Of a stretch of DNA of 64,000 nt, positions 1 through 64,000 are shown one piece after another. The first letter of the stretch is position 1; every line of letters starts with the position of its first letter. The stretch comes from Streptosporangium saharense. Its GTDB lineage: Bacteria > Actinomycetota > Actinomycetes > Streptosporangiales > Streptosporangiaceae. The position numbers and the translations under genes were made by a program. The stretch spans positions 186,001 to 250,000 of the forward strand of contig NZ_JACHJP010000004.1 in assembly GCF_014203715.1 (NCBI RefSeq), written 5' to 3'. The notes below the pieces were generated by a model, which was not told the DNA's origin, ran no database searches, and saw only the letters and a list, made by a program, of their open reading frames with translations.

Positions 1-238
1 CGTCGACCTGCCGACCGCCTTCTACGTGACCGCGGCCCAGGTCGAGAACTCCAAGCTGGTCGGCCAGTTCGGCGCGGCCTCCGGCACGCCCGAGGTCTTC
101 GGCGCGGTCTTCGAGAAGGGCAGCCCGCTGGTGCGCTGCGTCAACGAGGCGATCGGCAGGCTGACCGACTCCGGTGAACTGGTCAAGATCGAGAAGGAGT
201 GGCTCGGCTCGGCGGCGGGCGCTCCGGAGCTGAAGTAG
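1..238 (+). CDS. Amino-acid ABC transporter substrate-binding protein (3' end only)
   Basis: The reading frame is open from base 2 to the TAG at 236-238; the 5' part lies outside the window. The visible 78 residues contain the C-terminal lobe signature of family 3 polar amino-acid binding proteins: FEKGSPLVRCVNEAI, then a helix ending EKEWLG. Proteins of this family are secreted or lipid-anchored and deliver an amino acid to the membrane permease. The following permease and ATPase genes overlap in series, so this is the first visible gene of a binding-protein/permease/ATPase operon. The ligand cannot be read from this fragment. Confidence 0.85.
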   Translation, partial: VDLPTAFYVTAAQVENSKLVGQFGAASGTPEVFGAVFEKGSPLVRCVNEAIGRLTDSGELVKIEKEWLGSAAGAPELK

Positions 239-1101
239 TGGCCGTCCGATCCACGCCGGACGCCTCCGGCTGGGTGAAGAGCGCCCGGCAGGTGGAACGG
301 GAACGCCTGCTCAGGCGGCGCTCGATCCGCTCGGGCTCGATCGCGACCGTCTCGACGCTCCTGGTGGTCGTCCTGCTGGTCTGGGGCGTCACCGCCTCGC
401 CCGGCTGGGAGCGGGTGCGGGAGACGTTCTTCGACCCCGAGCAGTTCGTCAGGGCGTTCCCCGACGTGCTGAGCGGGTTCCTGCTCAACGTCAAGATCTT
501 CCTGATCGCCGAGCCGCTGGTGCTCCTCGTCGGCCTGTCGGTCGCGCTGGTCCGCGGCCTCAGGTCGCCGGTGTTCTTCCCGCTGCGGGCCCTCGCGGTC
601 GCCTACACCGACATCTTCCGGGGCGTGCCGACGATCCTGGTCATCTATCTCGTCGGCTTCGGCCTGCCCGCGCTCGGCCTGCAGGGCATGCCGACGGACC
701 TGGCGACGCTGGGCGTCATCGCGCTCACGCTGTCCTACGGGGCCTACGTCGCCGAGGTCTTCAGGGCGGGCATCGACTCCGTCCACCCCAGCCAGATCGC
801 CGCGGCCAGGTCTCTTGGGCTCGGCCACGGCGGCACCATGCGGCACGTGGTGCTGCCGCAGGCCGTACGACGGGTGGTGCCGCCGCTGCTCAACGACTTC
901 GTCTCGCTGCAGAAGGACACTGCGCTCGTCGCCACGATCGGCCCGCTCGAAGCGCTGCGCCAGGCCCAGATCCACGCGGCGAGCACGTTCAACTACACCC
1001 CCTACCTGGTCGGGGCGCTGCTGTTCATCCTGCTGACCATCCCGCTGGCCCGCCTCACCGACTATCTGGCGGCCCGTTCACAACGGCGGAGGGGCCAGTG
1101 A
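238..1101 (+). CDS. Amino-acid ABC transporter permease (HisM/GlnP type)
   Basis: A 287-residue inner-membrane permease that moves an amino acid inward with the ATPase encoded next. The start is taken as the GTG at 238, which shares one base with the preceding stop (TAGTG) and implies coupling; a GTG at 199 would overlap the previous gene more deeply. It has an N-terminal transmembrane helix near residues 37-57, further helices, and the EAA loop that docks the ATPase at about residues 186-206 (AARSLGLGHGG then LPQAVRRVVPPL). The long basic N-terminal stretch before the first helix is typical of actinobacterial members. Confidence 0.9.
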   Translation: MAVRSTPDASGWVKSARQVERERLLRRRSIRSGSIATVSTLLVVVLLVWGVTASPGWERVRETFFDPEQFVRAFPDVLSGFLLNVKIFLIAEPLVLLVGLSVALVRGLRSPVFFPLRALAVAYTDIFRGVPTILVIYLVGFGLPALGLQGMPTDLATLGVIALTLSYGAYVAEVFRAGIDSVHPSQIAAARSLGLGHGGTMRHVVLPQAVRRVVPPLLNDFVSLQKDTALVATIGPLEALRQAQIHAASTFNYTPYLVGALLFILLTIPLARLTDYLAARSQRRRGQ

Positions 1102-1850
1102 AGGACCATAGCCTGCTGACCGTCGAGGGTCTGTGGAAGAGCTACCACGGCCATGCCGTACTGCGTGGGATCGATCTGGAGGTACGGCCTCACGAGGTCG
1201 TCTGCCTGGTCGGGGCCTCGGGGTCGGGCAAGTCCACGCTGCTGCGCTGTGTGAACCTGCTGGAGACCGTGGACGACGGCGCCATCCACCTCGACGGCCG
1301 GGACATCACCGACGTCCGCGTCGATCCCGACGCCGTGCGCAAGCGCATGGGGGTCGTGTTCCAGGCCTTCAACCTCTTCCCGCACATGACCGTGCTCGAC
1401 AACATCACGCTCGCCCCCCGCAAGGTGCACGGGACCGGCAGGCGAGAGGCCGAGCAGCAGGCCCTTGAGCTGCTGGAGAGGTTCGGCCTGGCCGACAAGG
1501 CGAAGGCGTATCCCGACAGGCTCTCCGGCGGCCAGCAGCAGCGGGTGGCCATCATCAGGGCCCTGGCCGTCAGGCCGCTGCTGATGCTGCTCGACGAGGT
1601 GACCTCCGCGCTCGACCCGGCGCTGGTCGCGGAGGTCCTCGGGGTCATCAGGGAGCTCAAGGGAAGCGGGATGACCATGATCCTGACGACCCACGAGATG
1701 GGCTTCTGCCGGGAGATCGCCGACACCGTCTGCTTCCTCGACAACGGCGTGCTCCTGGAGAAGGCGCCCCCCGAGGAGTTCTTCACCGACCCCAAGGAGC
1801 CCAGGACCAGGCAGTTCCTGCGCAGTGTGCTCGACGCCCGGCGTATCTGA
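1098..1850 (+). CDS. Amino-acid ABC transporter ATP-binding protein (GlnQ/HisP type)
   Basis: A 250-residue ATPase that powers the permease just upstream. Walker A is GASGSGKST at residues 39-47, the Q-loop is in VFQAFNLFPH near 88-97, the signature LSGGQ is at 142-146, Walker B ends in LLDE at 164-167, and the switch histidine is in TTHEM. The GTG start overlaps the permease stop by four bases (GTGA), so translation is probably coupled. The gene ends only three bases before a convergent permease gene, leaving no room for a separate terminator hairpin. Confidence 0.95.
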   Translation: MKDHSLLTVEGLWKSYHGHAVLRGIDLEVRPHEVVCLVGASGSGKSTLLRCVNLLETVDDGAIHLDGRDITDVRVDPDAVRKRMGVVFQAFNLFPHMTVLDNITLAPRKVHGTGRREAEQQALELLERFGLADKAKAYPDRLSGGQQQRVAIIRALAVRPLLMLLDEVTSALDPALVAEVLGVIRELKGSGMTMILTTHEMGFCREIADTVCFLDNGVLLEKAPPEEFFTDPKEPRTRQFLRSVLDARRI

Positions 1851-1853
1851 GCC

Positions 1854-3401
1854 TCAGCGTCTGTGCCTTCCTCGAAGGCCGGATCCCACGGGGGCCGTCG
1901 CCCGGTCGTTGCCGGACAGCACGCTGTTGTGCCTGCCGTACAGGAGGTAGACCAGCAGGCCGACGGCCATCCAGGCGGCGAAGTACAGCCAGGTGACGAT
2001 CTGGAGGTTGACCAGCAGCCACAGGCAGGCGGCGATCGAGGCGACCGGCACGAAGGGGGAGAACGGCACCCGGAAGCCCCTGGGCAGGTCGGGCATGGTC
2101 CGCCGCATCCTGAGGACTCCCGCGGCCACGGCCACGAAGACGAACAGGGTGCCGATCACGACCAGCGGTTCGAGCGTGAGTACCGGCACGAACTCGGCCA
2201 GGAGGATCGCCACGCCGCCGATGAGCAGCGTCACCCGGGTCGGGCTGTGGTAGCGCCGGTTGACCCTGGCCAGTGAGCGGGGGAACAGGCCGTCCCTGGC
2301 CATGGAGAACATGACGCGGGTCAGGCCGACGAGCAGCACCAGCACGACCGTGGTGAGGCCCAGGACCGCGCCCAGGTTGATGACGTGCACCATGAAGCCC
2401 TCGCCCGCGGCGCGGAAGGCGTTGGCGAGCGGCGCTTCGACGTCGATCCTGTCGTAGGAGATCATGCCGACCATCACCAGCGCGACCGCGATGTAGACGA
2501 CCGTGGTGACGATCAGGCTGCGGATGATGCCCTTCGGCACAGAAAGGGGCGCGTCCTCCGCCTCCTCCGCGGCCGTGGCCACCACGTCGAAGCCGATGTA
2601 GGCGAAGGTGATGACCGCCGAGGCGGCGAAGATGCCGAACCAGCCGAACGCGCCGGGCTGGCCGAACAGCAGGCCGAGCAGCGGCGAGTGCAGCGCGTCG
2701 ACGGAGGCGCCCGCGGGGGCCGGGGGAACCGGGATGGCCGACAGGTTGCGCTGGTCGAAGTGGGTGACACCGACCACGATGACCGCGCCGATGGCCAGCA
2801 GCTTGGCGGCGACGATGATCCGCAGGGCCCGCAGGCCGATCCTGGCGCCCAGCGTGATCACGGCCGTCAACAGCACCAGGATGAACAGGGTGAACAGGTC
2901 GAACCCCTCGGACCGGCCGGTGATCGAGGCCAGGGGCTCGGGGAAACGTATCCCGAGGTCGGTGAGGAGTTGGGAGGCGTACAGCGACCAGACGCGTGAG
3001 ACGCCCGCGCTGGCCAGCAGCAGTTCGAGCACCAGCGCCCAGCCGACGGCCCAGGCCCAGACCTCGCCGAAGATGACGTAGGTGAAGGTGTAGGCGCTGC
3101 CCGAGGTCGGCAGCGCCGAGGATAACTCGGCGAAACAGAAGGCGACGAGCAGGCTGGTGATACCGGCGATCATGAAGGAGAGGACGACCCCGGGGCCGGC
3201 CATGGTGGCCGCCTGGCGTCCGGCGAGGCTGAAGATGCCCGCCCCGATCATGACGCCGACGCCCATGACGACGAGGTCCATGGGGCCGTACGCCTTCGGC
3301 AGGCCGTGACGCGCACCGCCGGTCCATCGGTTTGTCGCTTCACTGGGGGGTAGGCGGCGGACGATCGACGAGGAGTGACCTTCGGGCACGACGTGTCCCA
3401 A
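1854..3401 (-). CDS. APC-family amino-acid permease (cationic amino-acid transporter type)
   Basis: About 515 residues with 12 or more predicted membrane helices. The first helix carries the APC-superfamily substrate-site pattern GVMIGAGIFSLAG, and IGFDVVATAAEEAEDAP is the conserved loop of the cationic amino-acid transporter (CAT/YfnA) group. It likely imports or exchanges amino acids by proton or sodium coupling. The TTG at 3401 gives the longest product; a downstream GTG at about 3389 is also possible because the first 35 residues are not conserved in character. It is convergent with the amino-acid ABC operon, with a 3-bp gap. Substrate is not deducible. Confidence 0.88.
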   Translation of the reverse strand: MGHVVPEGHSSSIVRRLPPSEATNRWTGGARHGLPKAYGPMDLVVMGVGVMIGAGIFSLAGRQAATMAGPGVVLSFMIAGITSLLVAFCFAELSSALPTSGSAYTFTYVIFGEVWAWAVGWALVLELLLASAGVSRVWSLYASQLLTDLGIRFPEPLASITGRSEGFDLFTLFILVLLTAVITLGARIGLRALRIIVAAKLLAIGAVIVVGVTHFDQRNLSAIPVPPAPAGASVDALHSPLLGLLFGQPGAFGWFGIFAASAVITFAYIGFDVVATAAEEAEDAPLSVPKGIIRSLIVTTVVYIAVALVMVGMISYDRIDVEAPLANAFRAAGEGFMVHVINLGAVLGLTTVVLVLLVGLTRVMFSMARDGLFPRSLARVNRRYHSPTRVTLLIGGVAILLAEFVPVLTLEPLVVIGTLFVFVAVAAGVLRMRRTMPDLPRGFRVPFSPFVPVASIAACLWLLVNLQIVTWLYFAAWMAVGLLVYLLYGRHNSVLSGNDRATAPVGSGLRGRHRR

Positions 3402-3499
3402 TCATGGAGGGTGGACAACCGTATTGCCGGACTGTTCACAGTGCCGCAGGGGGCGGCGCGGGACAAGAGTCTCCTGGTTACGTGGCGGACACCTCCCGA

Positions 3500-4810
3500 T
3501 CACGCACCGATCACCAGCCACGCCCTGCCCCGAGCGCGCAGTCCCAGGGCGAGGAAGCGGGCGCCCATCCACACCCCCAGCGCCAGCCACAGCGCGACCA
3601 GACCGCCGCCCGACAGGATGACCGCCAGCGCCACGGGAAGGTAGGCCAGCGTCGTCCACAGGCCCGCCCAGGCGAGATAGCGCTGGTCACCGGCGCCGAT
3701 GAGCACCCCGTCCAGGACGAAGACCACCCCGGCGACCGGCTGCAGGAGCGCCACGACCAGTAGCGGGCCGAGCAGGTGCTCGGCCGTCTGGGCGCTCACG
3801 TCGAAGACCCCCGGCACGAACGGCCTGGCCACCACGACCAGCAGCCCGAGCACCACGCCGGAGCCGACCCCCCACACGACCATCCTGCGGGTCGCCTCCC
3901 GCGTCGCCTCGGCGTCCCCGGCGCCCAGGGTGCGGCCCGTGATGGCCTGCCCGGCGATGGCGATGGCGTCCAGGGCGAAGGCCAGCAGCGTCCAGATCCG
4001 CAGGGCGATCGTGTGGGCCTCGATCTGCTCCTCTCCCATGCGGGTGGCCAGCGTGGCGGCCACGGCCAGCACCACCTGCAGGCACGCCGTACGGATGATC
4101 AACGCGACCCCGGCCGTGCCCGCGGCCCTGATGCCCGCGAGGTCGGGGCGGACCGGCGCGCCGTACCGGCCGAAGACGAGGGCCAGGTAGACGGCGGCGC
4201 CCAGCGACTGGGCCAGCACCGTGCCCCACGCCGAGCCCGCGACGCCCCAGCCGAGGCCGAGGACGAACAGGAGGTTGAGTAGCGCGTTCAGCGCGAAGGA
4301 GCCGACCGAGACCAGCAGCGGGGTCGTGGTGTCCTGCATGCCCCGCAGCACGCCGGTCCCGGCGAGCACCAGCAGCATGGCGGGCACGCCGAGCAGGCTG
4401 ATCCGCAGGTAGGTCACCGCCTGCAGGGCCAGCTCGCCCTCCGCGCCGACCAGGGCGACCAGCGAGGGCGCGAGTGGCCAGACCACGGCGATGATCACCA
4501 CCCCGGCCGCCGCGGCGAGCCAGAGCCCGTCGCCGCCCTGCCGTACGGCCTGGGCGGTGTTGCCCGCGCCGACCTGACGCGCGACCGCGGCCGTGGTGCC
4601 GTAGGCGAGGAAGACGCACAGGGCGACCAGCGCGCCGAGCACCGTGCTCGCCACCCCGACCGCGCCGAGCGCGGGCGCGGGCAGGTGGCTGACGATGACG
4701 GTGTCGGTCAGCAGGAACAGGGGTTCGGCCACCAACGCCCCGAACGCGGGGATCGCCAGACGCAGGATCTGCCTGTCGTGGTCGCGACCCGTGGGGGAGG
4801 TAAGCGGCAT
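3500..4810 (-). CDS. MATE family efflux transporter (DinF-like)
   Basis: A 436-residue membrane protein of the multidrug/toxin extrusion family, expected to export organic compounds in exchange for H+ or Na+. It begins with the MatE pattern LAIPAFGALVAEPLFLLTDT and repeats a similar layout in the second half (ACLQVVLAVAATLATRMG), as expected of two six-helix bundles. The ATG at 4810 is chosen because conserved sequence starts a few residues later; the reading frame stays open upstream to 4942, but those extra 44 residues cross the DnaA-box region and look non-coding. Confidence 0.9.
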   Translation of the reverse strand: MPLTSPTGRDHDRQILRLAIPAFGALVAEPLFLLTDTVIVSHLPAPALGAVGVASTVLGALVALCVFLAYGTTAAVARQVGAGNTAQAVRQGGDGLWLAAAAGVVIIAVVWPLAPSLVALVGAEGELALQAVTYLRISLLGVPAMLLVLAGTGVLRGMQDTTTPLLVSVGSFALNALLNLLFVLGLGWGVAGSAWGTVLAQSLGAAVYLALVFGRYGAPVRPDLAGIRAAGTAGVALIIRTACLQVVLAVAATLATRMGEEQIEAHTIALRIWTLLAFALDAIAIAGQAITGRTLGAGDAEATREATRRMVVWGVGSGVVLGLLVVVARPFVPGVFDVSAQTAEHLLGPLLVVALLQPVAGVVFVLDGVLIGAGDQRYLAWAGLWTTLAYLPVALAVILSGGGLVALWLALGVWMGARFLALGLRARGRAWLVIGA

Positions 4811-5138
4811 AGCTGCATTGTGTCTCTTACCACCGAGAAGTTCGTCAGGGGGGACCAACAGGACGGCGGAGGAGGCTCTCGGCGTGTCGCCGCAACTTTC
4901 TTTTCTCCACAGGCGGTGGATGGAGTTTTCCCAGCTCGGCAAGGTGTTGTGGACAACCTGCCCTGGTTATCCACAGGACTGTCCCCAGGCTGCCCACATG
5001 TCTGGGCGAGAACTGCACACCTTATCCACACCCCTGTCGACAGTCCGCGTTGCCACGTCGTCCAGGGAGCGCGAGACTGTCACACCGGTCGGCTAAACCT
5101 TAAGATGGCGAAACCATGTTCGAATGAGGGGGTGCGAG
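4811..5138. other. Divergent intergenic region between MATE gene and dnaB
   Basis: A 328-bp non-coding region holding four DnaA-box-like 9-mers between 4903 and 5030 and a possible dnaB promoter. The hexamer TAAGAT at 5101-5106 is preceded 17 bases earlier by a weak TGTCAC at 5078-5083. The Shine-Dalgarno sequence of dnaB (AGGGGG) sits at 5128-5133. No further gene is visible. Confidence 0.7.
4903..5030. promoter_or_regulatory. Cluster of DnaA boxes upstream of dnaB
   Basis: Four 9-mers fit the actinobacterial DnaA-box consensus (T/C)(T/C)(G/A/C)TCCACA: TTCTCCACA at 4903-4911 (+), TTGTCCACA at 4948-4956 (- strand), TTATCCACA at 4967-4975 (+) and TTATCCACA at 5022-5030 (+). The third is the classic E. 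coli-type box and the second is the Streptomyces optimum. Because the site precedes dnaB and not dnaA-dnaN, DnaA-dependent control of helicase expression or DnaA titration is more likely than an origin. This role is inferred. Confidence 0.75.
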
Positions 5139-7238
5139 GTGAGCATCGCGGAGCCACCGGTCTTCGAGCCAGGGTTCGAGCGCACCCCGCCGAACAACAT
5201 CGAGGCCGAACAGTCCGTTCTCGGCGGCATGCTCCTGTCCAAGGACGCCATCGCCGACGTCGTCGAGGTCCTCAGGGCCGACGACTTCTACCGGCCCGCC
5301 CACCAGCTCATCTACGACATCATCACCGACCTGTACGGCAGAGGCGACCCGGCCGACGCCGTCACCATCTTCGGTGAGCTGCAGAAACGCGGCGAGGTCG
5401 CCCGTGTCGGAGGCGCCGCCTACCTCCACACGCTGACCGCCGTCGTGCCCACGGCCGCCAACGCGGGCTACTACGCGCGCATCGTCCGCGAACAGGCCAT
5501 CCTCAGGCGCCTCATCGAGGCCGGCACCCGCATCGTCTCCTTCGGGTACGGCGGGCAGGACGAGGAGGTCGACGACCTCGTCGACCGCGCCCAGGCCGAG
5601 ATCTACAAGGTCACAGAACGCCGCACCTCGGAGGACTACGTCCCCCTCGCCGAGATCATGCCCGGCGCCCTCGACGAGCTTGAGGCCATCGGCGGCAGAA
5701 GCGGCCAGATGGTCGGCGTCCCCACCGGCTTCCAGGACCTCGACAGCCTCACCAACGGCCTTCACCCCGGCCAGATGATCGTCGTGGCCGCCCGGCCCGC
5801 CATCGGCAAGGCCCTCGCCCTCGACACCCCCCTGCCGACCCCCGACGGCTGGACGACCATGGGCGAGGTCAGCCGGGGCGACCGCCTCATCGGCGCCGAC
5901 GGCAGGCCGACCCGGGTCGTCGCGGTGACCGACGTGCTGCGTGACCGCCCCTGCTACGAGGTCGAGTTCAGCGACGGCACGGTGATCGTCGCCGACGCCC
6001 TGCACCAGTGGCGGACGACCGTGGACCACGCCCTCGTCGTCCACGGCGGCCCTGCCCGGCAGAGCGTGGTGACGACCGAGGAGATCGCCCGCACCCTGCA
6101 CCGCGCCGAGGACGGCTGGCCGGTCCACGCGGTCGCGGTCACGGCGCCGTTCGACCTGCCGGAGCGCGACCTGCCGCTTCCGCCGTACGAACTCGGCCTC
6201 ACGCTCGGCGGGACCGGTTTCCCGGGCAGGCGCGTCCCCGGGGCCTACCTGCGGGCCTCAACAGGTCAGCGCCGCGCCCTGCTCGCGGGTCTGCTGGAGG
6301 GCCGCGACGGGCAGATCCGCTTCGCCGCCACGGAGGGGCCGCTCGCCGGGGACGTCCTCGAACTGGCCCTGAGCCTCGGCCACCGGGCGACCATGCGCGA
6401 CACCGGCGACCACCACGTGATCGACCTCCCCGAGGTGTCCGTCCGGTACGTCGTCGACGTGCGCGCGGTCCCCTCGGTGCCGGTCAGGTGCGTCGAGGTG
6501 GACAACGCCGACCACATGTACCTCGCGGGAAGGGCCTGCGTCCCCACCCACAACAGCACGCTCGGCCTCGACTTCGCCAGGTCCGCCGCGATCAGGCACG
6601 GCATGACCACCGTCGTGTTCTCCCTGGAGATGTCGCGCAACGAGATCACGATGCGTCTGCTGTCCGCCGAGGCCAAGGTGGCGCTGCACGCGATGCGCTC
6701 GGGCACGATGACCGACGACGACTGGGCGAAACTGGCAAGACGGATGGGCGAGGTCGCCGAGGCGCCCCTGTTCATCGACGACTCGCCCAACATGTCGATG
6801 ATGGAGATCAGGGCCAAGTGCCGCCGCCTCAAGCAGCGCAACGACCTGCGCTTCGTCATCATCGACTACCTGCAGCTGATGTCCTCGCCCAAGAAGACCG
6901 AGAGCCGCCAGAACGAGGTCTCCGAGATCTCCCGCTCGATCAAGCTCCTCGCCAAGGAGCTTGAGGTCCCGGTCATCGCGATCTCCCAGCTGAACCGAGG
7001 CCCGGAACAGCGAACGGACAAACGTCCCATGGTTAGCGACCTTCGCGAATCCGGATCGATCGAGCAAGATGCGGACATGGTCATACTTTTGCACCGAGAA
7101 GACGCCTACGAGCGGGAGTCGCCGCGGGCTGGGGAGGCTGACCTGATCGTGGCCAAGCACCGTAACGGTCCGACCGCGACGGTCACCGTGGCCTTCCAGG
7201 GGCACTACAGCCGCTTCGTCGACATGGCCTCGCACTGA
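5139..7238 (+). CDS. dnaB: Replicative DNA helicase DnaB, interrupted by an intein
   Basis: A 699-residue precursor. The N-extein carries the helicase N-domain (NIEAEQSVLGGMLLS) and runs into the RecA-like domain, stopping inside the P-loop after ARPAIGK (residues 218-224). The intein follows (225-472), and the C-extein resumes with the P-loop serine, STLGLDFARS, then Walker B (FVIIDYLQLM) and the arginine-finger region (SDLRESGSIEQDADM). After splicing the helicase is about 451 residues, the normal length. GTG at 5139 is chosen because AGGGGG lies six bases upstream; the ATG at 5124 overlaps that Shine-Dalgarno sequence. The spliced hexamer unwinds DNA at replication forks. Until the intein is removed the ATP site is split and should be inactive. 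Confidence 0.96.
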   Translation: MSIAEPPVFEPGFERTPPNNIEAEQSVLGGMLLSKDAIADVVEVLRADDFYRPAHQLIYDIITDLYGRGDPADAVTIFGELQKRGEVARVGGAAYLHTLTAVVPTAANAGYYARIVREQAILRRLIEAGTRIVSFGYGGQDEEVDDLVDRAQAEIYKVTERRTSEDYVPLAEIMPGALDELEAIGGRSGQMVGVPTGFQDLDSLTNGLHPGQMIVVAARPAIGKALALDTPLPTPDGWTTMGEVSRGDRLIGADGRPTRVVAVTDVLRDRPCYEVEFSDGTVIVADALHQWRTTVDHALVVHGGPARQSVVTTEEIARTLHRAEDGWPVHAVAVTAPFDLPERDLPLPPYELGLTLGGTGFPGRRVPGAYLRASTGQRRALLAGLLEGRDGQIRFAATEGPLAGDVLELALSLGHRATMRDTGDHHVIDLPEVSVRYVVDVRAVPSVPVRCVEVDNADHMYLAGRACVPTHNSTLGLDFARSAAIRHGMTTVVFSLEMSRNEITMRLLSAEAKVALHAMRSGTMTDDDWAKLARRMGEVAEAPLFIDDSPNMSMMEIRAKCRRLKQRNDLRFVIIDYLQLMSSPKKTESRQNEVSEISRSIKLLAKELEVPVIAISQLNRGPEQRTDKRPMVSDLRESGSIEQDADMVILLHREDAYERESPRAGEADLIVAKHRNGPTATVTVAFQGHYSRFVDMASH
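5811..6554 (+). other. Class 3 intein in the DnaB P-loop, endonuclease degenerate
   Basis: The insert of 248 residues lies between Lys224 and Ser473 of the precursor. It starts with Ala, not Cys or Ser (ALALDTPLPTPDGWTTMGEV), and carries the class 3 triad: Trp at block B position 12 (HQW, Trp291), Cys at block F position 4 (VRC, Cys451) and Thr before the terminal His-Asn (PTHN, Thr470), with Ser473 as the +1 residue. Known class 3 inteins make their first branched ester on the F-block Cys. The middle keeps remnants of a LAGLIDADG endonuclease: YELGLTLGGTG (350-360) and LLAGLLEGRDG (381-391). The catalytic Asp is missing from both, and most of the segment between them is deleted. Confidence 0.9.
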
Positions 7239-7281
7239 GCACTGAGCCGTTTCTGTCGTACCCGGGTGGTTGACTGGCGCG

Positions 7282-7857
7282 ATGAGCGATGTCCCGGAGA
7301 GTCTCTTCTTCCCGTCGGCCGAGGAGTTCGAGGAGTGGCTCGTCGCCAACCACGACTCCTCGTCAGGGCTCTGGCTCAGACTCGCCAAGAAGGTGCCGGG
7401 GGTCGAGTCGCTGGACTACGTCCAGGCGCTCGACGTGGCGCTGTGCTACGGCTGGATCGACGGTCAGAAGAAGAGCCTGGACGCGACGCACTGGCTGCAG
7501 CGGTTCACCCCGCGCAGGCCGCGGAGCAGGTGGTCGAAGGTCAACCGCGACAAGGTCGCCGCGCTGCTCGAACAGGGCAGGATGCGGCCCGCGGGCCTGC
7601 TGGAGGTCGAGCGCGCGAAGGCGGACGGCCGCTGGGCGGCGGCCTACGACGGGTCGCGGACCGCGACCGTGCCCGAGGACCTGGAGCTGGCCCTGGCCGG
7701 CAACCCCGTCGCGCGGGAGTTCTTCGCGACGCTGGACAGCCGTAACCGCTACGCGGTGCTGCACCGGGTGCAGGAGGCCAAGAAGCCGGAGACCAGGGCA
7801 CGCCGCATCGAGAAGTTCGTCACGATGCTGGCCGAGCACAAGAAGGTCTATCCCTAG
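7282..7857 (+). CDS. YdeI/OmpD-associated family protein
   Basis: 191 residues matching the YdeI/OmpD-associated family: FPSAEEFEEWL at the N-terminus, then WLRLAKK, then the hallmark ALCYGWIDGQ (about residues 53-62) and RRPRSRWSKVN, closing with the R-rich helix TRARRIEKFV. The biochemical function is poorly defined; some relatives are linked to resistance to cationic peptides or bacteriocins. ATG at 7282 is chosen over a TTG at 7270 because the conserved block starts immediately after it. It overlaps the convergent phosphoesterase gene by four bases. Confidence 0.85.
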   Translation: MSDVPESLFFPSAEEFEEWLVANHDSSSGLWLRLAKKVPGVESLDYVQALDVALCYGWIDGQKKSLDATHWLQRFTPRRPRSRWSKVNRDKVAALLEQGRMRPAGLLEVERAKADGRWAAAYDGSRTATVPEDLELALAGNPVAREFFATLDSRNRYAVLHRVQEAKKPETRARRIEKFVTMLAEHKKVYP

Positions 7858-8591
7858 AGGATCGGGCGGAAGTGCGTGGTGAGGCGGTCGCCGTCCAGGA
7901 CGTGCAGGGCGATCTGTGGCGGCTGGGAGGGGTCGAGCGGGCGGCGTTCCACGGTCTCCGTGGGAAGGAGCGCGGTGTTGATCACTCCGGGGGCGACCAG
8001 TAGGGGACGACCGGCGAACCAGGTGCTCGCGGCGGTGTGGGCGTGCCCGGCCAGGACGGCGACCACCCGGGGGTGACGGCGCAGGACGGCTTCGAGCCGC
8101 TCGGGTTCGCCAAGCCGGATGTCGTCCACGTACGGCACGCCCAGCGGGACGGCGGGGTGGTGCATGCCCACGAGGGCGGGGACGTCGGGCGACTCGGCGA
8201 GCACCCCGTCGAGCCAGGTCAGGGTCTCCTCCGTCAGCAGGCCGTCATGCCGTCCGGGGATGCTGGAGTCGCACAGGACGAGGGTGAGGCCGTCGAGCCG
8301 CAGGACCTGGTTGATCGGGGCGTCGCCGTCCTGGCCGAGGAGGACCTTGCGGAAGGCGGCCCGGGAGTCGTGGTTGCCGGGACAGATCACGGTCGGGTGG
8401 CGTGAGGTCAGCGCCTCCTTCGCGATCTCGTACTCCTCGACCGTGCCGTGGTCGGCGACGTCCCCGGTCACGACGACGGCGTCAAGCGGGCCGGGCAGGC
8501 TGTCCAGGTGACGCATGACGGCTCGGGCTCGTTCGACGCTGCGAGGGGAGTCGTCGAGGTGGATGTCGCTCACGTGAGCCAGTGTCAGCAT
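7854..8591 (-). CDS. Metallophosphoesterase (CpdA-like phosphodiesterase)
   Basis: A 245-residue calcineurin-fold phosphoesterase. The metal-binding motifs are present in order: DIHL (Asp9, His11), GDV (about residue 42), GNHD (about 72-75), H in MHHP (about 144) and GHAH (about 182-185). The GNHD and GHAH layout matches class III cyclic-nucleotide phosphodiesterases (CpdA/Rv0805 type), which also act on other phosphodiesters, so cAMP hydrolysis is plausible but unproved. ATG at 8591 is followed at once by the first beta strand (LTLAHVSDIH). Confidence 0.9.
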   Translation of the reverse strand: MLTLAHVSDIHLDDSPRSVERARAVMRHLDSLPGPLDAVVVTGDVADHGTVEEYEIAKEALTSRHPTVICPGNHDSRAAFRKVLLGQDGDAPINQVLRLDGLTLVLCDSSIPGRHDGLLTEETLTWLDGVLAESPDVPALVGMHHPAVPLGVPYVDDIRLGEPERLEAVLRRHPRVVAVLAGHAHTAASTWFAGRPLLVAPGVINTALLPTETVERRPLDPSQPPQIALHVLDGDRLTTHFRPIL

Positions 8592-8642
8592 CGTCCAAGG
8601 TTGTCACGCCGGGTCCCGCTTGTGCCATCGCCGGGGAAGGCC

Positions 8643-9578
8643 TCAGGGAAGCAGGACGAGGCGTCCCCGGAGGCCGCCCTTGCCGAGGCGTTCGTGGGCC
8701 TGGGCGGCCTCGTCGAGGGGAAGCGTGTCGGCGACCCTGAGGCTCAGCCGTCCCGCACCGGCCAGTCCCGCGAGTTCGGCGAGCCGGGGGCCGTCGGCGC
8801 GGATCCACACGTTCGATACCCGCGTGCCGCGCAGCGGGCGGGGAGCCACCCCGTCGAGCACGGCCACGAACGCGCCGCCGTTGCGCACGGCGGTGAGCGC
8901 CGCTCCGCCGACCACTGCCGCGTCCACCGCGCCGTCCACCCCTCCGGGCACCAGTTTCCGTACGGCGGAGCCCAGCTCGGCGCCGCGTGGCACGAAGAAC
9001 TCGGCGCCGAAGCCACGGACCAGTTCCTCGTCCGCCTGACCCGCGACGGCGACGACCCGAAGGCCGCGCAGTACGGCCAGCTCGACCGCGTAACCGCCGA
9101 CGGCCCCCGCGGCGCCGGTGACCAGCACCGTCTGTCCCTCGGACAGGTCCAGCAGGTCGAGGGCCTGGTCGGCGGTGAGGGAGTTGAGCGGGAGCGTGGC
9201 CGCCTGAACCGCCGTGACGTTGTCCGGGATGAGAGCCAGGGCGTCGGCGTCCAGCACGATCCGCTCCGCGTAGGCGCCGAGGGACAGGTCGAGCCGGTCG
9301 GACAGGCCCGCGACCCGGTCGCCGGGGGCGAAGCCGGTGACCCCGGCGCCGACCTCCTCGACGACCCCGGCGAGGTCCCAGCCGATCCCGTGCGTGTCGC
9401 GCCGCTCGGCCAGGCCGATCTCGACGAGGGCTCCCGCCCTGGTCGCCACGTCAACGGGGTTGACGCCCGCCGCCTCGACGCGGACCCTCACCTGTCCCAC
9501 GCCCGTCTCGGGAACGGGGACCTCCACGGTCTCCAGCACTTCCGGTCCGCCGAACGAACGGACGACCACCGCGCGCAT
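8643..9578 (-). CDS. Quinone oxidoreductase-like alcohol dehydrogenase (MDR superfamily)
   Basis: 311 residues, medium-chain dehydrogenase/reductase of the zinc-free quinone reductase branch. It has a GroES-like N-terminal half (AGVNPVDVATRAG, GWDLAGVVEEVGAGV) and a Rossmann half with VLVTGAAGAVGGYAVELA near residues 145-165. It probably reduces quinones or activated alkenals with NADPH. ATG at 9578 is preferred over the adjacent ATG at 9581 because the Shine-Dalgarno AAGGAGG leaves five bases to 9578 and only two to 9581. It is divergent from an HxlR regulator, which is commonly the redox-sensing controller of such genes. Confidence 0.88.
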   Translation of the reverse strand: MRAVVVRSFGGPEVLETVEVPVPETGVGQVRVRVEAAGVNPVDVATRAGALVEIGLAERRDTHGIGWDLAGVVEEVGAGVTGFAPGDRVAGLSDRLDLSLGAYAERIVLDADALALIPDNVTAVQAATLPLNSLTADQALDLLDLSEGQTVLVTGAAGAVGGYAVELAVLRGLRVVAVAGQADEELVRGFGAEFFVPRGAELGSAVRKLVPGGVDGAVDAAVVGGAALTAVRNGGAFVAVLDGVAPRPLRGTRVSNVWIRADGPRLAELAGLAGAGRLSLRVADTLPLDEAAQAHERLGKGGLRGRLVLLP

Positions 9579-9637
9579 CATCGCCTCCTTGGGGTTTCGA
9601 TGACACGAACCTATGGAGTGCTACTCTCCAAAAGGAA

Positions 9638-9659
9638 GTACGCACCCGAAGGTGCGTAC
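9638..9659. promoter_or_regulatory. Perfect inverted repeat, candidate HxlR operator
   Basis: GTACGCACC (9638-9646), spacer CGAA, GGTGCGTAC (9651-9659): a perfect 9-bp inverted repeat in the region shared by the divergent oxidoreductase and HxlR genes, 18 bases before the HxlR start. HxlR-family sites often contain GTAC half-sites, as here. Control of both genes is inferred. Confidence 0.6.
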
Positions 9660-9677
9660 CGCACCGGAAGGGGCGCC

Positions 9678-10082
9678 ATGTCCACCCGTACGGCGGCGCA
9701 ACAGCGGCAGGAGGCGAGGCAGGCCTACGACGCCTTCCTGGCCGCCTGCCCGGCGCGGGAACTGCTCGACGCGATCAGCGACAAGTGGGTCAGCCTGGTC
9801 CTGAACGCCCTGTCCGACGGGCCGAAGCGCTACAGCGACCTGGGCAGGATCATCGCGGGCGTCAGCCAGAAGATGCTCACCCAGACCCTGCGGAGCCTGG
9901 AGCGCGACGGCCTGGTCTCCAGGTCGGTCACCCCCTCGGTCCCGGTGCGCGTGGACTACGCCCTCACCGACCTCGGCCGGGATCTCCAGCTCCTCATGCT
10001 GGCCATCAAGTCGTGGGCAGAGGGGAACATCGAGCAGGTCCGCGTCGCCCGCGAGACCTACGACGCGCGCTCAGGCGGTTGA
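9678..10082 (+). CDS. HxlR family transcriptional regulator
   Basis: 134 residues with one winged-helix domain: LLDAISDKWVSLVLNAL, then the recognition helix GVSQKMLTQTLRSLERDGL (about residues 67-85) and the wing VPVRVDYALTDLGR. A cysteine near the N-terminus (AACPAREL) precedes the helix-turn-helix, as in redox-sensing members such as HypR and YodB, so a thiol switch is possible. ATG at 9678 has GGAAGGGG eight to ten bases upstream; the frame is open far upstream, but that part is antisense to the oxidoreductase. It overlaps the convergent SDR gene by 12 bp. Confidence 0.88.
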   Translation: MSTRTAAQQRQEARQAYDAFLAACPARELLDAISDKWVSLVLNALSDGPKRYSDLGRIIAGVSQKMLTQTLRSLERDGLVSRSVTPSVPVRVDYALTDLGRDLQLLMLAIKSWAEGNIEQVRVARETYDARSGG

Positions 10083-10823
10083 GCCACCGTCGGCGACGAT
10101 GTCGGCGCCGATCACATATCCCGCGTCGTCGGAGGCCAGCCACAGGACCGTGCCGGTGATCTCGTCGAGGGAGCCGACACGACCGGCCGGGACCTGGTCC
10201 TTCATGCGCTCCGCCCGGTCGGCCTCGGTCTCGCCGGGGCGCATGGACATCGCGGTGTCGTGGCTGCCGGGGCTGAGCGCGTTGATCCGCACGCCCTGGT
10301 CGATGTACTCCCGCGCGGCGGTGCGGGTCAGCGCCGTCACCCCGGCCTTCGAGGCGGCGTAGGCGCCGAACCCTGGCAGGCGCTTGTGGGCGCCGATCTG
10401 CGAGCTGAAGTTGACGATGACCCCGCCGCCTCCGGCGATCATGGCCGGGATCTCGTGCTTCATCGCCAGGAAGACGCCGGTCAGGTTGACGTCGACGACC
10501 CGGGCGAAGTCCTCCTCCGGCTGGTCGGTGACGTTGCCCGTGGCCAGCACCCCGGCGTTGTTGATCGCGATGTCCAGCCTGCCGTACCGCTCGACGATCT
10601 GGCCGACCAGCGCGGCGACGGAGGCGGAGTCGGAGACGTCCGAGGTCAGCGCGGCGATCCGGCCGCCGTCGGCCTCGGCCAGTTTCACGGTCTGGTCGAG
10701 GGCCTCGCGGCCACGGCCGGAGACGACCACCTGGGCGCCCTCCCTGGCGAAGCCGAGGGCGACGGCCCTGCCGATGCCGGATCCGCCCCCGGTGACCAGG
10801 ACGACCTTGTCACGGAACCTCAT
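10071..10823 (-). CDS. SDR family NAD(P)-dependent oxidoreductase
   Basis: 250 residues of the classical short-chain dehydrogenase family. It has the cofactor motif TGGGSGIG (residues 11-18), NNAGV (about 88-92), the catalytic Ser in NFSS, and YAASK (about 153-157) with Tyr and Lys of the active site; WLASDDAGYVIGADIVADGG is the typical C-terminal end. The substrate is unknown. It lies 21 bp downstream of a TetR gene in the same direction, so the two are probably co-transcribed. The Shine-Dalgarno sequence GGAGGGG stands just before ATG 10823. Confidence 0.9.
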   Translation of the reverse strand: MRFRDKVVLVTGGGSGIGRAVALGFAREGAQVVVSGRGREALDQTVKLAEADGGRIAALTSDVSDSASVAALVGQIVERYGRLDIAINNAGVLATGNVTDQPEEDFARVVDVNLTGVFLAMKHEIPAMIAGGGGVIVNFSSQIGAHKRLPGFGAYAASKAGVTALTRTAAREYIDQGVRINALSPGSHDTAMSMRPGETEADRAERMKDQVPAGRVGSLDEITGTVLWLASDDAGYVIGADIVADGGSTA

Positions 10824-10844
10824 GTCCCCTCCATATAAGAACGA

Positions 10845-11420
10845 TCAGTCAAGAATTTTCAGTGCCTGGGCGGCCGCGTCGCGCAGCCGTTCCCCAGAGG
10901 AATGTCCCTTGGCGACCAGCCGTACCCCCTGCAGGAAGACCAGCAGGAAGCGGGCGAGCGCCACGGGATCGCGGTCGGCGGGCAGTTCCCCCTGCGCCCG
11001 CGCCCTGATGAGCGCCGAGGTCAGCGCCGTCTCAAGGGCGGTCCAGTTGGCGTCGACGATCCCCGCGACCCGTTCGTCGCCGGGGAGCAGCTCGCCCGCC
11101 GCGTTCACGATCATGCAGCCGCGCCGGTCACCGGCCGAGTCCTCGGTGTAGAGCTCGACCAGTCCTCGTACGGCGGGCAGCGCGGCCCCCGGCTGGGACA
11201 GCAGTTCGACCGGCGAGGGGTTCCTGTTGGCCACGTAGCGCCGCAGCGCCCTCAGGTAGAGGTCGTGTTTGCCGCCGAAGGTCGCGTACAGGCTCGCCCT
11301 GCCGATGCCCAGCCGTTCGACCAGGTCGCTCATGGAGGTCGCCTCGTAGCCGCGCTCCCAGAACAACGCGAGAGCCGCCTCAAGGGCGGCGTCCGGGTCG
11401 AACTCCTTCGTCCTCGCCAT
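10845..11420 (-). CDS. TetR family transcriptional regulator
   Basis: 191 residues. The N-terminal helix-turn-helix is of the AcrR/TetR type: ALALFWERGYEATSMSDLVERLGIGRASLYATFGGKHDLYLRAL (residues about 14-57, here described as the usual three helices). The C-terminal ligand domain matches the group with CMIVNAAGEL and FLQGVRLVAK. It is the first gene of a two-gene unit with the SDR oxidoreductase and probably represses it in response to the substrate. Two similar 15-mers flank the gene (10839-10853 and 11443-11457) and may be its binding sites. Confidence 0.9.
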   Translation of the reverse strand: MARTKEFDPDAALEAALALFWERGYEATSMSDLVERLGIGRASLYATFGGKHDLYLRALRRYVANRNPSPVELLSQPGAALPAVRGLVELYTEDSAGDRRGCMIVNAAGELLPGDERVAGIVDANWTALETALTSALIRARAQGELPADRDPVALARFLLVFLQGVRLVAKGHSSGERLRDAAAQALKILD

Positions 11421-11442
11421 GGGAGAAGGCTATGCCTATCTG

Positions 11443-11457
11443 GAACGAACGGTCAAA
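11443..11457. promoter_or_regulatory. Candidate TetR operator upstream of the regulator
   Basis: GAACGAACGGTCAAA lies 23-37 bp before the TetR start. On the minus strand it reads TTTGACCGTTCGTTC, which contains a -35-like TTGACC. A related 15-mer, GAACGATCAGTCAAG, occurs at 10839-10853 between the TetR and SDR genes. Eleven or more positions agree. Sharing the motif on both sides suggests autoregulation, but two short matches can arise by chance. Confidence 0.35.
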
Positions 11458-11518
11458 TAAAGACCCGACCCACGCCCCCAAGCACGGCCCGCGCCCCCGT
11501 GCGCGAGCCGTACCTGGA

Positions 11519-12253
11519 CTACTCCCAGCGAAACAGCCGGGCCGACAGCGCGCCCGTGACCAGCAGGGTCGCCGCCATCACCACCAGGTGCAGCGGCTGC
11601 GGCGCGTGTCCCGCCCACGTGTCGCGCAGCGCCTGGGCGAACGGCGAGAGCGGCAGGAAGTCGCCGATCCGCTGCACGAGGGTGGGCAGCATCTCGCGGG
11701 GGATCCACATGCCCGCGACGAACAGCAGCGGGAACATCAGCAGCGAGCCGATCCCCGCCGCCGACTTGGTGCTCGGCGCGACGGCCGCGATCAGCAGGCC
11801 GAGACCGAACACCGAGGCGCTGCCCAGCAGGAACACCCCGACGAAGGCCAGCGGGTTCCCCGGCAGGGCCACCCCCAGGAATACGTTGCCCAGCCCGACC
11901 AGCAGCGCGGCCGCCAGCACCGCGACGGCGACGTTGTTGATCACCTGGGCGACCAGCAGCCGCAGCGGCGGCATCGGCGTGGTGGACAACCGGCGCAGCA
12001 CGCCGCTCTCCCGATAGGTCACCAGCACGGCGGGCAGCGCGCTCAACGCCATCGTCGCCACGGACAGAATCACCATCATGCCCGGCAACTGGGTGTCGAT
12101 CACCCGCTGTCCGCCAAGCTCGGCACTCGGCTCCCGGAAGCCGGGGATGCTGCCCAGCCCCAGCAGCAGCCCCAGCGGCAGCAGGATCGCGAAGATCGGC
12201 CCCGCGGGTTCACGGAGGAAGAGCTTCGCCTCCGTAATGATCATCTTGTTCAC
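11519..12253 (-). CDS. ABC-2 type transporter permease
   Basis: 244 residues with six predicted membrane helices, starting AKLFLREPAGPIFAILLPLGLLLG (shown in part). The pattern YRESGVLRRLSTTPMPPLRLL (about residues 81-101) is the coupling region of DrrB-like exporters, and GMWIPREMLP is the conserved loop between helices 5 and 6. The GTG start overlaps the ATPase stop by four bases (GTGA), so both parts of the exporter should be made together. Expected to extrude a drug or lipid-like compound. Confidence 0.9.
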   Translation of the reverse strand: MNKMIITEAKLFLREPAGPIFAILLPLGLLLGLGSIPGFREPSAELGGQRVIDTQLPGMMVILSVATMALSALPAVLVTYRESGVLRRLSTTPMPPLRLLVAQVINNVAVAVLAAALLVGLGNVFLGVALPGNPLAFVGVFLLGSASVFGLGLLIAAVAPSTKSAAGIGSLLMFPLLFVAGMWIPREMLPTLVQRIGDFLPLSPFAQALRDTWAGHAPQPLHLVVMAATLLVTGALSARLFRWE

Positions 12254-13149
12254 GTGGAGATCTTCCTTCCGGTGAGCGCGAGGAACGCGTCGTCGAGGGT
12301 GGCCTGCTCGGCCCGCAGGTCCGTGGGGACGACCCCGGCGGAGGACAGGGCGGTCGTGATCGCCAGCAGCAGTTCGCCGCTTCCCGTGACCTCGATCCTG
12401 GCGCCGTCGCGCCGTACCTCACCGACCTGGGGCAGACCGGTGAGCAGCGCCGTGTCGAAGGCGGCGGGGGCGCGGAAGGTGACGTGCTGGGAGTCCTGGA
12501 CCCGGGCGATCAGCCCGGCAGGACTGTCCACGGCGACGAGCCTGCCCGCGTCGATCAGCGCGAGCCGGTCGCAGAGCCGTTCGGCCTCCTCCATGAAGTG
12601 CGTGACCAGCAGGATCGTCACGCCGTCCGCCCTGACCTGCTCGATGAGCTCCCAGGTGTCACGACGGGCCTGCGGGTCGAGACCGGTGGTCAGCTCGTCG
12701 AGGATCGCGACCTTGGGCCTGCCGACCAGCGCCAGCGCGATCGAAAGGCGCTGCTTCTGGCCACCGGAGAGCTTGGCGTACGGGGTGTTCCGCTTGTCGG
12801 TGAGCCCCACCCGCTCCATCAGCGCGTGCCAGTCGGCGGGATCCCGGTAGAAGGAGGAGTACAGGTCCAGCGCCTCCCACACCTTGATCTTCGCGGGCAT
12901 CGCGGAACTCTGCAGTTGGACGCCGAGCCGTTGCTTCAGTTCGGCGTGGTGAAGGCCACCGAGGACCTTCACGGTCCCGGCGTCCGGGACGCGCAGGCCG
13001 GCTATGCACTCGACGGTTGTCGTCTTGCCCGCGCCGTTCGGGCCGAGGACGCCGAAGATCTCGCCCTCCTCGACGGAGAACGACACGTCATCCACCACGA
13101 ACCGGTCACGGTACTTCTTTCTGAGGCCGTTGACCTCGATCACCTTCAT
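12250..13149 (-). CDS. ABC transporter ATP-binding protein (DrrA-like exporter)
   Basis: 299 residues: Walker A GPNGAGKTT (about 38-46), signature LSGGQKQRL (about 130-138), Walker B VAILDELTTGLDP (about 151-163), switch His in THFMEEAERLCD. It has the C-terminal regulatory extension typical of DrrA-type drug exporters. ATG at 13149 starts the conserved KVIEVNGLRKKY segment; the frame is open upstream to 13224 but that part overlaps the promoter region of the divergent sensor kinase. Forms an exporter with the next gene. Confidence 0.92.
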   Translation of the reverse strand: MKVIEVNGLRKKYRDRFVVDDVSFSVEEGEIFGVLGPNGAGKTTTVECIAGLRVPDAGTVKVLGGLHHAELKQRLGVQLQSSAMPAKIKVWEALDLYSSFYRDPADWHALMERVGLTDKRNTPYAKLSGGQKQRLSIALALVGRPKVAILDELTTGLDPQARRDTWELIEQVRADGVTILLVTHFMEEAERLCDRLALIDAGRLVAVDSPAGLIARVQDSQHVTFRAPAAFDTALLTGLPQVGEVRRDGARIEVTGSGELLLAITTALSSAGVVPTDLRAEQATLDDAFLALTGRKIST

Positions 13150-13281
13150 GCCAACGACGCTAGAAAAACCCACCGGGAACGGAGAAGCCGTCTGGGTGCC
13201 GGGCAAAGGTGGGGTTTCCTCCACCCCGGAGGGGAGCTGTTGTCATTGGATGTCCGGTTCCGATCGCCGACACTCTTATCC

Positions 13282-14784
13282 ATGAGGCGACACGCGGTGA
13301 CAACCGGCTGGACCCTGGCGATGGGGGCGATGGCCCTGGTGGACGTCGGGTTGATCATGCTGGGCATGCTCGCCGGCCTGTTCACGATCGTCGGGCTGAT
13401 CTTCTGTTTCCCACCCATGATCAAGTTGATCAGGCGGCGTACGGCCCTGGCCAGGAGGCTGACGGGCAGGTGGCTCGGCGCCGAGGTGCTCCCGCCGTAC
13501 CTCCCGCCGCCGCCACCGGTCAGGCCCCAGCCCGACGGCTGGTACCGCTACCAGCGCCAGCTCTACAAGACACCGTGGTGGCCCGAGTGGAACAACCGGG
13601 CGAAGTGGATGTTCGCCGACCCCGGGACCTGGCGTGACGCGGCCTGGCTGGTGCTCAACCCCGTCATCGGTGGCAGCCTGGTGCTGCTTCCCGTCGCCCT
13701 GATCGGGTACGGCGTGGCCCTGCCCTGGCTCTGGGCACCGCAGGCCGCCCCCCTCGGGGTCGCCGTCGCCGCCCTCGGCATCGCGGCGACGCCGTGGCTG
13801 CTGCGCTTCTACGGCTGGTGGAACAAACTGCTGCTCGCGCCGACCGCCAGGTCCGTGCTCGCCGGTCGGATCAGGCGGCTCGACCAGGTCAGGCTTGAGG
13901 CGGCCGACTCCCAGGCGGCCGAGCTCCGGCGGATCGAACGCGACCTGCACGACGGCGCCCAGGCCAGGCTCGTCGCCATCGGCATGACCCTCGGCGCCGT
14001 CGAGGAACTGGTCGACAAGGACCCCGAGGCGGCCAAGGCGCTGCTGGCCAAGTCGCGCGAGGCCTCCTCGACCGCCCTCACCGAACTGCGCGACCTGGTC
14101 AGGGGCATCCACCCGCCCGTCCTGGCGGAACGGGGTCTCGGCGACGCCGTGCGGGCGCTGGCCCTGGACAGCCCGCTGAAGGTCACGGTCACCGTGGACC
14201 TGAAGTCACGTCCCGAGGCCCCCGTCGAGTCGGCCGCCTACTTCTCGATCAGCGAACTGCTCACCAACGCCGCCAGACACGGCGGTGCGGAACGGGTCTG
14301 GATCGACATCAGTGGCCGGGGCAGGACACTGCGCGTCACCGTCACCGACGACGGCTCCGGCGGCGCCGACCCCTCACGCGGCAGCGGCCTGCGCGGCATC
14401 GAACGCCGTCTCGCGGCCTTCGACGGGGTGCTCGCCCTCAACAGCCCACCCGGCGGCTCCACCACGGCCACGATCGACCTGCCCTTCGCACTGGCCGCGG
14501 CCCAGCGGGACACGCCCTCCATGCCCAAGTGGATGTACGCGGTCGTCGGGATCGGCTGGTGCCTCGGCTGGCTCCCGCTCTTCCCCCAGGGCATCGTCGC
14601 CATGATCCTCAAGATCGTCGGCACCGACGAGCGAAGCTGGTTCCTCGCGCTCTACCTGCCCGAGCCACTGCAGTGGCCGCTGATCATCTTCAACATCTTC
14701 CTCGGCATGACCCTGTACGGCCTGGCCATCGGGCTGCCCCTCGCCTACTCCCGCAAGCAGGAACTCTGTGGCTCATCCCTCTAA
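13282..14784 (+). CDS. Two-component sensor histidine kinase (NarL group) with C-terminal membrane helices
   Basis: 500 residues. Two N-terminal helices (about 12-50), a proline-rich loop (about 70-80), two more helices (about 128-175), then the HisKA_3 dimerisation domain with phospho-acceptor His223 in ERDLHDGAQARL, the N-box LLTNAARHG and the ATP lid VTDDGSGGAD / GSGLRGI. After the kinase core ends near residue 405, two further hydrophobic segments follow (VVGIGWCLGWLPL and IIFNIFLGMTLYGLAIG), so the catalytic core is flanked by membrane on both sides. It is followed by its response regulator and is divergent from the ABC exporter, which it may control. Confidence 0.9.
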   Translation: MRRHAVTTGWTLAMGAMALVDVGLIMLGMLAGLFTIVGLIFCFPPMIKLIRRRTALARRLTGRWLGAEVLPPYLPPPPPVRPQPDGWYRYQRQLYKTPWWPEWNNRAKWMFADPGTWRDAAWLVLNPVIGGSLVLLPVALIGYGVALPWLWAPQAAPLGVAVAALGIAATPWLLRFYGWWNKLLLAPTARSVLAGRIRRLDQVRLEAADSQAAELRRIERDLHDGAQARLVAIGMTLGAVEELVDKDPEAAKALLAKSREASSTALTELRDLVRGIHPPVLAERGLGDAVRALALDSPLKVTVTVDLKSRPEAPVESAAYFSISELLTNAARHGGAERVWIDISGRGRTLRVTVTDDGSGGADPSRGSGLRGIERRLAAFDGVLALNSPPGGSTTATIDLPFALAAAQRDTPSMPKWMYAVVGIGWCLGWLPLFPQGIVAMILKIVGTDERSWFLALYLPEPLQWPLIIFNIFLGMTLYGLAIGLPLAYSRKQELCGSSL

Positions 14785-15451
14785 AGTGGGACCGGTGCTT
14801 CCCAGAGTCGTCATCGCCGAAGACCTCTACCTCCTGAGAGACGGGCTGGTCCACCTGCTCCAGGCCCACGACTTCGAGGTCGTCGCGGCCGTCGAGTCGG
14901 GCCCGGAACTGCTCACCGCCCTGACCACCCTGCGCCCCGACGTCGCGGTCGTGGACGTACGGCTCCCGCCCACGTTCACCGACGAGGGGCTGCAGGCGGC
15001 GCTGGCCGCGCGCCGGGCCGTACCCGGCCTGCCCGTGCTCGTCCTGTCCCAGCACGTGGAGCAGCTCTATGCCCGCGAACTGCTCGCCGACGGCTCCGGC
15101 GCCATCGGCTATCTCCTGAAGGACCGGGTGTTCAACGCCGAGCAGTTCATCGACGCGGTACGGCGGGTCGCCTCGGGCGGCACCGTCATGGACCCCGAGG
15201 TGATCGCCAAACTCCTGGCCAGCACCGCACGGCACCAACCCCTCGGCGCGCTGACCCCCCGCGAACGGGAGGTGCTCGAACTGATGGCCGAGGGCCGCTC
15301 GAACGCGGCCATCGCCCAGCGGCTGTACCTCAGCGAGAGCGCGGTCGGCAAACACACCGCGGGCATCTTCACCAAACTGGGCCTCTCCCCTTCGGACGAC
15401 GACAACCGCCGCGTCCTCGCCGTGTTGGCCTATCTGAACGCCGCCCGCTGA
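14768..15451 (+). CDS. NarL/FixJ family response regulator
   Basis: 227 residues: receiver domain with phospho-acceptor Asp63 ([10 protein letters not shown]), the acidic pair in VIAEDLYLL, and Lys in YLLKDRV; then a LuxR-type helix-turn-helix ([15 protein letters not shown] to [16 protein letters not shown]). GTG at 14768 has AGGAA 4-5 bases upstream and overlaps the kinase stop by 17 bp. GTG codons at 14786 and 14795 are alternatives. Phosphorylation by the adjacent kinase should drive DNA binding; the divergent exporter is a plausible target. Confidence 0.92.
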
Positions 15452-16665
15452 CCCAGCCTGACCGGCAGTTTGCTCAGGCCGTGGATGATCAAAGAGGGCA
15501 GGTGGTCCAGGGTTTCCCTGGCCAAAGTGAGGGTGGGGAAGCTGTCGAACAGGGCGGGGACGGCGATGGCGGCCTCAAGGCGGGCCAGGGGAGCGCCGAT
15601 GCAGTGGTGTGGGCCGACGCCGAAGGCCAGGTGTTCGGCCGGGGGTCTGGCCGCGTCGAAGCGGTCGGCGTCCTCGCCGTGCTGGCACGCGTCGTGGCCC
15701 GCGGCGAAATAGGTCGCGAGGATGGCGTCACCCGCCGGGATGGCCACGCCGTCCACCTCGATGGGCTCCGTGGCGTACCGCAGCGGGAAGTTGGCGACCG
15801 GAGGCGACCAGCGCAGAACCTCCTCGATCACCGCCTCCCAGGTGAGCCGCCCCTCCCGGACCCCGCGTAGCTGGCCGGGGTGGGTGAGCAGGGCGTGGAC
15901 CGTGCTGTTGATCAGATCGACGGTGGTCTCGTGCCCGGCGCCGAGCAGCGCCATCAGCGTGTCGCGCAGTTCGTCGTCGCTCAGCCGGTCGTCCTCGTAG
16001 CGGGCGTTGATCAGATCCGTGGTCAGGTCGTCGCCCGGATGCTCCCGTTTGTGCCCGATCAGCCGAGGGAAGAGCGTCCTGATCCTGGTCGAGGTGTCGG
16101 CCGACTGCTCGGCGGTCGCGGCGCTGTCCACGAAGGCCGTGGAGATCCGGGCGACCTCGGGCCGCATGTCCTCGGGAATGCCGAAAAGCTCGCAGATCAC
16201 CTTCAGCGGCAGCGGGTGGGAGTAGACGACCCGTAGGTCGACGATCTGGTCGGCGGGCAGTTCGACGAGGCCGTCGAGCAGGTCGGCGACGATCCGCTCG
16301 ATGGTCGGCCGCATGGCGAGGGTACGGCGGGCGGTGAAGCTGGGCGCGATGAGGTTGCGCAGCCGCCGGTGCTCCAGACCGGAGGCGTTGACCATGTTCC
16401 GCATGCCGATCCACAGGTTGAGCCAGCCCCACTCGGGCCGTGCCTCGACCTGCGGCCACAGGCTCCAGTGCCGCCGTGGGTCCTTGCTGACCCGGGGATC
16501 GAGAATGACCCGCTTGAGCAGGTCGTGACGGGTGATGGCCCAGACGGGCACGCCACCGGGAAGCTCGACCCTGACCACGGTGCCGAGGGCACGCAGCCGG
16601 GAGACCTCACCGGGGACGTCGCTTCCGTAGGGATCCAGGGCGACGGGCGAAGGGGAGATGGCCAT
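15430..16665 (-). CDS. Cytochrome P450
   Basis: 411 residues, the length of bacterial class I P450s. The I-helix oxygen-binding motif GAGHETT is at 242-248, ExxR at Glu282-Arg285, and the heme-binding loop [10 protein letters not shown] at 348-357 with Cys355 as ligand. It needs a ferredoxin and reductase, none of which is encoded nearby, so electron donors must come from elsewhere. The substrate is unknown. ATG at 16665 has GCAGGAG about eight bases upstream, and a promoter is visible at 16712-16740. It overlaps the convergent response regulator gene by 22 bp. Confidence 0.93.
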
Positions 16666-16711
16666 GCGGGCACTCCTGCCACCGTCGATTATTCGCCGGA
16701 GAACACTCAGA

Positions 16712-16740
16712 ACACTAAATTCGTCAACGCCGTACGTCAA
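16712..16740 (-). promoter_or_regulatory. Promoter of the P450 gene
   Basis: On the minus strand TTGACG (16740-16735), a 17-base spacer and TAGTGT (16717-16712) make a good vegetative promoter, about 45 bases before the P450 start. A second TTGACG lies inside the spacer (16727-16722), giving a direct repeat that could be a regulator site. Confidence 0.6.
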
Positions 16741-16823
16741 CAATTCTTTTTCACGGAAGATCATGGCTCTGAACTGGGAGAACCTCGAAAAGGCCGACCG
16801 CCGGGGAGGAAAAGGCCCGCCCT

Positions 16824-17282
16824 TTATGACTCGGGGTCCGGAGCCGTCCGGAAAGCGTCGAGGAATGTGACGCAGCGGCCGAGCAGGGCGACCAGTGTCT
16901 CCCTTTCCTCGGGGGTGAACTCCGCGGCGAGTCCCCGTTCGACCCGCACCGCGCGGGGGTCGGCGGCGGCCAGCACCCGTGAGCCCTTCTCGGTGATGCG
17001 CGTCTCCAGGACGTTCCTGTGCCACTCGTGCGGGGTGCGCTCGACCAGGCCGTGCTCCTGGAGGTTCTTGAGCACGGTGTTCATCGTCGGCGGGGTGACC
17101 GCGCACGCCCTGGCCAGCGCGGCGGCCGAGATGCCGGGGTTGGCGGACAGGTGCATCAGCGCCGCGTACTGCGAGACGGTCAGTCCCGCCTGCTTCAGCG
17201 CGGCGTTCTTGGCCGCGCTGAGTGCCTGCTCGGCGCGCTTGAGGTGGGAGCCAAGGCGCTCGGAGACAGGCAACTCGGTCAT
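16824..17282 (-). CDS. MarR family transcriptional regulator
   Basis: 152 residues with a single winged helix-turn-helix: [42 protein letters not shown] (residues about 38-79, paraphrased as helices 2-4) and wing [12 protein letters not shown]. MarR dimers usually release DNA on binding aromatic or drug-like ligands. It lies upstream of the P450 in the same direction (158-bp gap) and is divergent from the secreted beta-propeller gene, whose promoter contains a MarR-type palindrome. Confidence 0.9.
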
Positions 17283-17314
17283 CCACGCATGGTAACAACC
17301 CCGGCATTAAAGCG

Positions 17315-17343
17315 TTGACGACCATTAGAGGTCTAACTACAGT
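17315..17343 (+). promoter_or_regulatory. Promoter of the beta-propeller gene with embedded MarR-type palindrome
   Basis: TTGACG (17315-17320), a 17-base spacer and TACAGT (17338-17343). The spacer contains TTAGAGGTCTAA (17325-17336), a palindrome of TTAGA/TCTAA arms around GG. A dimeric regulator bound there would block RNA polymerase. The divergent MarR gene starts 43 bp to the left, so it is the obvious candidate. Binding is inferred. Confidence 0.65.
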
Positions 17344-17402
17344 GTGCATCCGTACAACACGTACGACACTGTCAAGCATGTGCAGACGAACAGAAGGGCA
17401 CC

Positions 17403-18377
17403 ATGTCCCCGCTCCGCTCGACGGCCGTAGCGGCCGCGCTCCTCATCACGACGCTCGCCCCCGCCCTGCCCGCCTCGGCCACGAAAACCCAGGTCTCCAC
17501 CGCGTACGAGCTTCCCGGCGACCGGGTCTACCCCGAGGGCATCGCCGTCGATCCCCGCACCGGCGACCTCTACGCCGGGTCCTACACCGACGGCACGGTC
17601 TTCAAGATGACGCCGGGCCACCGGGTCGCCAAGGTCTTCCTGCCCGCGGGCGCCGACGGGCGTGACACCGCCAACGGCCTCAAGGTCGACCGGGCGGGAC
17701 GGCTGTGGGTCACCGACTCCACGACCGGGGTCTCGGTGTACGACACGCGCAGCCGACGCCTGCTGGCCACCTTCGTCGTCCCCGGCAAGGGCGCGACCTT
17801 CGTCAACGACCTCGCCATCACCCCGGACGGCAGCGCCTACCTCACCGACTCCGTCCGCTCCGTGGTCTACCGCGTCACACCGAAGCAGCTCGCACGGGCG
17901 GCCGGAGGCAGGGCGACGCTCACCCCCCGCTTCGACCTGAACAAGGTCCTCGACCCACGCGAGCCCGGCGCATTCACCCTCAACGGGATCGTCGCCGACC
18001 CCTCGGGCCGCTACCTGCTGACCGTCGACATGACCGGCGCCGACCTGTACCGCCTCGACCCCGCCTCGGGCGCGATCCGCAGGGTGGCGCTGACCGGCGG
18101 CGACATGCTGCACGCCGACGGGCTCGAACTGCGGGGCGGCAGGCTCTGGGCCGCCCACAACGTCGACAACGTCATCAGCCGCTGGAAGGTGACCGGGAAC
18201 GGCTCCGCGGCCCGGGTCGAACGACGGCTGACCGACGAGGCCCTCCAGGTCCCGACGACGCTGGTGTTCGGGAACGGCACGCTCCACGTGGTCCGCTCCC
18301 AGTTCGACAAGGGCGGACCGCTCGGCGAGGGCACCCCGCAGATCCCCTTCTCCATCGCCGCCGTACGGGGTATCTGA
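17403..18377 (+). CDS. Secreted SMP-30/NHL-type beta-propeller protein
   Basis: 324 residues with an N-terminal signal peptide (basic start, [17 protein letters not shown], cut near residue 25). The mature part has repeated beta-propeller blades: [70 protein letters not shown] and [16 protein letters not shown], each with the (N/G)-x-(I/L)-x-(V/I)-D/P-x-G pattern of the SMP-30/gluconolactonase superfamily. Enzymatic activity is unproved. ATG at 17403 has AGAAGGG six bases upstream. Confidence 0.85.
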
Positions 18378-18464
18378 GCACCCTCCCCCACCCGCGAGAA
18401 TATTGGGACGTTCATTCCCTTTTCTTGGGAAATGTCGTCACCGACGCGGGAGGGGGAGACCACC

Positions 18465-19220
18465 GTGCCGCAGTGGCTCCAGGCGGGCCTGTGGGGAACC
18501 GCCGCGGGAGGAGCCCTCGTCGTCGGAGCGGCCGTCGCCTGGCTGGTACGGGTCCCGGCCGCGATCATCGCCGGGATCATGGCCTTCGGCGCGGGCGTGC
18601 TGATCTCGGCGCTGTCCTTCGAGCTCATCGACGAGGCAGAACGCTCAGGAGGACTCGCCCCCACGGCGACCGGCTTCCTCGCCGGTGCCTGCGCCTACGT
18701 CGCGGCCAACATGCTCCTGGCCCGGTACGGCGCGCGCCACCGAAAGCGCTCCGGCGACCGGCAGCCGTCGGAGGGCGACGTTCAGGGCAGCGGCACGGCC
18801 ATCGCCGTCGGCGCCCTGCTCGACGGAATCCCCGAGTCGGTCGTGCTCGGCCTGTCGCTGCTGGACGGCAGGGGCGTCGGAATCGCCGTCCTGGCGGCCG
18901 TTTTCATCTCCAACGTCCCCGAGGGCCTCTCCAGCGCGGCGGGCATGAAACGGGCCGGGCGCGGCGCGCCGTACGTCTTCGGAGTCTGGGGTGGCATCGC
19001 CCTGGCGAGCGGGCTGGCGGCCCTGGTCGGCCACCTCACCCTCCGGGACGCCTCGCCCGCGACCGTCGCGATGATCACCGCCGTGGCCGCAGGGGCGATC
19101 CTCACCATGGTCGCCGACACGATGATCCCCGAGGCCTTCGAACGCGCCCATCTCTTCACCGGCCTCATCACCACGCTGGGCTTCCTGACGGCCTTCACCG
19201 TGGAACGCCTCGGCGCGTAG
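18465..19220 (+). CDS. ZIP family metal transporter
   Basis: 251 residues with about eight membrane helices. Transmembrane segments 4 and 5 have the family metal-site patterns ALLDGIPESVVLGLSL and VFISNVPEGLSSAAGMK, where the usual His of HSxxEG/HxxPEG is Asp or Asn (DGIPES, NVPEG), as in some bacterial ZIP proteins. It likely takes up zinc or another divalent cation. GTG at 18465 is preferred because GGGAGGGGGAG lies seven to fifteen bases upstream; an ATG at 18432 would add 11 residues. A short inverted repeat TTCCC/GGGAA (18415-18431) precedes it. Confidence 0.85.
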   Translation: MPQWLQAGLWGTAAGGALVVGAAVAWLVRVPAAIIAGIMAFGAGVLISALSFELIDEAERSGGLAPTATGFLAGACAYVAANMLLARYGARHRKRSGDRQPSEGDVQGSGTAIAVGALLDGIPESVVLGLSLLDGRGVGIAVLAAVFISNVPEGLSSAAGMKRAGRGAPYVFGVWGGIALASGLAALVGHLTLRDASPATVAMITAVAAGAILTMVADTMIPEAFERAHLFTGLITTLGFLTAFTVERLGA

Positions 19221-19376
19221 CCGTCGAATCCCCCGAAGGACGGACGATCACTCGCCCGGCAGGGGGACGCCTTCACGGTACGGCCACGGCCACCATGTGA
19301 TCGCCGTTCCCGGGACGGCCTGAGCCGTCATCACGCGCTCTTGGCACACACCGAACAACCACGGAGGCCGGAGAAC

Positions 19377-19961
19377 ATGAACGTGTACAAGAAGGCTTTG
19401 CCCGTCGCGATCGCGACGGCCGCACTGGCGACCCTGACCGCGGCCCCCGCGTCCGCAGCGCCGACCACCCTCGCCGTGACGGTCAAGGTCCAGCTCAAGA
19501 CCACCTCGACCGTGAAGGAGTCGGCCGGGGTGTGGTTCACCTGCCCCACCAACCAGGTGCTGACCGGCCGTTCCCACTCGGGTGACGAGAACGGCTACAC
19601 CACCTACTACTGCAGCTCGATCACCGTCAACGACCAGCCGGTCCAGCACGTGGTGCTGGGGCTGTGGAGCGGCCCCCTGAAGGAGAGCAGGTCGCACTAC
19701 GTCGCACCGAACGACCAGGCCATCGTCGGCAGGTGGCACTCGGGCGACGAGAACGGCTCCACGAAGTACCTCGCGGGCATGTTCTTCTGGCAGGGCCAGC
19801 AGTTGCGCTTCTCCTCCGCTCCGACGTGGAGTGGCGCTCTGAAGGAGAGCAAGCACTCGTGGCAGGCGGGCAACGGCCAGGTCATGATCGGCCGCCAGCA
19901 CCAGGGTGACGAGAACGGCACCACGAAGTACCTGTCCGCCCTGGTGACGCTCGCCGGCTGA
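19377..19961 (+). CDS. Secreted protein with three 54-residue GDENG repeats
   Basis: 194 residues with a clear signal peptide (MNVYKKALPV then alanine-rich core, cleavage after APASA near residue 27). The mature region is three repeats of about 54 residues. Each contains KES followed about 15 residues later by GRxHxGDENGxTxY: GRSHSGDENG at 64-73, GRWHSGDENG at 118-127 and GRQHQGDENG at 172-181, exactly 54 apart. The first repeat has two Cys (TCP and YYCS), which may pair. I recognise no enzyme family; the regular GDENG turns suggest a beta-trefoil or beta-prism-like carbohydrate- or metal-binding fold. Good Shine-Dalgarno GGAGG upstream. Confidence 0.8.
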   Translation: MNVYKKALPVAIATAALATLTAAPASAAPTTLAVTVKVQLKTTSTVKESAGVWFTCPTNQVLTGRSHSGDENGYTTYYCSSITVNDQPVQHVVLGLWSGPLKESRSHYVAPNDQAIVGRWHSGDENGSTKYLAGMFFWQGQQLRFSSAPTWSGALKESKHSWQAGNGQVMIGRQHQGDENGTTKYLSALVTLAG

Positions 19962-20045
19962 TCCAGCCCGTGTGCCCCCTTCGGTTCGCTTGGGCGAACA
20001 GCGGTGATGATGGAGGCTGTCGTCAACGGATCGAAGGGGGCTTTC

Positions 20046-20657
20046 GTGAGCATTCAGGAGTTCGACCGGCGCGCGGTGCGGGCCAGCGTGGACGTGGTGG
20101 CCGAGGTGACGGTTGACGACCTCGGCAGGCCGACGCCGTGCGCGGGATGGACGCTGGCCGACCTGCTCGCCCACATGACCGTCCAGCACCACGGCTTCGC
20201 CGCCGCCGCCAGGGGCGCGGGAGCCGACCCGGAGATCTGGAAGGTGAAGCCGCTCGGGAGCGACGCCGTCCCGCTCTACACCAAGGCGGCCGAGGAGGTG
20301 CTCGCGGCGTTCGCCGAGGACGGCGTGCTCGAACGGGGCTTCACGCTGCCCGAGTTCGCCCCGCCGGAGCCGGGCGGCAAGCCGGTCTTCCCCGCCACGC
20401 GGGCCATCGGCTTCCACTTCATCGACTACCTGGTGCACGCCTGGGACGTGGCCCGCTCCATCGGCGTCGACTACCGGCCAGAGCCGGACCTGGTCGAGGC
20501 CGCCTGGCCGATCGCCCTGGCGGTTCCCGACGACGAACGGCGCACCAGGCCGGGAGCCGCCTTCCAGCCGGGCCTGCCCGTGGACGGGACCACGTCGCGT
20601 TTCGACCGCGTCCTCGCCGTGCTGGGCCGTACCCCTGACTGGACCCCCGCCTCCTGA
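20046..20657 (+). CDS. TIGR03086-type DinB-fold metal-binding protein (mycothiol-dependent isomerase-like)
   Basis: 203 residues. The pattern PTPCAGWTLADLLAHMTVQHHGFA (His about residues 46 and 50, given in part) and the second motif FHFIDYLVHAWDVARSIG (His about 119 and 126) are the three-His metal site of the DinB/maleylpyruvate isomerase N-terminal family found in mycothiol-producing actinobacteria. It may be a mycothiol-dependent transferase. GTG 20046 follows GAAGGGGG; an ATG at 20004 would add 14 unlikely residues. Confidence 0.82.
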   Translation: MSIQEFDRRAVRASVDVVAEVTVDDLGRPTPCAGWTLADLLAHMTVQHHGFAAAARGAGADPEIWKVKPLGSDAVPLYTKAAEEVLAAFAEDGVLERGFTLPEFAPPEPGGKPVFPATRAIGFHFIDYLVHAWDVARSIGVDYRPEPDLVEAAWPIALAVPDDERRTRPGAAFQPGLPVDGTTSRFDRVLAVLGRTPDWTPAS

Positions 20658-20731
20658 ACCCCGGGACACGGGAACGCAGCGTGACCACCGACCGACTGAG
20701 TGATATGTCAGTATCAGCGGTTTGTCGGTAG

Positions 20732-20746
20732 GAACGGCTACCGTTC
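20732..20746. promoter_or_regulatory. Inverted repeat upstream of the second sliding clamp gene
   Basis: GAACGG (20732-20737), CTA, CCGTTC (20741-20746), a perfect 6-bp inverted repeat 56 bases before the clamp start. It resembles an operator for a dimeric regulator. It does not match the actinobacterial LexA box because the GAAC/GTTC arms are seven bases apart, not four. A second small repeat, TGATA-N6-TATCA, is at 20701-20716. Confidence 0.4.
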
Positions 20747-20801
20747 TCCGGAGTACGGCCACCGCATGTGGTGGTGCCGTTCGGGACGAAGGGATGCTCA
20801 G

Positions 20802-21905
20802 GTGAAGTTCCGGGTCAACCGTGATGTCCTGGCCGACGCCGTGGTCTGGGCCGCTCGTGCCCTGCCGAACCGCCCGGCCGTTCCCGTGCTCTCCGGCCTG
20901 TTGCTCAAGGCCGACGGTGAGGACCTGGTGCTGTCGGCCTTCGACTACGACGTCTCCGCCCGCGCCACGATCGAGGCCGACGTCGCCGAGCCCGGCAGGG
21001 TGCTCATCCCCGGCCGCGTCCTCGCCGAGATCACCCGCAGCCTGCCCGCCCAGCCCGTCGAGATCGTCACCGACGGGTCGGAGGCGGTGCTGACCTGCGG
21101 AAGCGCCGAGTTCGGCCTGCTCACCATGCCCGTCGAGGACTTCCCGACGCTGCCCGAGATCCCGCGGAAGATCGGGGCGGTCGGCGGCGGGGTCTTCGCG
21201 AGCGCGGTCGGCCAGGTCGCGCCCGCCGCCAGCCGTGACGAGACCCTCCCCATGCTGACCGGCGTCCGCGTCGACATCGCGGGCGAGCAGGTGACCATGG
21301 CCGCCACCGACCGCTACCGCATCGCGGCCAGGGAGTTCGAGTGGCGCCCCGAGCAGCCGGACGTCACGGCCGCCGCGATGGTCCCGGCCCGGGTGCTCGT
21401 CGAGGTGGCGAAGTCACTGCGCGGCGGAGAGGTCTCGATCGGCCTGGGCGACGGGCTCGCCGGGTTCGAGAGCCTCGGCAGGAGCACCACGGTCCGGCTG
21501 CTCGACGAGCAGTTCATCGACTACCGCGCCCGCCTGACCGCCGACTGGCCGATCAGGGCGGACATCCGGGTCGCCCCCTTCGTCGAGGCGATCAAGCGGG
21601 TCGCGCTGGTCGCCGAGCGCAACACCGCGATCAGGCTCACCTTCGGTCACGGCCAGGTGCTCATCCAGGCGGGCGGTGGCGACATCGGCCGGGGCACCGA
21701 GGTGCTCGACGCCGAGCTGACCGGCGAGGAGATCCAGATCGCCTTCCAGTCGCACTTCCTGCTGGACGGCCTGAGCGGTGTCGAGACCGAGTTCGTACGG
21801 CTCAACATGCAGTCGTCCAGCCGTCCCGCCCTCATCACCGAGGTGCCGGGAGACGCGGAACCGGCCTTCCGCTACCTCGTGATGTCCCTGCGCGTGGGCG
21901 TCTGA
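20802..21905 (+). CDS. DNA polymerase III beta subunit (sliding clamp) paralogue
   Basis: 367 residues with the full three-domain clamp layout: MKFRVNRDVLADAVVWAARAL at the start (first 20 residues), GLLLKADGEDLVLSAFDYD, AATDRYRIAAREF in the middle (typical TDRYRL motif), and the C-terminal YLVMSLR that matches the YLLMPVR tail. Lengths match DnaN. No dnaA, recF or gyrB is nearby, so this is unlikely to be the oriC-linked dnaN; a second clamp used in repair or special polymerase traffic is the likely role. GTG 20802 has AGG-rich sequence upstream. Confidence 0.88.
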   Translation: MKFRVNRDVLADAVVWAARALPNRPAVPVLSGLLLKADGEDLVLSAFDYDVSARATIEADVAEPGRVLIPGRVLAEITRSLPAQPVEIVTDGSEAVLTCGSAEFGLLTMPVEDFPTLPEIPRKIGAVGGGVFASAVGQVAPAASRDETLPMLTGVRVDIAGEQVTMAATDRYRIAAREFEWRPEQPDVTAAAMVPARVLVEVAKSLRGGEVSIGLGDGLAGFESLGRSTTVRLLDEQFIDYRARLTADWPIRADIRVAPFVEAIKRVALVAERNTAIRLTFGHGQVLIQAGGGDIGRGTEVLDAELTGEEIQIAFQSHFLLDGLSGVETEFVRLNMQSSSRPALITEVPGDAEPAFRYLVMSLRVGV

Positions 21906-21922
21906 CCCCGGAGAGGGAAAAC

Positions 21923-21947
21923 GGCGGCCCACCTGCCGTGGGCCGCC
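21923..21947. terminator. Bidirectional terminator hairpin between clamp and GntR genes
   Basis: GGCGGCCCAC (21923-21932), loop CTGCC, GTGGGCCGCC (21938-21947): a perfect 10-bp GC-rich stem between convergent genes. No long U tract follows, as is common in actinobacteria. Confidence 0.75.
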
Positions 21948-21953
21948 CGAAGA

Positions 21954-22643
21954 TCAACTGGTGAGTTCCTGCGCCTCGGTGAGGGCGATCAGGATGTGCT
22001 CCATGCACGCGTGACCGGCGCGCTCGGCCGCGGCGGCGTCGCCGGCCGTGATGGCGCGGGCGATGGCGTCGTGCGGGATGTAGGTGCTGTTGAGCGAGGT
22101 GCCCGCGGCGGTGATGCTGGCCCGCAGGGCGGCGGAGAAGTCCTCGTAGAGGTCGATGAGGACCAGGTTGTGGGTCGCCTGGACGACGGCGACGTGGAAG
22201 GCGAGATCCGCCTCGACGAAGGCGGTCGGCTCACCCGACTCCCAGGCCTGCTCCCGGTTGGCCAGCGCGGCCTCGATGTGGGCGATGTCGGCCTCGGTGC
22301 GCCGGGTGGCAGCCAGCCTGGCGGCCTCGACCTCGAGGGCGCGCCGTACCTCCAGGATCTCCAGCTGCTCGGCGGCACGCAGTCGCCGCAGCATGGCACC
22401 GGAGAGTTCGCTCGTCGCGCGGACGTAGGTGCCGTCACCCTGTCGGCATTCGAGCAGACCGGCGTGGGTGAGCGCTCTCACGGCCTCCCGCACGGTGTTG
22501 CGCCCGACCCCGAGCTGCTCGGCGAGCACGGTCTCGGTGGGAATCTTCGTGTTCATCTTCCAGGAGTTCGACGTGATCTGCTCTTTGAGCTGGTCGATCA
22601 CCTGGTCAACGAGAGACGCCCGCTGCGCCGTACGCAGACTCAC
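21954..22643 (-). CDS. GntR (FadR/FCD subfamily) transcriptional regulator
   Basis: 229 residues. The N-terminal GntR winged helix reads KIPTETVLAEQLGVGRNTVREAVRALTHAGLL (residues about 33-64, summarised), followed by the wing RQGDGTYVR. The C-terminal all-helical FCD domain keeps the metal-site pattern: D and H in VEADLAFHVAV, and H in the last helices (AGHACMEHI). Ligands of such domains are small acids. GTG start at 22643 with GGAGGAGG upstream. A palindrome, AGTCA-A-TGACT, in its upstream region may be its own operator. Confidence 0.9.
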   Translation of the reverse strand: MSLRTAQRASLVDQVIDQLKEQITSNSWKMNTKIPTETVLAEQLGVGRNTVREAVRALTHAGLLECRQGDGTYVRATSELSGAMLRRLRAAEQLEILEVRRALEVEAARLAATRRTEADIAHIEAALANREQAWESGEPTAFVEADLAFHVAVVQATHNLVLIDLYEDFSAALRASITAAGTSLNSTYIPHDAIARAITAGDAAAAERAGHACMEHILIALTEAQELTS

Positions 22644-22678
22644 AGTCCGCCTCCTCCGGAGAAACCAATCATCCTATG

Positions 22679-22689
22679 AGTCAATGACT
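22679..22689. promoter_or_regulatory. Candidate GntR operator
   Basis: AGTCAATGACT, a perfect 5+1+5 palindrome 36 bases upstream of the GntR start, in AT-richer DNA. FCD-type GntR regulators bind short palindromes in their own promoters, so autoregulation is plausible but inferred. Confidence 0.4.
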
Positions 22690-22712
22690 GGTAGACCCTA
22701 GTTATTCCGGAG

Positions 22713-22741
22713 GCAGAAAAACAAATCCGGAGCGCCGGAGG
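22713..22741 (-). terminator. Intrinsic terminator of the XRE/TPR gene
   Basis: On the minus strand, TCCGG (22739-22735), loop CGCT, CCGGA (22730-22726), followed by TTTGTTTTTC. Hairpin plus T-rich tract is a textbook intrinsic terminator, rare in this window. It lies 13 bases downstream of the XRE gene stop. Confidence 0.65.
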
Positions 22742-22753
22742 AGGCGGATTGCT

Positions 22754-24106
22754 TTATCGAACCAGTGTCGAATCGACCGTCATTCCCACCATCGCGTCGC
22801 GGACTCCCGCTGCCTCAAGAGCCTTACGATACGCGTTGGTCTGTTCCTCTCCCGCGCCGACCCTGCCGTAGAGGTCGCCCAGCTCACGCCAGGCACGCGC
22901 CACCTCACGGTCAGGATTGGACCGCTCCGAACGCAGGGCATGCAGAAGCTCCCCCGCGGTGTTCAGCCGTGGCAGGACCCCACCCTCTCCCCGCGAGAGC
23001 GCGGCCTGGGCAAGGACCAGGTGCGCGGCTGCGGCGGTCGGGCTGGCCTGTCCGGACAGCGTGTCGAGGGCCGACGAGGCCAGGTTCACCGCGCCGTCCG
23101 GGTTACCGCTCCCGAGCTGGAGACGGGCCAGGACCACGAGGCTTCCCGCGTACTCGTTGACCTTCTCGTCGAACGTGGCGAAGACCCCGCTGGCAGCGGT
23201 GGCCAACTCGTAGACCTCCTCGGAGGAGGTTCCGAGAGAGACCGTGAGTCTCGCCCATTCCAGTGCGATCCCGGCGAGGCGGAAGGCCATCCGGGCGGGT
23301 CGGCCGGTCGCGATGGCGTCGTCGGCGAGCCGTACCGCCAGTGCCGAGTCCTCACCCTCCGCCGCGGCGACGCTCGCCTGCCAGAGGGAGTGGATCTCGG
23401 CGGTGCGGTTGACCACCGACGGGACGCCGTTGACCGCCAGGATGTGCCTGACATACGACAGGCCCGGAGACTGGGGCCTGGCAGCCTCGGTCTCCACCAG
23501 CGCGGCGGCCAGTTCGATCGCGATCTCGCCCTGCGTCAACGCCAGGTGGTTGACCTGGCTGAGGGCGTAGGTGGCCAGATCGTGCGCGCGGAGCGTGTCG
23601 CCCGCGCGCTGGTAACAGCGGCTCAGCGCGACCGTCAGAGGAAGGTCTGCCAGCCGCTCGGGGTGCGCGGCGGCCTCGCGGCGGAGCCGCTCGAACGCCT
23701 CTACCGCTGGTCCGACTCGGTCCTGGGCCTCCAGCGAGCGAGCCCGTCCCAGCCGCGCGTGCGCGGCCAGCATGGCGTTCTCCTCGCCGGCGACCTTGAC
23801 GATCTCGCCGAACCGTTCCGCGGCGACCCCGGGGTCGCCATGCTGCAGCTCAAGCTCTGCGTGGCGCAGGCCGAGCTCGGTGTCGATCCGCTGGCGCGGC
23901 TCGATCCCGTGCAGCAAGAACTCGGTAGTGCACCCCAGCCGTTCGGCGAGAAGACGCGCGACCACGGGGGTCGGCGTGCGCTTGCCGGACTCGATGAGGG
24001 AGACATAACTGTCGGAGAGGTCAGGCCCTGCCAGCTGGGCCTGAGACATGCGCCTACTCAGCCGCAGTCCGCGGACGCGGTCACCGATGGTTCCCTGACT
24101 CGGCAT
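22754..24106 (-). CDS. XRE-family regulator with TPR-like C-terminal region
   Basis: 450 residues. The N-terminal helix-turn-helix of the XRE type is GDRVRGLRLSRRMSQAQLAG to YVSLIESGKRTPTPVVARLLAERLG (about residues 8-58). The rest is alpha-helical with helix-pair repeats consistent with TPRs (AHARLGRARSLEAQDRVGPAVEAFERL; ALSRCYQRAGDTLRAHDLA; ARAWRELGDLYGRVGAGEEQ), as in cytoplasmic peptide- or partner-sensing regulators of actinomycetes. No adjacent cognate small protein is visible. The target is unknown. ATG at 24106. Confidence 0.85.
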   Translation of the reverse strand: MPSQGTIGDRVRGLRLSRRMSQAQLAGPDLSDSYVSLIESGKRTPTPVVARLLAERLGCTTEFLLHGIEPRQRIDTELGLRHAELELQHGDPGVAAERFGEIVKVAGEENAMLAAHARLGRARSLEAQDRVGPAVEAFERLRREAAAHPERLADLPLTVALSRCYQRAGDTLRAHDLATYALSQVNHLALTQGEIAIELAAALVETEAARPQSPGLSYVRHILAVNGVPSVVNRTAEIHSLWQASVAAAEGEDSALAVRLADDAIATGRPARMAFRLAGIALEWARLTVSLGTSSEEVYELATAASGVFATFDEKVNEYAGSLVVLARLQLGSGNPDGAVNLASSALDTLSGQASPTAAAAHLVLAQAALSRGEGGVLPRLNTAGELLHALRSERSNPDREVARAWRELGDLYGRVGAGEEQTNAYRKALEAAGVRDAMVGMTVDSTLVR

Positions 24107-24209
24107 CTGATCTCTCAGGGCGGGGGATGGTCAATGTTCCCGCCATGATTGCACGAAGCAGTCGAATCGGTAACCCCACGTGAAGAGAATCCACCTGCGG
24201 ACTCTTCGG

Positions 24210-24237
24210 GCCCCTATGTCATACGGGACATAGGGGC
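24210..24237. terminator. Strong hairpin after the PH-domain gene
   Basis: GCCCCTATGTC (24210-24220), loop ATACGG, GACATAGGGGC (24227-24237): perfect 11-bp stem two bases past the PH-domain gene stop (minus strand). It separates that gene from the XRE gene. No U tract on either side. Confidence 0.75.
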
Positions 24238-24238
24238 A

Positions 24239-24772
24239 CTAATCATCCGAATCGTTGCCGCCGGGGAAGAGCATCTGACAGACCTCTAGGTAGATGGTCT
24301 CCGGATAGGGGATGAAGTTGATCCTCGACAGAGCCTGGTCCTGACCCGCTGACTCCAGGACGAACTCGCCGTATCCCAGCATGCGACCGAGCAGTGAGCG
24401 CTGGAAGCTCATGTCGGTCACCTTGCCGAGCGGCATCATGTCCACCTTGCGCGTGATGAGGCCGGTGGTGAGCAGAACGCGCTTGGAGGTGACGATGAAA
24501 TGCTCAACCGACCATTCCGCCACTTTCCACACAAAACGGATCAAAAGGAGGAGCCATGCCCACCAGACGATCACCAGGGCGGTGCCCCCGGCACTCTGTC
24601 CCCCGAACCACCTGCTGAGCAGGCCGGCCAGGATCAGACCACCGAAGACCTCGGCGATGGGGCGAAGCAGTACGGCCGGGTGAAGCCGTACCATGATTAC
24701 TTGTTGCTCGTGGGGGAGTAGGTAGCGGTTGACCGACGCGGGAGCCGAGTCCCCGTGGGTCACCAGCCTCAT
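24239..24772 (-). CDS. PH domain-containing membrane protein (YdbS/bPH2-like)
   Basis: 177 residues. Two neighbouring membrane helices (about residues 34-50 and 62-84) are followed by a bacterial PH-like domain with the conserved FIVTSKRVLLTTGLITRKVDMMPL (about 92-115, in part) and the I-Y-turn PYPETIYLEVCQML. Family members are envelope proteins of unknown biochemical role. The ATG start overlaps the stop of a 52-residue upstream gene by four bases (ATGA), so these two are probably translated together. Confidence 0.85.
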   Translation of the reverse strand: MRLVTHGDSAPASVNRYLLPHEQQVIMVRLHPAVLLRPIAEVFGGLILAGLLSRWFGGQSAGGTALVIVWWAWLLLLIRFVWKVAEWSVEHFIVTSKRVLLTTGLITRKVDMMPLGKVTDMSFQRSLLGRMLGYGEFVLESAGQDQALSRINFIPYPETIYLEVCQMLFPGGNDSDD

Positions 24773-24927
24773 GACAGATGGGATACGAATTGGGCCAGAG
24801 AATTGGCCGCGTTGAACATGGTGTCCATGGCGCCCCTAACTGTGTTCGCTGCGTCACCCGGTCTTGTGAAGAGGTAGAACGCCACAAAAGCAATGGCGCT
24901 GTACGTCAGAACCTTCTTGACCTGCAC
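24769..24927 (-). CDS. Small membrane protein, 52 residues, coupled to PH-domain gene
   Basis: GTG at 24927 with AGGAGG eight bases upstream (GTAGGAGGCCGCAGTG) opens a 52-codon frame: MQVKKVLTYSAIAFVAFYLF, then a basic-acidic turn (TRPGDAANT) and an amphipathic helix ending in SLAQFVSHLS. One transmembrane segment (about residues 7-20) is predicted. The stop TGA overlaps the PH-domain ATG as ATGA. The clear ribosome site, coupling and membrane segment support a real gene that length cut-offs would miss. Function unknown; a partner of the PH-domain protein is inferred. Confidence 0.75.
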   Translation of the reverse strand: MQVKKVLTYSAIAFVAFYLFTRPGDAANTVRGAMDTMFNAANSLAQFVSHLS

Positions 24928-25059
24928 TGCGGCCTCCTACGACCACTCACCCACTGCACCCGCCGTATACATTACCCATGCCATTCGCGAGGTAAAGCGA
25001 CTTCCACGACCGGGTCACGATCTCCGCGACGGAACCCGGCCGGGACGGTGTGACTTTCG

Positions 25060-25290
25060 TCACCCGCCTTCACTCGCGGCCAGCGCGAGGACCTCAAGGT
25101 GCTTGCGGGCGATCCGTTCGACCAGCACCGGATGGGCCTGGCCGGTCACCTCAAGCGCGCCGTAGTGCGCCGCCTGGATGCAGCGGGTCACCGTGGCCGC
25201 CGGGTGGACCTCGGAGAACTCGTTCCGCAACGCGGCACTGACGTGCTCGTACGGGTCCGGCTCCTGGTCCGGGATGGTCCGCTCGCTCAT
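25060..25290 (-). CDS. Small three-helix-bundle dimerisation domain protein
   Basis: 76 residues. An acidic N-terminal helix (DPYEHVSAALRNEF) is followed by PAATVTRCIQAAHYGALEVTG and a C-terminal helix VLVERIARKHLEVLA. The V-x-R-x-I-x-x-A pattern with VLVERIAR resembles the actinobacterial three-helix bundle dimerisation domain. ATG at 25290 chosen because upstream sequence loses the acidic character. Its role is unknown. It lies downstream of upp on the same strand, with about 138 bp in between. Confidence 0.7.
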   Translation of the reverse strand: MSERTIPDQEPDPYEHVSAALRNEFSEVHPAATVTRCIQAAHYGALEVTGQAHPVLVERIARKHLEVLALAASEGG

Positions 25291-25428
25291 GTTTCTCCCT
25301 GGTGTGTGCCCGCGGCCATCCCCCGGCCGGGAACACGGAAGAGATGTCCTCGTCACCGCTCGTACCCATTCAAGCACGTTGAGTAACGAAGGGGGGAGGT
25401 AACGACTCCCTCCACACCGGGAAGATCT

Positions 25429-26067
25429 TCAGACCACGCCGTAGAGGCGGTCCCCCGCGTCACCCAGGCCGGGGACGATGTAGCCGTGCTCGTTCAGCCG
25501 TTCGTCAAGGGCGGCGGTCACCAGGCGGATAGGCCTGTCACTGCCGGCGAAGGCCTCGTCCATGTGGGCGATCCCCTCGGGGGCGGCCAGCAGGCACAGC
25601 GCGGTCACGTCGTCGGCGCCGCGGTCGAACAGGAACCGGATCGCCGCCGCCAGCGTGCCCCCCGTGGCCAGCATCGGATCGACCACGTACACCTGACGCC
25701 CGGACAGGTCGTCGGGCAGCCGTGTCGCGTAGGTCTCCGCCTTGAGCGTCTCCTCGTTGCGGATCATCCCCAGGAAGCCGACCTCGGCCGTCGGCAGCAG
25801 CCGGGTCATGCCGTCCAGCATGCCCAGGCCCGCGCGCAGGATCGGCACCACCAGCGGGTACGGCTGCGCCAGCCGTACACCTCGGGCCTTGGCGACCGGG
25901 GTCTCGACGGTCACGCCCGTGACGCGGACGTGCCGGGTCGCCTCGTAGGCCAGCAACGTCACCAGCTCGTCGGCCAGGCGCCGGAAGGTGGGCGAGTCCG
26001 TGCGCGCGTCCCTGAGGGCGGTCAGCTTGTGCGCCACCAGCGGGTGCTCGACGACGAGGGTCTCCAT
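25429..26067 (-). CDS. upp: Uracil phosphoribosyltransferase
   Basis: 212 residues, the usual length. It converts uracil and PRPP to UMP in pyrimidine salvage. The PRPP loop is [14 protein letters not shown] (about residues 124-137), with the conserved PILRAGLGM before it and the uracil-site C-terminal [19 protein letters not shown] at 26067; a TTG three codons upstream is also possible. Convergent in layout with nothing to its left; the tadA-associated genes are divergent on its right. Confidence 0.95.
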
Positions 26068-26224
26068 GGAGGCCAACGCTATCCCGGACGGCCCGGCCCA
26101 AGACAGCGGGGCGACATCGCCCGCTCACCCGGATTTGGATCACAATTTGGCGCCGGAAGCGTACGGCGACGCGGTGCTTCTGAAAGCATTGACGTCCGTA
26201 GCGAACGCACCGGTGGGGATGGCC

Positions 26225-26734
26225 ATGTCAGACGAAGACCCTCTGGACTTTGCCATCGTCGTCTATCGCGAGGACGACAGCTGGGAGGCGGAGCTGCTTC
26301 CCGTCGCGCTCACCTCCGACCTTGAGGGCCTCATCCACGCCCTGCGCCAGCAGCCGAGCATCAACGGGACGATTGGCCTGGTCGCCGTTGGGGATGAGTT
26401 CTTCGTGGCGTTACGAGTGTTCGGTGAGCATGTGGAGGTCTTCCTCTCCGACATCGCCGCGTCCTGGGACTTCCCCCTCGCGCGGCAGGCGCTGGAATAC
26501 CTCGACGTGCCGGTGCCCGACGAGGACGAACTGGACGCGATCCTCCAGGACGAGGAGACGGCCCTGCCCGCCGGGGACCTCTCGATCTTCGCCGACCTGG
26601 GGCTCGACGAGATGGAGCTCGGCATCCTCTCCGGGGACATCGACCTCCTTCCCGAGGACGTGCTGTCCAGCATCGCCGCCCGTCTGGGATTCTCCGAGCC
26701 CTTCGAGCGCGCGATCGACTCTGTGTTCGGCTGA
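26225..26734 (+). CDS. tRNA adenosine deaminase-associated protein (first copy)
   Basis: 169 residues, strongly acidic. The family seen next to actinobacterial tadA starts with DFAIVVYREDDSWEAELL, then FFVALRVFGEHVEVFLSD (about 59-76), and ends in helix-rich DLGLDEMELGILSGDIDLLPEDVLSSIAARLGF (in part). No catalytic residues are apparent; a partner or assembly factor for TadA is inferred from consistent neighbourhood. ATG 26225 (GGTGGGG seven bases upstream) is preferred over ATG 26219. The next gene is a diverged second copy. Confidence 0.85.
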   Translation: MSDEDPLDFAIVVYREDDSWEAELLPVALTSDLEGLIHALRQQPSINGTIGLVAVGDEFFVALRVFGEHVEVFLSDIAASWDFPLARQALEYLDVPVPDEDELDAILQDEETALPAGDLSIFADLGLDEMELGILSGDIDLLPEDVLSSIAARLGFSEPFERAIDSVFG

Positions 26735-26750
26735 CCCCGGGAGACCGGCA

Positions 26751-27242
26751 ATGTCCTCCAGGCAACCCGCTGGCAGTGTGTTCTCCGCGGCCTTCGTCCG
26801 CACCGAGGACGGATGGAACGGCGCCGAGGTCGATCTCGGCGCCGCGGAGATATCCGATGATCTGGGCGACGCAGTGCAAGAGAGTCTGGGGCTCAACGGT
26901 GACGAGCTGGCCCTGCTGTGCGTCGAGGTCGAGGACGAGTGGTTCGCCATCGTCCGCTACGAGGGAGACCGGGAGCCGCGGGCTTTCCTGTCCGACGCCC
27001 AGGCGGGCCTGACGGACGGGCTCGGCGAGCTGTTCACCGAGCTGGCCGGGGTCGCCCCCGACAAGGAGACCCCCGACCTCGGTGTACGGCCCGCGGGCGA
27101 CTTCGAGCTGCTGAGCGACCTGGGGCTGAGCCCGGAGGAACTGGTCGAGCTGAGCATGGAGGAGGGCGCGCTCCCCGCGGACACGCTCTCGGTGATCGCC
27201 GAGCGGCTGGCCTTCGCGGACGAGCTCGACCGGCTCCGGTGA
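26751..27242 (+). CDS. tRNA adenosine deaminase-associated protein (second copy)
   Basis: 163 residues in the same family as the gene just upstream. It shares the layout: FSAAFVRTEDGWNGAEV, then ELALLCVEVEDEWFAIVRYEG (about 53-73), an acidic mid-region and the DLGLSPEELVELSMEEGALPADTLSVIAERL block, aligning with DLGLDEMELGILSGDIDLL in the first copy. The stop is overlapped by the tadA GTG (GTGA), so translation is coupled. Two copies in tandem suggest a gene duplication before tadA. Confidence 0.85.
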   Translation: MSSRQPAGSVFSAAFVRTEDGWNGAEVDLGAAEISDDLGDAVQESLGLNGDELALLCVEVEDEWFAIVRYEGDREPRAFLSDAQAGLTDGLGELFTELAGVAPDKETPDLGVRPAGDFELLSDLGLSPEELVELSMEEGALPADTLSVIAERLAFADELDRLR

Positions 27243-27709
27243 CCTCGCAGGCGTACGCCGCGGGGATGCGGCTGGCCCTGCGTCAGGCCGCGGAGGCGGG
27301 CGCCAGGGGCGAGGTGCCGATCGGCGCGGTCGTCCTCGACGGTGACGGGACCGTGCTGGCCGAGGCGGGCAACGACCGTGAGTCCCTGGCCGACCCGACC
27401 GCGCACGCCGAGGTCCTGGCCCTGCGGCGGGCCGCCCTGGCCCGTGGCGAGTGGCGGCTGACCGGCTGCACGCTGGTTGTCACCCTTGAGCCGTGCACGA
27501 TGTGCGCGGGGGCCGCGGTGCTGGCCAGGGTGGACCGGGTCGTCTACGGCGCCGTCGATCCCAAGGGGGGCGCGGCGGGCTCGCTGTGGGACGTGCTGAG
27601 GGACCGCCGTCTCAACCACAGGCCCGAGGTTGTCATGGGGGTGCTGGCCGAGGAGTGTGCCACGGTCCTCACCGAGTTCTTCGCCTCTCGCCGGATGCGC
27701 GAGCAATAG
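27239..27709 (+). CDS. tadA: tRNA(Arg) adenosine-34 deaminase TadA
   Basis: 156 residues. Catalyses conversion of A34 to inosine in tRNA-Arg(ACG). The zinc/catalytic signature is HAE at His56-Glu58 and PCTMC at 85-89 (Cys86, Cys89). The C-terminal helix (LAEECATVLTEFFASRR) matches the family. GTG start shares bases with the preceding stop. It is followed 24 bp later by a tRNA-Ser gene. Confidence 0.93.
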   Translation: MTSQAYAAGMRLALRQAAEAGARGEVPIGAVVLDGDGTVLAEAGNDRESLADPTAHAEVLALRRAALARGEWRLTGCTLVVTLEPCTMCAGAAVLARVDRVVYGAVDPKGGAAGSLWDVLRDRRLNHRPEVVMGVLAEECATVLTEFFASRRMREQ

Positions 27710-27733
27710 CGGATATCCGGTAAGCTGCTCGGC

Positions 27734-27823
27734 GGTGGAGTCGCCTAGTGGCCGAGGGCGCACGCCTCGAAAGCGTGTGATGGGGCAACCTATCCGTGGG
27801 TTCAAATCCCACCTCCACCGCCA
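27734..27823 (+). tRNA. tRNA-Ser (CGA)
   Basis: Cloverleaf with acceptor GGTGGAG / CTCCACC, long variable arm as expected of Ser tRNAs, anticodon loop CTCGAAA with anticodon CGA, T-arm GTGGG-TTCAAAT-CCCAC, discriminator G and an encoded CCA at 27821-27823. Reads UCG codons. Confidence 0.95.
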
Positions 27824-27830
27824 CGAAGTC

Positions 27831-27862
27831 AGAAGGGCTCCCGGTTCGCCGGGAGCCCTTCT
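27831..27862. terminator. Terminator hairpin after tRNA-Ser
   Basis: AGAAGGGCTCCCGG (27831-27844), tetraloop TTCG, CCGGGAGCCCTTCT (27849-27862): perfect 14-bp stem directly after the tRNA and before a convergent gene. UUCG is an exceptionally stable loop. Confidence 0.85.
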
Positions 27863-27870
27863 TCGTGTCC

Positions 27871-28170
27871 TCAGTCCTCGGGGAGTTCGAGGACGCGGGC
27901 GTGCAGGATCGAGCGTTGGTGCAGGGCCGAGCGCAGGGCCCGGTGCAGGCCGTCCTCCAGATAGAGCTCGCCGCGCCACTGGACCACGTGCGGGAACAGG
28001 TCGCCGTAGAAGGTCGAGTCCTTGGCGAGCAGCGAGTGCAGGTCGAGCACCGTCTTCGTGGTGATCAACGTGTCGAGGCGGACCTGCCGCGGCGGTATCT
28101 GCGCCCACTCGCGATGCGAGAGACCGTGCTCGGGGTAGGGCCGTCCATCACTGACCAGCTTGAAGATCAC
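27871..28170 (-). CDS. Conserved actinobacterial protein, ParB/sulfiredoxin-like in layout
   Basis: 99 residues from GTG 28170. The core reads PPRQVRLDTLITTKTVLDLHSLL (in part), then TFYGDLFPHVVQW and YLEDGLHRALRSAL. The L-x-D-G-x-H-R-x-x-A motif after an R-x-V-x-L-x-x-L strand is the arrangement of ParB/sulfiredoxin-type domains, so binding of a nucleotide or DNA is possible. There is no ribosome binding site; a TAAACT -10-like hexamer 9 bases upstream of GTG fits a leaderless transcript. I do not know its function. It is convergent with the tRNA terminator. Confidence 0.7.
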   Translation of the reverse strand: MIFKLVSDGRPYPEHGLSHREWAQIPPRQVRLDTLITTKTVLDLHSLLAKDSTFYGDLFPHVVQWRGELYLEDGLHRALRSALHQRSILHARVLELPED

Positions 28171-28240
28171 AGTACGTAGTTTATGAGAGATTCGGACTCT
28201 TTGCCTGCCGGGCTGCCCTTCTCCCAGGTCAGCGACGGCC

Positions 28241-29098
28241 TCAGATGCTTCCCGAGAAGGTGTCGCAGCGGTTGGGGTCCCCGGACTCGTAACCGGTGGT
28301 GAACCACTTGACACGCTGCGCCGACGTTCCATGGGTGAAGGCGTCCGGATTCACCCGGCCCTGGGTGCGTTCCTGGATGCTGTCGTCCCCCACCGCGGAG
28401 GCGGCGCTCAGGGCCTGCTGGATGTCCTGCTGGGTGAAAGGCTTCTCGAACAGGCCTGTCTTGTAGGCGTTCTTCGCCCACGCGCCGGAGTAGCAGTCGG
28501 CCTGCAGCTCAAGCCTGACCGAGCCGCTCTGCGCTCCCTGCCGGTCGCCCTGGGCCTTGGCGTTGGTGCCCAGGAGGTTCTGCACGTGGTGGCCGTACTC
28601 GTGCCCGATGACGTACGCCTGGGCGAACGGACCGCCTTCCGCTCCGAAACGGGTGCGCAGTTCGTCGAAGAAACTCAGGTCGAGATAGACCTTCTGGTCG
28701 GCCGGGCAGTAGAACGGGCCGACCGAGGCGTCGGCCGCGCCGCAGGCGGTGTTCACCTGGCCGGAGAACATCACCGTCTTGGCCGGCTGGTAGCCCTGCA
28801 CGACCGTCGGCCAGTAGTCCTGGATGCTGTTGACCACCCCGACCACCCGGCACTCCTCGTTCTGGTCGGCGTCCTGGCCCGTCTTGCACTTGGCCGCCAG
28901 GTCGGTTCCCGGCCCGACCGGGGCGGGGTCGCTCCCGCCGACGATGCCGCCGGGGTCGATGCCGAACACCAGAGCCACGATGAGCGCGATGATCCCGGCC
29001 GCGCCCCCGCCGACCGCGAGACCACCGCCGGGGATCCCTCTACGGCCGCCGCTCTCCACCTGTGAGCTGTCCAGCCGGGCGTCGTCCCTGAAATCCAT
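28241..29098 (-). CDS. Membrane-anchored neutral zinc metallopeptidase (YpfJ/KPN_02809 family)
   Basis: 285 residues. A glycine-rich cytoplasmic start is followed by a membrane helix (about residues 30-46); the outside part has the zinc signature HEYGHH at 166-171, the third ligand in LELQADCYSGAWA, and four cysteines that suggest disulfides. Family of secreted or anchored neutral zinc metallopeptidases with unclear substrate. ATG 29098. It is divergent from the HtrA-like protease, so two envelope proteases share a 165-bp control region. Confidence 0.88.
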   Translation of the reverse strand: MDFRDDARLDSSQVESGGRRGIPGGGLAVGGGAAGIIALIVALVFGIDPGGIVGGSDPAPVGPGTDLAAKCKTGQDADQNEECRVVGVVNSIQDYWPTVVQGYQPAKTVMFSGQVNTACGAADASVGPFYCPADQKVYLDLSFFDELRTRFGAEGGPFAQAYVIGHEYGHHVQNLLGTNAKAQGDRQGAQSGSVRLELQADCYSGAWAKNAYKTGLFEKPFTQQDIQQALSAASAVGDDSIQERTQGRVNPDAFTHGTSAQRVKWFTTGYESGDPNRCDTFSGSI

Positions 29099-29263
29099 CG
29101 CAGACGTCCCTTCGATCCGCTTGGACCCCCAACTGCCCTCCACGGGCCCGGACATGCCTCGGGTACGGCTCCGCGTCCCGGCGGCGGGCTCGGCGGCATC
29201 GACTTGCACGAAATATATCCCCCACCTGCAGCTTTTCACCGCCGACGAGGGAAATATCGTCAC

Positions 29264-30376
29264 ATGTGGCAAACGCGGATGGTAATCACCAATGTGCTCT
29301 TTGTGATGGCCGTGGTCCTCGGCAGCGGTCCGGGTGCCGACCCGCGGCCACCCAACAAGGCGGACCTCGAAACCGGTCCCCTCGGCAGCGGATCCGCCGT
29401 GGCCGTCCCCGCGGCGAGGGGTCCGCTGACGCTGGAGGCCGACTACCGCAGGGGCATCGCCAGGGTGCTGCCGTCCGTCGTGCAGATCACCTCGCAGTCG
29501 GGCAAGGAGATCAGCGAGGGGTCGGGCATCGTCTACGACACCCTCGGACACATCGTGACCAACGCCCACGTGGTCGGTGACGCCAAGCGGTTCGAGGTCA
29601 TGCTCGCCACCGGCGGCGCTCCCCGTACGGCCAGGCTCGTCGGGACCTACAAGCCGGGGGACCTGGCTGTGATCAAGGTGGACGACGCGTCGGGCCTCGT
29701 CCCCACCGGGTTCGGGAACTCCGACCAGCTCGCCATCGGCCAGATCGTGCTGGCCATGGGCAACCCGCTCGGCCTGTCGGGCAGCGTGACCGACGGCATC
29801 GTCTCCGGGCTGAACAGGACCGTCCAGTTCTCGGCGGAAGGACACGAGACCGTGGCCCCGACCGCGACCGGCCTCATCCAGACCTCGGCCGCGATCAACC
29901 CGGGCAACAGCGGCGGCGCCCTGGTCGATCTCGCGGGTCAGGTCGTCGGCGTGCTGGTCGCCGACCTGGTGAGCGTCGAGACGGGCAGCGTCCTCCCCGG
30001 CATCGGCTTCGCCATCCCGTCCAACACCGTGAGCCGCGTCGTCCGCCAGCTCGTCGAGAAGGGCGAGGTCACCGACGCCGACCAGGCGGGCCTCGGCGTC
30101 ATGGCGCAGACCGTGGTCGACCGGCACGGCAGGCCGACCGGCGTCGGGGTCATGCGGACGGCCCAGGAGCCGGGCCGGGGAGGCGGGACGCAGACAGCGC
30201 TCAGGCCGGGCAACGTGATCGTCGCACTCGACGACACGCCGGTCCTGACCGCGCAGGACCTCGCCCGCGCGCTCGCCGCCCACAGGCCCGGCGACTCCGC
30301 CAAGGTGGAGCTCCTCAACCCCGACGGCTCGACCACCACCACGACCGTACGGCTCGGCACCTCCCGTGGCGACTGA
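29264..30376 (+). CDS. HtrA-like trypsin-type serine protease with C-terminal PDZ domain
   Basis: 370 residues. An N-terminal hydrophobic segment (VITNVLFVMAVVLG, residues 7-20) serves as signal or anchor. The protease domain holds the triad His102 (TNAHVV), Asp133 (PGDLAVIKV) and Ser216 (NPGNSGGAL). A PDZ domain follows (GLGVMAQTV to VELLNPDG). Envelope quality control is the usual role. ATG 29264 has GAGGGAA upstream; an internal ATG at 29279 is an alternative. Unlike many actinobacterial HtrA proteins, it lacks a long cytoplasmic proline-rich tail before the helix. Confidence 0.9.
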   Translation: MWQTRMVITNVLFVMAVVLGSGPGADPRPPNKADLETGPLGSGSAVAVPAARGPLTLEADYRRGIARVLPSVVQITSQSGKEISEGSGIVYDTLGHIVTNAHVVGDAKRFEVMLATGGAPRTARLVGTYKPGDLAVIKVDDASGLVPTGFGNSDQLAIGQIVLAMGNPLGLSGSVTDGIVSGLNRTVQFSAEGHETVAPTATGLIQTSAAINPGNSGGALVDLAGQVVGVLVADLVSVETGSVLPGIGFAIPSNTVSRVVRQLVEKGEVTDADQAGLGVMAQTVVDRHGRPTGVGVMRTAQEPGRGGGTQTALRPGNVIVALDDTPVLTAQDLARALAAHRPGDSAKVELLNPDGSTTTTTVRLGTSRGD

Positions 30377-30398
30377 GCACTACAGGGGCCGGACAGCA

Positions 30399-30431
30399 CG
30401 AAGGGCCCGGGTGGATAGTCCGGGCCCTTCG
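30399..30431. terminator. Terminator hairpin between HtrA-like gene and tRNA-Ser(GGA)
   Basis: CGAAGGGCCCGG (30399-30410), loop GTGGATAGT, CCGGGCCCTTCG (30420-30431): perfect 12-bp stem 22 bp beyond the protease stop; also just past the 3' end of the convergent tRNA. Confidence 0.8.
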
Positions 30432-30452
30432 CTTCTGCTGCTCAACCAAGCG

Positions 30453-30538
30453 CGGAGGATAGGAGATTCGAACTCCTGAGGGGTTGCCCCCAACACGCTT
30501 TCCAAGCGTGCGCCCTAGGCCAACTAGGCGAATCCTCC
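30453..30538 (-). tRNA. tRNA-Ser (GGA)
   Basis: Minus-strand cloverleaf: acceptor GGAGGAT / ATCCTCC, anticodon stem CACGC/GCGTG around TTGGAAA (anticodon GGA), long variable arm, T-arm AGGAG-TTCGAAT-CTCCT, discriminator G. The 3' CCA is not encoded (CGC follows), unlike the other Ser tRNA in this window. Confidence 0.94.
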
Positions 30539-30649
30539 GTGGAGAAGCTTACCGAACTTTCGGCAGTGCGTTGACCACATATTCGAGGCATGTTCTTCGG
30601 TGGGCGTTCGGGACGCCGAGCACTCGCCGCAGAGGCTAGACTGTGCCAG

Positions 30650-30737
30650 GACCCCTCGCGCGGCGTCATCCTGTGAACCTCCCCAGGGTCGGAAGGCAGC
30701 AAGGATAAGCAGGCTCTGGCGGGTGTGCGAGGGGTCT
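30650..30737 (+). ncRNA. ffs: Signal recognition particle RNA, small bacterial type
   Basis: The conserved apical domain is present: CTGTGAACC, then GGTCGGAAGGCAGCAAGG, matching the SRP RNA tetraloop and symmetric loop. Terminal arms pair: GACCCCTCGC (30650-30659) with GCGAGGGGTC (30727-30736). About 90 nt; ends are approximate by a few bases. It directly precedes dnaX, the usual arrangement in actinobacteria. It works with Ffh to target membrane proteins. Confidence 0.92.
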
Positions 30738-30773
30738 CTTCGTTGCAGGCTCCCTCGCAGGTGGGATCGTCGC

Positions 30774-32939
30774 ATGAGTCTTGCGCTGTACCGCAAGTAC
30801 CGGCCCGGGACCTTCGCCGAGGTCAAGGGCCAGGAGCACGTCACCGAGCCGCTGCGGCAGGCGCTGCGAAGCGGCCGGATCAACCACGCCTATCTGTTCA
30901 GCGGCCCCAGGGGCTGCGGCAAGACCTCCAGCGCGCGCATCCTGGCCCGTTCGCTGAACTGCGAGAAGGGGCCGACCCCCGATCCCTGCGGAGAGTGCGA
31001 GTCGTGCGTGGCGCTGGCGCCGACGGGGCCCGGCCACCTCGACGTCATCGAGATCGACGCCGCCTCGCACGGTGGTGTGGACGACGCCCGCGACCTGCGG
31101 GAACGAGCTTTCTTCGCACCCGTCTCCGCGCGCTTCAAGATCTACATCATCGACGAGGCGCACATGGTGACCCGCGAGGGGTTCAACGCGCTGCTCAAGC
31201 TCGTCGAGGAGCCTCCGCCGCACCTGAAGTTCGTCTTCGCGACCACCGAGCCGGAGAAGGTCATCGGGACGATCAAGTCCCGCACCCACCACTATCCCTT
31301 CCGGCTGATCCCGTCCGCCTCGCTGCGCACGCTCATGGAGGAGATCCTCACCTCGGAGAACGTCCCGTTCGAGCCCGCCGCGCTGCCGCTGGTGGTCAGG
31401 GCGGGCGCCGGGTCGGCCCGTGACTCGCTGTCGATCCTGGACCAGCTTTTCGCCGGCTCCGACGAGGCGGGCATCACCTACGCCCGTGCGGTCTCCCTGC
31501 TCGGCTACACCGATGGCGACCTGCTCGACGACATGGTCTCCGCGTTCGCGGCCCGCGATGGGGCGAAGGTCTTCCAGGCCGTGAACCGGGTGATCGAGGG
31601 CGGTCACGACCCTCGCAGGTTCGCGATGGACCTGCTGGAGCGCTTCCGTGACCTGGTGATCCTGGCGAACGTGCCAGAGGCCGCGACCAGCGGGCTGCTC
31701 GACCGTCCCGGTGACGAGCTGGAACGGCTCCAGCAGCAGGCGTCCTCGATGGGGCCGGCCGAGCTGACCCGCGCGGCGGAGATCTTCAACGAGGGGCTGA
31801 CCGAGATGCGCGGGGCGGCCTCGCCCCGGCTGCTGCTTGAGCTGATGTGCGCCAGGACGCTGCTGCCCGGGGTCTCCCGGGACGAGACAGCGCTGCTGAC
31901 CCGGCTCGAACGGCTTGAACGCGGCGGGGTCACGGTGGTCCAGGCGGCGCCCACGCCCGCGCCCGCACCGGCCCCCGCGGTCGTCGTCCAGACCCCGGCT
32001 CCCACGCAGGCTGCTCCGGTCCAGGCGGCGCCCGCGGCAGCCGTACCTGATCGGGGTAAGGACGACGACTGGCCCGCTCCCACGCGGCCGGGAGCCCAAA
32101 CCGCGCCCCAGGCGGAGACTCCGGTCGTGGCTCCTTCCGCGGGGCCGGTGGGAGCCCTGGGGGCCGACGCGGCGGGGGTGCAGCAGGCCTGGCCGCAGGT
32201 GCTCGCGGTCCTCAAGCAGCGCAGCATCGTCGTCTGGGCGAACGTCAACACCAACGCCCAGGTCGTCGGGGTCGAGGGCAGGGTCGTCACGCTGGGCTTC
32301 GCCCAGGTCGGCGCGATGCGCAACTTCGTCGGCGGCGGCAAGGACGTGGTGGTCGCGGCGGCGCTGCAGGACGTGCTCGGCGGCAACTGGAAGGTCGAGG
32401 CCGTCGTCGGCGGCTCACCCGCCCCCGCCGCTCCCCGCCCGCAGGCTCCGCCGCCCGTCCCACCGCGCCACGAGCCCCCTCAGACGGCCCCCCAGGCGCC
32501 CGCGCAGGGATCAGCCCAGGCGCCCGCTGCGGGGCCCGCCGCGGGACCGGCGGGAGGTACGGCCCCGCCCGCGGCGCCGCCTTCCCAGGAGGTCCAGCGG
32601 GCTCCTCAGGCCCCGCAGGCTCCGCAGGCGCAGCCCCGCCAGAGTCCGCCCGCGACCGACGAGTCGTGGCCGGACGCCCCGCTGCCCGAGGACCCGGGCT
32701 CGCCTCCGCCGCCCAGCCCAGGACTGGCCGCAGCGCGCTCGGCCGCCAGGGCCGCCGCCCAGACCGGGCCGAGGGCCGCCGCCTCCAAGACGGCCTGGCC
32801 GGAGACCGTACCGGGCAGGGCGGCCGGCTCCGACGAGGTCGATCCGCTCACCGACGCCGACATCGACACGCTCACCGGCATAGCCCTCATCCAGCGTGAG
32901 CTCGGCGGCCGGATCATCGAGGAGATCGACCACTCCTGA
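30774..32939 (+). CDS. dnaX: DNA polymerase III subunit gamma/tau
   Basis: 721 residues. Clamp-loader AAA+ core: Walker A GPRGCGKTSSA (about residues 44-54), the four-Cys zinc site (C..CGECESC, about 64-79), Walker B IYIIDEAHM, sensor ATTEPEK and the SRC-like GAGSARDSLSILDQL. Domain III and the collar follow to about residue 390. Then a long low-complexity Ala/Pro/Gln linker (about 400-640) split by a folded block (QQAWPQVLAVLKQRS..., about 463-548) resembling tau domain V-like regions. Ends with acidic TDADIDTLTG. ATG at 30774, directly after the ffs gene. Confidence 0.95.
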   Translation: MSLALYRKYRPGTFAEVKGQEHVTEPLRQALRSGRINHAYLFSGPRGCGKTSSARILARSLNCEKGPTPDPCGECESCVALAPTGPGHLDVIEIDAASHGGVDDARDLRERAFFAPVSARFKIYIIDEAHMVTREGFNALLKLVEEPPPHLKFVFATTEPEKVIGTIKSRTHHYPFRLIPSASLRTLMEEILTSENVPFEPAALPLVVRAGAGSARDSLSILDQLFAGSDEAGITYARAVSLLGYTDGDLLDDMVSAFAARDGAKVFQAVNRVIEGGHDPRRFAMDLLERFRDLVILANVPEAATSGLLDRPGDELERLQQQASSMGPAELTRAAEIFNEGLTEMRGAASPRLLLELMCARTLLPGVSRDETALLTRLERLERGGVTVVQAAPTPAPAPAPAVVVQTPAPTQAAPVQAAPAAAVPDRGKDDDWPAPTRPGAQTAPQAETPVVAPSAGPVGALGADAAGVQQAWPQVLAVLKQRSIVVWANVNTNAQVVGVEGRVVTLGFAQVGAMRNFVGGGKDVVVAAALQDVLGGNWKVEAVVGGSPAPAAPRPQAPPPVPPRHEPPQTAPQAPAQGSAQAPAAGPAAGPAGGTAPPAAPPSQEVQRAPQAPQAPQAQPRQSPPATDESWPDAPLPEDPGSPPPPSPGLAAARSAARAAAQTGPRAAASKTAWPETVPGRAAGSDEVDPLTDADIDTLTGIALIQRELGGRIIEEIDHS

Positions 32940-32946
32940 CGCTCCG

Positions 32947-34419
32947 TCAGAACGGGCCGAGGGCGGCAAGGCGGATCGCGGCGGTCACCGCGCGGTGGTC
33001 GCCGGGGGGAAGCATGGCGACGAGCCGCTCCAGGACGTGGACGTCGCCCCTCGCCCCCTCGGTGTTGGCGTAGGCCCACAGGTCGTCGGGAGAGCCACGG
33101 GTCAGGAGATGGGCGCGGACCCGGCATTCGAGCTCCTCGCGCTCGTCACGGACCGCGGGGGCGTCGGAGCGGGGCAGCAGCGGCCCGCCGTACGCGCGGG
33201 CGACGGCCGCGGCGTCCTCACCGGCGAGCAGGCGGCGCAGGGCGAGGAAGTCGGCCCGCACCACACAGGTCAGCCGGTACGGCCTGGCCGCGACCACGGG
33301 GCCGAGTTGCAGGCGCAGGCGGTGGATCTCGGCGCGGGCCGTCACCGGGTTGCCCGCGTCGCCGTACAGGTGGAAGGAGAGCTGTTCGGCCGTCACGCCC
33401 CTGGGGTTGAGGGCCAGCACCGTGAGGATCTCGGCGTGGCGCGGGGACAGCGGGACGTGGGCGCCGTCGAGGTCGGCCGTCGGATGCCGGGAGCCGAGGA
33501 AGGACAGGCTCAGCACGGGCGCGTCCGCCCCGCCGAGGACCCGTAACAGGAAACCGTCGCGGACCGGGGACAGCAGCGCGGTCTCGCCGTCGGGCAGCAC
33601 GATCCGGTCGCCGGAGGCGGGCAGCCGTACGCGCTCACCCCAGTGGCGGGTCCGGTCGGAGGCGACGACGCGGCCCGTCGCGGTGACCAGTGCGCCGGGC
33701 TCGCCGCGCAGCGCCGTCAGGTGTTCGTCGTTGCGGGTACGGAACAGGTCGTCGCGCTCGCGCATGCGCAGCGCGAGGTGGCTCTCCGCCAGCTTGGCCG
33801 TGGTCTCGACGAGGGCAACGGTCGTCGGGTGCAGGGCGTGCATGGTGCCGCTGATGTCCACGCAGCCGATCACCTCGCCGCTGTCGGGATCGACGATCGG
33901 CGCCGCCGAGCAGGACCAGGGGTGCAGCGCCCTGACCAGGTGTTCGGCGGAGAAGACGTGGACGGGGCTCCGGGTGGCGAGGGCGGTGCCCATGCCGTTC
34001 GTCCCGATCGCCCGCTCGCCCCAGTGGAAGCCGTCGGCGAGCCCGACCTCGTCGGCCATGCCCATCACCTGGCGGTCGCCGTCGCGCCAGAGCACCCGGC
34101 CCTCCTCGTCGGTGACCATCAGGATGTGCGCGCTCGCCGAGGCGGCGTCGAGGAGGGTTCCCGAGACCAGCGGCAGCAGGGCGCCCATGGGGTGGTGGGA
34201 ACGGACCTCCGCGAGGTCCTCCCGCTCGAAGGCGGGTGGCGCCGCGCTCGCCTCGGGATCGACTCCCGCGTCCATGGACCTGCGCCACGAGTCGGAGATC
34301 AGGCCGCGAAGGGCCCCGTCAGGTGGTCGGGCGCCGCTCAGCACGGACTCGTGCAGGCGGCGCAGCCGTACCGAATGGGCGTTCGGGTCCGGGACGGATT
34401 CCCGGCGGCTGCCGGACAT
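32947..34419 (-). CDS. GAF-domain transcriptional regulator with C-terminal winged helix/BTAD-like region
   Basis: 490 residues. The N-terminal half is the AcoR-like sensor: SWRRSMDAGVDP, a GAF domain with ILMVTDEEGRVLWRDGD, AIGTNGMGTAL, and HPWSCSAAPIVDPDSGEVIGCVDISG. The sigma-54 AAA+ domain of true AcoR is missing. Instead LSPRHAEILTVLALNPRGVTAEQL to VTARAEIHRLRLQLG looks like a winged helix of the kind used by SARP-type regulators, so it may bind sigma-70 promoters directly. ATG 34419 has GGGGAG upstream. It is convergent with dnaX (7 bp between stops) and no obvious target enzyme lies next to it. Confidence 0.85.
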   Translation of the reverse strand: MSGSRRESVPDPNAHSVRLRRLHESVLSGARPPDGALRGLISDSWRRSMDAGVDPEASAAPPAFEREDLAEVRSHHPMGALLPLVSGTLLDAASASAHILMVTDEEGRVLWRDGDRQVMGMADEVGLADGFHWGERAIGTNGMGTALATRSPVHVFSAEHLVRALHPWSCSAAPIVDPDSGEVIGCVDISGTMHALHPTTVALVETTAKLAESHLALRMRERDDLFRTRNDEHLTALRGEPGALVTATGRVVASDRTRHWGERVRLPASGDRIVLPDGETALLSPVRDGFLLRVLGGADAPVLSLSFLGSRHPTADLDGAHVPLSPRHAEILTVLALNPRGVTAEQLSFHLYGDAGNPVTARAEIHRLRLQLGPVVAARPYRLTCVVRADFLALRRLLAGEDAAAVARAYGGPLLPRSDAPAVRDEREELECRVRAHLLTRGSPDDLWAYANTEGARGDVHVLERLVAMLPPGDHRAVTAAIRLAALGPF

Positions 34420-34771
34420 GTGGCTCCCCAGGAATTCAGACCGATTGCCGAAGCATCGGTTGTCGGAGTGGGTGCCCGCAACCGGTTCGGCGAAAAGGGA
34501 GTGCGAAGGGTGATTGAACGATCGCAACGTGTGTGCAACCTGAGGTCGGTTACCTTCACACCACACGCCGCCGTGTGCGGCCGCTCCGGCGCGTGTGATG
34601 TCGGGTCCCGGACGTCGTGGAGGGGGGCCGGGACCCGACAGGACCGTCATGAACCGACGGAACGGGTTTAGTCACCACATGGGGGGAACACGGGCATGCG
34701 CCAGTACAACACCCGCCTCCGACCCCGTAGGCTCGTGACGACTGACGTCACGGACGAGGAGCACAACGACG
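34420..34771. other. Intergenic region with CACAC/GTGTG repeats
   Basis: A 352-bp gap between the divergent GAF regulator and ybaB-like gene. GTGTGTG (34529-34535), TCACACC (34556-34562), CACACG-CCGC-CGTGTG (34562-34577) and GCGTGTG (34591-34597) occur in about 70 bp, all matching one half-site in both directions. This could be the binding region of the GAF regulator. The rest shows no gene; the start of the YbaB/EbfC gene is preceded by GAGGAG (34754-34759). Confidence 0.5.
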
Positions 34772-35125
34772 GTGAACCCAGGGGATGTCAACCTGCAGCA
34801 ACTGCTGGAGCAGGCACAGCTCATGCAGCAGCAGCTTGTGAGCGCTCAACAGGAGCTGAACGACGCCCAGGTCGAGGGCTCGGCGGGCGGCGGACTGGTC
34901 GTCGCCACGGTCAACGGCGGCGGTGAGCTGCTCGAACTGCGGATCAGCCCCGAGGCCGTCGATCCCGGCGATCCCCAGGACACGGCCGACACCATCGCCG
35001 ACCTTGTCATCGCGGCGATCAGGGACGCGGTCCGCGCCGCGGCCGACCTCCAGCAGGAGAAGCTCGGCCCGCTCGCCCAGGGACTTGGAGGCGGTAGCGG
35101 CCTCGGTCAGCTACCCGGGTTCTGA
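34772..35125 (+). CDS. YbaB/EbfC family nucleoid-associated protein
   Basis: 117 residues with the family signature: a long helix [19 protein letters not shown] (residues about 12-30), then [30 protein letters not shown] and [20 protein letters not shown] dimeric tweezer-like DNA-binding protein coating the chromosome. It sits directly upstream of recR, as in most bacteria, and after dnaX by one gene here. GTG start. The C-terminus is Gly-rich. Confidence 0.9.
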
Positions 35126-35128
35126 GCC

Positions 35129-35728
35129 ATGTACGAGGGGGTCGTTCAGAACCTGATCGACGAGCTGGGCATGCTGCCCGGAGTCGGCCCGAAGAGCGCC
35201 CAGCGGATCGCCTTCCACCTGCTGGCCGCAGAGCCCGCCGACGTGAAGCGGCTCGCCCATGCCCTGCTTGAGGTCAAGGACAAGGTTCGCTTCTGCCGGA
35301 CCTGCGGGAACGTCGCCGCCGACGAGGAGTGCCGGATCTGCCGTGACGCCCGGCGCGATCCCCACGTGATCTGCGTGGTCGAGGAGTCCAAGGACGTCGT
35401 GGCGATCGAGAAGACCCGCGAGTTCCGCGGGCGTTACCACGTGCTCGGCGGCGCGATCAGTCCGATCGACGGGGTCGGCCCCGACGACCTGCGCATCCGC
35501 GAGCTGATGACACGCCTGGCCGACGGCCAGGTCACCGAGCTGATCCTCGCCACCGACCCCAACCTTGAGGGGGAGGCGACGGCGACCTATCTCGCCCGTC
35601 TGGTGAAGCCGATGGGACTGAGAGTCACACGACTGGCCAGCGGGCTGCCCGTGGGAGGCGACCTCGAATACGCCGACGAGGTTACCCTGGGCCGCGCGTT
35701 CGAGGGAAGGAGGCTGCTGGATGTCTGA
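35129..35728 (+). CDS. recR: Recombination mediator protein RecR
   Basis: 199 residues. Helix-hairpin-helix [17 protein letters not shown] (about 15-31), C4 zinc finger with CRTCGN and CRIC (about 54-71), Toprim core with [14 protein letters not shown] and [16 protein letters not shown], and the C-terminal [20 protein letters not shown]. Works with RecF/RecO to load RecA at gaps. It starts 3 bp after the YbaB stop and overlaps the next gene by 8 bp, so all three are one operon. Confidence 0.96.
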
Positions 35729-36251
35729 CGCATGGGGTGCCCTGGCGGAACGGGTCGCCGGGCACGCGGAGAACTACATCGACGGCCTGACCAGGCTGGC
35801 GAACGGCGAGGGCGGCGACGCCATCCTGCCGTTGCTGCTGGTCGAGGTCGCGCAGGTCAGCTCGGCGGGCGCGCAGCTCGGCGCCAGTCAGGACGTGATC
35901 CTGTCCGGCAACTGGGAGCCGCACCTGAGCGAGGACCCGGACGTCGATGTCGTCCGTACGGCCCTGGCCGAGCGGCTCGGTCCGGTCGACGACTACGCCG
36001 AGGTGTTCGATCCCTACAAGGACACCTCGGTCACGCCGTACCGGCTGTCCGACGACCTGACGGCGGTGGCCGCGGACCTCCTGCACGGGCTCAGGCACTA
36101 CCAGGCGGGGCGTCCTCTTGAGGCGCTGTGGTGGTGGCAGTACTCCTACTTCAACACCTGGGGCAACCACGCGGGGGCCGCCCTGCGCGCCCTTCAGGCG
36201 CTCGTCGCCCACACGCGGCTGGACGTCGCCGAAGAGCGCACAACGGTGTGA
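35721..36251 (+). CDS. DUF5063 domain-containing protein
   Basis: 176 residues, helical and acidic. The family is known as a recR-linked actinobacterial gene: start [20 protein letters not shown], then [19 protein letters not shown], and the C-terminal [29 protein letters not shown] (tryptophan-rich, about 133-162, given in part). No enzyme motif is visible. ATG at 35721 with GGAAGGAGG upstream; overlaps the recR end. Function unknown; likely linked with recombination by conserved position. Confidence 0.82.
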
Positions 36252-36252
36252 T

Positions 36253-36261
36253 TGTCCACAT
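36253..36261 (+). promoter_or_regulatory. Isolated DnaA box upstream of lysC
   Basis: TTGTCCACA, the optimal actinobacterial DnaA box, two bases after the DUF5063 stop and 82 bases before the aspartokinase start. A single 9-mer can occur by chance; see also the dnaB cluster. Confidence 0.4.
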
Positions 36262-36342
36262 AATGGGCCAAACCAGAAGTGTGATACCTGGGCGCCATTA
36301 GACTGAGAGCTCCACAGCCCTAGATTGCTTCGGAGACATCTC

Positions 36343-37617
36343 GTGGCGCTCGTTGTTCAGAAGTACGGTGGTTCGTCCGTCGCCGACGCGTCCTGCATCA
36401 AGCGGGTCGCCCAGCGGATCGTCGCGACGAAAAAAGCCGGCAACGACGTCGTCGTGATCGTCTCGGCGATGGGCGACACGACCGACGAGTTGCTCGACCT
36501 CGCCCAGCAGGTCTCGCCGCTGCCGCCGGGACGCGAACTCGACATGCTCCTCACCTCGGGTGAGCGCATCTCGATGGCGCTGCTGGCGATGGCGATCGCC
36601 AACCTGGGCCAGGAGGCGCGCTCGTTCACCGGCTCCCAGGCCGGTGTGATCACCGACTCCTCGCACGGCCGCGCCCGCATCATCGACGTGACGCCCGGCC
36701 GGATCCGCGAGGCCGTCGGCGACGGTCAGGTGGCGATCGTGGCCGGGTTCCAGGGGGTCTCCCAGGACACCAAGGACATCACCACGCTCGGCAGGGGCGG
36801 TTCGGACACCACGGCCGTCGCGCTCGCCGCAGCCCTTGAGGCCGACGTGTGCGAGATCTACACCGACGTGGACGGGGTCTTCACCGCGGACCCGCGCATC
36901 GTCCCGGTCGCCCGCAAGATCCCCAGGATCTCCTACGAGGAGATGATGGAGATGGCGGCCTGCGGCGCCAAGATCCTGCATCTGCGCTGCGTCGAGTACG
37001 CCCGCCGCTTCGACCTGCCGATTCACGTAAGAAGCTCGTTCAGCACCAAGGAAGGCACGTGGGTCTCCTCCGACCCCGACAGTGAAGGAACACAGATGGA
37101 GCAGCCGATCATCTCCGGCGTCGCGCACGACCGGAGCGAGGCCAAGATCACCGTTGTCGGGGTTCCCGACAAGGTTGGCGAGGCTGCCACGATCTTCAAA
37201 ACGCTGGCCGACGCCGAGGTCAACATCGACATGATCGTGCAGAACGTGTCGGCTGCCGCGACCGGTCGGACGGACATCTCCTTCACGCTGCCCACGAGCG
37301 ACGGCTCCACGGCCCTGACCGCACTGAAGAAGATCCAGCAGAACATCGGCTTCGAGACGCTGCTGTTCGACGACCAGATCGGAAAGGTGTCGCTGATCGG
37401 CGCGGGCATGCGCTCGCACCCCGGCGTCACCGCGACGTTCTTCGCCGCCCTCGCGGACGCGGGGGTCAACATCGAGATGATCTCCACCTCGGAGATCCGC
37501 ATCTCGGTGATCGTCGGACAGGACGAGGTGGACTCGGCGGTCAGCGCCGCCCACCGCGCGTTCAATCTCGACGCCGACCAGGTTGAAGCTGTGATCTACG
37601 GAGGTACCGGCCGATGA
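36343..37617 (+). CDS. lysC: Aspartate kinase, alpha subunit (full length)
   Basis: 424 residues. Catalyses the first step of Asp-family amino-acid synthesis (Lys, Met, Thr) and feeds diaminopimelate to peptidoglycan. KYGGSS at residues 7-12, the kinase core with [18 protein letters not shown] and [15 protein letters not shown], and two C-terminal ACT domains ([12 protein letters not shown] and [19 protein letters not shown]) for feedback control by Lys/Thr. GTG start at 36343 with GGAGA upstream. A second in-frame start at 37096 gives the beta subunit. Overlaps asd by four bases. Confidence 0.96.
37096..37617 (+). CDS. Aspartate kinase beta subunit from an internal start
   Basis: In-frame ATG at 37096 (codon 252 of lysC) is preceded by GAAGGAA five bases upstream and opens [17 protein letters not shown], the same place as the beta-subunit start known in Corynebacterium and Mycobacterium alpha2beta2 aspartokinases. 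It would give 173 residues, covering both ACT domains only. The independent ribosome site is visible; the protein itself is inferred from family knowledge. Confidence 0.7.
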
Positions 37618-38681
37618 GCCGCAAGCCCACCCTCGCTCTGATCGGCGCGACCGGTGCCGTCGGCACCGTCATGCGCGACATCATCTCCAACCGGGAGGAC
37701 ATCTACGGCGAGATCAAGCTCGTCGCGTCCGCCCGGTCCGCGGGCAAGGTCCTGCGGGTCCGCGGTGAGGACCTGGTCGTCCAGGAACTGACCGCCGAGG
37801 TCTTCGACGGCGTCGACATCGCGATCTTCGACGTGCCCGACGAGGTCTCCGCCGTGTGGGTGCCGATCGCCGCCGAGCGCGGCGCGGTCGCCATCGACAA
37901 GTCCGGCACGTTCAGGATGAACCCCGAGGTGCCGCTGGTCGTGCCCGAGGTCAACCCGCAGGCCGCGCGCAACCGCCCGCTGGGCATCATCTCGACCCCC
38001 AACTGCACCACGCTGTCGATGATGGCCGCGATGGGCGCCCTCCACTCCGAGTACGGCCTGCGCGAGCTGGTCGTCGCCTCCTACCAGGCCGTCTCCGGTG
38101 CTGGTGTGGCGGGTTCCGGGCGTCTCTACGACGAGGTCGAGGCGCTCGCCGGTGACAGGACGGTCGGCCAGAGCGTCGGCGACGTGCGCAAGGTCCTGCA
38201 GAACAAGCTCGGCGACGAGGAGTCTCCCTTCCCGGCGCCGATCGCGTTCAACGTCGTGCCGTGGGCGGGCTCGCTCAAGGACGGCGGCTGGGCCTCCGAG
38301 GAGATCAAGCTCCGCAACGAGTCCAGGAAGATCCTCGGCATCGACGACCTTCGGGTCTCCGCGACCTGCGTCCGCGTTCCGGTGATCACGACCCACTCGC
38401 TGGCCGTGCACGCGACCTTCGAGCGGGAGATCACCGTCGCCGACGCGCACCGCATCCTGGAGGCGGCGCCGACGGTGGTCGTCATGGACGACCCGGCCAA
38501 CGGTGTGTTCCCGACCCCTCTCGACGTCGTGGGCACCGACCCGACCTACGTGGGCCGGATCCGTCAGGCGCTCGACTTCCTCAACACCCTCGACCTGTTC
38601 GTCTGCGGCGACAACCTTCGCAAGGGCGCGGCCCTGAACGCGGCGGAGATCGCCGAACTGGTCGTGGCCGAACTCGCGTAG
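37614..38681 (+). CDS. asd: Aspartate-semialdehyde dehydrogenase
   Basis: 355 residues. Reduces aspartyl phosphate to aspartate semialdehyde with NADPH, directly after aspartokinase. Cofactor loop [10 protein letters not shown] (residues 11-20), active-site Cys131 in STPNCTT, and the C-terminal [24 protein letters not shown] overlaps the lysC stop (ATGA). A strong hairpin follows, so lysC-asd is a closed two-gene operon. Confidence 0.96.
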
Positions 38682-38696
38682 CTCATGCCTCTGTTT

Positions 38697-38728
38697 CCGG
38701 GCGGGTCGTCGTCGTACGGCCCGCCCGG
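38697..38728. terminator. Terminator of the lysC-asd operon
   Basis: CCGGGCGGG (38697-38705), 14-base loop, CCCGCCCGG (38720-38728): perfect 9-bp GC stem 16 bp after asd. Followed by three short imperfect repeats of TCAACGGGCC at 38736-38770 up to the convergent gene. Confidence 0.75.
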
Positions 38729-38765
38729 AGCGGTTTCAACGGGCCTCAACGGGCCTCAGCGGGTT

Positions 38766-39545
38766 TCAGCGGAAGAGGATGTCCCAGTGGTTGGACTCCC
38801 TGGCGTAGACGGTCTGTGAGTCCCCGTAGAGCGGGGCGCCGTCACCCCTGGTCCGCTGGTAGGGAAACTCGCTCTTGATGTAGCGGCTGATGCACTGGTT
38901 GGGCTTGATGTCCAGCTTGTAGCCCCCGTAGTGGCTGTAGAGACCGGGGGCGTGGCCGACCTCGGTGCCGCCGGTGATGACGACGGGACACTTGCTCTCG
39001 CGCTTCAGGTCGATCACCCTGTTCACCGTCTCGGTCCTGACGGCCTCAAGGGACGTGCAGCGTCCGTTGCCCCGGCTGGTGCACCGGCCGGAGGACTTCC
39101 AGCCGAGCCCGGCCTGCTTCAGCAGTTGCGCGGCCTGGGTGTGGGCCATCCGTACCGAGGGCAGGCGGTGTGCCGTTCTGGCGCTCGTCTGGACCTGGCT
39201 CTTCCTGACCCGGGACTCGCCCACGGGTCGCTGGGGCTCGCTCAGACCCTCCCGCTCCCACAGTCCCGTGTCGAGATCGACGGCCTCGCGCAGGGCGACG
39301 GACCGTCGGTACAGGTCGCGGGTGTAGTGCCTGGCGGTCTCCAGGACGCCGAGGTCGTAGAGTCCGGCCCTCGCCACCCGCGCGGACACGACAGGCGGGT
39401 CCACGATCATGACGGCGGCCGGTGAGTTGGCGGTCCCGATCTCGGCGTTGCCGTCCGAGGCCAGGGCGATGAACGAGATCTGCAGAGCCAGAAGTGCTCC
39501 CGCCGTAAGCCGGGCCGCTCTCCGTCTACAGGGACGTATCCCCAT
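38766..39545 (-). CDS. Secreted M15-like DD-peptidase-fold protein
   Basis: 259 residues with a signal sequence (RLTAGALLALQISFIALA). The C-terminal half (about residues 130-259) has the metal-site arrangement of M15/hedgehog-type peptidases: VITGGTEVGHAPGLYSHYGGYKLDI (in part; SHxxGxKxD) and NHWDILF near the end, with a Cys-rich spacer (RCTSRGNGRCTS). Members cut peptidoglycan stem peptides or are inactive binding modules; catalysis is not proved here. ATG 39545; the preceding 5' region is a long unassigned gap. Confidence 0.75.
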   Translation of the reverse strand: MGIRPCRRRAARLTAGALLALQISFIALASDGNAEIGTANSPAAVMIVDPPVVSARVARAGLYDLGVLETARHYTRDLYRRSVALREAVDLDTGLWEREGLSEPQRPVGESRVRKSQVQTSARTAHRLPSVRMAHTQAAQLLKQAGLGWKSSGRCTSRGNGRCTSLEAVRTETVNRVIDLKRESKCPVVITGGTEVGHAPGLYSHYGGYKLDIKPNQCISRYIKSEFPYQRTRGDGAPLYGDSQTVYARESNHWDILFR

Positions 39546-39892
39546 TTTTTATCCCTTGTCGCGGAAGCCCTTCCACAAGAAGGATCAATCCCACGCCGGA
39601 ACCTCGGCGACCCTCGAACATCGCGAAATTTGCCCCGCCCTGGCGATCACCGTGCGCCCCGCTGAACAGGCCGAATGTCAATAAACGGGACAAAGTATCC
39701 GTGTTCCCGAAAGCCTGTCCCACCGTCCCGTAAGAGGGAAGATCGCCGGAACGGACGGGAAAAGCGTGCCCGCCGTACCGGCTCATCCGGGATCGCCAAC
39801 TTCGTGAGGGAACTGTGGCGGAACCGTGGGCATTTGCGTAATGAAAAGATTACCCTCAGTAGTTACATTCTTGGCTGATCCGAGGGAGTTCC
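39546..39892. other. Divergent intergenic gap
   Basis: 347 bp between the M15-like gene and a membrane-protein gene. GTAAT-N6-ATTAC (39838-39853), an inverted repeat, sits about 40 bases before the ATG at 39893 and overlaps a -35-like TTGCGT (39834-39839). GGGACA (39687-39692) and TGTCCC (39716-39721) form a further loose inverted pair. Base composition is less GC-rich than neighbours. No gene seen. Confidence 0.45.
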
Positions 39893-40669
39893 ATGGGCTG
39901 GATAAGCGTGCTGGTGGTAGTCGCCGTCGCGATCACGCTGATCGCGCTTCTCGTCCTCAGAAGGAGGGGGCACGCGGGAGAGGACAACGGCTCGGCGTCG
40001 ATCGACTTCGCCGCCAACCTCTCCCTCGCCATCTACCTGCTCGTCCTGGCCTACGCCGTCGTGCTCTGCCGGGACGCGATCTCGACCTCGCAGACCGACG
40101 TCCAGGCGGAGACCGAGGCGCTCAGCGAGCTGTACTGGTCGGTCGCGCCGATCCCCGAGGCCGGGCCGATCCGGTCCCAGATCAGGGAGTACTCCGCCAA
40201 GAGCGTCTCCCTCGACTGGCCGCTCATGGCCCACGGCGAGATGTCCCCGGTCCCCACGAAGCTGCTTGAGAACATGCGCGCCGAGGTGCTTCGGCTCAAG
40301 CCCGCCGACGACGCGGGCAAGGTCCTCCAGCAGGACGCCATCAGCCACATCTCCGACGTCTTCCACTCCCGTGCCGTACGGTCCGACGACGCCAACACCG
40401 GGCTTGAGAGCATCTTCGTGATCTCCATGCTCGTCTCCGGGCTGCTGGTCGTCGTGCTTCCCTGGACGGTCGGGACCAGGCCGACGGGCGCGTCGATCAT
40501 CGGGGACATGGTCAGGGTCGGCGTGGTCGTCGTCGGCGTCGGCTTCATCATGGTGACCGGCCATCCGTTCACCGGCCCCGGCGCGGTCGGGCCCGACGAC
40601 TTCGTGGCCGTGCAGCAGCAGTACGACCAGATCGACGCCCAGTTCCCCCCGAAGCTGCCCGCGGGGTGA
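39893..40669 (+). CDS. DUF4239 (bestrophin-like) membrane protein
   Basis: 258 residues with about four membrane helices (residues 3-22, 41-62, 178-200, 208-226). The N-terminal SASIDFAANLSLAIYLLVLAYAVVLC and YWSVAPIPEAGPIRSQIREYS match the DUF4239 family, which NCBI groups with bestrophin-like domains. Possible small-ion permeability, unproved. ATG 39893 has GAGGGAG six bases upstream. Confidence 0.78.
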   Translation: MGWISVLVVVAVAITLIALLVLRRRGHAGEDNGSASIDFAANLSLAIYLLVLAYAVVLCRDAISTSQTDVQAETEALSELYWSVAPIPEAGPIRSQIREYSAKSVSLDWPLMAHGEMSPVPTKLLENMRAEVLRLKPADDAGKVLQQDAISHISDVFHSRAVRSDDANTGLESIFVISMLVSGLLVVVLPWTVGTRPTGASIIGDMVRVGVVVVGVGFIMVTGHPFTGPGAVGPDDFVAVQQQYDQIDAQFPPKLPAG

Positions 40670-40682
40670 GTGCGCGCGCGAC

Positions 40683-40716
40683 GAGGCCCGGTGGCGACCA
40701 ATCGCCACCGGGCCTC
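40683..40716. terminator. Terminator between convergent genes
   Basis: GAGGCCCGGTGGCGA (40683-40697), loop CCAA, TCGCCACCGGGCCTC (40702-40716): perfect 15-bp stem between the DUF4239 gene (+) and the next gene (-); probably serves both. Confidence 0.85.
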
Positions 40717-40721
40717 ATGCG

Positions 40722-41831
40722 TTATCTGCGGGGTCTGCGCTTGAGCAGGGCGACCGCGGTGACCGAGATCACGCCGGTGAAGAGCACCAGGATGACCAGC
40801 CTGCGGTCGGTTCCCTGACGCCGTTCGGCGAAGCGGTCCTGGATTCGCTGGTGCCGCATCCCGAGAACCCCGCTCGGCGGGCTCGGCGACGCGGTGGGAG
40901 ACGGTGTGGGCGTCGGGGATGGGCTCGGTGAGCGGGTCGGGGGTGCCGGGACGACGGCGACGGGCGAGACCGCCACGGGCGGCGGCGGGGGCACCGGCCT
41001 CGGGGGTCTCGGAGGCGTTGGGGCGGGTGACTCCGGGGGCGAGGGAGGCGTCGGGGCCGGGGTCTCGGGGGGCGGCTCGGACGTCTGGGACGGCGTCGGG
41101 GTGGGGGTCGGTGTCTCGGTGGGGGTCGGGGAGGGCGTCTCGGTCGGCGTCGGCGTCGGCGTCGGTGTGGGAGTGGGTGTTGGAGTCGGGGGTTCGGGCT
41201 CCGGGGTGGGGGGGGGGTGGGGGTGGTGACAGCCGAGCAGGATCGAGACGACCGGCAGGCAGAGGATGGGCTTCACGGCCTTGGAGAGCGGGTCGCAGTG
41301 CGGGACCAGGCCGAGCAGCGGCCCCAGCAGACCGTCCCCACAGGACCGCGGCCCGATCCTGACCCCGACGCCCACCTCGTCAGAAGCTCCACCAGAAGCC
41401 TCGTCCTGAGCACTGTTCGGAGCCCCATCCGAGGCGCTGTCCGAAGCAGTGTCCGAAGCGCTGGCTGGAGCCTCTACCGCGGCCTTGAGCGGGGTCTCTG
41501 GTGGAGACTCGACCGCGGCTTCGGCCTCGGCCTGCACCTTGGCTGCGGGGGCTGCGGGGGCTTCGGGGCTGGTCTCCTGCCGGGGCTCCGGTCTGGCCAC
41601 GATGGCGGGTGACGGGGCTGGGGGCGTTGTCTCCTCGACCGGAGGTGTGTCGTACGGCGGGGCGCATTCCTGTGTCCCGTTCCGGGTGGCCGCCTGACAT
41701 TGGCCGGGAGTGTCCTGGACACCGGCGAACGCCCCGACGGTTCCCCCCGCCACCGGGGCGGCCACACAGGTCGCCAGCACCGCCGTACCCAGAAGTGCGT
41801 GTCGTCGTTTCGCGCGCCGGTTTTTCGTCAC
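40722..41831 (-). CDS. Secreted proline-rich protein with PT repeat and C-terminal membrane anchor
   Basis: 369 residues from GTG 41831. A signal peptide (basic start, [16 protein letters not shown]) leads to an Ala/Glu/Asp region ([14 protein letters not shown]), a Cys pair segment (RSCGDGL, PHCDPL, PILCL, LGCHH), then a long Pro-Thr stretch (PTPTPTPTP...) of roughly 130 residues, and a final helix [19 protein letters not shown] with RRPRR tail. There is no sortase LPXTG motif. It is probably a wall-spanning surface protein held by its C-terminal helix. The repeated Pro-Thr codons also make this DNA low-complexity. Confidence 0.75.
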
Positions 41832-41977
41832 ATAAACGTTCTAACATCTAACAGATTGTCACGGGGGGGTAATGGAACCCTCGCGAAGATTCGCCCGTGG
41901 GACCGCGTTTCACGTTCCGATCGGTAAGGATGTGGGCCACGGCCCAGGGGGGCGATCTGGCGAGGAGTGGTGAGACG

Positions 41978-43408
41978 TTGGACGACCTGTTTGACCTCGA
42001 CGCGGTCGGTCAGGCGGAGGCGGTGCGCGCGGGGAAGGTCTCACCGAGAGAGCTGGCCGAGGCGGCCATCGCGCGGATCGAGGCACACGACGGGGAGATC
42101 AACGCGGTCGTCCACCGCAGGTTCGAGCGGGCGCTCGCGGAGATCGACGGCCTCGCGGGGGACGCGCCCTTCCTCGGGGTGCCGACCCTGGTGAAGGACC
42201 TCGGCTGGAGCATGGCGGGCGAGCCGTACCGGGCGGGCTCGCGGGTGCTCGACGGCGTCGAGGTGGCGCGGGACGGGTACGGCCTGGCCAAGCTGCGCGC
42301 GGCGGGGTTCGTGGTGCTCGGCAGGACGAACACCCCCGAGTTCGGCACCGCGATCACCACGGAGCCGAGGGCCTTCGGGCCGACGCGCAATCCCTACGAC
42401 GTCCGCTACAGCCCGGGAGGGTCGAGTGGCGGCTCCGCGGCGGCGGTCGCCTCCGGCATGGTCCCGGTGGCCGCGGGCGGTGACGGCGGCGGGTCGATCC
42501 GCATTCCGGCGAGCCTGTGCGGGCTGGTCGGGCTCAAGCCGAGCCGGGGCCGGGTGAGCTACGGGCCGTCCACGGGAGAGGCCTGGGCGGGCTTCTCGGT
42601 CTCGGGCATGCTCTGCCGTACGGTCAGGGACAGCGCGGCGACCCTCGACGTGATCGCCGGAACGATGCCGGGCGACCCGTACGGCGCGCCCGCCTGGCCA
42701 CGGAGCCTGGCGCGGGAGGTCGGGGCCGACCCGGGGCGGCTGCGGATCGGTTTTCTCAGCGAGCATCCGGGGCGTCCGGGCGAGACCGATCCCGACCTGA
42801 CGGCGGCCGTGACCGGGGCGGCCGGGCTGCTTGAGGCGCTCGGGCACGACGTCGAGCCGGGAGGGCCGGGGGCGCTCGGCGAGGAGGACTTCGCGCTGCA
42901 CTTCGGCACGGTCGTCGCGGTCCACGTGGCGGCCGACCTTGAGGACATCGGGCGCTGGCGTGGCAAGCCGGTCGATCTCGACGAGGTCGAGGAGCGCAAC
43001 CGCATCCTCGGGGCGACGGGACGCGGGCTGAGCGCTGTCGACTACGTGGCCTCGCGCGACTGGATCGATGGTTTCCGGCGCAGGATGGCCGCGTGGTGGG
43101 AGTCCTTCGACCTGCTGCTGACGCCGTCCCTCGGGGTCGCGCCGTTCCCGCTCGGCTGGCTGCCCTCGGGCGACGTCAGCATGGCGCGGGGCCGTACGAA
43201 CCGGGCGGTCGCCTTCAGCTCGCCGGTCAACGCGACCGGCCAGCCCGCGATCTCCCTGCCGCTGCACCGGACCGCCCAGGGGCTGCCGGTCGGCGTCCAA
43301 CTGGTCGCGGCGGCGGGCAGGGAGGACCTGCTGATCAGGATCGCCTCCCAGATCGAGGCCGCGGTCCCCTTCGCGCACACCGCGATCAGGCCCGCGGCCT
43401 CTCACTGA
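41978..43408 (+). CDS. Amidase (amidase signature family)
   Basis: 476 residues. The Ser-cisSer-Lys triad is visible: Lys73 (TLVKDLGW), Ser149 (SPGGSSGGS) and Ser173 ([12 protein letters not shown]). It should hydrolyse an amide, substrate unknown. TTG at 41978 is preferred because [16 protein letters not shown] aligns with the usual N-terminus (M-D-E-L-...-D-A) and GAGGAG stands ten bases upstream. An ATG at 41930 or 41897 would add poorly conserved residues. Confidence 0.88.
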
Positions 43409-43882
43409 TCACCGGGCGTAGCGGACCATGACGGGACGCAGCCCGGCCTTCTCCAGCACGCGGACCGAGGCCGGGTTGGAGGGCTCCACGTCGGCGTGGA
43501 CCGTGTGGACACCGGGCAGGCCGAGGGCGAACTCCACCATGGCCCGGGTCGCCTCGGAGGCGTAGCCCCGGCCACGCCGTGAGGGCACGACGCCGTAGCC
43601 GATTTCGAGGGCGCCCTCGTTCGGCGGCCAGAACAGGCCGATGGAACCGACCACCAGGCCGCTCTCCCGCTCGACGATCAGGCGGTGGCCGTACCCGTCC
43701 GCCTGGTTGGCGAGGAGCCCGGCGATGACGTGGTCACCCTCGGCGGGGAAGTCGGGCGCCCAGTGCGCCAGGCGGTCGCCGTCGAGGACGGCGGTGATCT
43801 CGTGGGGAGCCCACGGCCGCAGCGTGAGGCGTCCGGTGGTCAGGTCCGTGGACGAGACGGATGAGAAGGAAGAAGAAGACAC
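43409..43882 (-). CDS. GNAT family N-acetyltransferase (RimJ/RimL-like)
   Basis: 157 residues: LTTGRLTLRPWAPHEI at the start, LIVERESGLVVGSIGLF in the middle and the acetyl-CoA motif RRGRGYASEATRAMVEFAL (about residues 92-110), then the PSNPASVRVLEKAGL signature. Acetylates an amino group on an unknown substrate. GTG 43882 with GGAG seven bases upstream; the frame is open further but non-conserved. Confidence 0.85.
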   Translation of the reverse strand: MSSSSFSSVSSTDLTTGRLTLRPWAPHEITAVLDGDRLAHWAPDFPAEGDHVIAGLLANQADGYGHRLIVERESGLVVGSIGLFWPPNEGALEIGYGVVPSRRGRGYASEATRAMVEFALGLPGVHTVHADVEPSNPASVRVLEKAGLRPVMVRYAR

Positions 43883-44089
43883 GCGACACTCCAGGTCGTT
43901 CGGACAGGGGCATGCTGACGAGGCGCCTGGCGGGCCATATTCATCAACCTCCCTCGGTCCCGTGAATTCAGGACGGATCATACAAGGTGCCGATAAATCC
44001 CCGGGAACCTCCCAAGAGGGGTACGCGTTATATCTCAAGGCGACGGGGTAGAAGGCCGTCGACGAGCGTGCTCCCCGAGGAGGGTTCCC

Positions 44090-44434
44090 ATGGCGAAGGC
44101 AGCGCGTGCGGCACAGGCGTGGCGGGTCTACAGGCAGGTGTCCCAGCCGGGCTCACCGGGACTCGCCGCCAGACTGCGCACCGTTCCGAGGATGGTCGGC
44201 GCGGTGACGCGGGGTCAGTACCCCGGCATGACCAAGGGGAAGCTGGCCATGCTCGGTCTGGGCGTGGTCTACATCCTCTCGCCGATCGACATCGTCCCCG
44301 ACTTCCTGGCACTCGTCGGGGTGGCCGACGACTTCGGCGTCTTCCTGTGGCTGATGGCCTCGCTGCTCGGTGAGAGCGGCCGCTATCTCGACTGGGAGCG
44401 CAGGAACATCCAGGGGAGCGTCTTCCCCTCCTGA
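44090..44434 (+). CDS. YkvA/DUF1232 family membrane protein
   Basis: 114 residues. A basic N-terminal amphipathic region leads to the DUF1232 core LGVVYILSPIDIVPDFLALVGVADDFGVFLWL (about 56-87, abbreviated), which holds the hallmark SPIDIVPD. Two membrane segments predicted. Function unknown. ATG at 44090 with GAGGAGG upstream. Confidence 0.82.
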   Translation: MAKAARAAQAWRVYRQVSQPGSPGLAARLRTVPRMVGAVTRGQYPGMTKGKLAMLGLGVVYILSPIDIVPDFLALVGVADDFGVFLWLMASLLGESGRYLDWERRNIQGSVFPS

Positions 44435-44435
44435 A

Positions 44436-45632
44436 TCAGAGCTGCTCCATCCTGAGCCAGGCACGCGACGGCAGCGGGTGCCCGAACAGGCGGGCGGCGT
44501 TGCCGTACGCGACCCTGGCGATGTCGGCGGGAGGCAGGTTGCCCAGGTTCGTCGCGACGGCCTGCTGGGTGTCGGGCCAGGTCGAGTCGGAGTGGGGATA
44601 GCCGCTCTCCAGCAGCACGTGTTCGAGACCGACCGCGAAGCGCACCCCGGACAGGGCGTGGTCGTTGAGCGTGCCGAAGAAGAAGTTGCGCCGCAGGACC
44701 TCGCTGGGCTTGAGACCGCCCTCCCAGGAGGCCTCCCCGGCGACCGGGTGGTCGAGCGCGTAGTCGGCCCGCTCGGCGAGCATCGGCAGCCAGCCGACTC
44801 CGCCCTCCACGATGAGGATCCGCAGCGCCGGGAAGCGCAGCGGGATGCCCGACCAGAGCCAGTCGGCACAGGCGAACATGGCGCTCGCGGGCATCAGCGT
44901 GGTGATCGCCTCGATCGGCGTGTCCGTCGAGGGGACGGGCGTCCACGAGGCCGAGCCGGTGTGCAGGCACACGACGGTGCCGGTCTCCTCGCACGCCTGG
45001 AAGAACGGGTCCCAGTGGTCGGTGTGGATGGACGGCAGCCGCAGCCGGGTGGGGAACTCGGGGAAGAGCACGGCCTTGAAGCCCCTGGCCGCGTTGTCCC
45101 TGATCTCCTTGGCCGCGACCTCGGGGTCGGTCAGCCAGGGCAGTTGCAGGGCGATGATCCGCTCGGGGTAGGTGCCCGCCCAGACGTCCACGTGCCAGTC
45201 GTTCCACGCCCGCGTGACCGCGAGACCAAGCTCCTGGTCGCGGGTCTTGGCGAAGACCATCCCCGACTGCCCGGCGAGCATGCCGGGAAAGCACAGCGCC
45301 GCCCAGACGCCCGCGCGGTCCATGTCCTCGATCCGGGCGTCGATGTCGTGGCAGCCGGGCCGCATGTGCTCGAAGCGCACCGGGTCGAGCGTCCACTGCT
45401 CGCGGGGCAGCCCCGCGCCCACGTCGAGGCCCGCGCACGGATAGGTCGCGCCGCCGTACCTCCAGACCTGGTGACCCGAGTCGGTCTCGACCACCCTGGG
45501 GGCGAGATCCGCGTATTTCTCGGGGAGCCGGTCGAGGAACATGTCGGGCGGCTCGATCAGGTGGTCGTCAGCGGAGATGATCACATAGTCCCGCCGCCGT
45601 GGCTCGGGGTCGGGCAGCAGCGGCGTAGTCAC
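44436..45632 (-). CDS. Amidohydrolase family protein (PF04909, ACMSD-like)
   Basis: 398 residues of the amidohydrolase-2 family: VIISADDHLIEPPDMF at the start (metal-site D-x-H), DARIEDMDRAGVWAALCFPG, HTGSASW, VEGGVGWLPMLAERAD and the C-terminal ESGYPHSDSTWPDTQ with Asp. Typical of 2-pyrone or ring-cleavage amidohydrolases that use a divalent metal. Substrate unknown. GTG 45632, with no ribosome site, so possibly a leaderless message. It is convergent with the DUF1232 gene (2-bp gap). Confidence 0.85.
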   Translation of the reverse strand: MTTPLLPDPEPRRRDYVIISADDHLIEPPDMFLDRLPEKYADLAPRVVETDSGHQVWRYGGATYPCAGLDVGAGLPREQWTLDPVRFEHMRPGCHDIDARIEDMDRAGVWAALCFPGMLAGQSGMVFAKTRDQELGLAVTRAWNDWHVDVWAGTYPERIIALQLPWLTDPEVAAKEIRDNAARGFKAVLFPEFPTRLRLPSIHTDHWDPFFQACEETGTVVCLHTGSASWTPVPSTDTPIEAITTLMPASAMFACADWLWSGIPLRFPALRILIVEGGVGWLPMLAERADYALDHPVAGEASWEGGLKPSEVLRRNFFFGTLNDHALSGVRFAVGLEHVLLESGYPHSDSTWPDTQQAVATNLGNLPPADIARVAYGNAARLFGHPLPSRAWLRMEQL

Positions 45633-45819
45633 GCGATAAACCGTACGTCGCTGACATCACACTGAACAACCTGCAAGATATCCGCTTGGTATCTGTGGCC
45701 CATACCGTCTTCCGTGCGTGTCCGGGCGTGTGTCCGAGGGGCGCGGGGGGTGTCGCGGCGAGGATCCGGAAACAGCCCCTAATCTATCCGGCAGCGGACA
45801 TCTCGCGACGGGAGCGGAC

Positions 45820-46530
45820 ATGCAGATCCCGAACGGCCGGCACGGCATCCCGTACGGCGCGCGCGTCGTTCTGCTGTTCGTCCTGGCGCTGTCCACGGTC
45901 GTGGTCCACCTGAACCAGGATCCCCGGCTGCGGAGCGCCGAGGAACTCGTCTCCGACCTGCGCGCGGGAGTGGTGACCGAGGTCGTCTACGACCGGGACT
46001 GGCCCGCGTACGGCACGCTGACCTGGGCGAACGGCTCCCTGTCGTGGAACGAGGCCTACTACGACCCGCCGGACGACGTGTGGGACCCGGTGACGACCAG
46101 ACTCGTGCCGAGCGAGCAGGAACGCGTCCAGACGGCGTTCCTGGCGCGGGTTCGGGAGGCGGCCGATCCCTCGGTCGAGATCAGGCTCTCGCGTGGTCCC
46201 CAGCGGTTCGGGCTGGCCGGGCTGTTCATGGGCTCGCCCGCCTACGCGCGCTGGTGGGAGCCGTTCGCCCCGGTCGCGGTCGCCGCCGAGCTGGTCGCGT
46301 GGCTGCTGATGCTCACCAGAAGGAACAACCGCTACGCCGGTCGCTGGGCGTGGACGTGGATGTTCCTGGTCGGTGGGTCGCTGCTCTACGTGCTGCTTGA
46401 GCCGTACCCGCTGTGGCGTGGACCGCACGAGGCACTGCCCGCGCGGCCCAGACTCAACGGGACACAGGGATTTGCCCTGGCGGTGATGATTTTCTTCGGT
46501 CTTGGCATGATCAGCGCCTGGACAACATGA
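45820..46530 (+). CDS. Membrane protein, first of two tandem paralogues
   Basis: 236 residues. One N-terminal helix (about 14-30), an outside domain with LRAGVVTEVVYDRDWPAYGTLTWANG, then helices at about 152-172 and 180-200 ending LLYVLLEPYPLWRGP. The next gene has the same plan and shared motifs (see there). ATG 45820 with GGGAG eight bases upstream. Not recognised as a known family. Confidence 0.75.
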   Translation: MQIPNGRHGIPYGARVVLLFVLALSTVVVHLNQDPRLRSAEELVSDLRAGVVTEVVYDRDWPAYGTLTWANGSLSWNEAYYDPPDDVWDPVTTRLVPSEQERVQTAFLARVREAADPSVEIRLSRGPQRFGLAGLFMGSPAYARWWEPFAPVAVAAELVAWLLMLTRRNNRYAGRWAWTWMFLVGGSLLYVLLEPYPLWRGPHEALPARPRLNGTQGFALAVMIFFGLGMISAWTT

Positions 46531-46544
46531 GGTAGTAAAGAGGC

Positions 46545-47300
46545 ATGACCTCTGAAGTGGGGGACTTATCACCTCGACATGAGGCACGGCGGGGATGGTG
46601 GATCGCCGGGACGGTCATCAGGGTCGTGCTGCTGCTGATCCTGCTGTTTGGCGGTCTGCTCGTGGTGACGGCCATGGCGCCGACGCCGAGGACGCTTCCG
46701 GACTTCCAGTCGGCCCTGAAGGCGGGCAGGGTCTCGGTCGTCGTCTACCGGATGTCCCAGCCGGACGCGATCTATCCCGTCACACCCCGGGGCAAGCCCG
46801 GGGAGGTGCGCGGGCTGACGTGGGCCGAGGGGCCGCTGGTCTGGCACAGGATCATCCCCGGGCCGATCCGCGACGGCAAGGACGTCTACACCTTCGCCAG
46901 ACTCAGTGCCGACACCGCCCCCTCGGGGGTCAGGGTGACCGAGGAGGTCCAGCGCCAGCCCAGTTGGTGGTACGCCACCTGGCCCTTCGAGATCCCCTCG
47001 CTGCTCGGGATGTGGTGGATCGGCGCCGCCTGGGTGCTGACCCTCCTGATCATGCTCGGTTCGACACCCTGGCTGGCCAACCGGTGGGCGTGGTTCTGGC
47101 TGTTCGGCGTCGGCCAGCTCGGCGCGATCGCCTTCCTCATCCTCGAACCCAGGCCGCTGTGGTACCGCTACGACCGGCGCCCACGGCAACGCGCGCGGAT
47201 CTGGGGCGGTCTCGGCTGCCTGATGTCGGTCGCGACCTCCCTGGTGGCGGGCGGGATCGCCCTGGCCCTCGGCGCCCTGCTCAGCAGGGTGCTGCCCTAG
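46545..47300 (+). CDS. Membrane protein, second of two tandem paralogues
   Basis: 251 residues starting 14 bp after the previous stop. It aligns with the previous protein in: LKAGRVSVVVYRMSQP (vs LRAGVVTEVVYDRDWP), LTWAEGPLVW (vs LTWANGSLSW), RWAWFWLFGVGQLGAIAFLILEPRPLWYRY (vs RWAWTWMFLVGGSLLYVLLEPYPLWRGP). Helices at about 19-40, 152-168, 178-197 and 224-245. Duplication with divergence; function unknown. Overlaps the convergent SURF1 gene by four bases. Confidence 0.78.
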   Translation: MTSEVGDLSPRHEARRGWWIAGTVIRVVLLLILLFGGLLVVTAMAPTPRTLPDFQSALKAGRVSVVVYRMSQPDAIYPVTPRGKPGEVRGLTWAEGPLVWHRIIPGPIRDGKDVYTFARLSADTAPSGVRVTEEVQRQPSWWYATWPFEIPSLLGMWWIGAAWVLTLLIMLGSTPWLANRWAWFWLFGVGQLGAIAFLILEPRPLWYRYDRRPRQRARIWGGLGCLMSVATSLVAGGIALALGALLSRVLP

Positions 47301-48061
47301 GCGCTGGCCGCCTCGGCGCGTTGGTCGGCGGCCTCTCTGCGGATCAGCAGGATCCAGCCGCCGACCGCGATGCCGATGAACAGCCACCACTGCACGCCGT
47401 ACGCCAGATTGAGGCCACCACCACCGCCGACGTCGGGCGCGGGGACCGGGGCGGGAGCGGCCTGGGCCTTCGGCGTCTGGTCGGTCAGCTCGACGAATCC
47501 ACCGAGCAGCCTGTACGGCATGCCCTGCCCGATCGCCTCGGTGTTGATCAGCAGGACCTGGCCGGGGGGAAGGCCGGAGCGGTTCCTGATGCCGGTCGTC
47601 TCCTCGGTCTCGCTGGGCTGTAGCCGCCCGGTGACAGTTACCTCGCCGGTGCTCGGCGGGGGCACCTCGGGAAGCGCGTCCGCCGTCGCGCCCGCCTTGA
47701 CCCAGCCCCGGTTGACCAGGACGCCGGTGCCGTCGGCGGTCCGCAGCGGGGTGAGCACGTAGAAGCCGACCCTGCTCTCCTGGGTGCGCCTGCGGACCAG
47801 CAGTTGGGAGGCCGCGTCGAAGGTGCCGGTGACCGTTACGGGGCGGTACCTGTCATGTGCCCGCATCGGGGTGCCGGGTGACATGAGGCTTTCGAGAGGA
47901 ACGGGAGCCGCCGAGAGGTTGGCGGTGATCTCGTGACTGCTGCTGGACCGCTCCTCGTAACGTCCGAACTGCCATCGGCCAAGGAACACGAAGGCGGGGA
48001 TGACCAGCAGAACCACCACGTGGAGCGCCAGCCATCGGGGAGTCAGAAGGAACCGGTACAC
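47297..48061 (-). CDS. SURF1 family protein (cytochrome c oxidase assembly)
   Basis: 254 residues with the SURF1 plan: one helix near each end (residues 11-27 and about 226-245) and an outside domain with RYRPVTVTGTFDAASQLLVRRR and TGVLVNRGWV, the conserved (V/L)-N-R-G-W motif. It should help haem insertion into cytochrome aa3 oxidase. No oxidase gene is next to it. GTG 48061 with a G-rich ribosome site (GGGGG). Confidence 0.9.
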   Translation of the reverse strand: MYRFLLTPRWLALHVVVLLVIPAFVFLGRWQFGRYEERSSSSHEITANLSAAPVPLESLMSPGTPMRAHDRYRPVTVTGTFDAASQLLVRRRTQESRVGFYVLTPLRTADGTGVLVNRGWVKAGATADALPEVPPPSTGEVTVTGRLQPSETEETTGIRNRSGLPPGQVLLINTEAIGQGMPYRLLGGFVELTDQTPKAQAAPAPVPAPDVGGGGGLNLAYGVQWWLFIGIAVGGWILLIRREAADQRAEAASA

Positions 48062-48210
48062 GCCCCCAAGGTTAGGCACCGTACCCACCGCCCTGTCCTT
48101 CGGCCGGTCCCGGATGTCCGGGAAAGGCTGTCGGACACTCTGGACATCGCGTACGGTCGGATGGATCCGTCCCCCCGGACCGTTCCATCTCCCCCCGGAG
48201 CCCGCGCACG

Positions 48211-48888
48211 ATGACCTTGCTCCTGTCGCCTCCCACGGCTCCGGTCGCACTGCCCCGCATCGGGGCCCTGTTGCGACACGCGGCCCCGAGGGTGCTGGAG
48301 GGCATGATCCTCCCCGTCGCGGTCTTCTACGCGGGGCTGGTCTTCTTCGGTCTGTACGGCGCGCTCGCCGTCGCGGTCGCGTGGGTCTACGGCGGCATCG
48401 TTCTGCGGCTGGTCAGGCGGGAGCCGGTGCCGGGGACCGTGCTGCTGGCGGCGGGGACGATCACGGTCAGGGCGGTGCTGGCCGCGGCGACCGGCAGTCC
48501 TGTCCTGTTCTTCCTGCAGCCCTGCCTGGGGGTGCTCTGCGCGAGCCTGGGCTTCCTGCTCACCGCGCCGATGCGCAGGCCGCTCGTCCAGCGGGTGGCG
48601 ACCGACCTGGTCCCGCTCCCCGGCCACCTGCTCGAACACCCCCGGATGCGCCGCTTCTTCGTGGGGCAGTCGGTGCTGTGGGGCGGCGCGCAGCTTCTCA
48701 ACGCCTCGCTCAGCGTGTGGCTGCTGCTCACCCAGACCCTGGAGACCTATCTCCTGGTGCGGACCTCGCTGGTGGCCGTGCTGCTCGGCGGCGCCGGGCT
48801 GGTCTCGGTGCTCGGCCTCAGGCGCTGCCTGCGGGCACTTGACCATCAGGGACCGTACGGCGTGCTCCAGGACCGGGCAGTGCCGTGA
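48211..48888 (+). CDS. VC0807-like membrane protein
   Basis: 225 residues with five to six hydrophobic helices (about 31-50, 52-68, 82-120, 142-170, 175-200) and the family feature QSVLWGGAQLLNASLSVWLLLTQT. Members are related to intracellular septation protein A; role unknown. ATG 48211. Its 3' end overlaps the convergent HxlR gene by 71 bp. Confidence 0.75.
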   Translation: MTLLLSPPTAPVALPRIGALLRHAAPRVLEGMILPVAVFYAGLVFFGLYGALAVAVAWVYGGIVLRLVRREPVPGTVLLAAGTITVRAVLAAATGSPVLFFLQPCLGVLCASLGFLLTAPMRRPLVQRVATDLVPLPGHLLEHPRMRRFFVGQSVLWGGAQLLNASLSVWLLLTQTLETYLLVRTSLVAVLLGGAGLVSVLGLRRCLRALDHQGPYGVLQDRAVP

Positions 48889-49312
48889 TCTCCCTCGGGC
48901 CGGAGATCACGTGTCCTTCGGCGCAGCGGAAGTGCTGTTCGAGCGGGGCGCCGCAGTCGCGGTGGGTGAGGAGCATCGGCGGCCCCTCGGGGTCGGCGAG
49001 ATAGCGGTCGCCCCACTGCATCAGGGACACCAGGGCCGGATAGAGGTCGCGGCCCATCGGGGTCAGCCGATACTCGTCGCGTCTGCGCTGGCCGGGCTCC
49101 TGGTAGGGGACCTTGCACAGCAGCCCCTCCTCGACCAGACGGGCGAGTCTGGCGCTGAGGATCTGTTTCGGGGCCCCGATGTAGGCCTGCATCTCGGCGA
49201 ACCTGCGCACCCCGAGGAAGGCCTCCCTGAGCACCAGGAGCGTCCACTTCTCGCCCACGATCGCCAGCGCGCGCTCGATGGAGCAGTTGTCAGGGCGGAG
49301 CGTGTCGCTCAT
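48818..49312 (-). CDS. HxlR family transcriptional regulator
   Basis: 164 residues. CSIERALAIVGEKWTLLVLREAF, recognition helix GAPKQILSARLARLVEEGLL (about 46-65), wing RRRDEYRLTPMG, then an extended C-terminal tail with a Cys pair (HRDCGAPLEQHFRCAEGHV) that may bind metal. The Cys in NCSIERAL is in the redox position of HxlR regulators. ATG 49312. Divergent from a GNAT gene through an 85-bp region with AAGT-CT-ACTT (49355-49364) overlapping a -35-like TTGACA (49363-49368). Confidence 0.85.
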   Translation of the reverse strand: MSDTLRPDNCSIERALAIVGEKWTLLVLREAFLGVRRFAEMQAYIGAPKQILSARLARLVEEGLLCKVPYQEPGQRRRDEYRLTPMGRDLYPALVSLMQWGDRYLADPEGPPMLLTHRDCGAPLEQHFRCAEGHVISGPREITALPGPGARRTVPDGQVPAGSA

Positions 49313-49397
49313 GGACGCATCGTAGGTCGTCACGACGTCACCTCCAACGCGGCTAAGTCTACTTGACATACCCAGCAGGCGAAGGAACCCTAAGTCC

Positions 49398-49937
49398 ATG
49401 TTACGAACTCAGGGGGTTCTCACACGTGCCGCCGTCGAGATCAGGGCGGCCGGGCCGTACGACGGGGAGCCGATCGGGCGCTTCCTGGCCGGGCTGTCGC
49501 CGAGGACGCGGCACCTGCGTTTCCTCACCGCCGTCGACGCGGACATGGCCGGGCGGCTGCTCGTGGCCGACGACCGGCGGGACGTGCTGCTCGCCGTGAG
49601 CGGGGAGGACGTCGTCGGGCACGCGATGGGTCTCACGACGGGCGATGAGGTCGAGATCGCCGTGGTCGTCGCCGACGCCTGGCAGGGGCGGGGCATCGGC
49701 TCCCGCCTGGTCCGCAGGCTGCTGCGCCGGGCCTCGGTCAACGGCGCCAGGACCGTGAACATGGACGTGCTCGCCGACAACCACCTGGTCCTGGCGATGA
49801 TCAGGAGACTGTGGCCCGAGGCCGTCGCCAGGACCTCGCGGGGAGCCGTCGAGATAAGCGCCCCGGCGGAACCGGCCCTTGGAGAAGGCGTCGCGCCGGG
49901 TGGTGACGGCGAACGGAGCGTTATTATCGACCTCTGA
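49398..49937 (+). CDS. GNAT family N-acetyltransferase
   Basis: 179 residues. LAGLSPRTRHLRFL, VVVADAWQGRGIGSRLVRRLLRRA (acetyl-CoA motif Q/R-G-x-G-I/S, about residues 92-110) and VNMDVLADNHLVLAMIRRL match the GNAT group often found fused to Pat-like lysine acetylases; here it is free-standing. It is probably regulated by the divergent HxlR protein. ATG 49398 with GAAGGAA upstream. Confidence 0.82.
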   Translation: MLRTQGVLTRAAVEIRAAGPYDGEPIGRFLAGLSPRTRHLRFLTAVDADMAGRLLVADDRRDVLLAVSGEDVVGHAMGLTTGDEVEIAVVVADAWQGRGIGSRLVRRLLRRASVNGARTVNMDVLADNHLVLAMIRRLWPEAVARTSRGAVEISAPAEPALGEGVAPGGDGERSVIIDL

Positions 49938-49962
49938 GTCCGCCAGCCGGACATCGTTTGCG

Positions 49963-49973
49963 GAACAAGGTTC
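49963..49973. promoter_or_regulatory. Candidate operator upstream of TetR gene
   Basis: GAAC-AAG-GTTC is a short inverted repeat 22-32 bases before the TetR start, in a setting (CGGAACAAGGTTCTGTT) seen for TetR operators. Autoregulation is inferred. Confidence 0.4.
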
Positions 49974-49994
49974 TGTTGGCGCACCATTGACACC

Positions 49995-50597
49995 GTGAAA
50001 AGTGCCAAGCACGGACGCGACGGCCGTACCCGGATCATCGAGGGCGCGCTCCGCCGGTTCAGCCAGGACGGCGTCTCGGCCACCACCCTGGCCAGCCTCC
50101 GCGAGGAGAGCGGCGTCAGCGTCGGCAGCTTCTACCACCACTTCGCGAGCAAGGAACACGTCTTCGGCGTGCTCTACGCCGACACCCTCCGGATGTACCA
50201 GGAGGTCTTCCTCGCCGAGCTGCGGCGTCACGAGGGGGCGAAGGAGGGCATCGAGGCTATCGTCGCTCTGCACATGAGGTGGTACGGCGACAACAGGGAG
50301 CGGGCACACCTGCTGCTCAGCGAGCGCCCGCCGAAGCGTGACGAACCGGGCGGCACCGAGGTCTCCGAGTCGCGCAGGGCGTTCTTCCGGCAGGTCGCCG
50401 ACTGGTGGCGCCCGCACATGAAGGAGGGCCTGCTCCAGCCGGTGCCGCCGACGATGTGCTACGTGCTCTGGCTGGGCCCGGCGACCGAGATGTGCCGCCT
50501 GTGGTTCGCGGGCGCGCACCAGCCGACCCCCGAGGAGATCGCGGGCCTGTGCGAGGCGGCATGGCACAGTCTGCGCCAGCGTCCCGCGCCTTCCTGA
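49995..50597 (+). CDS. TetR family transcriptional regulator
   Basis: 200 residues: helix-turn-helix IIEGALRRFSQDGVSATTLASLREESGVSVGSFYHHFASKEHVF (about residues 14-57, summarised), followed by the ligand domain. GTG 49995. No enzyme gene is immediately linked; convergent terminator downstream at 50708-50746. Confidence 0.88.
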   Translation: MKSAKHGRDGRTRIIEGALRRFSQDGVSATTLASLREESGVSVGSFYHHFASKEHVFGVLYADTLRMYQEVFLAELRRHEGAKEGIEAIVALHMRWYGDNRERAHLLLSERPPKRDEPGGTEVSESRRAFFRQVADWWRPHMKEGLLQPVPPTMCYVLWLGPATEMCRLWFAGAHQPTPEEIAGLCEAAWHSLRQRPAPS

Positions 50598-50707
50598 CCG
50601 TACGGCTTCGCCCGCCTGTCCCCCGTCGCCGCACCCATCACCCACCGCCCACGGCCCAGCGCCGTCGCGACCCGGCCTCTGTGAGAACCCAGGTCAAGCG
50701 TCTGAGA

Positions 50708-50746
50708 GCTCCGGCCCGGAGTCCGGGGGTTCGTCCGGGCCGGAGC
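50708..50746. terminator. Terminator between TetR and zinc-ribbon genes
   Basis: GCTCCGGCCCGG (50708-50719), 15-base loop, CCGGGCCGGAGC (50735-50746): perfect 12-bp stem between convergent genes. Confidence 0.75.
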
Positions 50747-50751
50747 GGTCC

Positions 50752-51063
50752 TCAGCGTGCTCCCGCGAGCTGCCGGGTCCGGGTGGGCACCCGCCAGACC
50801 TTCTCGTCCAGCGAGATGTCCAGCCGCAGGTCCTGGCGCTGACGCCGCAGACCGGGCACGCGGATCCGGTCGCTGACGTCGAACCTGCCCTGCCTGGGAT
50901 ACCCGAAGCCCAGCTCGCCCGGCAGGACCCGCAGCTCGTCCCGGTTGCCGCACCTCGGGCAGGTCCACGCGACCATGTCCCGGCCCCGGTTGTAGTCGTG
51001 GCAGGCACGGAAATACTCGTCGGGCCGGAAGCGGGACTCGCAGGCCAAACAGGGGATCAGCAT
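50752..51063 (-). CDS. Putative zinc-ribbon protein
   Basis: 103 residues. The N-terminus has CLAC (Cys5-Cys8) and CPRC (Cys35-Cys38) around an aromatic/Arg segment, which is a rubredoxin-like zinc-ribbon. A Lys-poor C-terminal half (RVPGLRRQRQDL, DEKVWRV) has no known match. ATG 51063 with AAGGA upstream. Moderate confidence that this is a gene; codon use resembles neighbours. Confidence 0.55.
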   Translation of the reverse strand: MLIPCLACESRFRPDEYFRACHDYNRGRDMVAWTCPRCGNRDELRVLPGELGFGYPRQGRFDVSDRIRVPGLRRQRQDLRLDISLDEKVWRVPTRTRQLAGAR

Positions 51064-51200
51064 CTCGGGTCCTTACCACCGGGTGGAGCGACTCCCCATT
51101 GGTACCGTCTCCCGCTTGAGTCGCGCTTGCAGAACGCTTACGACCGTCTGCAACGATCGGGTCACTCCGGTCCGCACGAAGGCTGCGGGAGGATGGCCGG

Positions 51201-52643
51201 GTGAGAGATCTTCCCGCCCGGCTCAGAGAGCTGCTGCTCGAAACCGGCTACACCCTCGACGGCGTCCGCGAGCGCCTCGGCACGGTCGCCGCGACCGCGC
51301 TCGCCCGTGAGGAGACGACCCCCGCGCTGCGCGCGACCCGCGACGGCGACCCGCTCGGCACGCTGATCCGGCTGTGGTGGCTCGGGGCTCCGGTCGAGGC
51401 GCCGGACTGGCTTCCGGTCGATCCGCTCGTCGAAGCCGGGCTGCTGGCCGTACAGGACGGGCTCGTCAGTGCGAAGGTGCACCTGCAGCCGTGGGAGACG
51501 GGCGGCTATGTCGTCTCCGACCGCAAGGTCAGGCCGGGGGATCCGGCGCTGCGCGAGGACCACGTCGTGGGTGCCGGAGGGGCGTCGGCGAACCTGGCCC
51601 AGCTCGTCTCAAGGCGTCCCGCAGGGCGCGTCCTCGACCTCGGCACCGGCTGCGGCGTGCAGGTGTTGCACCTGGCGGAGCGGGCGCGGGAGATCGTGGC
51701 GACCGACGTCAACCGGCGCGCGCTCAGGATGGCCCGGCTGAGCTGGGCGCTGTCCGGGATCGACGGGGTGGACGCCAGGCAGGGGTCGCTGTTCGAGCCC
51801 GTCGAGGGGGAACGGTTCGACCTGGTCGTCTCGAACCCGCCATTCGTGATCTCTCCCCGGGGCCGGTTCACCTACCGGGAGTCCGGCTTCGAGGCCGACG
51901 GTTTCTGCCACGATCTCGTACGGCTCGCTCCCCGTTTCCTGTCCCAGGGCGGCACCTGCCAGTTGCTGGCCAACTGGCTGCACGTCGAGGGCGAGGACTG
52001 GCGTGACCGGGTAGGCGGCTGGCTCGCGGGGACCGGCTGCGACGGCTGGGTGGTGCAGCGCGACGTGCAGGACCCCGCCGAGTACGCCGAACTGTGGCTG
52101 CGCGACGCCGCCGAGCAGGGCACGCCCCGATACCGGGAGCTCTACGACGACTGGCTCGGCTGGTTCGAGGCCATGAAGGTCACCGGGATCGGCTTCGGCT
52201 GGATCACCCTGCACGACTCCGGCAGCCTCGATCCGGTGGTCAGGGTTGAGGAGCTCGGGCAGCGGGTCGAGCTGCCGGTCGGCGGTTACGTGGACGAGGT
52301 GCTCGCTTCGGTCGGCGTGGCCCACCGTCTCAGCGACGAGGAACTGCTCGGTGCCCGGCTCGTGCTGGCCGAGGGCGTCGTCGAGGAGCGGACGGGTCCG
52401 CCCGGCGCTGAGGACCCCTCGCGGATCGTGCTCAGGCAGACGCGGGGGCTGTGCCGTACGGCCCGGGTGGGGACCGTGGAGGCGGCGCTGGCGGGGGTGT
52501 GCGACGGGGATTATCCACTGGGTCCGCTGCTCGCGGCCATCGCGGAGCTGACCGACCAGGATGCCGTTGACCTGCGGGTTCGTGCTCCCGAGGCGCTCCG
52601 GCCCCTGATCGCTGAGGGATTTTTCCACATATCCACCGCCTGA
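51201..52643 (+). CDS. Class I SAM-dependent methyltransferase (HemK/RsmC-type NPPF motif)
   Basis: 480 residues. The Rossmann core has VLDLGTGCGVQVLHLAE (motif I, about residues 146-162), IVATDVN (motif II) and the catalytic NPPF (about 213-216) typical of methyltransferases acting on amino or amide groups (HemK, RsmC, TrmN). An N-terminal domain of about 130 residues and a C-terminal domain of about 200 residues flank it, as in actinobacterial DUF7059/DUF7782 proteins. Target unknown. GTG 51201 with GGGAGGA 10-16 bases upstream. Stop is immediately followed by a DnaA-box-like motif. Confidence 0.85.
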   Translation: MRDLPARLRELLLETGYTLDGVRERLGTVAATALAREETTPALRATRDGDPLGTLIRLWWLGAPVEAPDWLPVDPLVEAGLLAVQDGLVSAKVHLQPWETGGYVVSDRKVRPGDPALREDHVVGAGGASANLAQLVSRRPAGRVLDLGTGCGVQVLHLAERAREIVATDVNRRALRMARLSWALSGIDGVDARQGSLFEPVEGERFDLVVSNPPFVISPRGRFTYRESGFEADGFCHDLVRLAPRFLSQGGTCQLLANWLHVEGEDWRDRVGGWLAGTGCDGWVVQRDVQDPAEYAELWLRDAAEQGTPRYRELYDDWLGWFEAMKVTGIGFGWITLHDSGSLDPVVRVEELGQRVELPVGGYVDEVLASVGVAHRLSDEELLGARLVLAEGVVEERTGPPGAEDPSRIVLRQTRGLCRTARVGTVEAALAGVCDGDYPLGPLLAAIAELTDQDAVDLRVRAPEALRPLIAEGFFHISTA

Positions 52644-52975
52644 TTATCCACAGGCTGTGTATATCTCTGGATTTCCCCACCGATCGGTTGTTGATCCGAT
52701 GTTGAACGTCGGACGGGAAGCTCTGGACGTGGGCACGGTGCGGTCCCGGGGGGTAAGGGATCGTGCCGAGTCCGGCCGGTCGTCACAGTGAGGCGGCCGG
52801 TCATCGAGGACGCACCGGATGACCGGGCCCCCTAACGCGTCCTCGATGGCCAGACGGCCGGCCGGGCGCCCCACATCCGATCTCAGGTTCCAGACCGACG
52901 GGAATTCCAGTGATCAACCATTTTTGGATGACACGTCTCGACGACGACCTGTACGACCTGTATGACGGATCCTGG
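52644..52975. other. Convergent intergenic region with DnaA-box-like site and long inverted repeat
   Basis: 332 bp between the methyltransferase gene and the afsR-like gene. TTATCCACA (52644-52652) follows the stop by one base. CATCGAGGACGC (52802-52813) and GCGTCCTCGATG (52837-52848) form a perfect 12-bp inverted repeat (23-base loop) extendable to about 14-15 pairs from 52799 to 52851; this is the likely bidirectional terminator. No gene seen. Confidence 0.6.
52799..52851. terminator. Probable bidirectional terminator
   Basis: Stem of 12 perfect plus three flanking pairs (one wobble), loop of 23 bases, between convergent genes. No U tract. Confidence 0.55.
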
Positions 52976-55969
52976 TCAGTTGCCGACGGGGTCACGATCG
53001 AGCAGGGCACGGATGTCCGTGGCCTCGGGGGCGCCGAGCCTGTCGAAGATGTCGTGCGCCCGCTGAAGGCAGTCACGGCTGCGCCGGACGTCACTCTGCC
53101 CGGCGAGCGCTCTGCCTAGCACCCACAGCGACAGCGCCTCGCCGTACGGGTGGCCGATCTCCACGCTGACCGCGAGGGCCTGCTCGGCGTGCCGGGTCGC
53201 GTCGCCGAAGCGGTTGGCGGTGATGAACGTCTCGGCGAGCCGCGAGCAGACGCGCTGTTCCCACACCCGCTGCCTGCTGGTACGGAAGAAGGCCAGGCAC
53301 TCGGCGTGGTGGTGCACCGCCTCGTTGAGGCGTCCGACCCGCGACAGGACCATCCCCAGGTGGTAGCGCGCCCGCGCGGTGCCCGGACTTGAGCCGATCT
53401 CGGTGAAGATGGCCAGCCCCTGTTCGGCGGCGGCGATGGCCTCCTCGGCCTGACCGAGGAAGAGGTGGTCCCTGGCCGAGTAGCTGAGCGTCAGCGCCTC
53501 GCCTCCCGGCGCGCCCATCTCCCTGAAGACCTTGCGGGCCGAGTCGAACAGGGTCAGCGCCTCCTGGTGACGGCGCTGGCGACCGGCGACGACGGCCAGC
53601 GCGTTGAGCACCTCACCGCTGACGATGCGGTCGCCCTCGACGGCCAGGCCCAGCGAGGCCTCGAACTCCTCGCGCGCCTCGACCAGCCGGTTCACGCCGA
53701 ACAGCACCCTGCCCAGCACGTAGCGGCAGCGCAGCTCGCTGGAGGGCGCGCCGAGCCGCTGCGAGGCGGCCAGCGTCTCCCTCGCCCGCCGCTCGAACTC
53801 GCGGGCGTGGCTGCCCGACTCAAGCAGCGGCTCCATGGCCAGCAGCAGGTCGGCGGCGGGCAGCAGCGCCCTGGCCTCCCTGGGCTCGGTCACCAGCGCT
53901 GTCGTCTGGGCGACTGCCGCGAACAGCGACTCGGCCTCGATCGACAGCCACGCCACGGCGTCGTCGGCGGAGGCGAACGTGAGACCGTGGCCGGTCACCG
54001 AGAGCTGATCGGCGAGCGTGCTGCCGTCGTAGGCGAGCCGGTGCGCCGACTGCGCCGACGCCAGATAGAAGTCGAGCAGCCGCCGCAGCGCGGGCCCGCC
54101 CGCCTCGGCGTCGGCGCTCCGCTCCGCCGTACGGCGGGCGAACAGGCGCAGCAGGTCGTGGAAGCGGTAGCGCCCTGGGGCCGGGGCCTCAAGCAGGCTC
54201 GCGTCGACCAGGGACTCAAGGATGTCCTCGGTCTCGGTATGGGGCAGCGCGAGCACCGCGGCTGCGGCCCCGATGGAGATGTCGGGTCCGCCGGGCAGGG
54301 ACAGCAGCCGGAAGGCCCGTGCCTGGGGCGGGGCGAGCTGGCCGTACCCGAGGGCGAAGGTCGCCTCGACGGCGAGGTTGCCCACGCGCAGCTCGTCGAG
54401 GCGGCGGCGCTCGTCGGCCAGCCTGGACACCAGCGAGGCGACAGTCCACGACGGCCTGGACGCCAGGCGCGCCGCGACGATCCGTACGGCCAGCGGCAGG
54501 AAACCGCAGGCGGCGACCACGTCCATGGCGGCCGAACGCTCCGCGGCCACCCGATCGGCCCCGGCGACCGTGGCGAACAGCGACAGCGCCTCGTCGGGCT
54601 CCATGACGTCCAGGTCGACCAGCCTGGCCGCGGGCAGGTCGGCGAGCTTGGGACGACTCGTCACGATCGCCGCGCAGCCGGGCGTGCCGGGCAGCAGGGG
54701 ATCGACCTGGGCGGCGTCGCGGGCGTTGTCGAGCAGCACGAGCATCCGCCGCTCGGCCAGCAGCGAGCGGTACAGCGCCGCCCGCTCGGCCAGGCCGTCC
54801 GGGATGACGTCGGGAGGCAGGCCGAGCCCACGCAGGAACGCCGCGAGCACCGACTCGGCGGCGGCGGGCTCCTCACCGTAACCGCGCAGGTCGGCGTAGA
54901 GCTGGCCGTCGGGGAACAGGTCCTGCATGGTGTGGGCCAGATGCACCGCGAGCGTCGTCTTGCCGACCCCGCCGATGCCGGAGATCGCGGCCACCGGCAC
55001 CCCGTCGGAACCGGCCCGGGTGGCCAGCAGGGTCCGCAGCCTGGCGACGATGTGTCGGCGCCCGGTGAAGTCGTTGACGGCCGCGGGAAGCTGCGCCGGA
55101 CGGGGCAGGTCGAGCACCTCGGCCTCGGACGTCTCCTGCGGGGCCGTACGCTCCTCGACCTCGGCGGGGGCGGGCCACGCGGGGGCGAGGGTCGGGTCGC
55201 CGGACAGGATGCGCTGGTGTAGGGCGGCCAGCTCGGGACCCGGCTCGATGCCGAGCTCGTCGATCAGCGCGGTGCGGGTCTCGGCGAAGACCGCAAGGGC
55301 GTCCGCCTGCCTGCCGCACCGGTAGTAGGCCAGCATGAGCTGGGCGCGCAGCCGTTCCCGCAGCGGGTGGTCGGCGGTCAGCGCGACCAGCTCGGAGACC
55401 ACGTCGGCGTGTTTGCCGAGCCGGAGGTCCAGGTCCATGAGCGTCTCCAGGACGCTCATCCTGCGCTCGACGAGCCTGCCGCGCTGGTGCTCGGCGTAGG
55501 GACCGACGGCCCCGGCCAGCGGCTCCCCGGTGCACAGTCGCAGACTGTCGCGCAGGCTCTCCGCCGCTCCCCCCAGGTTTCCCGTACGGCGGGCGGCCTC
55601 GGCCTCCTGCACCCCCCGCTCGAACTGCGACAGGTCGAGGGTGGCGTCGTTCAGCCGCAGGGCGTATCCACGGCCGACCGAGGTGAGCAGCTCGGGACGG
55701 GTCCTGGGGGATCTGCCCGGTTCGAGGACGGCCCGCAGCCGTGAGACGTAGGTGCGCAGCGCGCCGAGCGCCCTGGGCGGCGCCTCCTCGCCCCAGACCG
55801 CGTCGATCATCTCCGAGGGGGTGACCGCCCTGCCCTCACGCAGCAGCAACATCGTCAGGATGGAGCGTTGCAGCGGCGTGCCGAGGTCGAGTTCGACGCC
55901 GTCACGCCAGGCCTGAACGGGGCCGAGCAAGGCGAAGCGCAACCCCTCTTCGCTGCTGTGAGCAGCCAT
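52976..55969 (-). CDS. AfsR/SARP family regulator with NB-ARC ATPase and TPR region
   Basis: 997 residues. Order of domains: OmpR-like SARP DNA-binding domain (about 10-105: FALLGPVQAWRDGVELDLGTP, SRLRAVLEP), bacterial transcriptional activation domain (about 112-258), linker, NB-ARC ATPase (P-loop GIGGVGKTT at 331-339, Walker B LLDNARD, RNBS-like TSRPKLADLP), then winged-helix and TPR-like repeats to the end (ALTLFDSARKVFREMG, ALAIFTEIGS, EAVHHHAECLAFF). This is the AfsR layout: an ATP-dependent, pleiotropic activator of secondary metabolism genes. No clear AfsS or kinase (AfsK) gene is next to it. ATG 55969 is preferred over TTG 55990. Confidence 0.9.
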   Translation of the reverse strand: MAAHSSEEGLRFALLGPVQAWRDGVELDLGTPLQRSILTMLLLREGRAVTPSEMIDAVWGEEAPPRALGALRTYVSRLRAVLEPGRSPRTRPELLTSVGRGYALRLNDATLDLSQFERGVQEAEAARRTGNLGGAAESLRDSLRLCTGEPLAGAVGPYAEHQRGRLVERRMSVLETLMDLDLRLGKHADVVSELVALTADHPLRERLRAQLMLAYYRCGRQADALAVFAETRTALIDELGIEPGPELAALHQRILSGDPTLAPAWPAPAEVEERTAPQETSEAEVLDLPRPAQLPAAVNDFTGRRHIVARLRTLLATRAGSDGVPVAAISGIGGVGKTTLAVHLAHTMQDLFPDGQLYADLRGYGEEPAAAESVLAAFLRGLGLPPDVIPDGLAERAALYRSLLAERRMLVLLDNARDAAQVDPLLPGTPGCAAIVTSRPKLADLPAARLVDLDVMEPDEALSLFATVAGADRVAAERSAAMDVVAACGFLPLAVRIVAARLASRPSWTVASLVSRLADERRRLDELRVGNLAVEATFALGYGQLAPPQARAFRLLSLPGGPDISIGAAAAVLALPHTETEDILESLVDASLLEAPAPGRYRFHDLLRLFARRTAERSADAEAGGPALRRLLDFYLASAQSAHRLAYDGSTLADQLSVTGHGLTFASADDAVAWLSIEAESLFAAVAQTTALVTEPREARALLPAADLLLAMEPLLESGSHAREFERRARETLAASQRLGAPSSELRCRYVLGRVLFGVNRLVEAREEFEASLGLAVEGDRIVSGEVLNALAVVAGRQRRHQEALTLFDSARKVFREMGAPGGEALTLSYSARDHLFLGQAEEAIAAAEQGLAIFTEIGSSPGTARARYHLGMVLSRVGRLNEAVHHHAECLAFFRTSRQRVWEQRVCSRLAETFITANRFGDATRHAEQALAVSVEIGHPYGEALSLWVLGRALAGQSDVRRSRDCLQRAHDIFDRLGAPEATDIRALLDRDPVGN

Positions 55970-56115
55970 TTCCTGGATCTCCGCCCTCAAGGAAAAGCTT
56001 TACCACCGAAATGATAGGTCCTGCATTGCTGTCGCCACAGGAAACCGCCCACTCGTTAACCCCGGTGTTGATTCATCGTCAATCGGGCGTTGAACCTCTT
56101 CCCGGATGCTGTGAC

Positions 56116-56157
56116 ATGCCGGGCATGGCCCCATACGGGGGCGGCCATGCCCGGCAT
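56116..56157. terminator. Strong 15-bp hairpin in a divergent intergenic region
   Basis: ATGCCGGGCATGGCC (56116-56130), 12-base loop, GGCCATGCCCGGCAT (56143-56157), perfect. The position is upstream of both flanking genes, where a terminator is not expected. It might end a short non-coding transcript, or protect or pause. Interpretation open. Confidence 0.5.
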
Positions 56158-56175
56158 TTCAGCAGGTTGAAGGCA

Positions 56176-56204
56176 TTGATTCAAGCGCCTGCAGGCGTTG
56201 ATAA
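56176..56204 (+). promoter_or_regulatory. Candidate promoter with embedded palindrome
   Basis: TTGATT (56176-56181), a 17-base spacer and TGATAA (56199-56204). The perfect 12-bp palindrome CGCCTGCAGGCG (56186-56197) occupies the spacer. It is about 95 bases before the start of the small secreted-protein gene. Confidence 0.45.
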
Positions 56205-56297
56205 AGCCGCTGTAAGTGGGGTGCAGGGACCTCGACCTATCAATGAGCCATGACTTCCACCAAGGAATGGGAAGTCCGTCCTCAGGGAAGAGGAACC

Positions 56298-56783
56298 ATG
56301 AACCGCACCATCCGCAGCATGCTCGGTGTCGCCGCGGCCACCGCCGTCCTCGCGGTCGGCGTCCCGGCGCTGACCACCACCGCCTCGGCCGCGACGACCG
56401 GCGCCACGACCGCCAGCGCCTTCGACGTCGACTTCTGGGGCTCCTACTACTCCAAGTACCGCAACGGCTCCCGCGCCAAGGCCAGCGGCCGGGTCTGGGA
56501 CGACGGCGACTCCGAGGTCCACGTCCAGGGGCGGGTCTACGACAGCAACAGCCCGTCGTGGCTGTGCGGCTACGTCCAGGTCAAGTTCGAGAACACCGAC
56601 GGGGACGAGTCCTACGAGTGGGCCAGGCAGTGCGGTTCGAGCGGCTACCGGTCCTTCCACTACTCCGAGGAGGACGTCGACAGCGTCCAGGTGCGGGTCT
56701 GCTACTGGGACAAGCACCAGGCCAAGCGCGTCTACTGCGGCCGCTGGAACTACATCTACGAGGCTGACAGCGACGACGAGTGA
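56298..56783 (+). CDS. Small secreted protein with four cysteines, unknown family
   Basis: 161 residues. Signal peptide (GVAAATAVLAVGVPAL, cleavage near TASA about residue 32). The mature part is acidic, rich in Trp, Tyr and Ser/Asp (FWGSYYSKYRNGSRAK, WDDGDSEV, YSEEDVDSV) with four Cys (WLCGY, RQCGSS, VRVCYW, VYCGRW) that could form two disulfides; a beta-sandwich is likely. I do not recognise the family. Codon use is native. ATG 56298 with AAGAGGAACC upstream. Terminator 75 bp after its stop. Confidence 0.75.
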   Translation: MNRTIRSMLGVAAATAVLAVGVPALTTTASAATTGATTASAFDVDFWGSYYSKYRNGSRAKASGRVWDDGDSEVHVQGRVYDSNSPSWLCGYVQVKFENTDGDESYEWARQCGSSGYRSFHYSEEDVDSVQVRVCYWDKHQAKRVYCGRWNYIYEADSDDE

Positions 56784-56857
56784 CCTCTGACGACCACTGA
56801 CGAGTGACGATGTCATCGGGGCGGTCACGGGGGAAAGGGCCGAGAAGACGGACATCA

Positions 56858-56883
56858 GGCCCGCCCGGAGAACCGGGCGGGCC
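56858..56883 (+). terminator. Terminator after the secreted-protein gene
   Basis: GGCCCGCCCGG (56858-56868), loop AGAA, CCGGGCGGGCC (56873-56883), followed by TTCTGTT. Perfect 11-bp stem with a modest T-rich tail. Confidence 0.8.
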
Positions 56884-56920
56884 TTCTGTTCCATGGTTCA
56901 TCGAGAGAGAAAGGGCACCG

Positions 56921-57565
56921 TCACGCTGCCTCGAACAGCCCGAGCCGCGTGTGGAGCCGTTCTCGTACGGCGGGCCACTCGCTGCTCAGGATCGAGTAGT
57001 ACGCGGTATCTCGGACCGTGTCGTCGGCGCCTCGGGTCTCCGCCCGCCGCACACCGTCGAGGTGTGCGCCGAGGGCCTCGATGGCGGCCCGGGATCGGGT
57101 GTTGCGTACGTCGGCTTTGAGCGTGATGCGGTGGACCTGCCAGGTCTCGAAGGCGAGCGAGAGCATCAGGTACTTGCTCTCCCGGTTGACACCCGTGCCC
57201 TGGGCCGAAGCGGCCAGCCAGGTGTAACCGATGTCCGCCACGGACGGGACCTCGCCCACCGCTCCGCGCGCGCCCGGCGGCCAGGGCATGGGGCCCTGCC
57301 AGTACTCCAGGTGCATGAGGCGGGTGGCACCGACGATGCGGTCGGTGTGGAGCCACCGGACGGCGAAGGGCAACGTGCGGCCCTCCGCCTGCTCAGCCAG
57401 AGCGGCCTCCACGTAGGAGACCATCTCCTCCCGGCCTCGGGGAACGCGAGTGAAGGCGTAAGTAGAACGGTCCTCACTCGCCGCGATGACGAGGTCGTCG
57501 ACCACCGCGAGGCTGAGCGGTTCCAGGCGCACAGAGCGCCCGGACAGGGTGACAAAAGCGGGCAT
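56921..57565 (-). CDS. GNAT family N-acetyltransferase (RimJ/RimL-like)
   Basis: 214 residues: SGRSVRLEPLSLAVVDDL, RIVGATRLMHLEYW, IGYTWLAASAQGTGVNRESKYLML (acetyl-CoA region, about residues 112-135) and KADVRNTRSRAAIEALGAHLDGV. The motif QGTGVNRESK deviates from R-G-x-G-I/A of strict acetyl-CoA loops but is seen in the YdaF/RimL relatives. ATG 57565. It is downstream of the aminotransferase on the same strand, gap 175 bp with a possible RNA hairpin. Confidence 0.8.
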   Translation of the reverse strand: MPAFVTLSGRSVRLEPLSLAVVDDLVIAASEDRSTYAFTRVPRGREEMVSYVEAALAEQAEGRTLPFAVRWLHTDRIVGATRLMHLEYWQGPMPWPPGARGAVGEVPSVADIGYTWLAASAQGTGVNRESKYLMLSLAFETWQVHRITLKADVRNTRSRAAIEALGAHLDGVRRAETRGADDTVRDTAYYSILSSEWPAVRERLHTRLGLFEAA

Positions 57566-57740
57566 GAGCACATGATGGGGGCTGACAGGCATGCCTGGTG
57601 CCAAATGACACAAGACATCTTGGTTAAGCACCTGACACCCCCCGCCCGGAGGGGCGAAACCCCAGGTCAGAGCATGCGGATGCTATCCCGGATGCGCCTG
57701 CTCGCGGGGTAAAGTTTCCTTAAAGTGATCTCCTCGAAGA

Positions 57741-59021
57741 TCAGCCCGTCACGGGGCTGGGAACGGCACCGGAAACACGGCGTCCACCGGGTGCCCGCCG
57801 TACCCCCTCAAGGCCGGTCAGGGCCTCGCTCAGGTGGTCCAGCGCGGCCGCGATCCAGGGCAGTCTCAGCGGGTCGGGAGCGTGCAACGCCGTCAGCCGA
57901 AGCTCGGTCGTCTCGCCGTACAGCAGGCTGGTCGCCACCCGGACCCGCAGCGCCCTGGCGTCGTCACCGAAGACGTGTCCGGGGAGCACTCCGACGCCGT
58001 GCCGGTCGAGCAGCGCCGTGGCCAGTTCCGCCGAGGTCGCAAAGTCGTGTCCGGTGAAATCCGGATAGAGGTAGAAACCGCCGAGCGGCGCCGCGACCCG
58101 GACCCCCGCCCCGGTGAGCCTGTCGTGCACCGCCCGCGCCACCGTGCCGTGCAACCGCCTGCTCAGGTCGATCCGCTCGACGACCTCCGCGGGCTCGGTG
58201 TAGGCGTAGGCCGCGGCCCGCTGGACGGGCGCCGCCGGACTCGACCAGATCTCACTGGCCACCGCGAGCAGCCGGTCACGCAACTCGACGGAGGGGAGCC
58301 TGGCCACGCCGATCCGCCAGCCGCCCAGCGCCAGGCTCTTGCTGAGCCCGCTGGTGATCACCGTACGCTCGGGAGCCAGATCGGCCGGACTGACGAAGCC
58401 GGTCGCCGGGTCGTGCAGAAGATCGCGGTAGATCTCGTCGGAGATGATCGTCAGACCGAGGTCACGGGCGATCCCCGCCAGCCGCGTGACCGTCGCGGCG
58501 GAGGCCATCGTGCCGGTCGGATTGTCCGGCAGCGTGAGCAGGATCGAGCGGACGTCCCGCCCCTGCGCCCGCGCGTGCAGTACGGCGGAGGCCACCCGAT
58601 CCGGGTCCGGCACCCCACCCTCGCCGGGGGGCGCGGGAACCGGCAGCGGACGGGCCCCGACCAGGTCGGCCTGGGCGGCGTAACTCACCCAGCTCGGCAT
58701 CGGCAGCACGACGTCACCGCCGATCGCCAGCAGCAGGCCGTACAGCAGAGGCTTGCTTCCCGGACCGCAGACGACCAGGTCGGGATCGGTCGGCAACCCC
58801 CGCCTGCCCCAGTAACCCGCCGCGGCCTCGCGCAGCGGCGCGAACCCCGCCACCGGGCCGTATCCGTTGTGCTCCGAGGCGGCGGCCAGCCGCTCGCGCA
58901 GCGCCGGATGAACGGGCAGGCCCGCCTCACCGAAGGCCAGGTGGAGCACCCGCTCACCGGCGCGCCGTCTTCGCTCGATGTCCTCGTTCGCCGCCAACGT
59001 GGCGGAAAGCATCACGTTCAT
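57741..59021 (-). CDS. PLP-dependent aminotransferase (class I/II)
   Basis: 426 residues. FGEAGLPVHPALRERL, YGPVAGFAPLREAAAGYW, then PDNPTGTMASA (about residues 170-180), the D of ISDEIYRDL that H-bonds the cofactor, and the Schiff-base lysine in SGLSKSLALGGWRIG (Lys about 232). Fold type I aminotransferase or a related beta-eliminating enzyme; substrate unknown. ATG 59021 is preferred because AAAGG is six bases away; the in-frame ATG 59027 would touch it. Divergent from a LysR regulator. Confidence 0.88.
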   Translation of the reverse strand: MNVMLSATLAANEDIERRRRAGERVLHLAFGEAGLPVHPALRERLAAASEHNGYGPVAGFAPLREAAAGYWGRRGLPTDPDLVVCGPGSKPLLYGLLLAIGGDVVLPMPSWVSYAAQADLVGARPLPVPAPPGEGGVPDPDRVASAVLHARAQGRDVRSILLTLPDNPTGTMASAATVTRLAGIARDLGLTIISDEIYRDLLHDPATGFVSPADLAPERTVITSGLSKSLALGGWRIGVARLPSVELRDRLLAVASEIWSSPAAPVQRAAAYAYTEPAEVVERIDLSRRLHGTVARAVHDRLTGAGVRVAAPLGGFYLYPDFTGHDFATSAELATALLDRHGVGVLPGHVFGDDARALRVRVATSLLYGETTELRLTALHAPDPLRLPWIAAALDHLSEALTGLEGVRRAPGGRRVSGAVPSPVTG

Positions 59022-59043
59022 GGGCATCCTTTCCGATCATTGC

Positions 59044-59053
59044 GGAACGTTCC
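59044..59053. promoter_or_regulatory. Perfect 10-bp palindrome in aminotransferase/LysR region
   Basis: GGAACGTTCC between divergent genes, 17 bases before the aminotransferase start on the minus side. Possible operator for the LysR protein, although LysR usually prefers T-N11-A boxes. Confidence 0.35.
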
Positions 59054-59119
59054 CAAGCGTGATGGGGTGCAGGCATCAGAACAAGCAGTGGTTGGTGTGG
59101 GTGGGCATAAGGAAGTCCG

Positions 59120-60070
59120 ATGCTTGATTTTCGCCGCCTTGTGGTGATCTGTGAGTTCGCCAGGAGGGGAAGCATCGCCGCCACGGCCGCCTCCCTCGGC
59201 TACAGCCCGTCCGCGGTGTCACAGCAGCTCGCGACCCTCGAACGGGAGGCGGGAGCCGCGCTGCTCGACCGCTCCGCGCGCAGCGCCGAACTCACCGACG
59301 CGGGCCGCCGCCTTGTCGAACACGCCCAGCGCATCCTGGCGATGGTCGAGCACGCCGAGTCCGACCTGTCCGCGCACGAGGGGACGCCGTCGGGGCGCGT
59401 TACCGTGACCGCCTTCCCCACCGCCGCCGTCGCCTTCGCCCCCGCCCTCGCCAGGTCGCTGCGCAGACACACCGAACTGACCCTGCGCATGGAGCAGGGA
59501 CGCTCGGGACGCGGAATGCGCGAGGTCAGGTCGGGCGAGGTGGACATCGCGCTCGTCGACGACTGGTACGGCAGGGTGCGCGAGACGGACACGCTGCGGG
59601 TCTTCCCGCTGCTGTACGACCCGCTGGTCCTCGTGGTGCCGCGCAGGCACCGTCTCGCCTCCCTGGAGGAACCCGTGGACCTGCGCGAACTGCGCGACGA
59701 ACCGTGGATGGCCACACCGGACGGCGAACCCTCCCGGCTGGCCGTCGATCGGATGCTCGCCGAGGTCGGCGGCGCCCAGCCGGTGCCGTGGGAGTTCGAG
59801 GGCCTTGGAACGATCCTCAGCCTCGTCTCCAAGGGCCTCGGCATCGCGGCCGTCCCCGCCCTCGCCCTGGCCGCGGGCATCAGGGGCATCGTCGTGCGGG
59901 AGTTCCCCGGCGACCCGGTCGGCCGCGACATCCACGCCGTCGCCCGCGCATCGAGCGTCAACCGGCCCGCAGTCTCCGCCACACTGCGAGCCGTACACGT
60001 GGCCGCGAGGACTCTGGTCGACGACCTGGCCGCCGTGCGTCTGGCGGCGGTTGGGGGCCACGGTCGATGA
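59120..60070 (+). CDS. LysR family transcriptional regulator
   Basis: 316 residues: N-terminal winged helix (FRRLVVICEFARRGSIAATAASLGYSPSAVSQQLATLEREAG, residues 4-46 summarised) and periplasmic-binding-like effector domain (RVTVTAFPTAAVAFAPAL, SLVSKGLGIAAVPALAL). Most likely activates the divergent aminotransferase in response to a related metabolite. ATG 59120. Its C-terminal end runs into the 47-bp tandem repeat. Confidence 0.88.
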   Translation: MLDFRRLVVICEFARRGSIAATAASLGYSPSAVSQQLATLEREAGAALLDRSARSAELTDAGRRLVEHAQRILAMVEHAESDLSAHEGTPSGRVTVTAFPTAAVAFAPALARSLRRHTELTLRMEQGRSGRGMREVRSGEVDIALVDDWYGRVRETDTLRVFPLLYDPLVLVVPRRHRLASLEEPVDLRELRDEPWMATPDGEPSRLAVDRMLAEVGGAQPVPWEFEGLGTILSLVSKGLGIAAVPALALAAGIRGIVVREFPGDPVGRDIHAVARASSVNRPAVSATLRAVHVAARTLVDDLAAVRLAAVGGHGR

Positions 60071-60073
60071 GTC

Positions 60074-60214
60074 GGCTGCGGCTGGGGGCCGTGGGTCTGT
60101 GAGTCGGACGCCGCGCGTCTGACTGGGGCTGGGGGCCATGGGCCGGTGAGTTGGACGTCGCGCGTCTGACTGGGGCTGGGGGCCATGGGCCGGTGAGTTG
60201 GACGTCGCGCGTCT
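60074..60214. repeat. 47-bp tandem repeat, three units
   Basis: Units at 60074-60120 (diverged), 60121-60167 and 60168-60214 (the last two identical), with a degraded start at 60215 and an imperfect piece (TTGGGGGCCACGG) inside the end of the LysR gene. It is GC-rich, starts just after the LysR stop and ends 22 bases before rnhB. It is too short and unspaced to be a CRISPR. Confidence 0.85.
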
Positions 60215-60236
60215 GGCTGGGCGGTAACGTCTGGGC

Positions 60237-60908
60237 GTGCCTCCCACATACGCGCTCGAACGTCTGCTGTCCGCCGGTGGGTCGAAGACCGTCGCCGGGA
60301 TCGACGAGGTCGGCAGGGGCGCCTGGGCCGGACCCGTCGCGGTGTGCGCGGTCGTCACCGACCTGTCCGAACCACCCTCCGGCCTGACCGATTCCAAGAT
60401 GCTCACCCCTGCCCGCCGTACCGCCATGTTCGACGAGATCGTCACCTGGGCCGTCGGCATCGGGTACGGCGAGGCAACCCCGGAGGAGATCGACGAACTC
60501 GGCATGACCGAGGCACTGCGCAGGGCCGCGGGCCGGGCCCTCGCCGAACTGCCCGTCCGGCCCGACGTGGTCATCCTCGACGGCAAACACGACTATCTCG
60601 GCGCGCCCTGGCCGGTCAGGTGCGAGATCAAGGGAGACCTGTCCTGCGTCTCGGTGGCGGCGGCCTCGGTGGTGGCCAAGGTCCGCCGCGACACCTACAT
60701 GGCCTCTCTGGAGGGCGTCGAGGAGTACGGCTTCGCCGACAACGCGGGCTACCCGTCGCCGACCCACCAACAGGCGTTGGCCCACCTCGGCCCTACCAAA
60801 CACCATCGCCTGTCGTGGTCCTACCTGGACGACCTGCCGCAGTGGCGCCATCTCAAGCGGCACCGGAATCCGCTGGCGGGGGAAGGACAGCTTGGGCTGT
60901 TCGGGTAG
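60237..60908 (+). CDS. rnhB: Ribonuclease HII
   Basis: 223 residues. Removes ribonucleotides from DNA-RNA hybrids. The signature GIDEVGRG is at 21-28 (Asp23, Glu24 as metal ligands), with [19 protein letters not shown] (Asp) and [21 protein letters not shown] following. The C-terminal tail GEGQLGLFG is a typical PCNA/beta-clamp-binding type end. GTG 60237. Confidence 0.93.
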
Positions 60909-60929
60909 GTCGTGTAGTACTTCGTCCCG

Positions 60930-61013
60930 GTGACGCTGGCGGACGCCAGGGACATCCTCGACGGAGAGGCATTCATGGAGGTTCCTGGGGAGTTGTTCGC
61001 GTTCCTAAGGTAG
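60930..61013 (+). other. Possible 27-residue reading frame upstream of the DUF6879 gene
   Basis: GTG 60930 to TAG 61013 reads MTLADARDILDGEAFMEVPG, then ELFAFLR. The start lacks a ribosome site and the length is marginal. It lies in the 110-bp gap between rnhB and the DUF6879 gene; it could be a small protein, part of a leader or random. Reported as a weak observation. Confidence 0.2.
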
Positions 61014-61018
61014 TCAGC

Positions 61019-61546
61019 ATGGATCTCGTGTCTGGTGACGACTTCGTAAGGCTGTTTTCCTCGTTCGACAGGTCTGCCTTCAGGCTGGAAACACGAGAGC
61101 GCTACCACCTGGCTAAGGACGAGGAGGAACCCTTGCGACGGTTCCTCTCCGGAGAGCCCGACGACATGGCGTGGATGAGCGAGTGGTTCGATCTCATGCG
61201 TGATCACGCAGCGCACGGCCGGACTTTCCAGCGCGTCCGCGTCGTGTCGCGGCCTCTCTCCGACTACACCCGGTTCAGCATGGCTGTGGCGCGCCACAGT
61301 ATTCCTGCCGGTGATCAGATTCACTATCTAGATCGTGTGGAGGCTGACCGGCTGGGCCTCCCTCAATCAGACTGGTGGCTGTTCGACGACGAGCGTCTGG
61401 CACTGCTCCACCTGACCAGCGATGACGTTCTTCTGGGTGCGGAGATCATCACGGATTCCGCTGCGATAGAACAGCATCGCACGCTGCGGGACCTCGCCTG
61501 GGGACACGCTGTTCCCCTTGAGGAGTTCGTGGCCACCGGTGCATGA
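61019..61546 (+). CDS. DUF6879 family protein
   Basis: 175 residues. Start FVRLFSSFDRSAFRLETRERYHL (in part), AKDEEEPLRRFLSGEPDDMAWMSEWFDL and RVVSRPLSDYTRFSMAVA with the YLDR(V/A) and LLHL(T)SDD motifs, all characteristic of DUF6879. In actinomycetes these genes pair with an Scr1-type HTH gene; here the HTH follows and overlaps by 8 bp. Biochemical role unknown; a toxin-like or signalling partner is suggested by that pairing. Third-position GC is lower than in the core genes, a sign of transfer. Confidence 0.8.
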   Translation: MDLVSGDDFVRLFSSFDRSAFRLETRERYHLAKDEEEPLRRFLSGEPDDMAWMSEWFDLMRDHAAHGRTFQRVRVVSRPLSDYTRFSMAVARHSIPAGDQIHYLDRVEADRLGLPQSDWWLFDDERLALLHLTSDDVLLGAEIITDSAAIEQHRTLRDLAWGHAVPLEEFVATGA

Positions 61547-61763
61547 CATTGACCGCGTCCGTCAGCTGATGGGCGCAAGGCTCAAAGGGCTACGGCTGGA
61601 TGCCAAGCTGACCGGGCGGCAACTCACCGCCCGGTACAACTGGCAGTCATTCAAGATCAGCAAACTGGAGAACGGCCGCCAGACTCCTTCAGAGTCCGAT
61701 ATCCATGTCTGGTGCGAGGCCGTGGAGCAGCCAGACGAAGCAGAGGACCTGGTCACACCCTGA
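61539..61763 (+). pseudogene. Truncated Scr1-type HTH protein (antitoxin-like partner)
   Basis: A 74-residue frame with an XRE-like helix-turn-helix: LGARLKGLRLDAKLTGRQLTARY, then SFKISKLENGRQTPSESDI, WCEAVEQPDEAEDL. Full-length members are about 270-290 residues with a DUF5753 domain after the HTH. Here the frame stops at 61763, right after the DNA-binding domain, and no continuation is visible in the three forward frames. It is either a remnant or a short DNA-binding-only form. GTG 61539 overlaps the DUF6879 stop. Confidence 0.65.
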
Positions 61764-61879
61764 GGTCCTCCCCGGCATACAGCCGTATGCACTCATGGCT
61801 GTAACCGTGATTTTTCCTGCGGGATGGGGGTGGCGTCCTAGCCTTGAGCTGTCGGGACATCAGGAAGGGGATGCAGCCG

Positions 61880-63118
61880 GTGAATGACGCCAGCAACGGA
61901 TCCACCGATCCGGTACTCACCGTTGGGCAACGCATCAAATACTGGCGCGAGCGGCGCGGGATGACGCAGGAGATCCTCGCGGGTCTCGTCGGGAAGTCCG
62001 TTTCCTGGCTCAAGAGCGTGGAGGCGGGGCGGCTGCAGCAGAACCCGCGCCTGCCCATTCTTCTTCAGCTCGCCGAAGCGCTGCGTGTGCGCGACCTGTC
62101 AATGCTGACGGGTGATCAGTCCATGCCGGTCCGCATGTTCACCGGCCCCGGTCACCCGGCGCTGGAGGCCGTACGGCAGGCCATCAACGCGACGCCGCTG
62201 CGCCCGGCCGGGACGGTTCAGCCGCTTGACCACCTGCGTGGCCGTCTGGACGCCGCCTGGCGTGTCCGGCACGCCACGGCCGATCACCGGACCGCTCTGG
62301 GACGCCTGCTTCCTGCTCTGATCCGTGACGCGCAGTTGGCGGCGGTGATGTATCGGGGAGAAGACCGGCGCCGCGCGAACGCGCTTCTTGCCGAGACGTA
62401 CGGCCTGGCCCAGATGTTCCTGGCCTACCAGCCCGCCCAGGACCTGCTGTGGCGGGTCGCGGACAGGGCGCTGACGGCTGCTCAGGAGGCCGACGATCCG
62501 CTCGCGCTGACCTGCGCGGTGTGGTTTTTGGGCCAGGCGTACAGGGACTCCGGGGACTTCGAGGCGGCGCGGGCGATCAACCAGCAGGGTATGGCCGCCG
62601 TCCAGCCGCACATGGTTGATCCGGAGGTGGATCTGCTCGCGATGTGGGGCGCGCTGAACTTTGAGCTGGCGTTCACGGCCGCCCGTGTCGGGGACGCCGG
62701 GGAAGCCTGGTCCTACTGGGAGAAAGCAGACCGGGTCGCCGCCCGGTTGCCCGGCGACTACTACCAGCCGTGGACGAGTTTCTCCCGGGTCATCATGGGC
62801 GCGCACGCGGTCACCCTCGCCGTGGAGTTGTCCCAGGCCGGTGAGTCGGCCCGGCAGGCGGAGCGGGCGGTCTCGGCCTCCATTCCCTCTCACCCGCGCC
62901 GGGGGCGTCACCTGATTGAGGTGGCTCGGGCGCATCGGCTCCAGCGTGATCATGAGGCCGTGCTCGGCACTCTGGAACTCGCCCGGCAGGCGGCACCGGA
63001 GACAATTCGGTACAACGGTTATGCTCGCCGCATGCTCGTTGAGCTCGTCGAGACGGGTCCCGCCCCGCTGCGCCCCCGCGCCCGTGAATTGGCGGACAAA
63101 ATCGCGTTGATGGTCTGA
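61880..63118 (+). CDS. XRE-family regulator with TPR-like C-terminal region
   Basis: 412 residues. HTH: GQRIKYWRERRGMTQEILAGLVGKSVSWLKSVEAGRLQQ (about residues 15-53), then helix-rich repeats (LLAETYGLAQMFLAYQ, FLGQAYRDSGDFEAARA, WGALNFELAFTAARVGDAGEAWSYW). Like the 22754 protein, it belongs to a large actinomycete group of peptide- or partner-sensing regulators. GTG 61880 is preferred because AGGAAGGGG ends nine bases upstream; the ATG 61871 would directly touch it. It is followed by a strong terminator. Confidence 0.82.
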   Translation: MNDASNGSTDPVLTVGQRIKYWRERRGMTQEILAGLVGKSVSWLKSVEAGRLQQNPRLPILLQLAEALRVRDLSMLTGDQSMPVRMFTGPGHPALEAVRQAINATPLRPAGTVQPLDHLRGRLDAAWRVRHATADHRTALGRLLPALIRDAQLAAVMYRGEDRRRANALLAETYGLAQMFLAYQPAQDLLWRVADRALTAAQEADDPLALTCAVWFLGQAYRDSGDFEAARAINQQGMAAVQPHMVDPEVDLLAMWGALNFELAFTAARVGDAGEAWSYWEKADRVAARLPGDYYQPWTSFSRVIMGAHAVTLAVELSQAGESARQAERAVSASIPSHPRRGRHLIEVARAHRLQRDHEAVLGTLELARQAAPETIRYNGYARRMLVELVETGPAPLRPRARELADKIALMV

Positions 63119-63123
63119 CCGAA

Positions 63124-63152
63124 ACCAGGGGACACAGAGTGTGTCCCCTGGT
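63124..63152. terminator. Terminator after the XRE/TPR gene
   Basis: ACCAGGGGACAC (63124-63135), loop AGAGT, GTGTCCCCTGGT (63141-63152): perfect 12-bp stem, 5 bp after the stop. Confidence 0.8.
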
Positions 63153-63179
63153 CATCCCGCCGCCTTCTACGGTCCTTCC

Positions 63180-63467
63180 ATGCTTCCGGAACAGACCGTG
63201 CGGCAACTACGTGAGGCTCCGGCTGCCCACGACGCCCAGACGCCGGACACGGACGCCACTCCGGCGATCCCGGGCTGGCGGTTGATCGTCAGTGACACCG
63301 GGCGGTACTGGGCGATCCGTAACCGGGCTTTCCCTCGGGTGGCGTTGCGGGCCGGGGTGGAACCGGCTGTGGACGCTGACACCTTCGAGGAGGTTCGGGC
63401 CGCTGTTGCCGTGCAGGAGGAGAAGGCCCGCGACGCCGTGGCCGCCGTTGAGGGAGGGGCCTCGTGA
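63180..63467 (+). CDS. Small protein of the right-end cassette, first copy
   Basis: 95 residues. Acidic start, then the core GWRLIVSDTGRYWAIRNRAF, and VDADTFEEVRAAVAVQEE, an amphipathic helix. It resembles the two genes that follow in the pattern W-hydrophobic-xS-x4-(Y/F/W)(W/F/S)A(I/F/Y) and in ending with a helix after T-x-E-E. Family unknown to me. ATG 63180. Placed 61 bp after the regulator. Confidence 0.65.
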   Translation: MLPEQTVRQLREAPAAHDAQTPDTDATPAIPGWRLIVSDTGRYWAIRNRAFPRVALRAGVEPAVDADTFEEVRAAVAVQEEKARDAVAAVEGGAS

Positions 63468-63768
63468 TCGGGCGCTCCCGGCCCGGTGGGCGGCTCGGGA
63501 TGGGCTGCCTGCGGCGGCGGTTTATCGCAGGGTGTGGGATGGCCCTGCTCGGGCTGAGGCTGAGGTGCTCGACCAGGCGTGTTCTGGGTGGGCGGTGCTC
63601 TACAGCCTGAGTGAGCGTCGGTTCTTCGCGTTCTGCGCGTGGCCCAGCCCGCAGCCGGTGATCGTCAGTGACTCCACCGCCGAGGGGTTGGAGCAACGGA
63701 TGCGGGAGGCGGAGACGCTTCTGATCCTGCGGATGCCGCTCCCCGAGTCGTTGGGGAGGGCGGCATGA
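63448..63768 (+). CDS. Small protein of the right-end cassette, second copy
   Basis: About 106 residues if TTG 63448 is used; 78 residues from GTG 63532. The core SGWAVLYSLSERRFFAFCAW, PVIVSDSTAEGLEQRMREAE is conserved in plan with its neighbours (the second residue of the aromatic pair is F). Start position is uncertain: no clear ribosome binding site is present, and GTG 63464 at the end of the first gene is in another frame. The stop TGA overlaps the next ATG as ATGA. Confidence 0.6.
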   Translation: MREGPRDRALPARWAARDGLPAAAVYRRVWDGPARAEAEVLDQACSGWAVLYSLSERRFFAFCAWPSPQPVIVSDSTAEGLEQRMREAETLLILRMPLPESLGRAA

Positions 63769-64000
63769 TGCCAGGTCTCACGTCGCCGGGTCCAGTGGTT
63801 GGTGTCGCACGTCGAAGTTGCGACGCCGTGCAACAGGCCCACCCCGACTGGCTCGTGTTCCACAACTCGGCGACCGGGGTGTGGAGCGCCTACCGACGTG
63901 CTCTGCCGTACAGGCCGGAGCTCCGAAACGTGTCGCTGGTGCGGGCCGAGTCGGTTGAGGAGTTGGACCGCAAGTTGGCCGCTCAGGTGTCTCCGGTGGT
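63765..64000 (+). CDS. Small protein of the right-end cassette, third copy (cut by window end)
   Basis: ATG 63765 opens a frame running past base 64000: VQQAHPDWLVFHNSATGVWS, then AYRRALPYRP and a helix (VEELDRKLAAQ). It shares W-L-V-F-H-x-S and A-Y with the first two copies. A second ATG follows directly at 63768. The 3' end is missing, so length and function cannot be judged. Confidence 0.6.
   Translation, partial: MMPGLTSPGPVVGVARRSCDAVQQAHPDWLVFHNSATGVWSAYRRALPYRPELRNVSLVRAESVEELDRKLAAQVSPV

Follow-up and report, generated by a model that had tools for sequence, protein, structure and literature searches.

The replicative helicase gene dnaB of Streptosporangium saharense is interrupted, as we conclude with high confidence, by a class 3 intein that can splice, occupies the DnaB-b site, derives from a homing element, seems to have lost its working LAGLIDADG endonuclease and is inherited with its host gene. 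The anatomy of this element, its site, its catalytic residues, its predicted fold and the purifying selection acting on it were observed or computed here. All coordinates refer to the window, a stretch of 64,000 nucleotides of contig NZ_JACHJP010000004.1. Numbers with G and L are our labels for genomes and loci, and PMC identifiers stand for the parts of the published articles that were available to us. The relevant features are as follows, with the precursor numbered from its ATG.

5124..7238, + strand: dnaB, replicative helicase precursor, 704 aa from ATG (Pfam, NCBIfam)
5124..5810, + strand: N-extein, ending in the Walker A Gly-Lys (Lys codon 5808-5810)
5811..6554, + strand: class 3 intein at the DnaB-b (P-loop) site, 248 aa, precursor residues 230-477
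5952..5954, + strand: codon of Cys48, at the position of the redox-disulfide Cys48 of M. smegmatis DnaBi1
5994..6011, + strand: block B DxxHQW, with Asp62, His65 (B:10) and Trp67 (B:12)
6021..6434, + strand: probable decayed homing-endonuclease remnant or linker, intein residues 71-208, limits approximate (alignment to G001, Pfam, dN/dS)
6192..6218, + strand: putative remnant of the first LAGLIDADG motif, LGLTLGGTG against LGVWLGDG in G001
6282..6311, + strand: putative remnant of the second LAGLIDADG motif, LAGLLEGRDG against LAGLLDTDG in G001
6489..6491, + strand: Cys227 (F:4), predicted initiating nucleophile
6537..6539, + strand: Cys243, a third cysteine close to the C-terminal junction
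6546..6554, + strand: Thr246 (G:5), His247 and the terminal Asn248
6555..7238, + strand: C-extein, starting with Ser+1 (the Walker A Ser), stop codon included

The insert lies in frame within the Walker A loop of DnaB, after its Lys and before its Ser (...ARPAIGK | STLGLDFARS...), which is the site of the DnaB-b allele. It begins with Ala1 and ends with Thr-His-Asn, followed by Ser+1. Its removal leaves a complete host protein, a 456-aa DnaB with the Walker A loop ARPAIGKSTLGLDF. The dnaB precursor matches the Pfam families DnaB_C (4.5e-102) and DnaB N-domain (8.5e-36) and exceeds the cut-off of NCBIfam TIGR00665. Because all 12 intein-free congeners read ARPAIGKSTLGLDFARS at this loop, with no residue gained or lost, the insertion point is exact. 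The placement given in an earlier note on this DNA, an insert at 5811-6554 splitting Walker A between Lys and Ser, is confirmed to the base, and the Ala start and the HQW (Trp67), VRC (Cys227) and PTHN (Thr246) motifs that it named are all found in the translated insert. Its Cys451 and Asn472 are correct for an alternative in-frame GTG start at 5139, which gives 699 aa; from the ATG they are Cys456 and Asn477, that is, intein Cys227 and Asn248.

The composition of the DNA did not support a recent arrival of the intein, since GC3 is 0.956 for the intein and 0.934 and 0.890 for the two exteins. Around dnaB (window 199-4942 and 7270-8591), Pfam identified an ABC transporter permease and ATPase, an amino-acid permease, a MATE transporter, a YdeI/OmdA-type protein and a calcineurin-like phosphoesterase, and none of these six neighbours had a phage-like look. 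Elsewhere in the window lie two tRNA-Ser genes (CGA, GGA) and a small bacterial SRP RNA (27734-27823, 30452-30538 and 30647-30742).

The class of the intein follows from several lines of evidence. Position 1 is Ala rather than Ser, Thr or Cys, and the Trp B:12, Cys F:4 and Thr G:5 of class 3 inteins are present as W67, C227 and T246, together with His B:10 (H65), the terminal H247-N248 and Ser+1. In alignments to class 3 DnaB inteins W67, C227 and T246 are in register, and the earlier assignment of these positions holds against both the solved class 3 inteins and the 110 other distinct P-loop inteins that we parsed. Using phmmer, the best matches were 6RIX (M. chimaera DnaB1, 6.7e-43), 6RIY (3.6e-42) and 6BS8 (M. 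smegmatis, 3.8e-41), covering at most residues 1-73 and 211-248. The next intein in the list, 6RIZ (E 0.13), is described in the available part of PMC7664689 as a gp41-1 intein engineered to bear the class 3 WCT motif. The sole Pfam match to the insert was to Hint and stayed below threshold (E 0.044; 14.2 bits, cut-off 32.1), and the NCBIfam C-terminal intein model scored just below its cut-off. An AlphaFold2 model of the intein, built from a 64-row alignment of its own sequence and 63 of 80 loci of a named collection, reached pLDDT 89.3 and pTM 0.87. Foldseek placed 6RIY, 6RIX and 6BS8, all class 3, in ranks 1-7 (target TM 0.82-0.87), followed by the endonuclease inteins PI-SceI and PhoVMA/TliVMA (query TM 0.6-0.7), a ranking that is as expected if the modelled fold combines a Hint domain with what remains of an endonuclease. 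By E-values and Foldseek ranks, therefore, the intein is nearer to class 3 than to class 1 inteins. A class 1 or class 2 intein was ruled out by Ala1, the W/C/T residues and the class 3 kinship. Class 3 is a rarer, already described chemical type of intein. A 2011 paper reportedly widened its definition.

How widespread is this family? We gathered loci by similarity to the S. saharense DnaB or intein, so the resulting set is a biased sample, and parsed 125 of 153 sequences (the others being empty-site loci, 18 plus 5 refetched, 3 paralogue loci, and L032 and L132, which could not be parsed) with a pattern that asked for a residue other than S, T or K after GK and for DnaB-like sequence after the insert; A1, W, C, T and HN were not demanded. 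This yielded 111 distinct inteins of 196-501 aa at the P-loop site. A1, C48, D62, H65 and W67 occur in 111/111, and C227, T246, H247 and N248 in 110/111; the exception, L102, was clipped early by the pattern and shows the VRC...PTHN end. Cys243 is not peculiar to S. saharense, being carried by 18 of the 111 inteins, S. saharense counted.

Across the order, 238 of 345 genomes match the S. saharense intein at E <= 0.001 in any gene, and 536 of 556 candidate stretches in the named collection encode a relative, the best 80 of the 536 being used here. The earlier description of class 3 inteins as known mainly from phages and mycobacterial DnaB proved too narrow: among the matches listed are Nonomuraea, Actinomadura, Frankia, Micromonospora, Streptomyces, Rhodococcus, Nocardia, Pseudonocardia and others. 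Partial matches occur in 355 of 50,697 phage records, none covering 80% of the query; the 40 of 355 listed fall in terminases, exonucleases, frames annotated as HNH endonuclease, one hypothetical protein and one phage DnaB-like helicase. These partial matches agree with the relationship between DnaB-b inteins and those of mycobacteriophage TerL reported in the available text of PMC5050341. Aligned class 3 inteins found no other place in the rest of the S. saharense genome at E <= 0.001.

The earlier note had the anatomy and the class right and made no mention of endonuclease decay. An intact LAGLIDADG endonuclease, the mark of a full-length homing intein, is absent here. Compared with the 501-aa intein of the congener G001, the S. 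saharense intein lacks long stretches ahead of and within the endonuclease, and its middle part gave no Pfam endonuclease match at E up to 1, whereas the G001 intein matches LAGLIDADG_3 (3.3e-9) and Hom_end (9.9e-8). A pattern for both LAGLIDADG motifs is present in 39 of the 111 inteins and absent from those of S. saharense and G008; it does not prove that an endonuclease is active, as the 239-aa Nonomuraea intein L035 still fits it.

Next, we compared selection on the splicing part, the middle and the exteins by dN/dS, using the Nei-Gojobori method; the values are rough because of this method, a dS of about 0.5-1.1 and the GC-rich DNA. Against G001 and G007, the splicing part gave 0.15, the middle 0.47-0.49 and the exteins 0.06-0.07. 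With seven further relatives, the corresponding ranges were 0.11-0.27, 0.40-0.78 and 0.09-0.14, some of these comparisons (L063-L066) including decay on the relative's side too. A separate estimate for the middle against L034, L067, L069 and L077 gave 0.49, 0.82, 0.77 and 0.72. Eight control pairs, hand-picked among longer inteins of 335-501 aa, gave 0.04-0.28 for the splicing part and 0.10-0.32 for the middle. This contrast argues that selection maintains the splicing part and is relaxed on the middle, which is still not wholly free. From these sequence comparisons we infer that the S. saharense endonuclease is dead, and the altered LAGLIDADG motifs and the relaxed selection in the middle indicate that the intein probably no longer homes.

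That a residual or trans-acting endonuclease still spreads the intein would fit the likeness of the predicted model to endonuclease inteins such as PI-SceI and a middle dN/dS below 1. We regard this as very improbable, since both LAGLIDADG motifs are changed, the intein falls 253 residues short of its G001 and G007 counterparts, and no endonuclease family is recognized at an E-value at which the 501-aa congener intein matches two. A second alternative, that the intein is broken, as in the class 3 pseudogene Arsp-FB24 Arth_1007 (available part of PMC3196547), and that the cell uses another helicase, appears extremely unlikely. It could draw on that precedent and on a second gene with a DnaB C-domain elsewhere in the genome. 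However, the signature residues of the intein are all intact, and the second gene (G000:C2:242843-243727; L152:2844-3728) encodes a protein of 295 aa that lacks the N-domain and whose Walker A reads GVGSTT, with no Lys. Of the 15 other genus genomes, only G003 has a close copy (78%) of this paralogue at E up to 1e-20, and that copy contains an internal stop. Residues 236-293 of the paralogue share 78% identity with the DnaB C-end in five genus genomes. A third DnaB-family match, on contig 13, lies barely above the cut-off and covers 64 of 255 positions. Because the genome contains a single match to the DnaB N-domain and the paralogue lacks the Walker A Lys, the interrupted gene is very probably the sole replicative helicase gene and must splice; on these sequence grounds, splicing is very probably required in the cell.

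Thus, our preferred reading is an intein that still splices and has stopped homing. For its class 3 homologues (M. smegmatis, M. chimaera and phage), the available portions of PMC6195587, PMC7664689, PMC7360933, PMC5050341 and PMC3196547 describe attack by Cys F:4, two branched intermediates and Asn cyclization, and by analogy we infer that the S. saharense protein splices by the same steps. Cys227 would attack the Lys(-1)-Ala1 peptide bond directly, forming a branched thioester; the chain would then transfer to Ser+1, and cyclization of Asn248 would release the 248-aa intein. This would close the Walker A loop GKST, making DnaB an ATPase. The sequence suggests descent from a homing element followed by loss of the working LAGLIDADG endonuclease, and the intein would now be passed on with its host gene because only its exact removal leaves a working dnaB.

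Could the intein instead be kept as a switch, in which a Cys48-Cys227 disulfide or zinc stops splicing, and hence replication, under stress? In the parts of PMC6195587 and PMC7360933 available to us, splicing of M. smegmatis DnaBi1 is inhibited by peroxide and zinc; the first describes a Cys48/Cys118 pair in which Cys48 forms the redox disulfide, and the second a zinc ion bound in 6OWN by C118, V119 and Y128. The S. saharense Cys48 and Cys227 correspond to that pair, C227, V228 and Y237 occupy the zinc-ligand places in the alignment, and the intein persists with no recognizable endonuclease. By analogy, the chemistry makes sensitivity to redox state and zinc through Cys48/Cys227 likely, and a coupling of replication to conditions through splicing is plausible from the M. 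smegmatis homologue; this sensitivity need not explain why the intein persists. Against retention as a switch, 12 of the 16 genus members lack the intein. Moreover, none of the Cys48 variants tried in M. smegmatis spliced (available part of PMC6195587), so the conservation of Cys48 does not show a switch. We therefore consider this explanation unlikely. A more specific proposal, that selection keeps the endonuclease-free intein as a stress-responsive replication brake in which Cys243 adds a second redox partner for Cys227, strikes us as quite improbable. If it were true, the genus would be a natural experiment on adaptive intein loss or retention.

The genus sample, S. saharense and 15 other genomes, shows stages of the homing cycle (invasion, decay and loss) at one site. 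The DnaB-b site is empty in 12 of the 16 genomes, carries 501-aa endonuclease inteins in two (G001, G007), a decaying intein in one (G008) and the shortened intein in S. saharense. Apart from the intein, the DnaB proteins of the genus are about 95% identical.

In the host tree the genus forms one supported group (SH-aLRT 99) containing 12 empty and 4 filled sites. A single ancestor for the four genus inteins was rejected by the AU test (p 8e-89), mostly owing to G008; the genus group was fixed before the tree was built, and the other groupings tested were chosen after it. G008 groups elsewhere than with the G001/G007 inteins (one group rejected, p 4e-58). The grouping of S. saharense with G001/G007 was not rejected (p 0.116) and is absent from the best tree, and that with the shortened Nonomuraea inteins L034-L036 was weakly rejected (p 0.018). 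The best tree places the S. saharense intein beside the Actinomadura-type inteins L051, L052 and L069, with support of 82/91, which is not strong. At least two lineages are needed for the genus inteins, through two or more arrivals or an old polymorphism with losses.

Further observations concern the other genus loci. The 501-aa inteins of G001 and G007 (L143/L144) carry, besides the LAGLIDADG motifs, a stretch with several cysteine pairs (CVVCG, TCGRSC, CPDCG and QCQTC) that resembles a zinc-binding insert within the endonuclease; this stretch recurs in G018 (L146) and, degraded, in G008 (L145). Within a long open frame of L143, L145 and L147-L149 (G001, G008, G014, G012 and G002), the match to DnaB breaks off near residue 643-652 (S. 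saharense numbering). This suggests another intein, at a second site in DnaB, in which case both sites would be occupied in G001 and G008. The P-loop site is empty in G014; a weaker match to the start of the intein lies elsewhere in that genome, at G014:C3:210485-210835 (38% over query 224-345), probably a related intein in another gene. Name searches of the literature found no reports on the DnaB inteins of Nonomuraea or the inteins of Streptosporangium, which is no proof of absence.

The S. saharense intein is a new member of a known, common family, whose DnaB-b allele is already known from mycobacteria and has been crystallized (6BS8, 6RIX); alone, it is one more DnaB-b class 3 intein in a large known family. 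The genus, by displaying empty, endonuclease-bearing, decaying and shortened states, makes the homing cycle testable with near-identical host proteins and allows one to ask if an intein whose endonuclease is dead benefits its host or is just tolerated. Among its relatives, the DnaB-b inteins of G001, G007 and Nonomuraea L063-L066 and L068 share its site and signature, with a splicing part 80-85% identical. Those of G001 and G007 differ in having both LAGLIDADG motifs, and the Nonomuraea inteins L063-L066 are also shortened (239-260 aa), although their break points differ from those in S. saharense. Mycobacteriophage class 3 inteins of terminases and exonucleases show partial likeness to its N-terminal splicing part (40 of 355 records listed), in host proteins mostly other than DnaB. 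The M. chimaera DnaB1 intein (6RIX, 6RIY) is its best match in sequence and fold and shares with it the Cys-His-Thr triad described in the available text of PMC7664689, but has a shorter chain of 145 aa. With M. smegmatis DnaBi1 (6BS8, 6OWN; available part of PMC6195587) it has in common the host gene, the P-loop insertion point, Ala1, C48, DxxH, W67, Cys F:4, THN and Ser+1, and A1, C48, D62, H65 and W67 even bear the same residue numbers. In contrast, DnaBi1 has 139 aa and no endonuclease, whereas the S. saharense intein has 248 aa with a seemingly decayed one, and Cys243 of S. saharense is Met in 6BS8.
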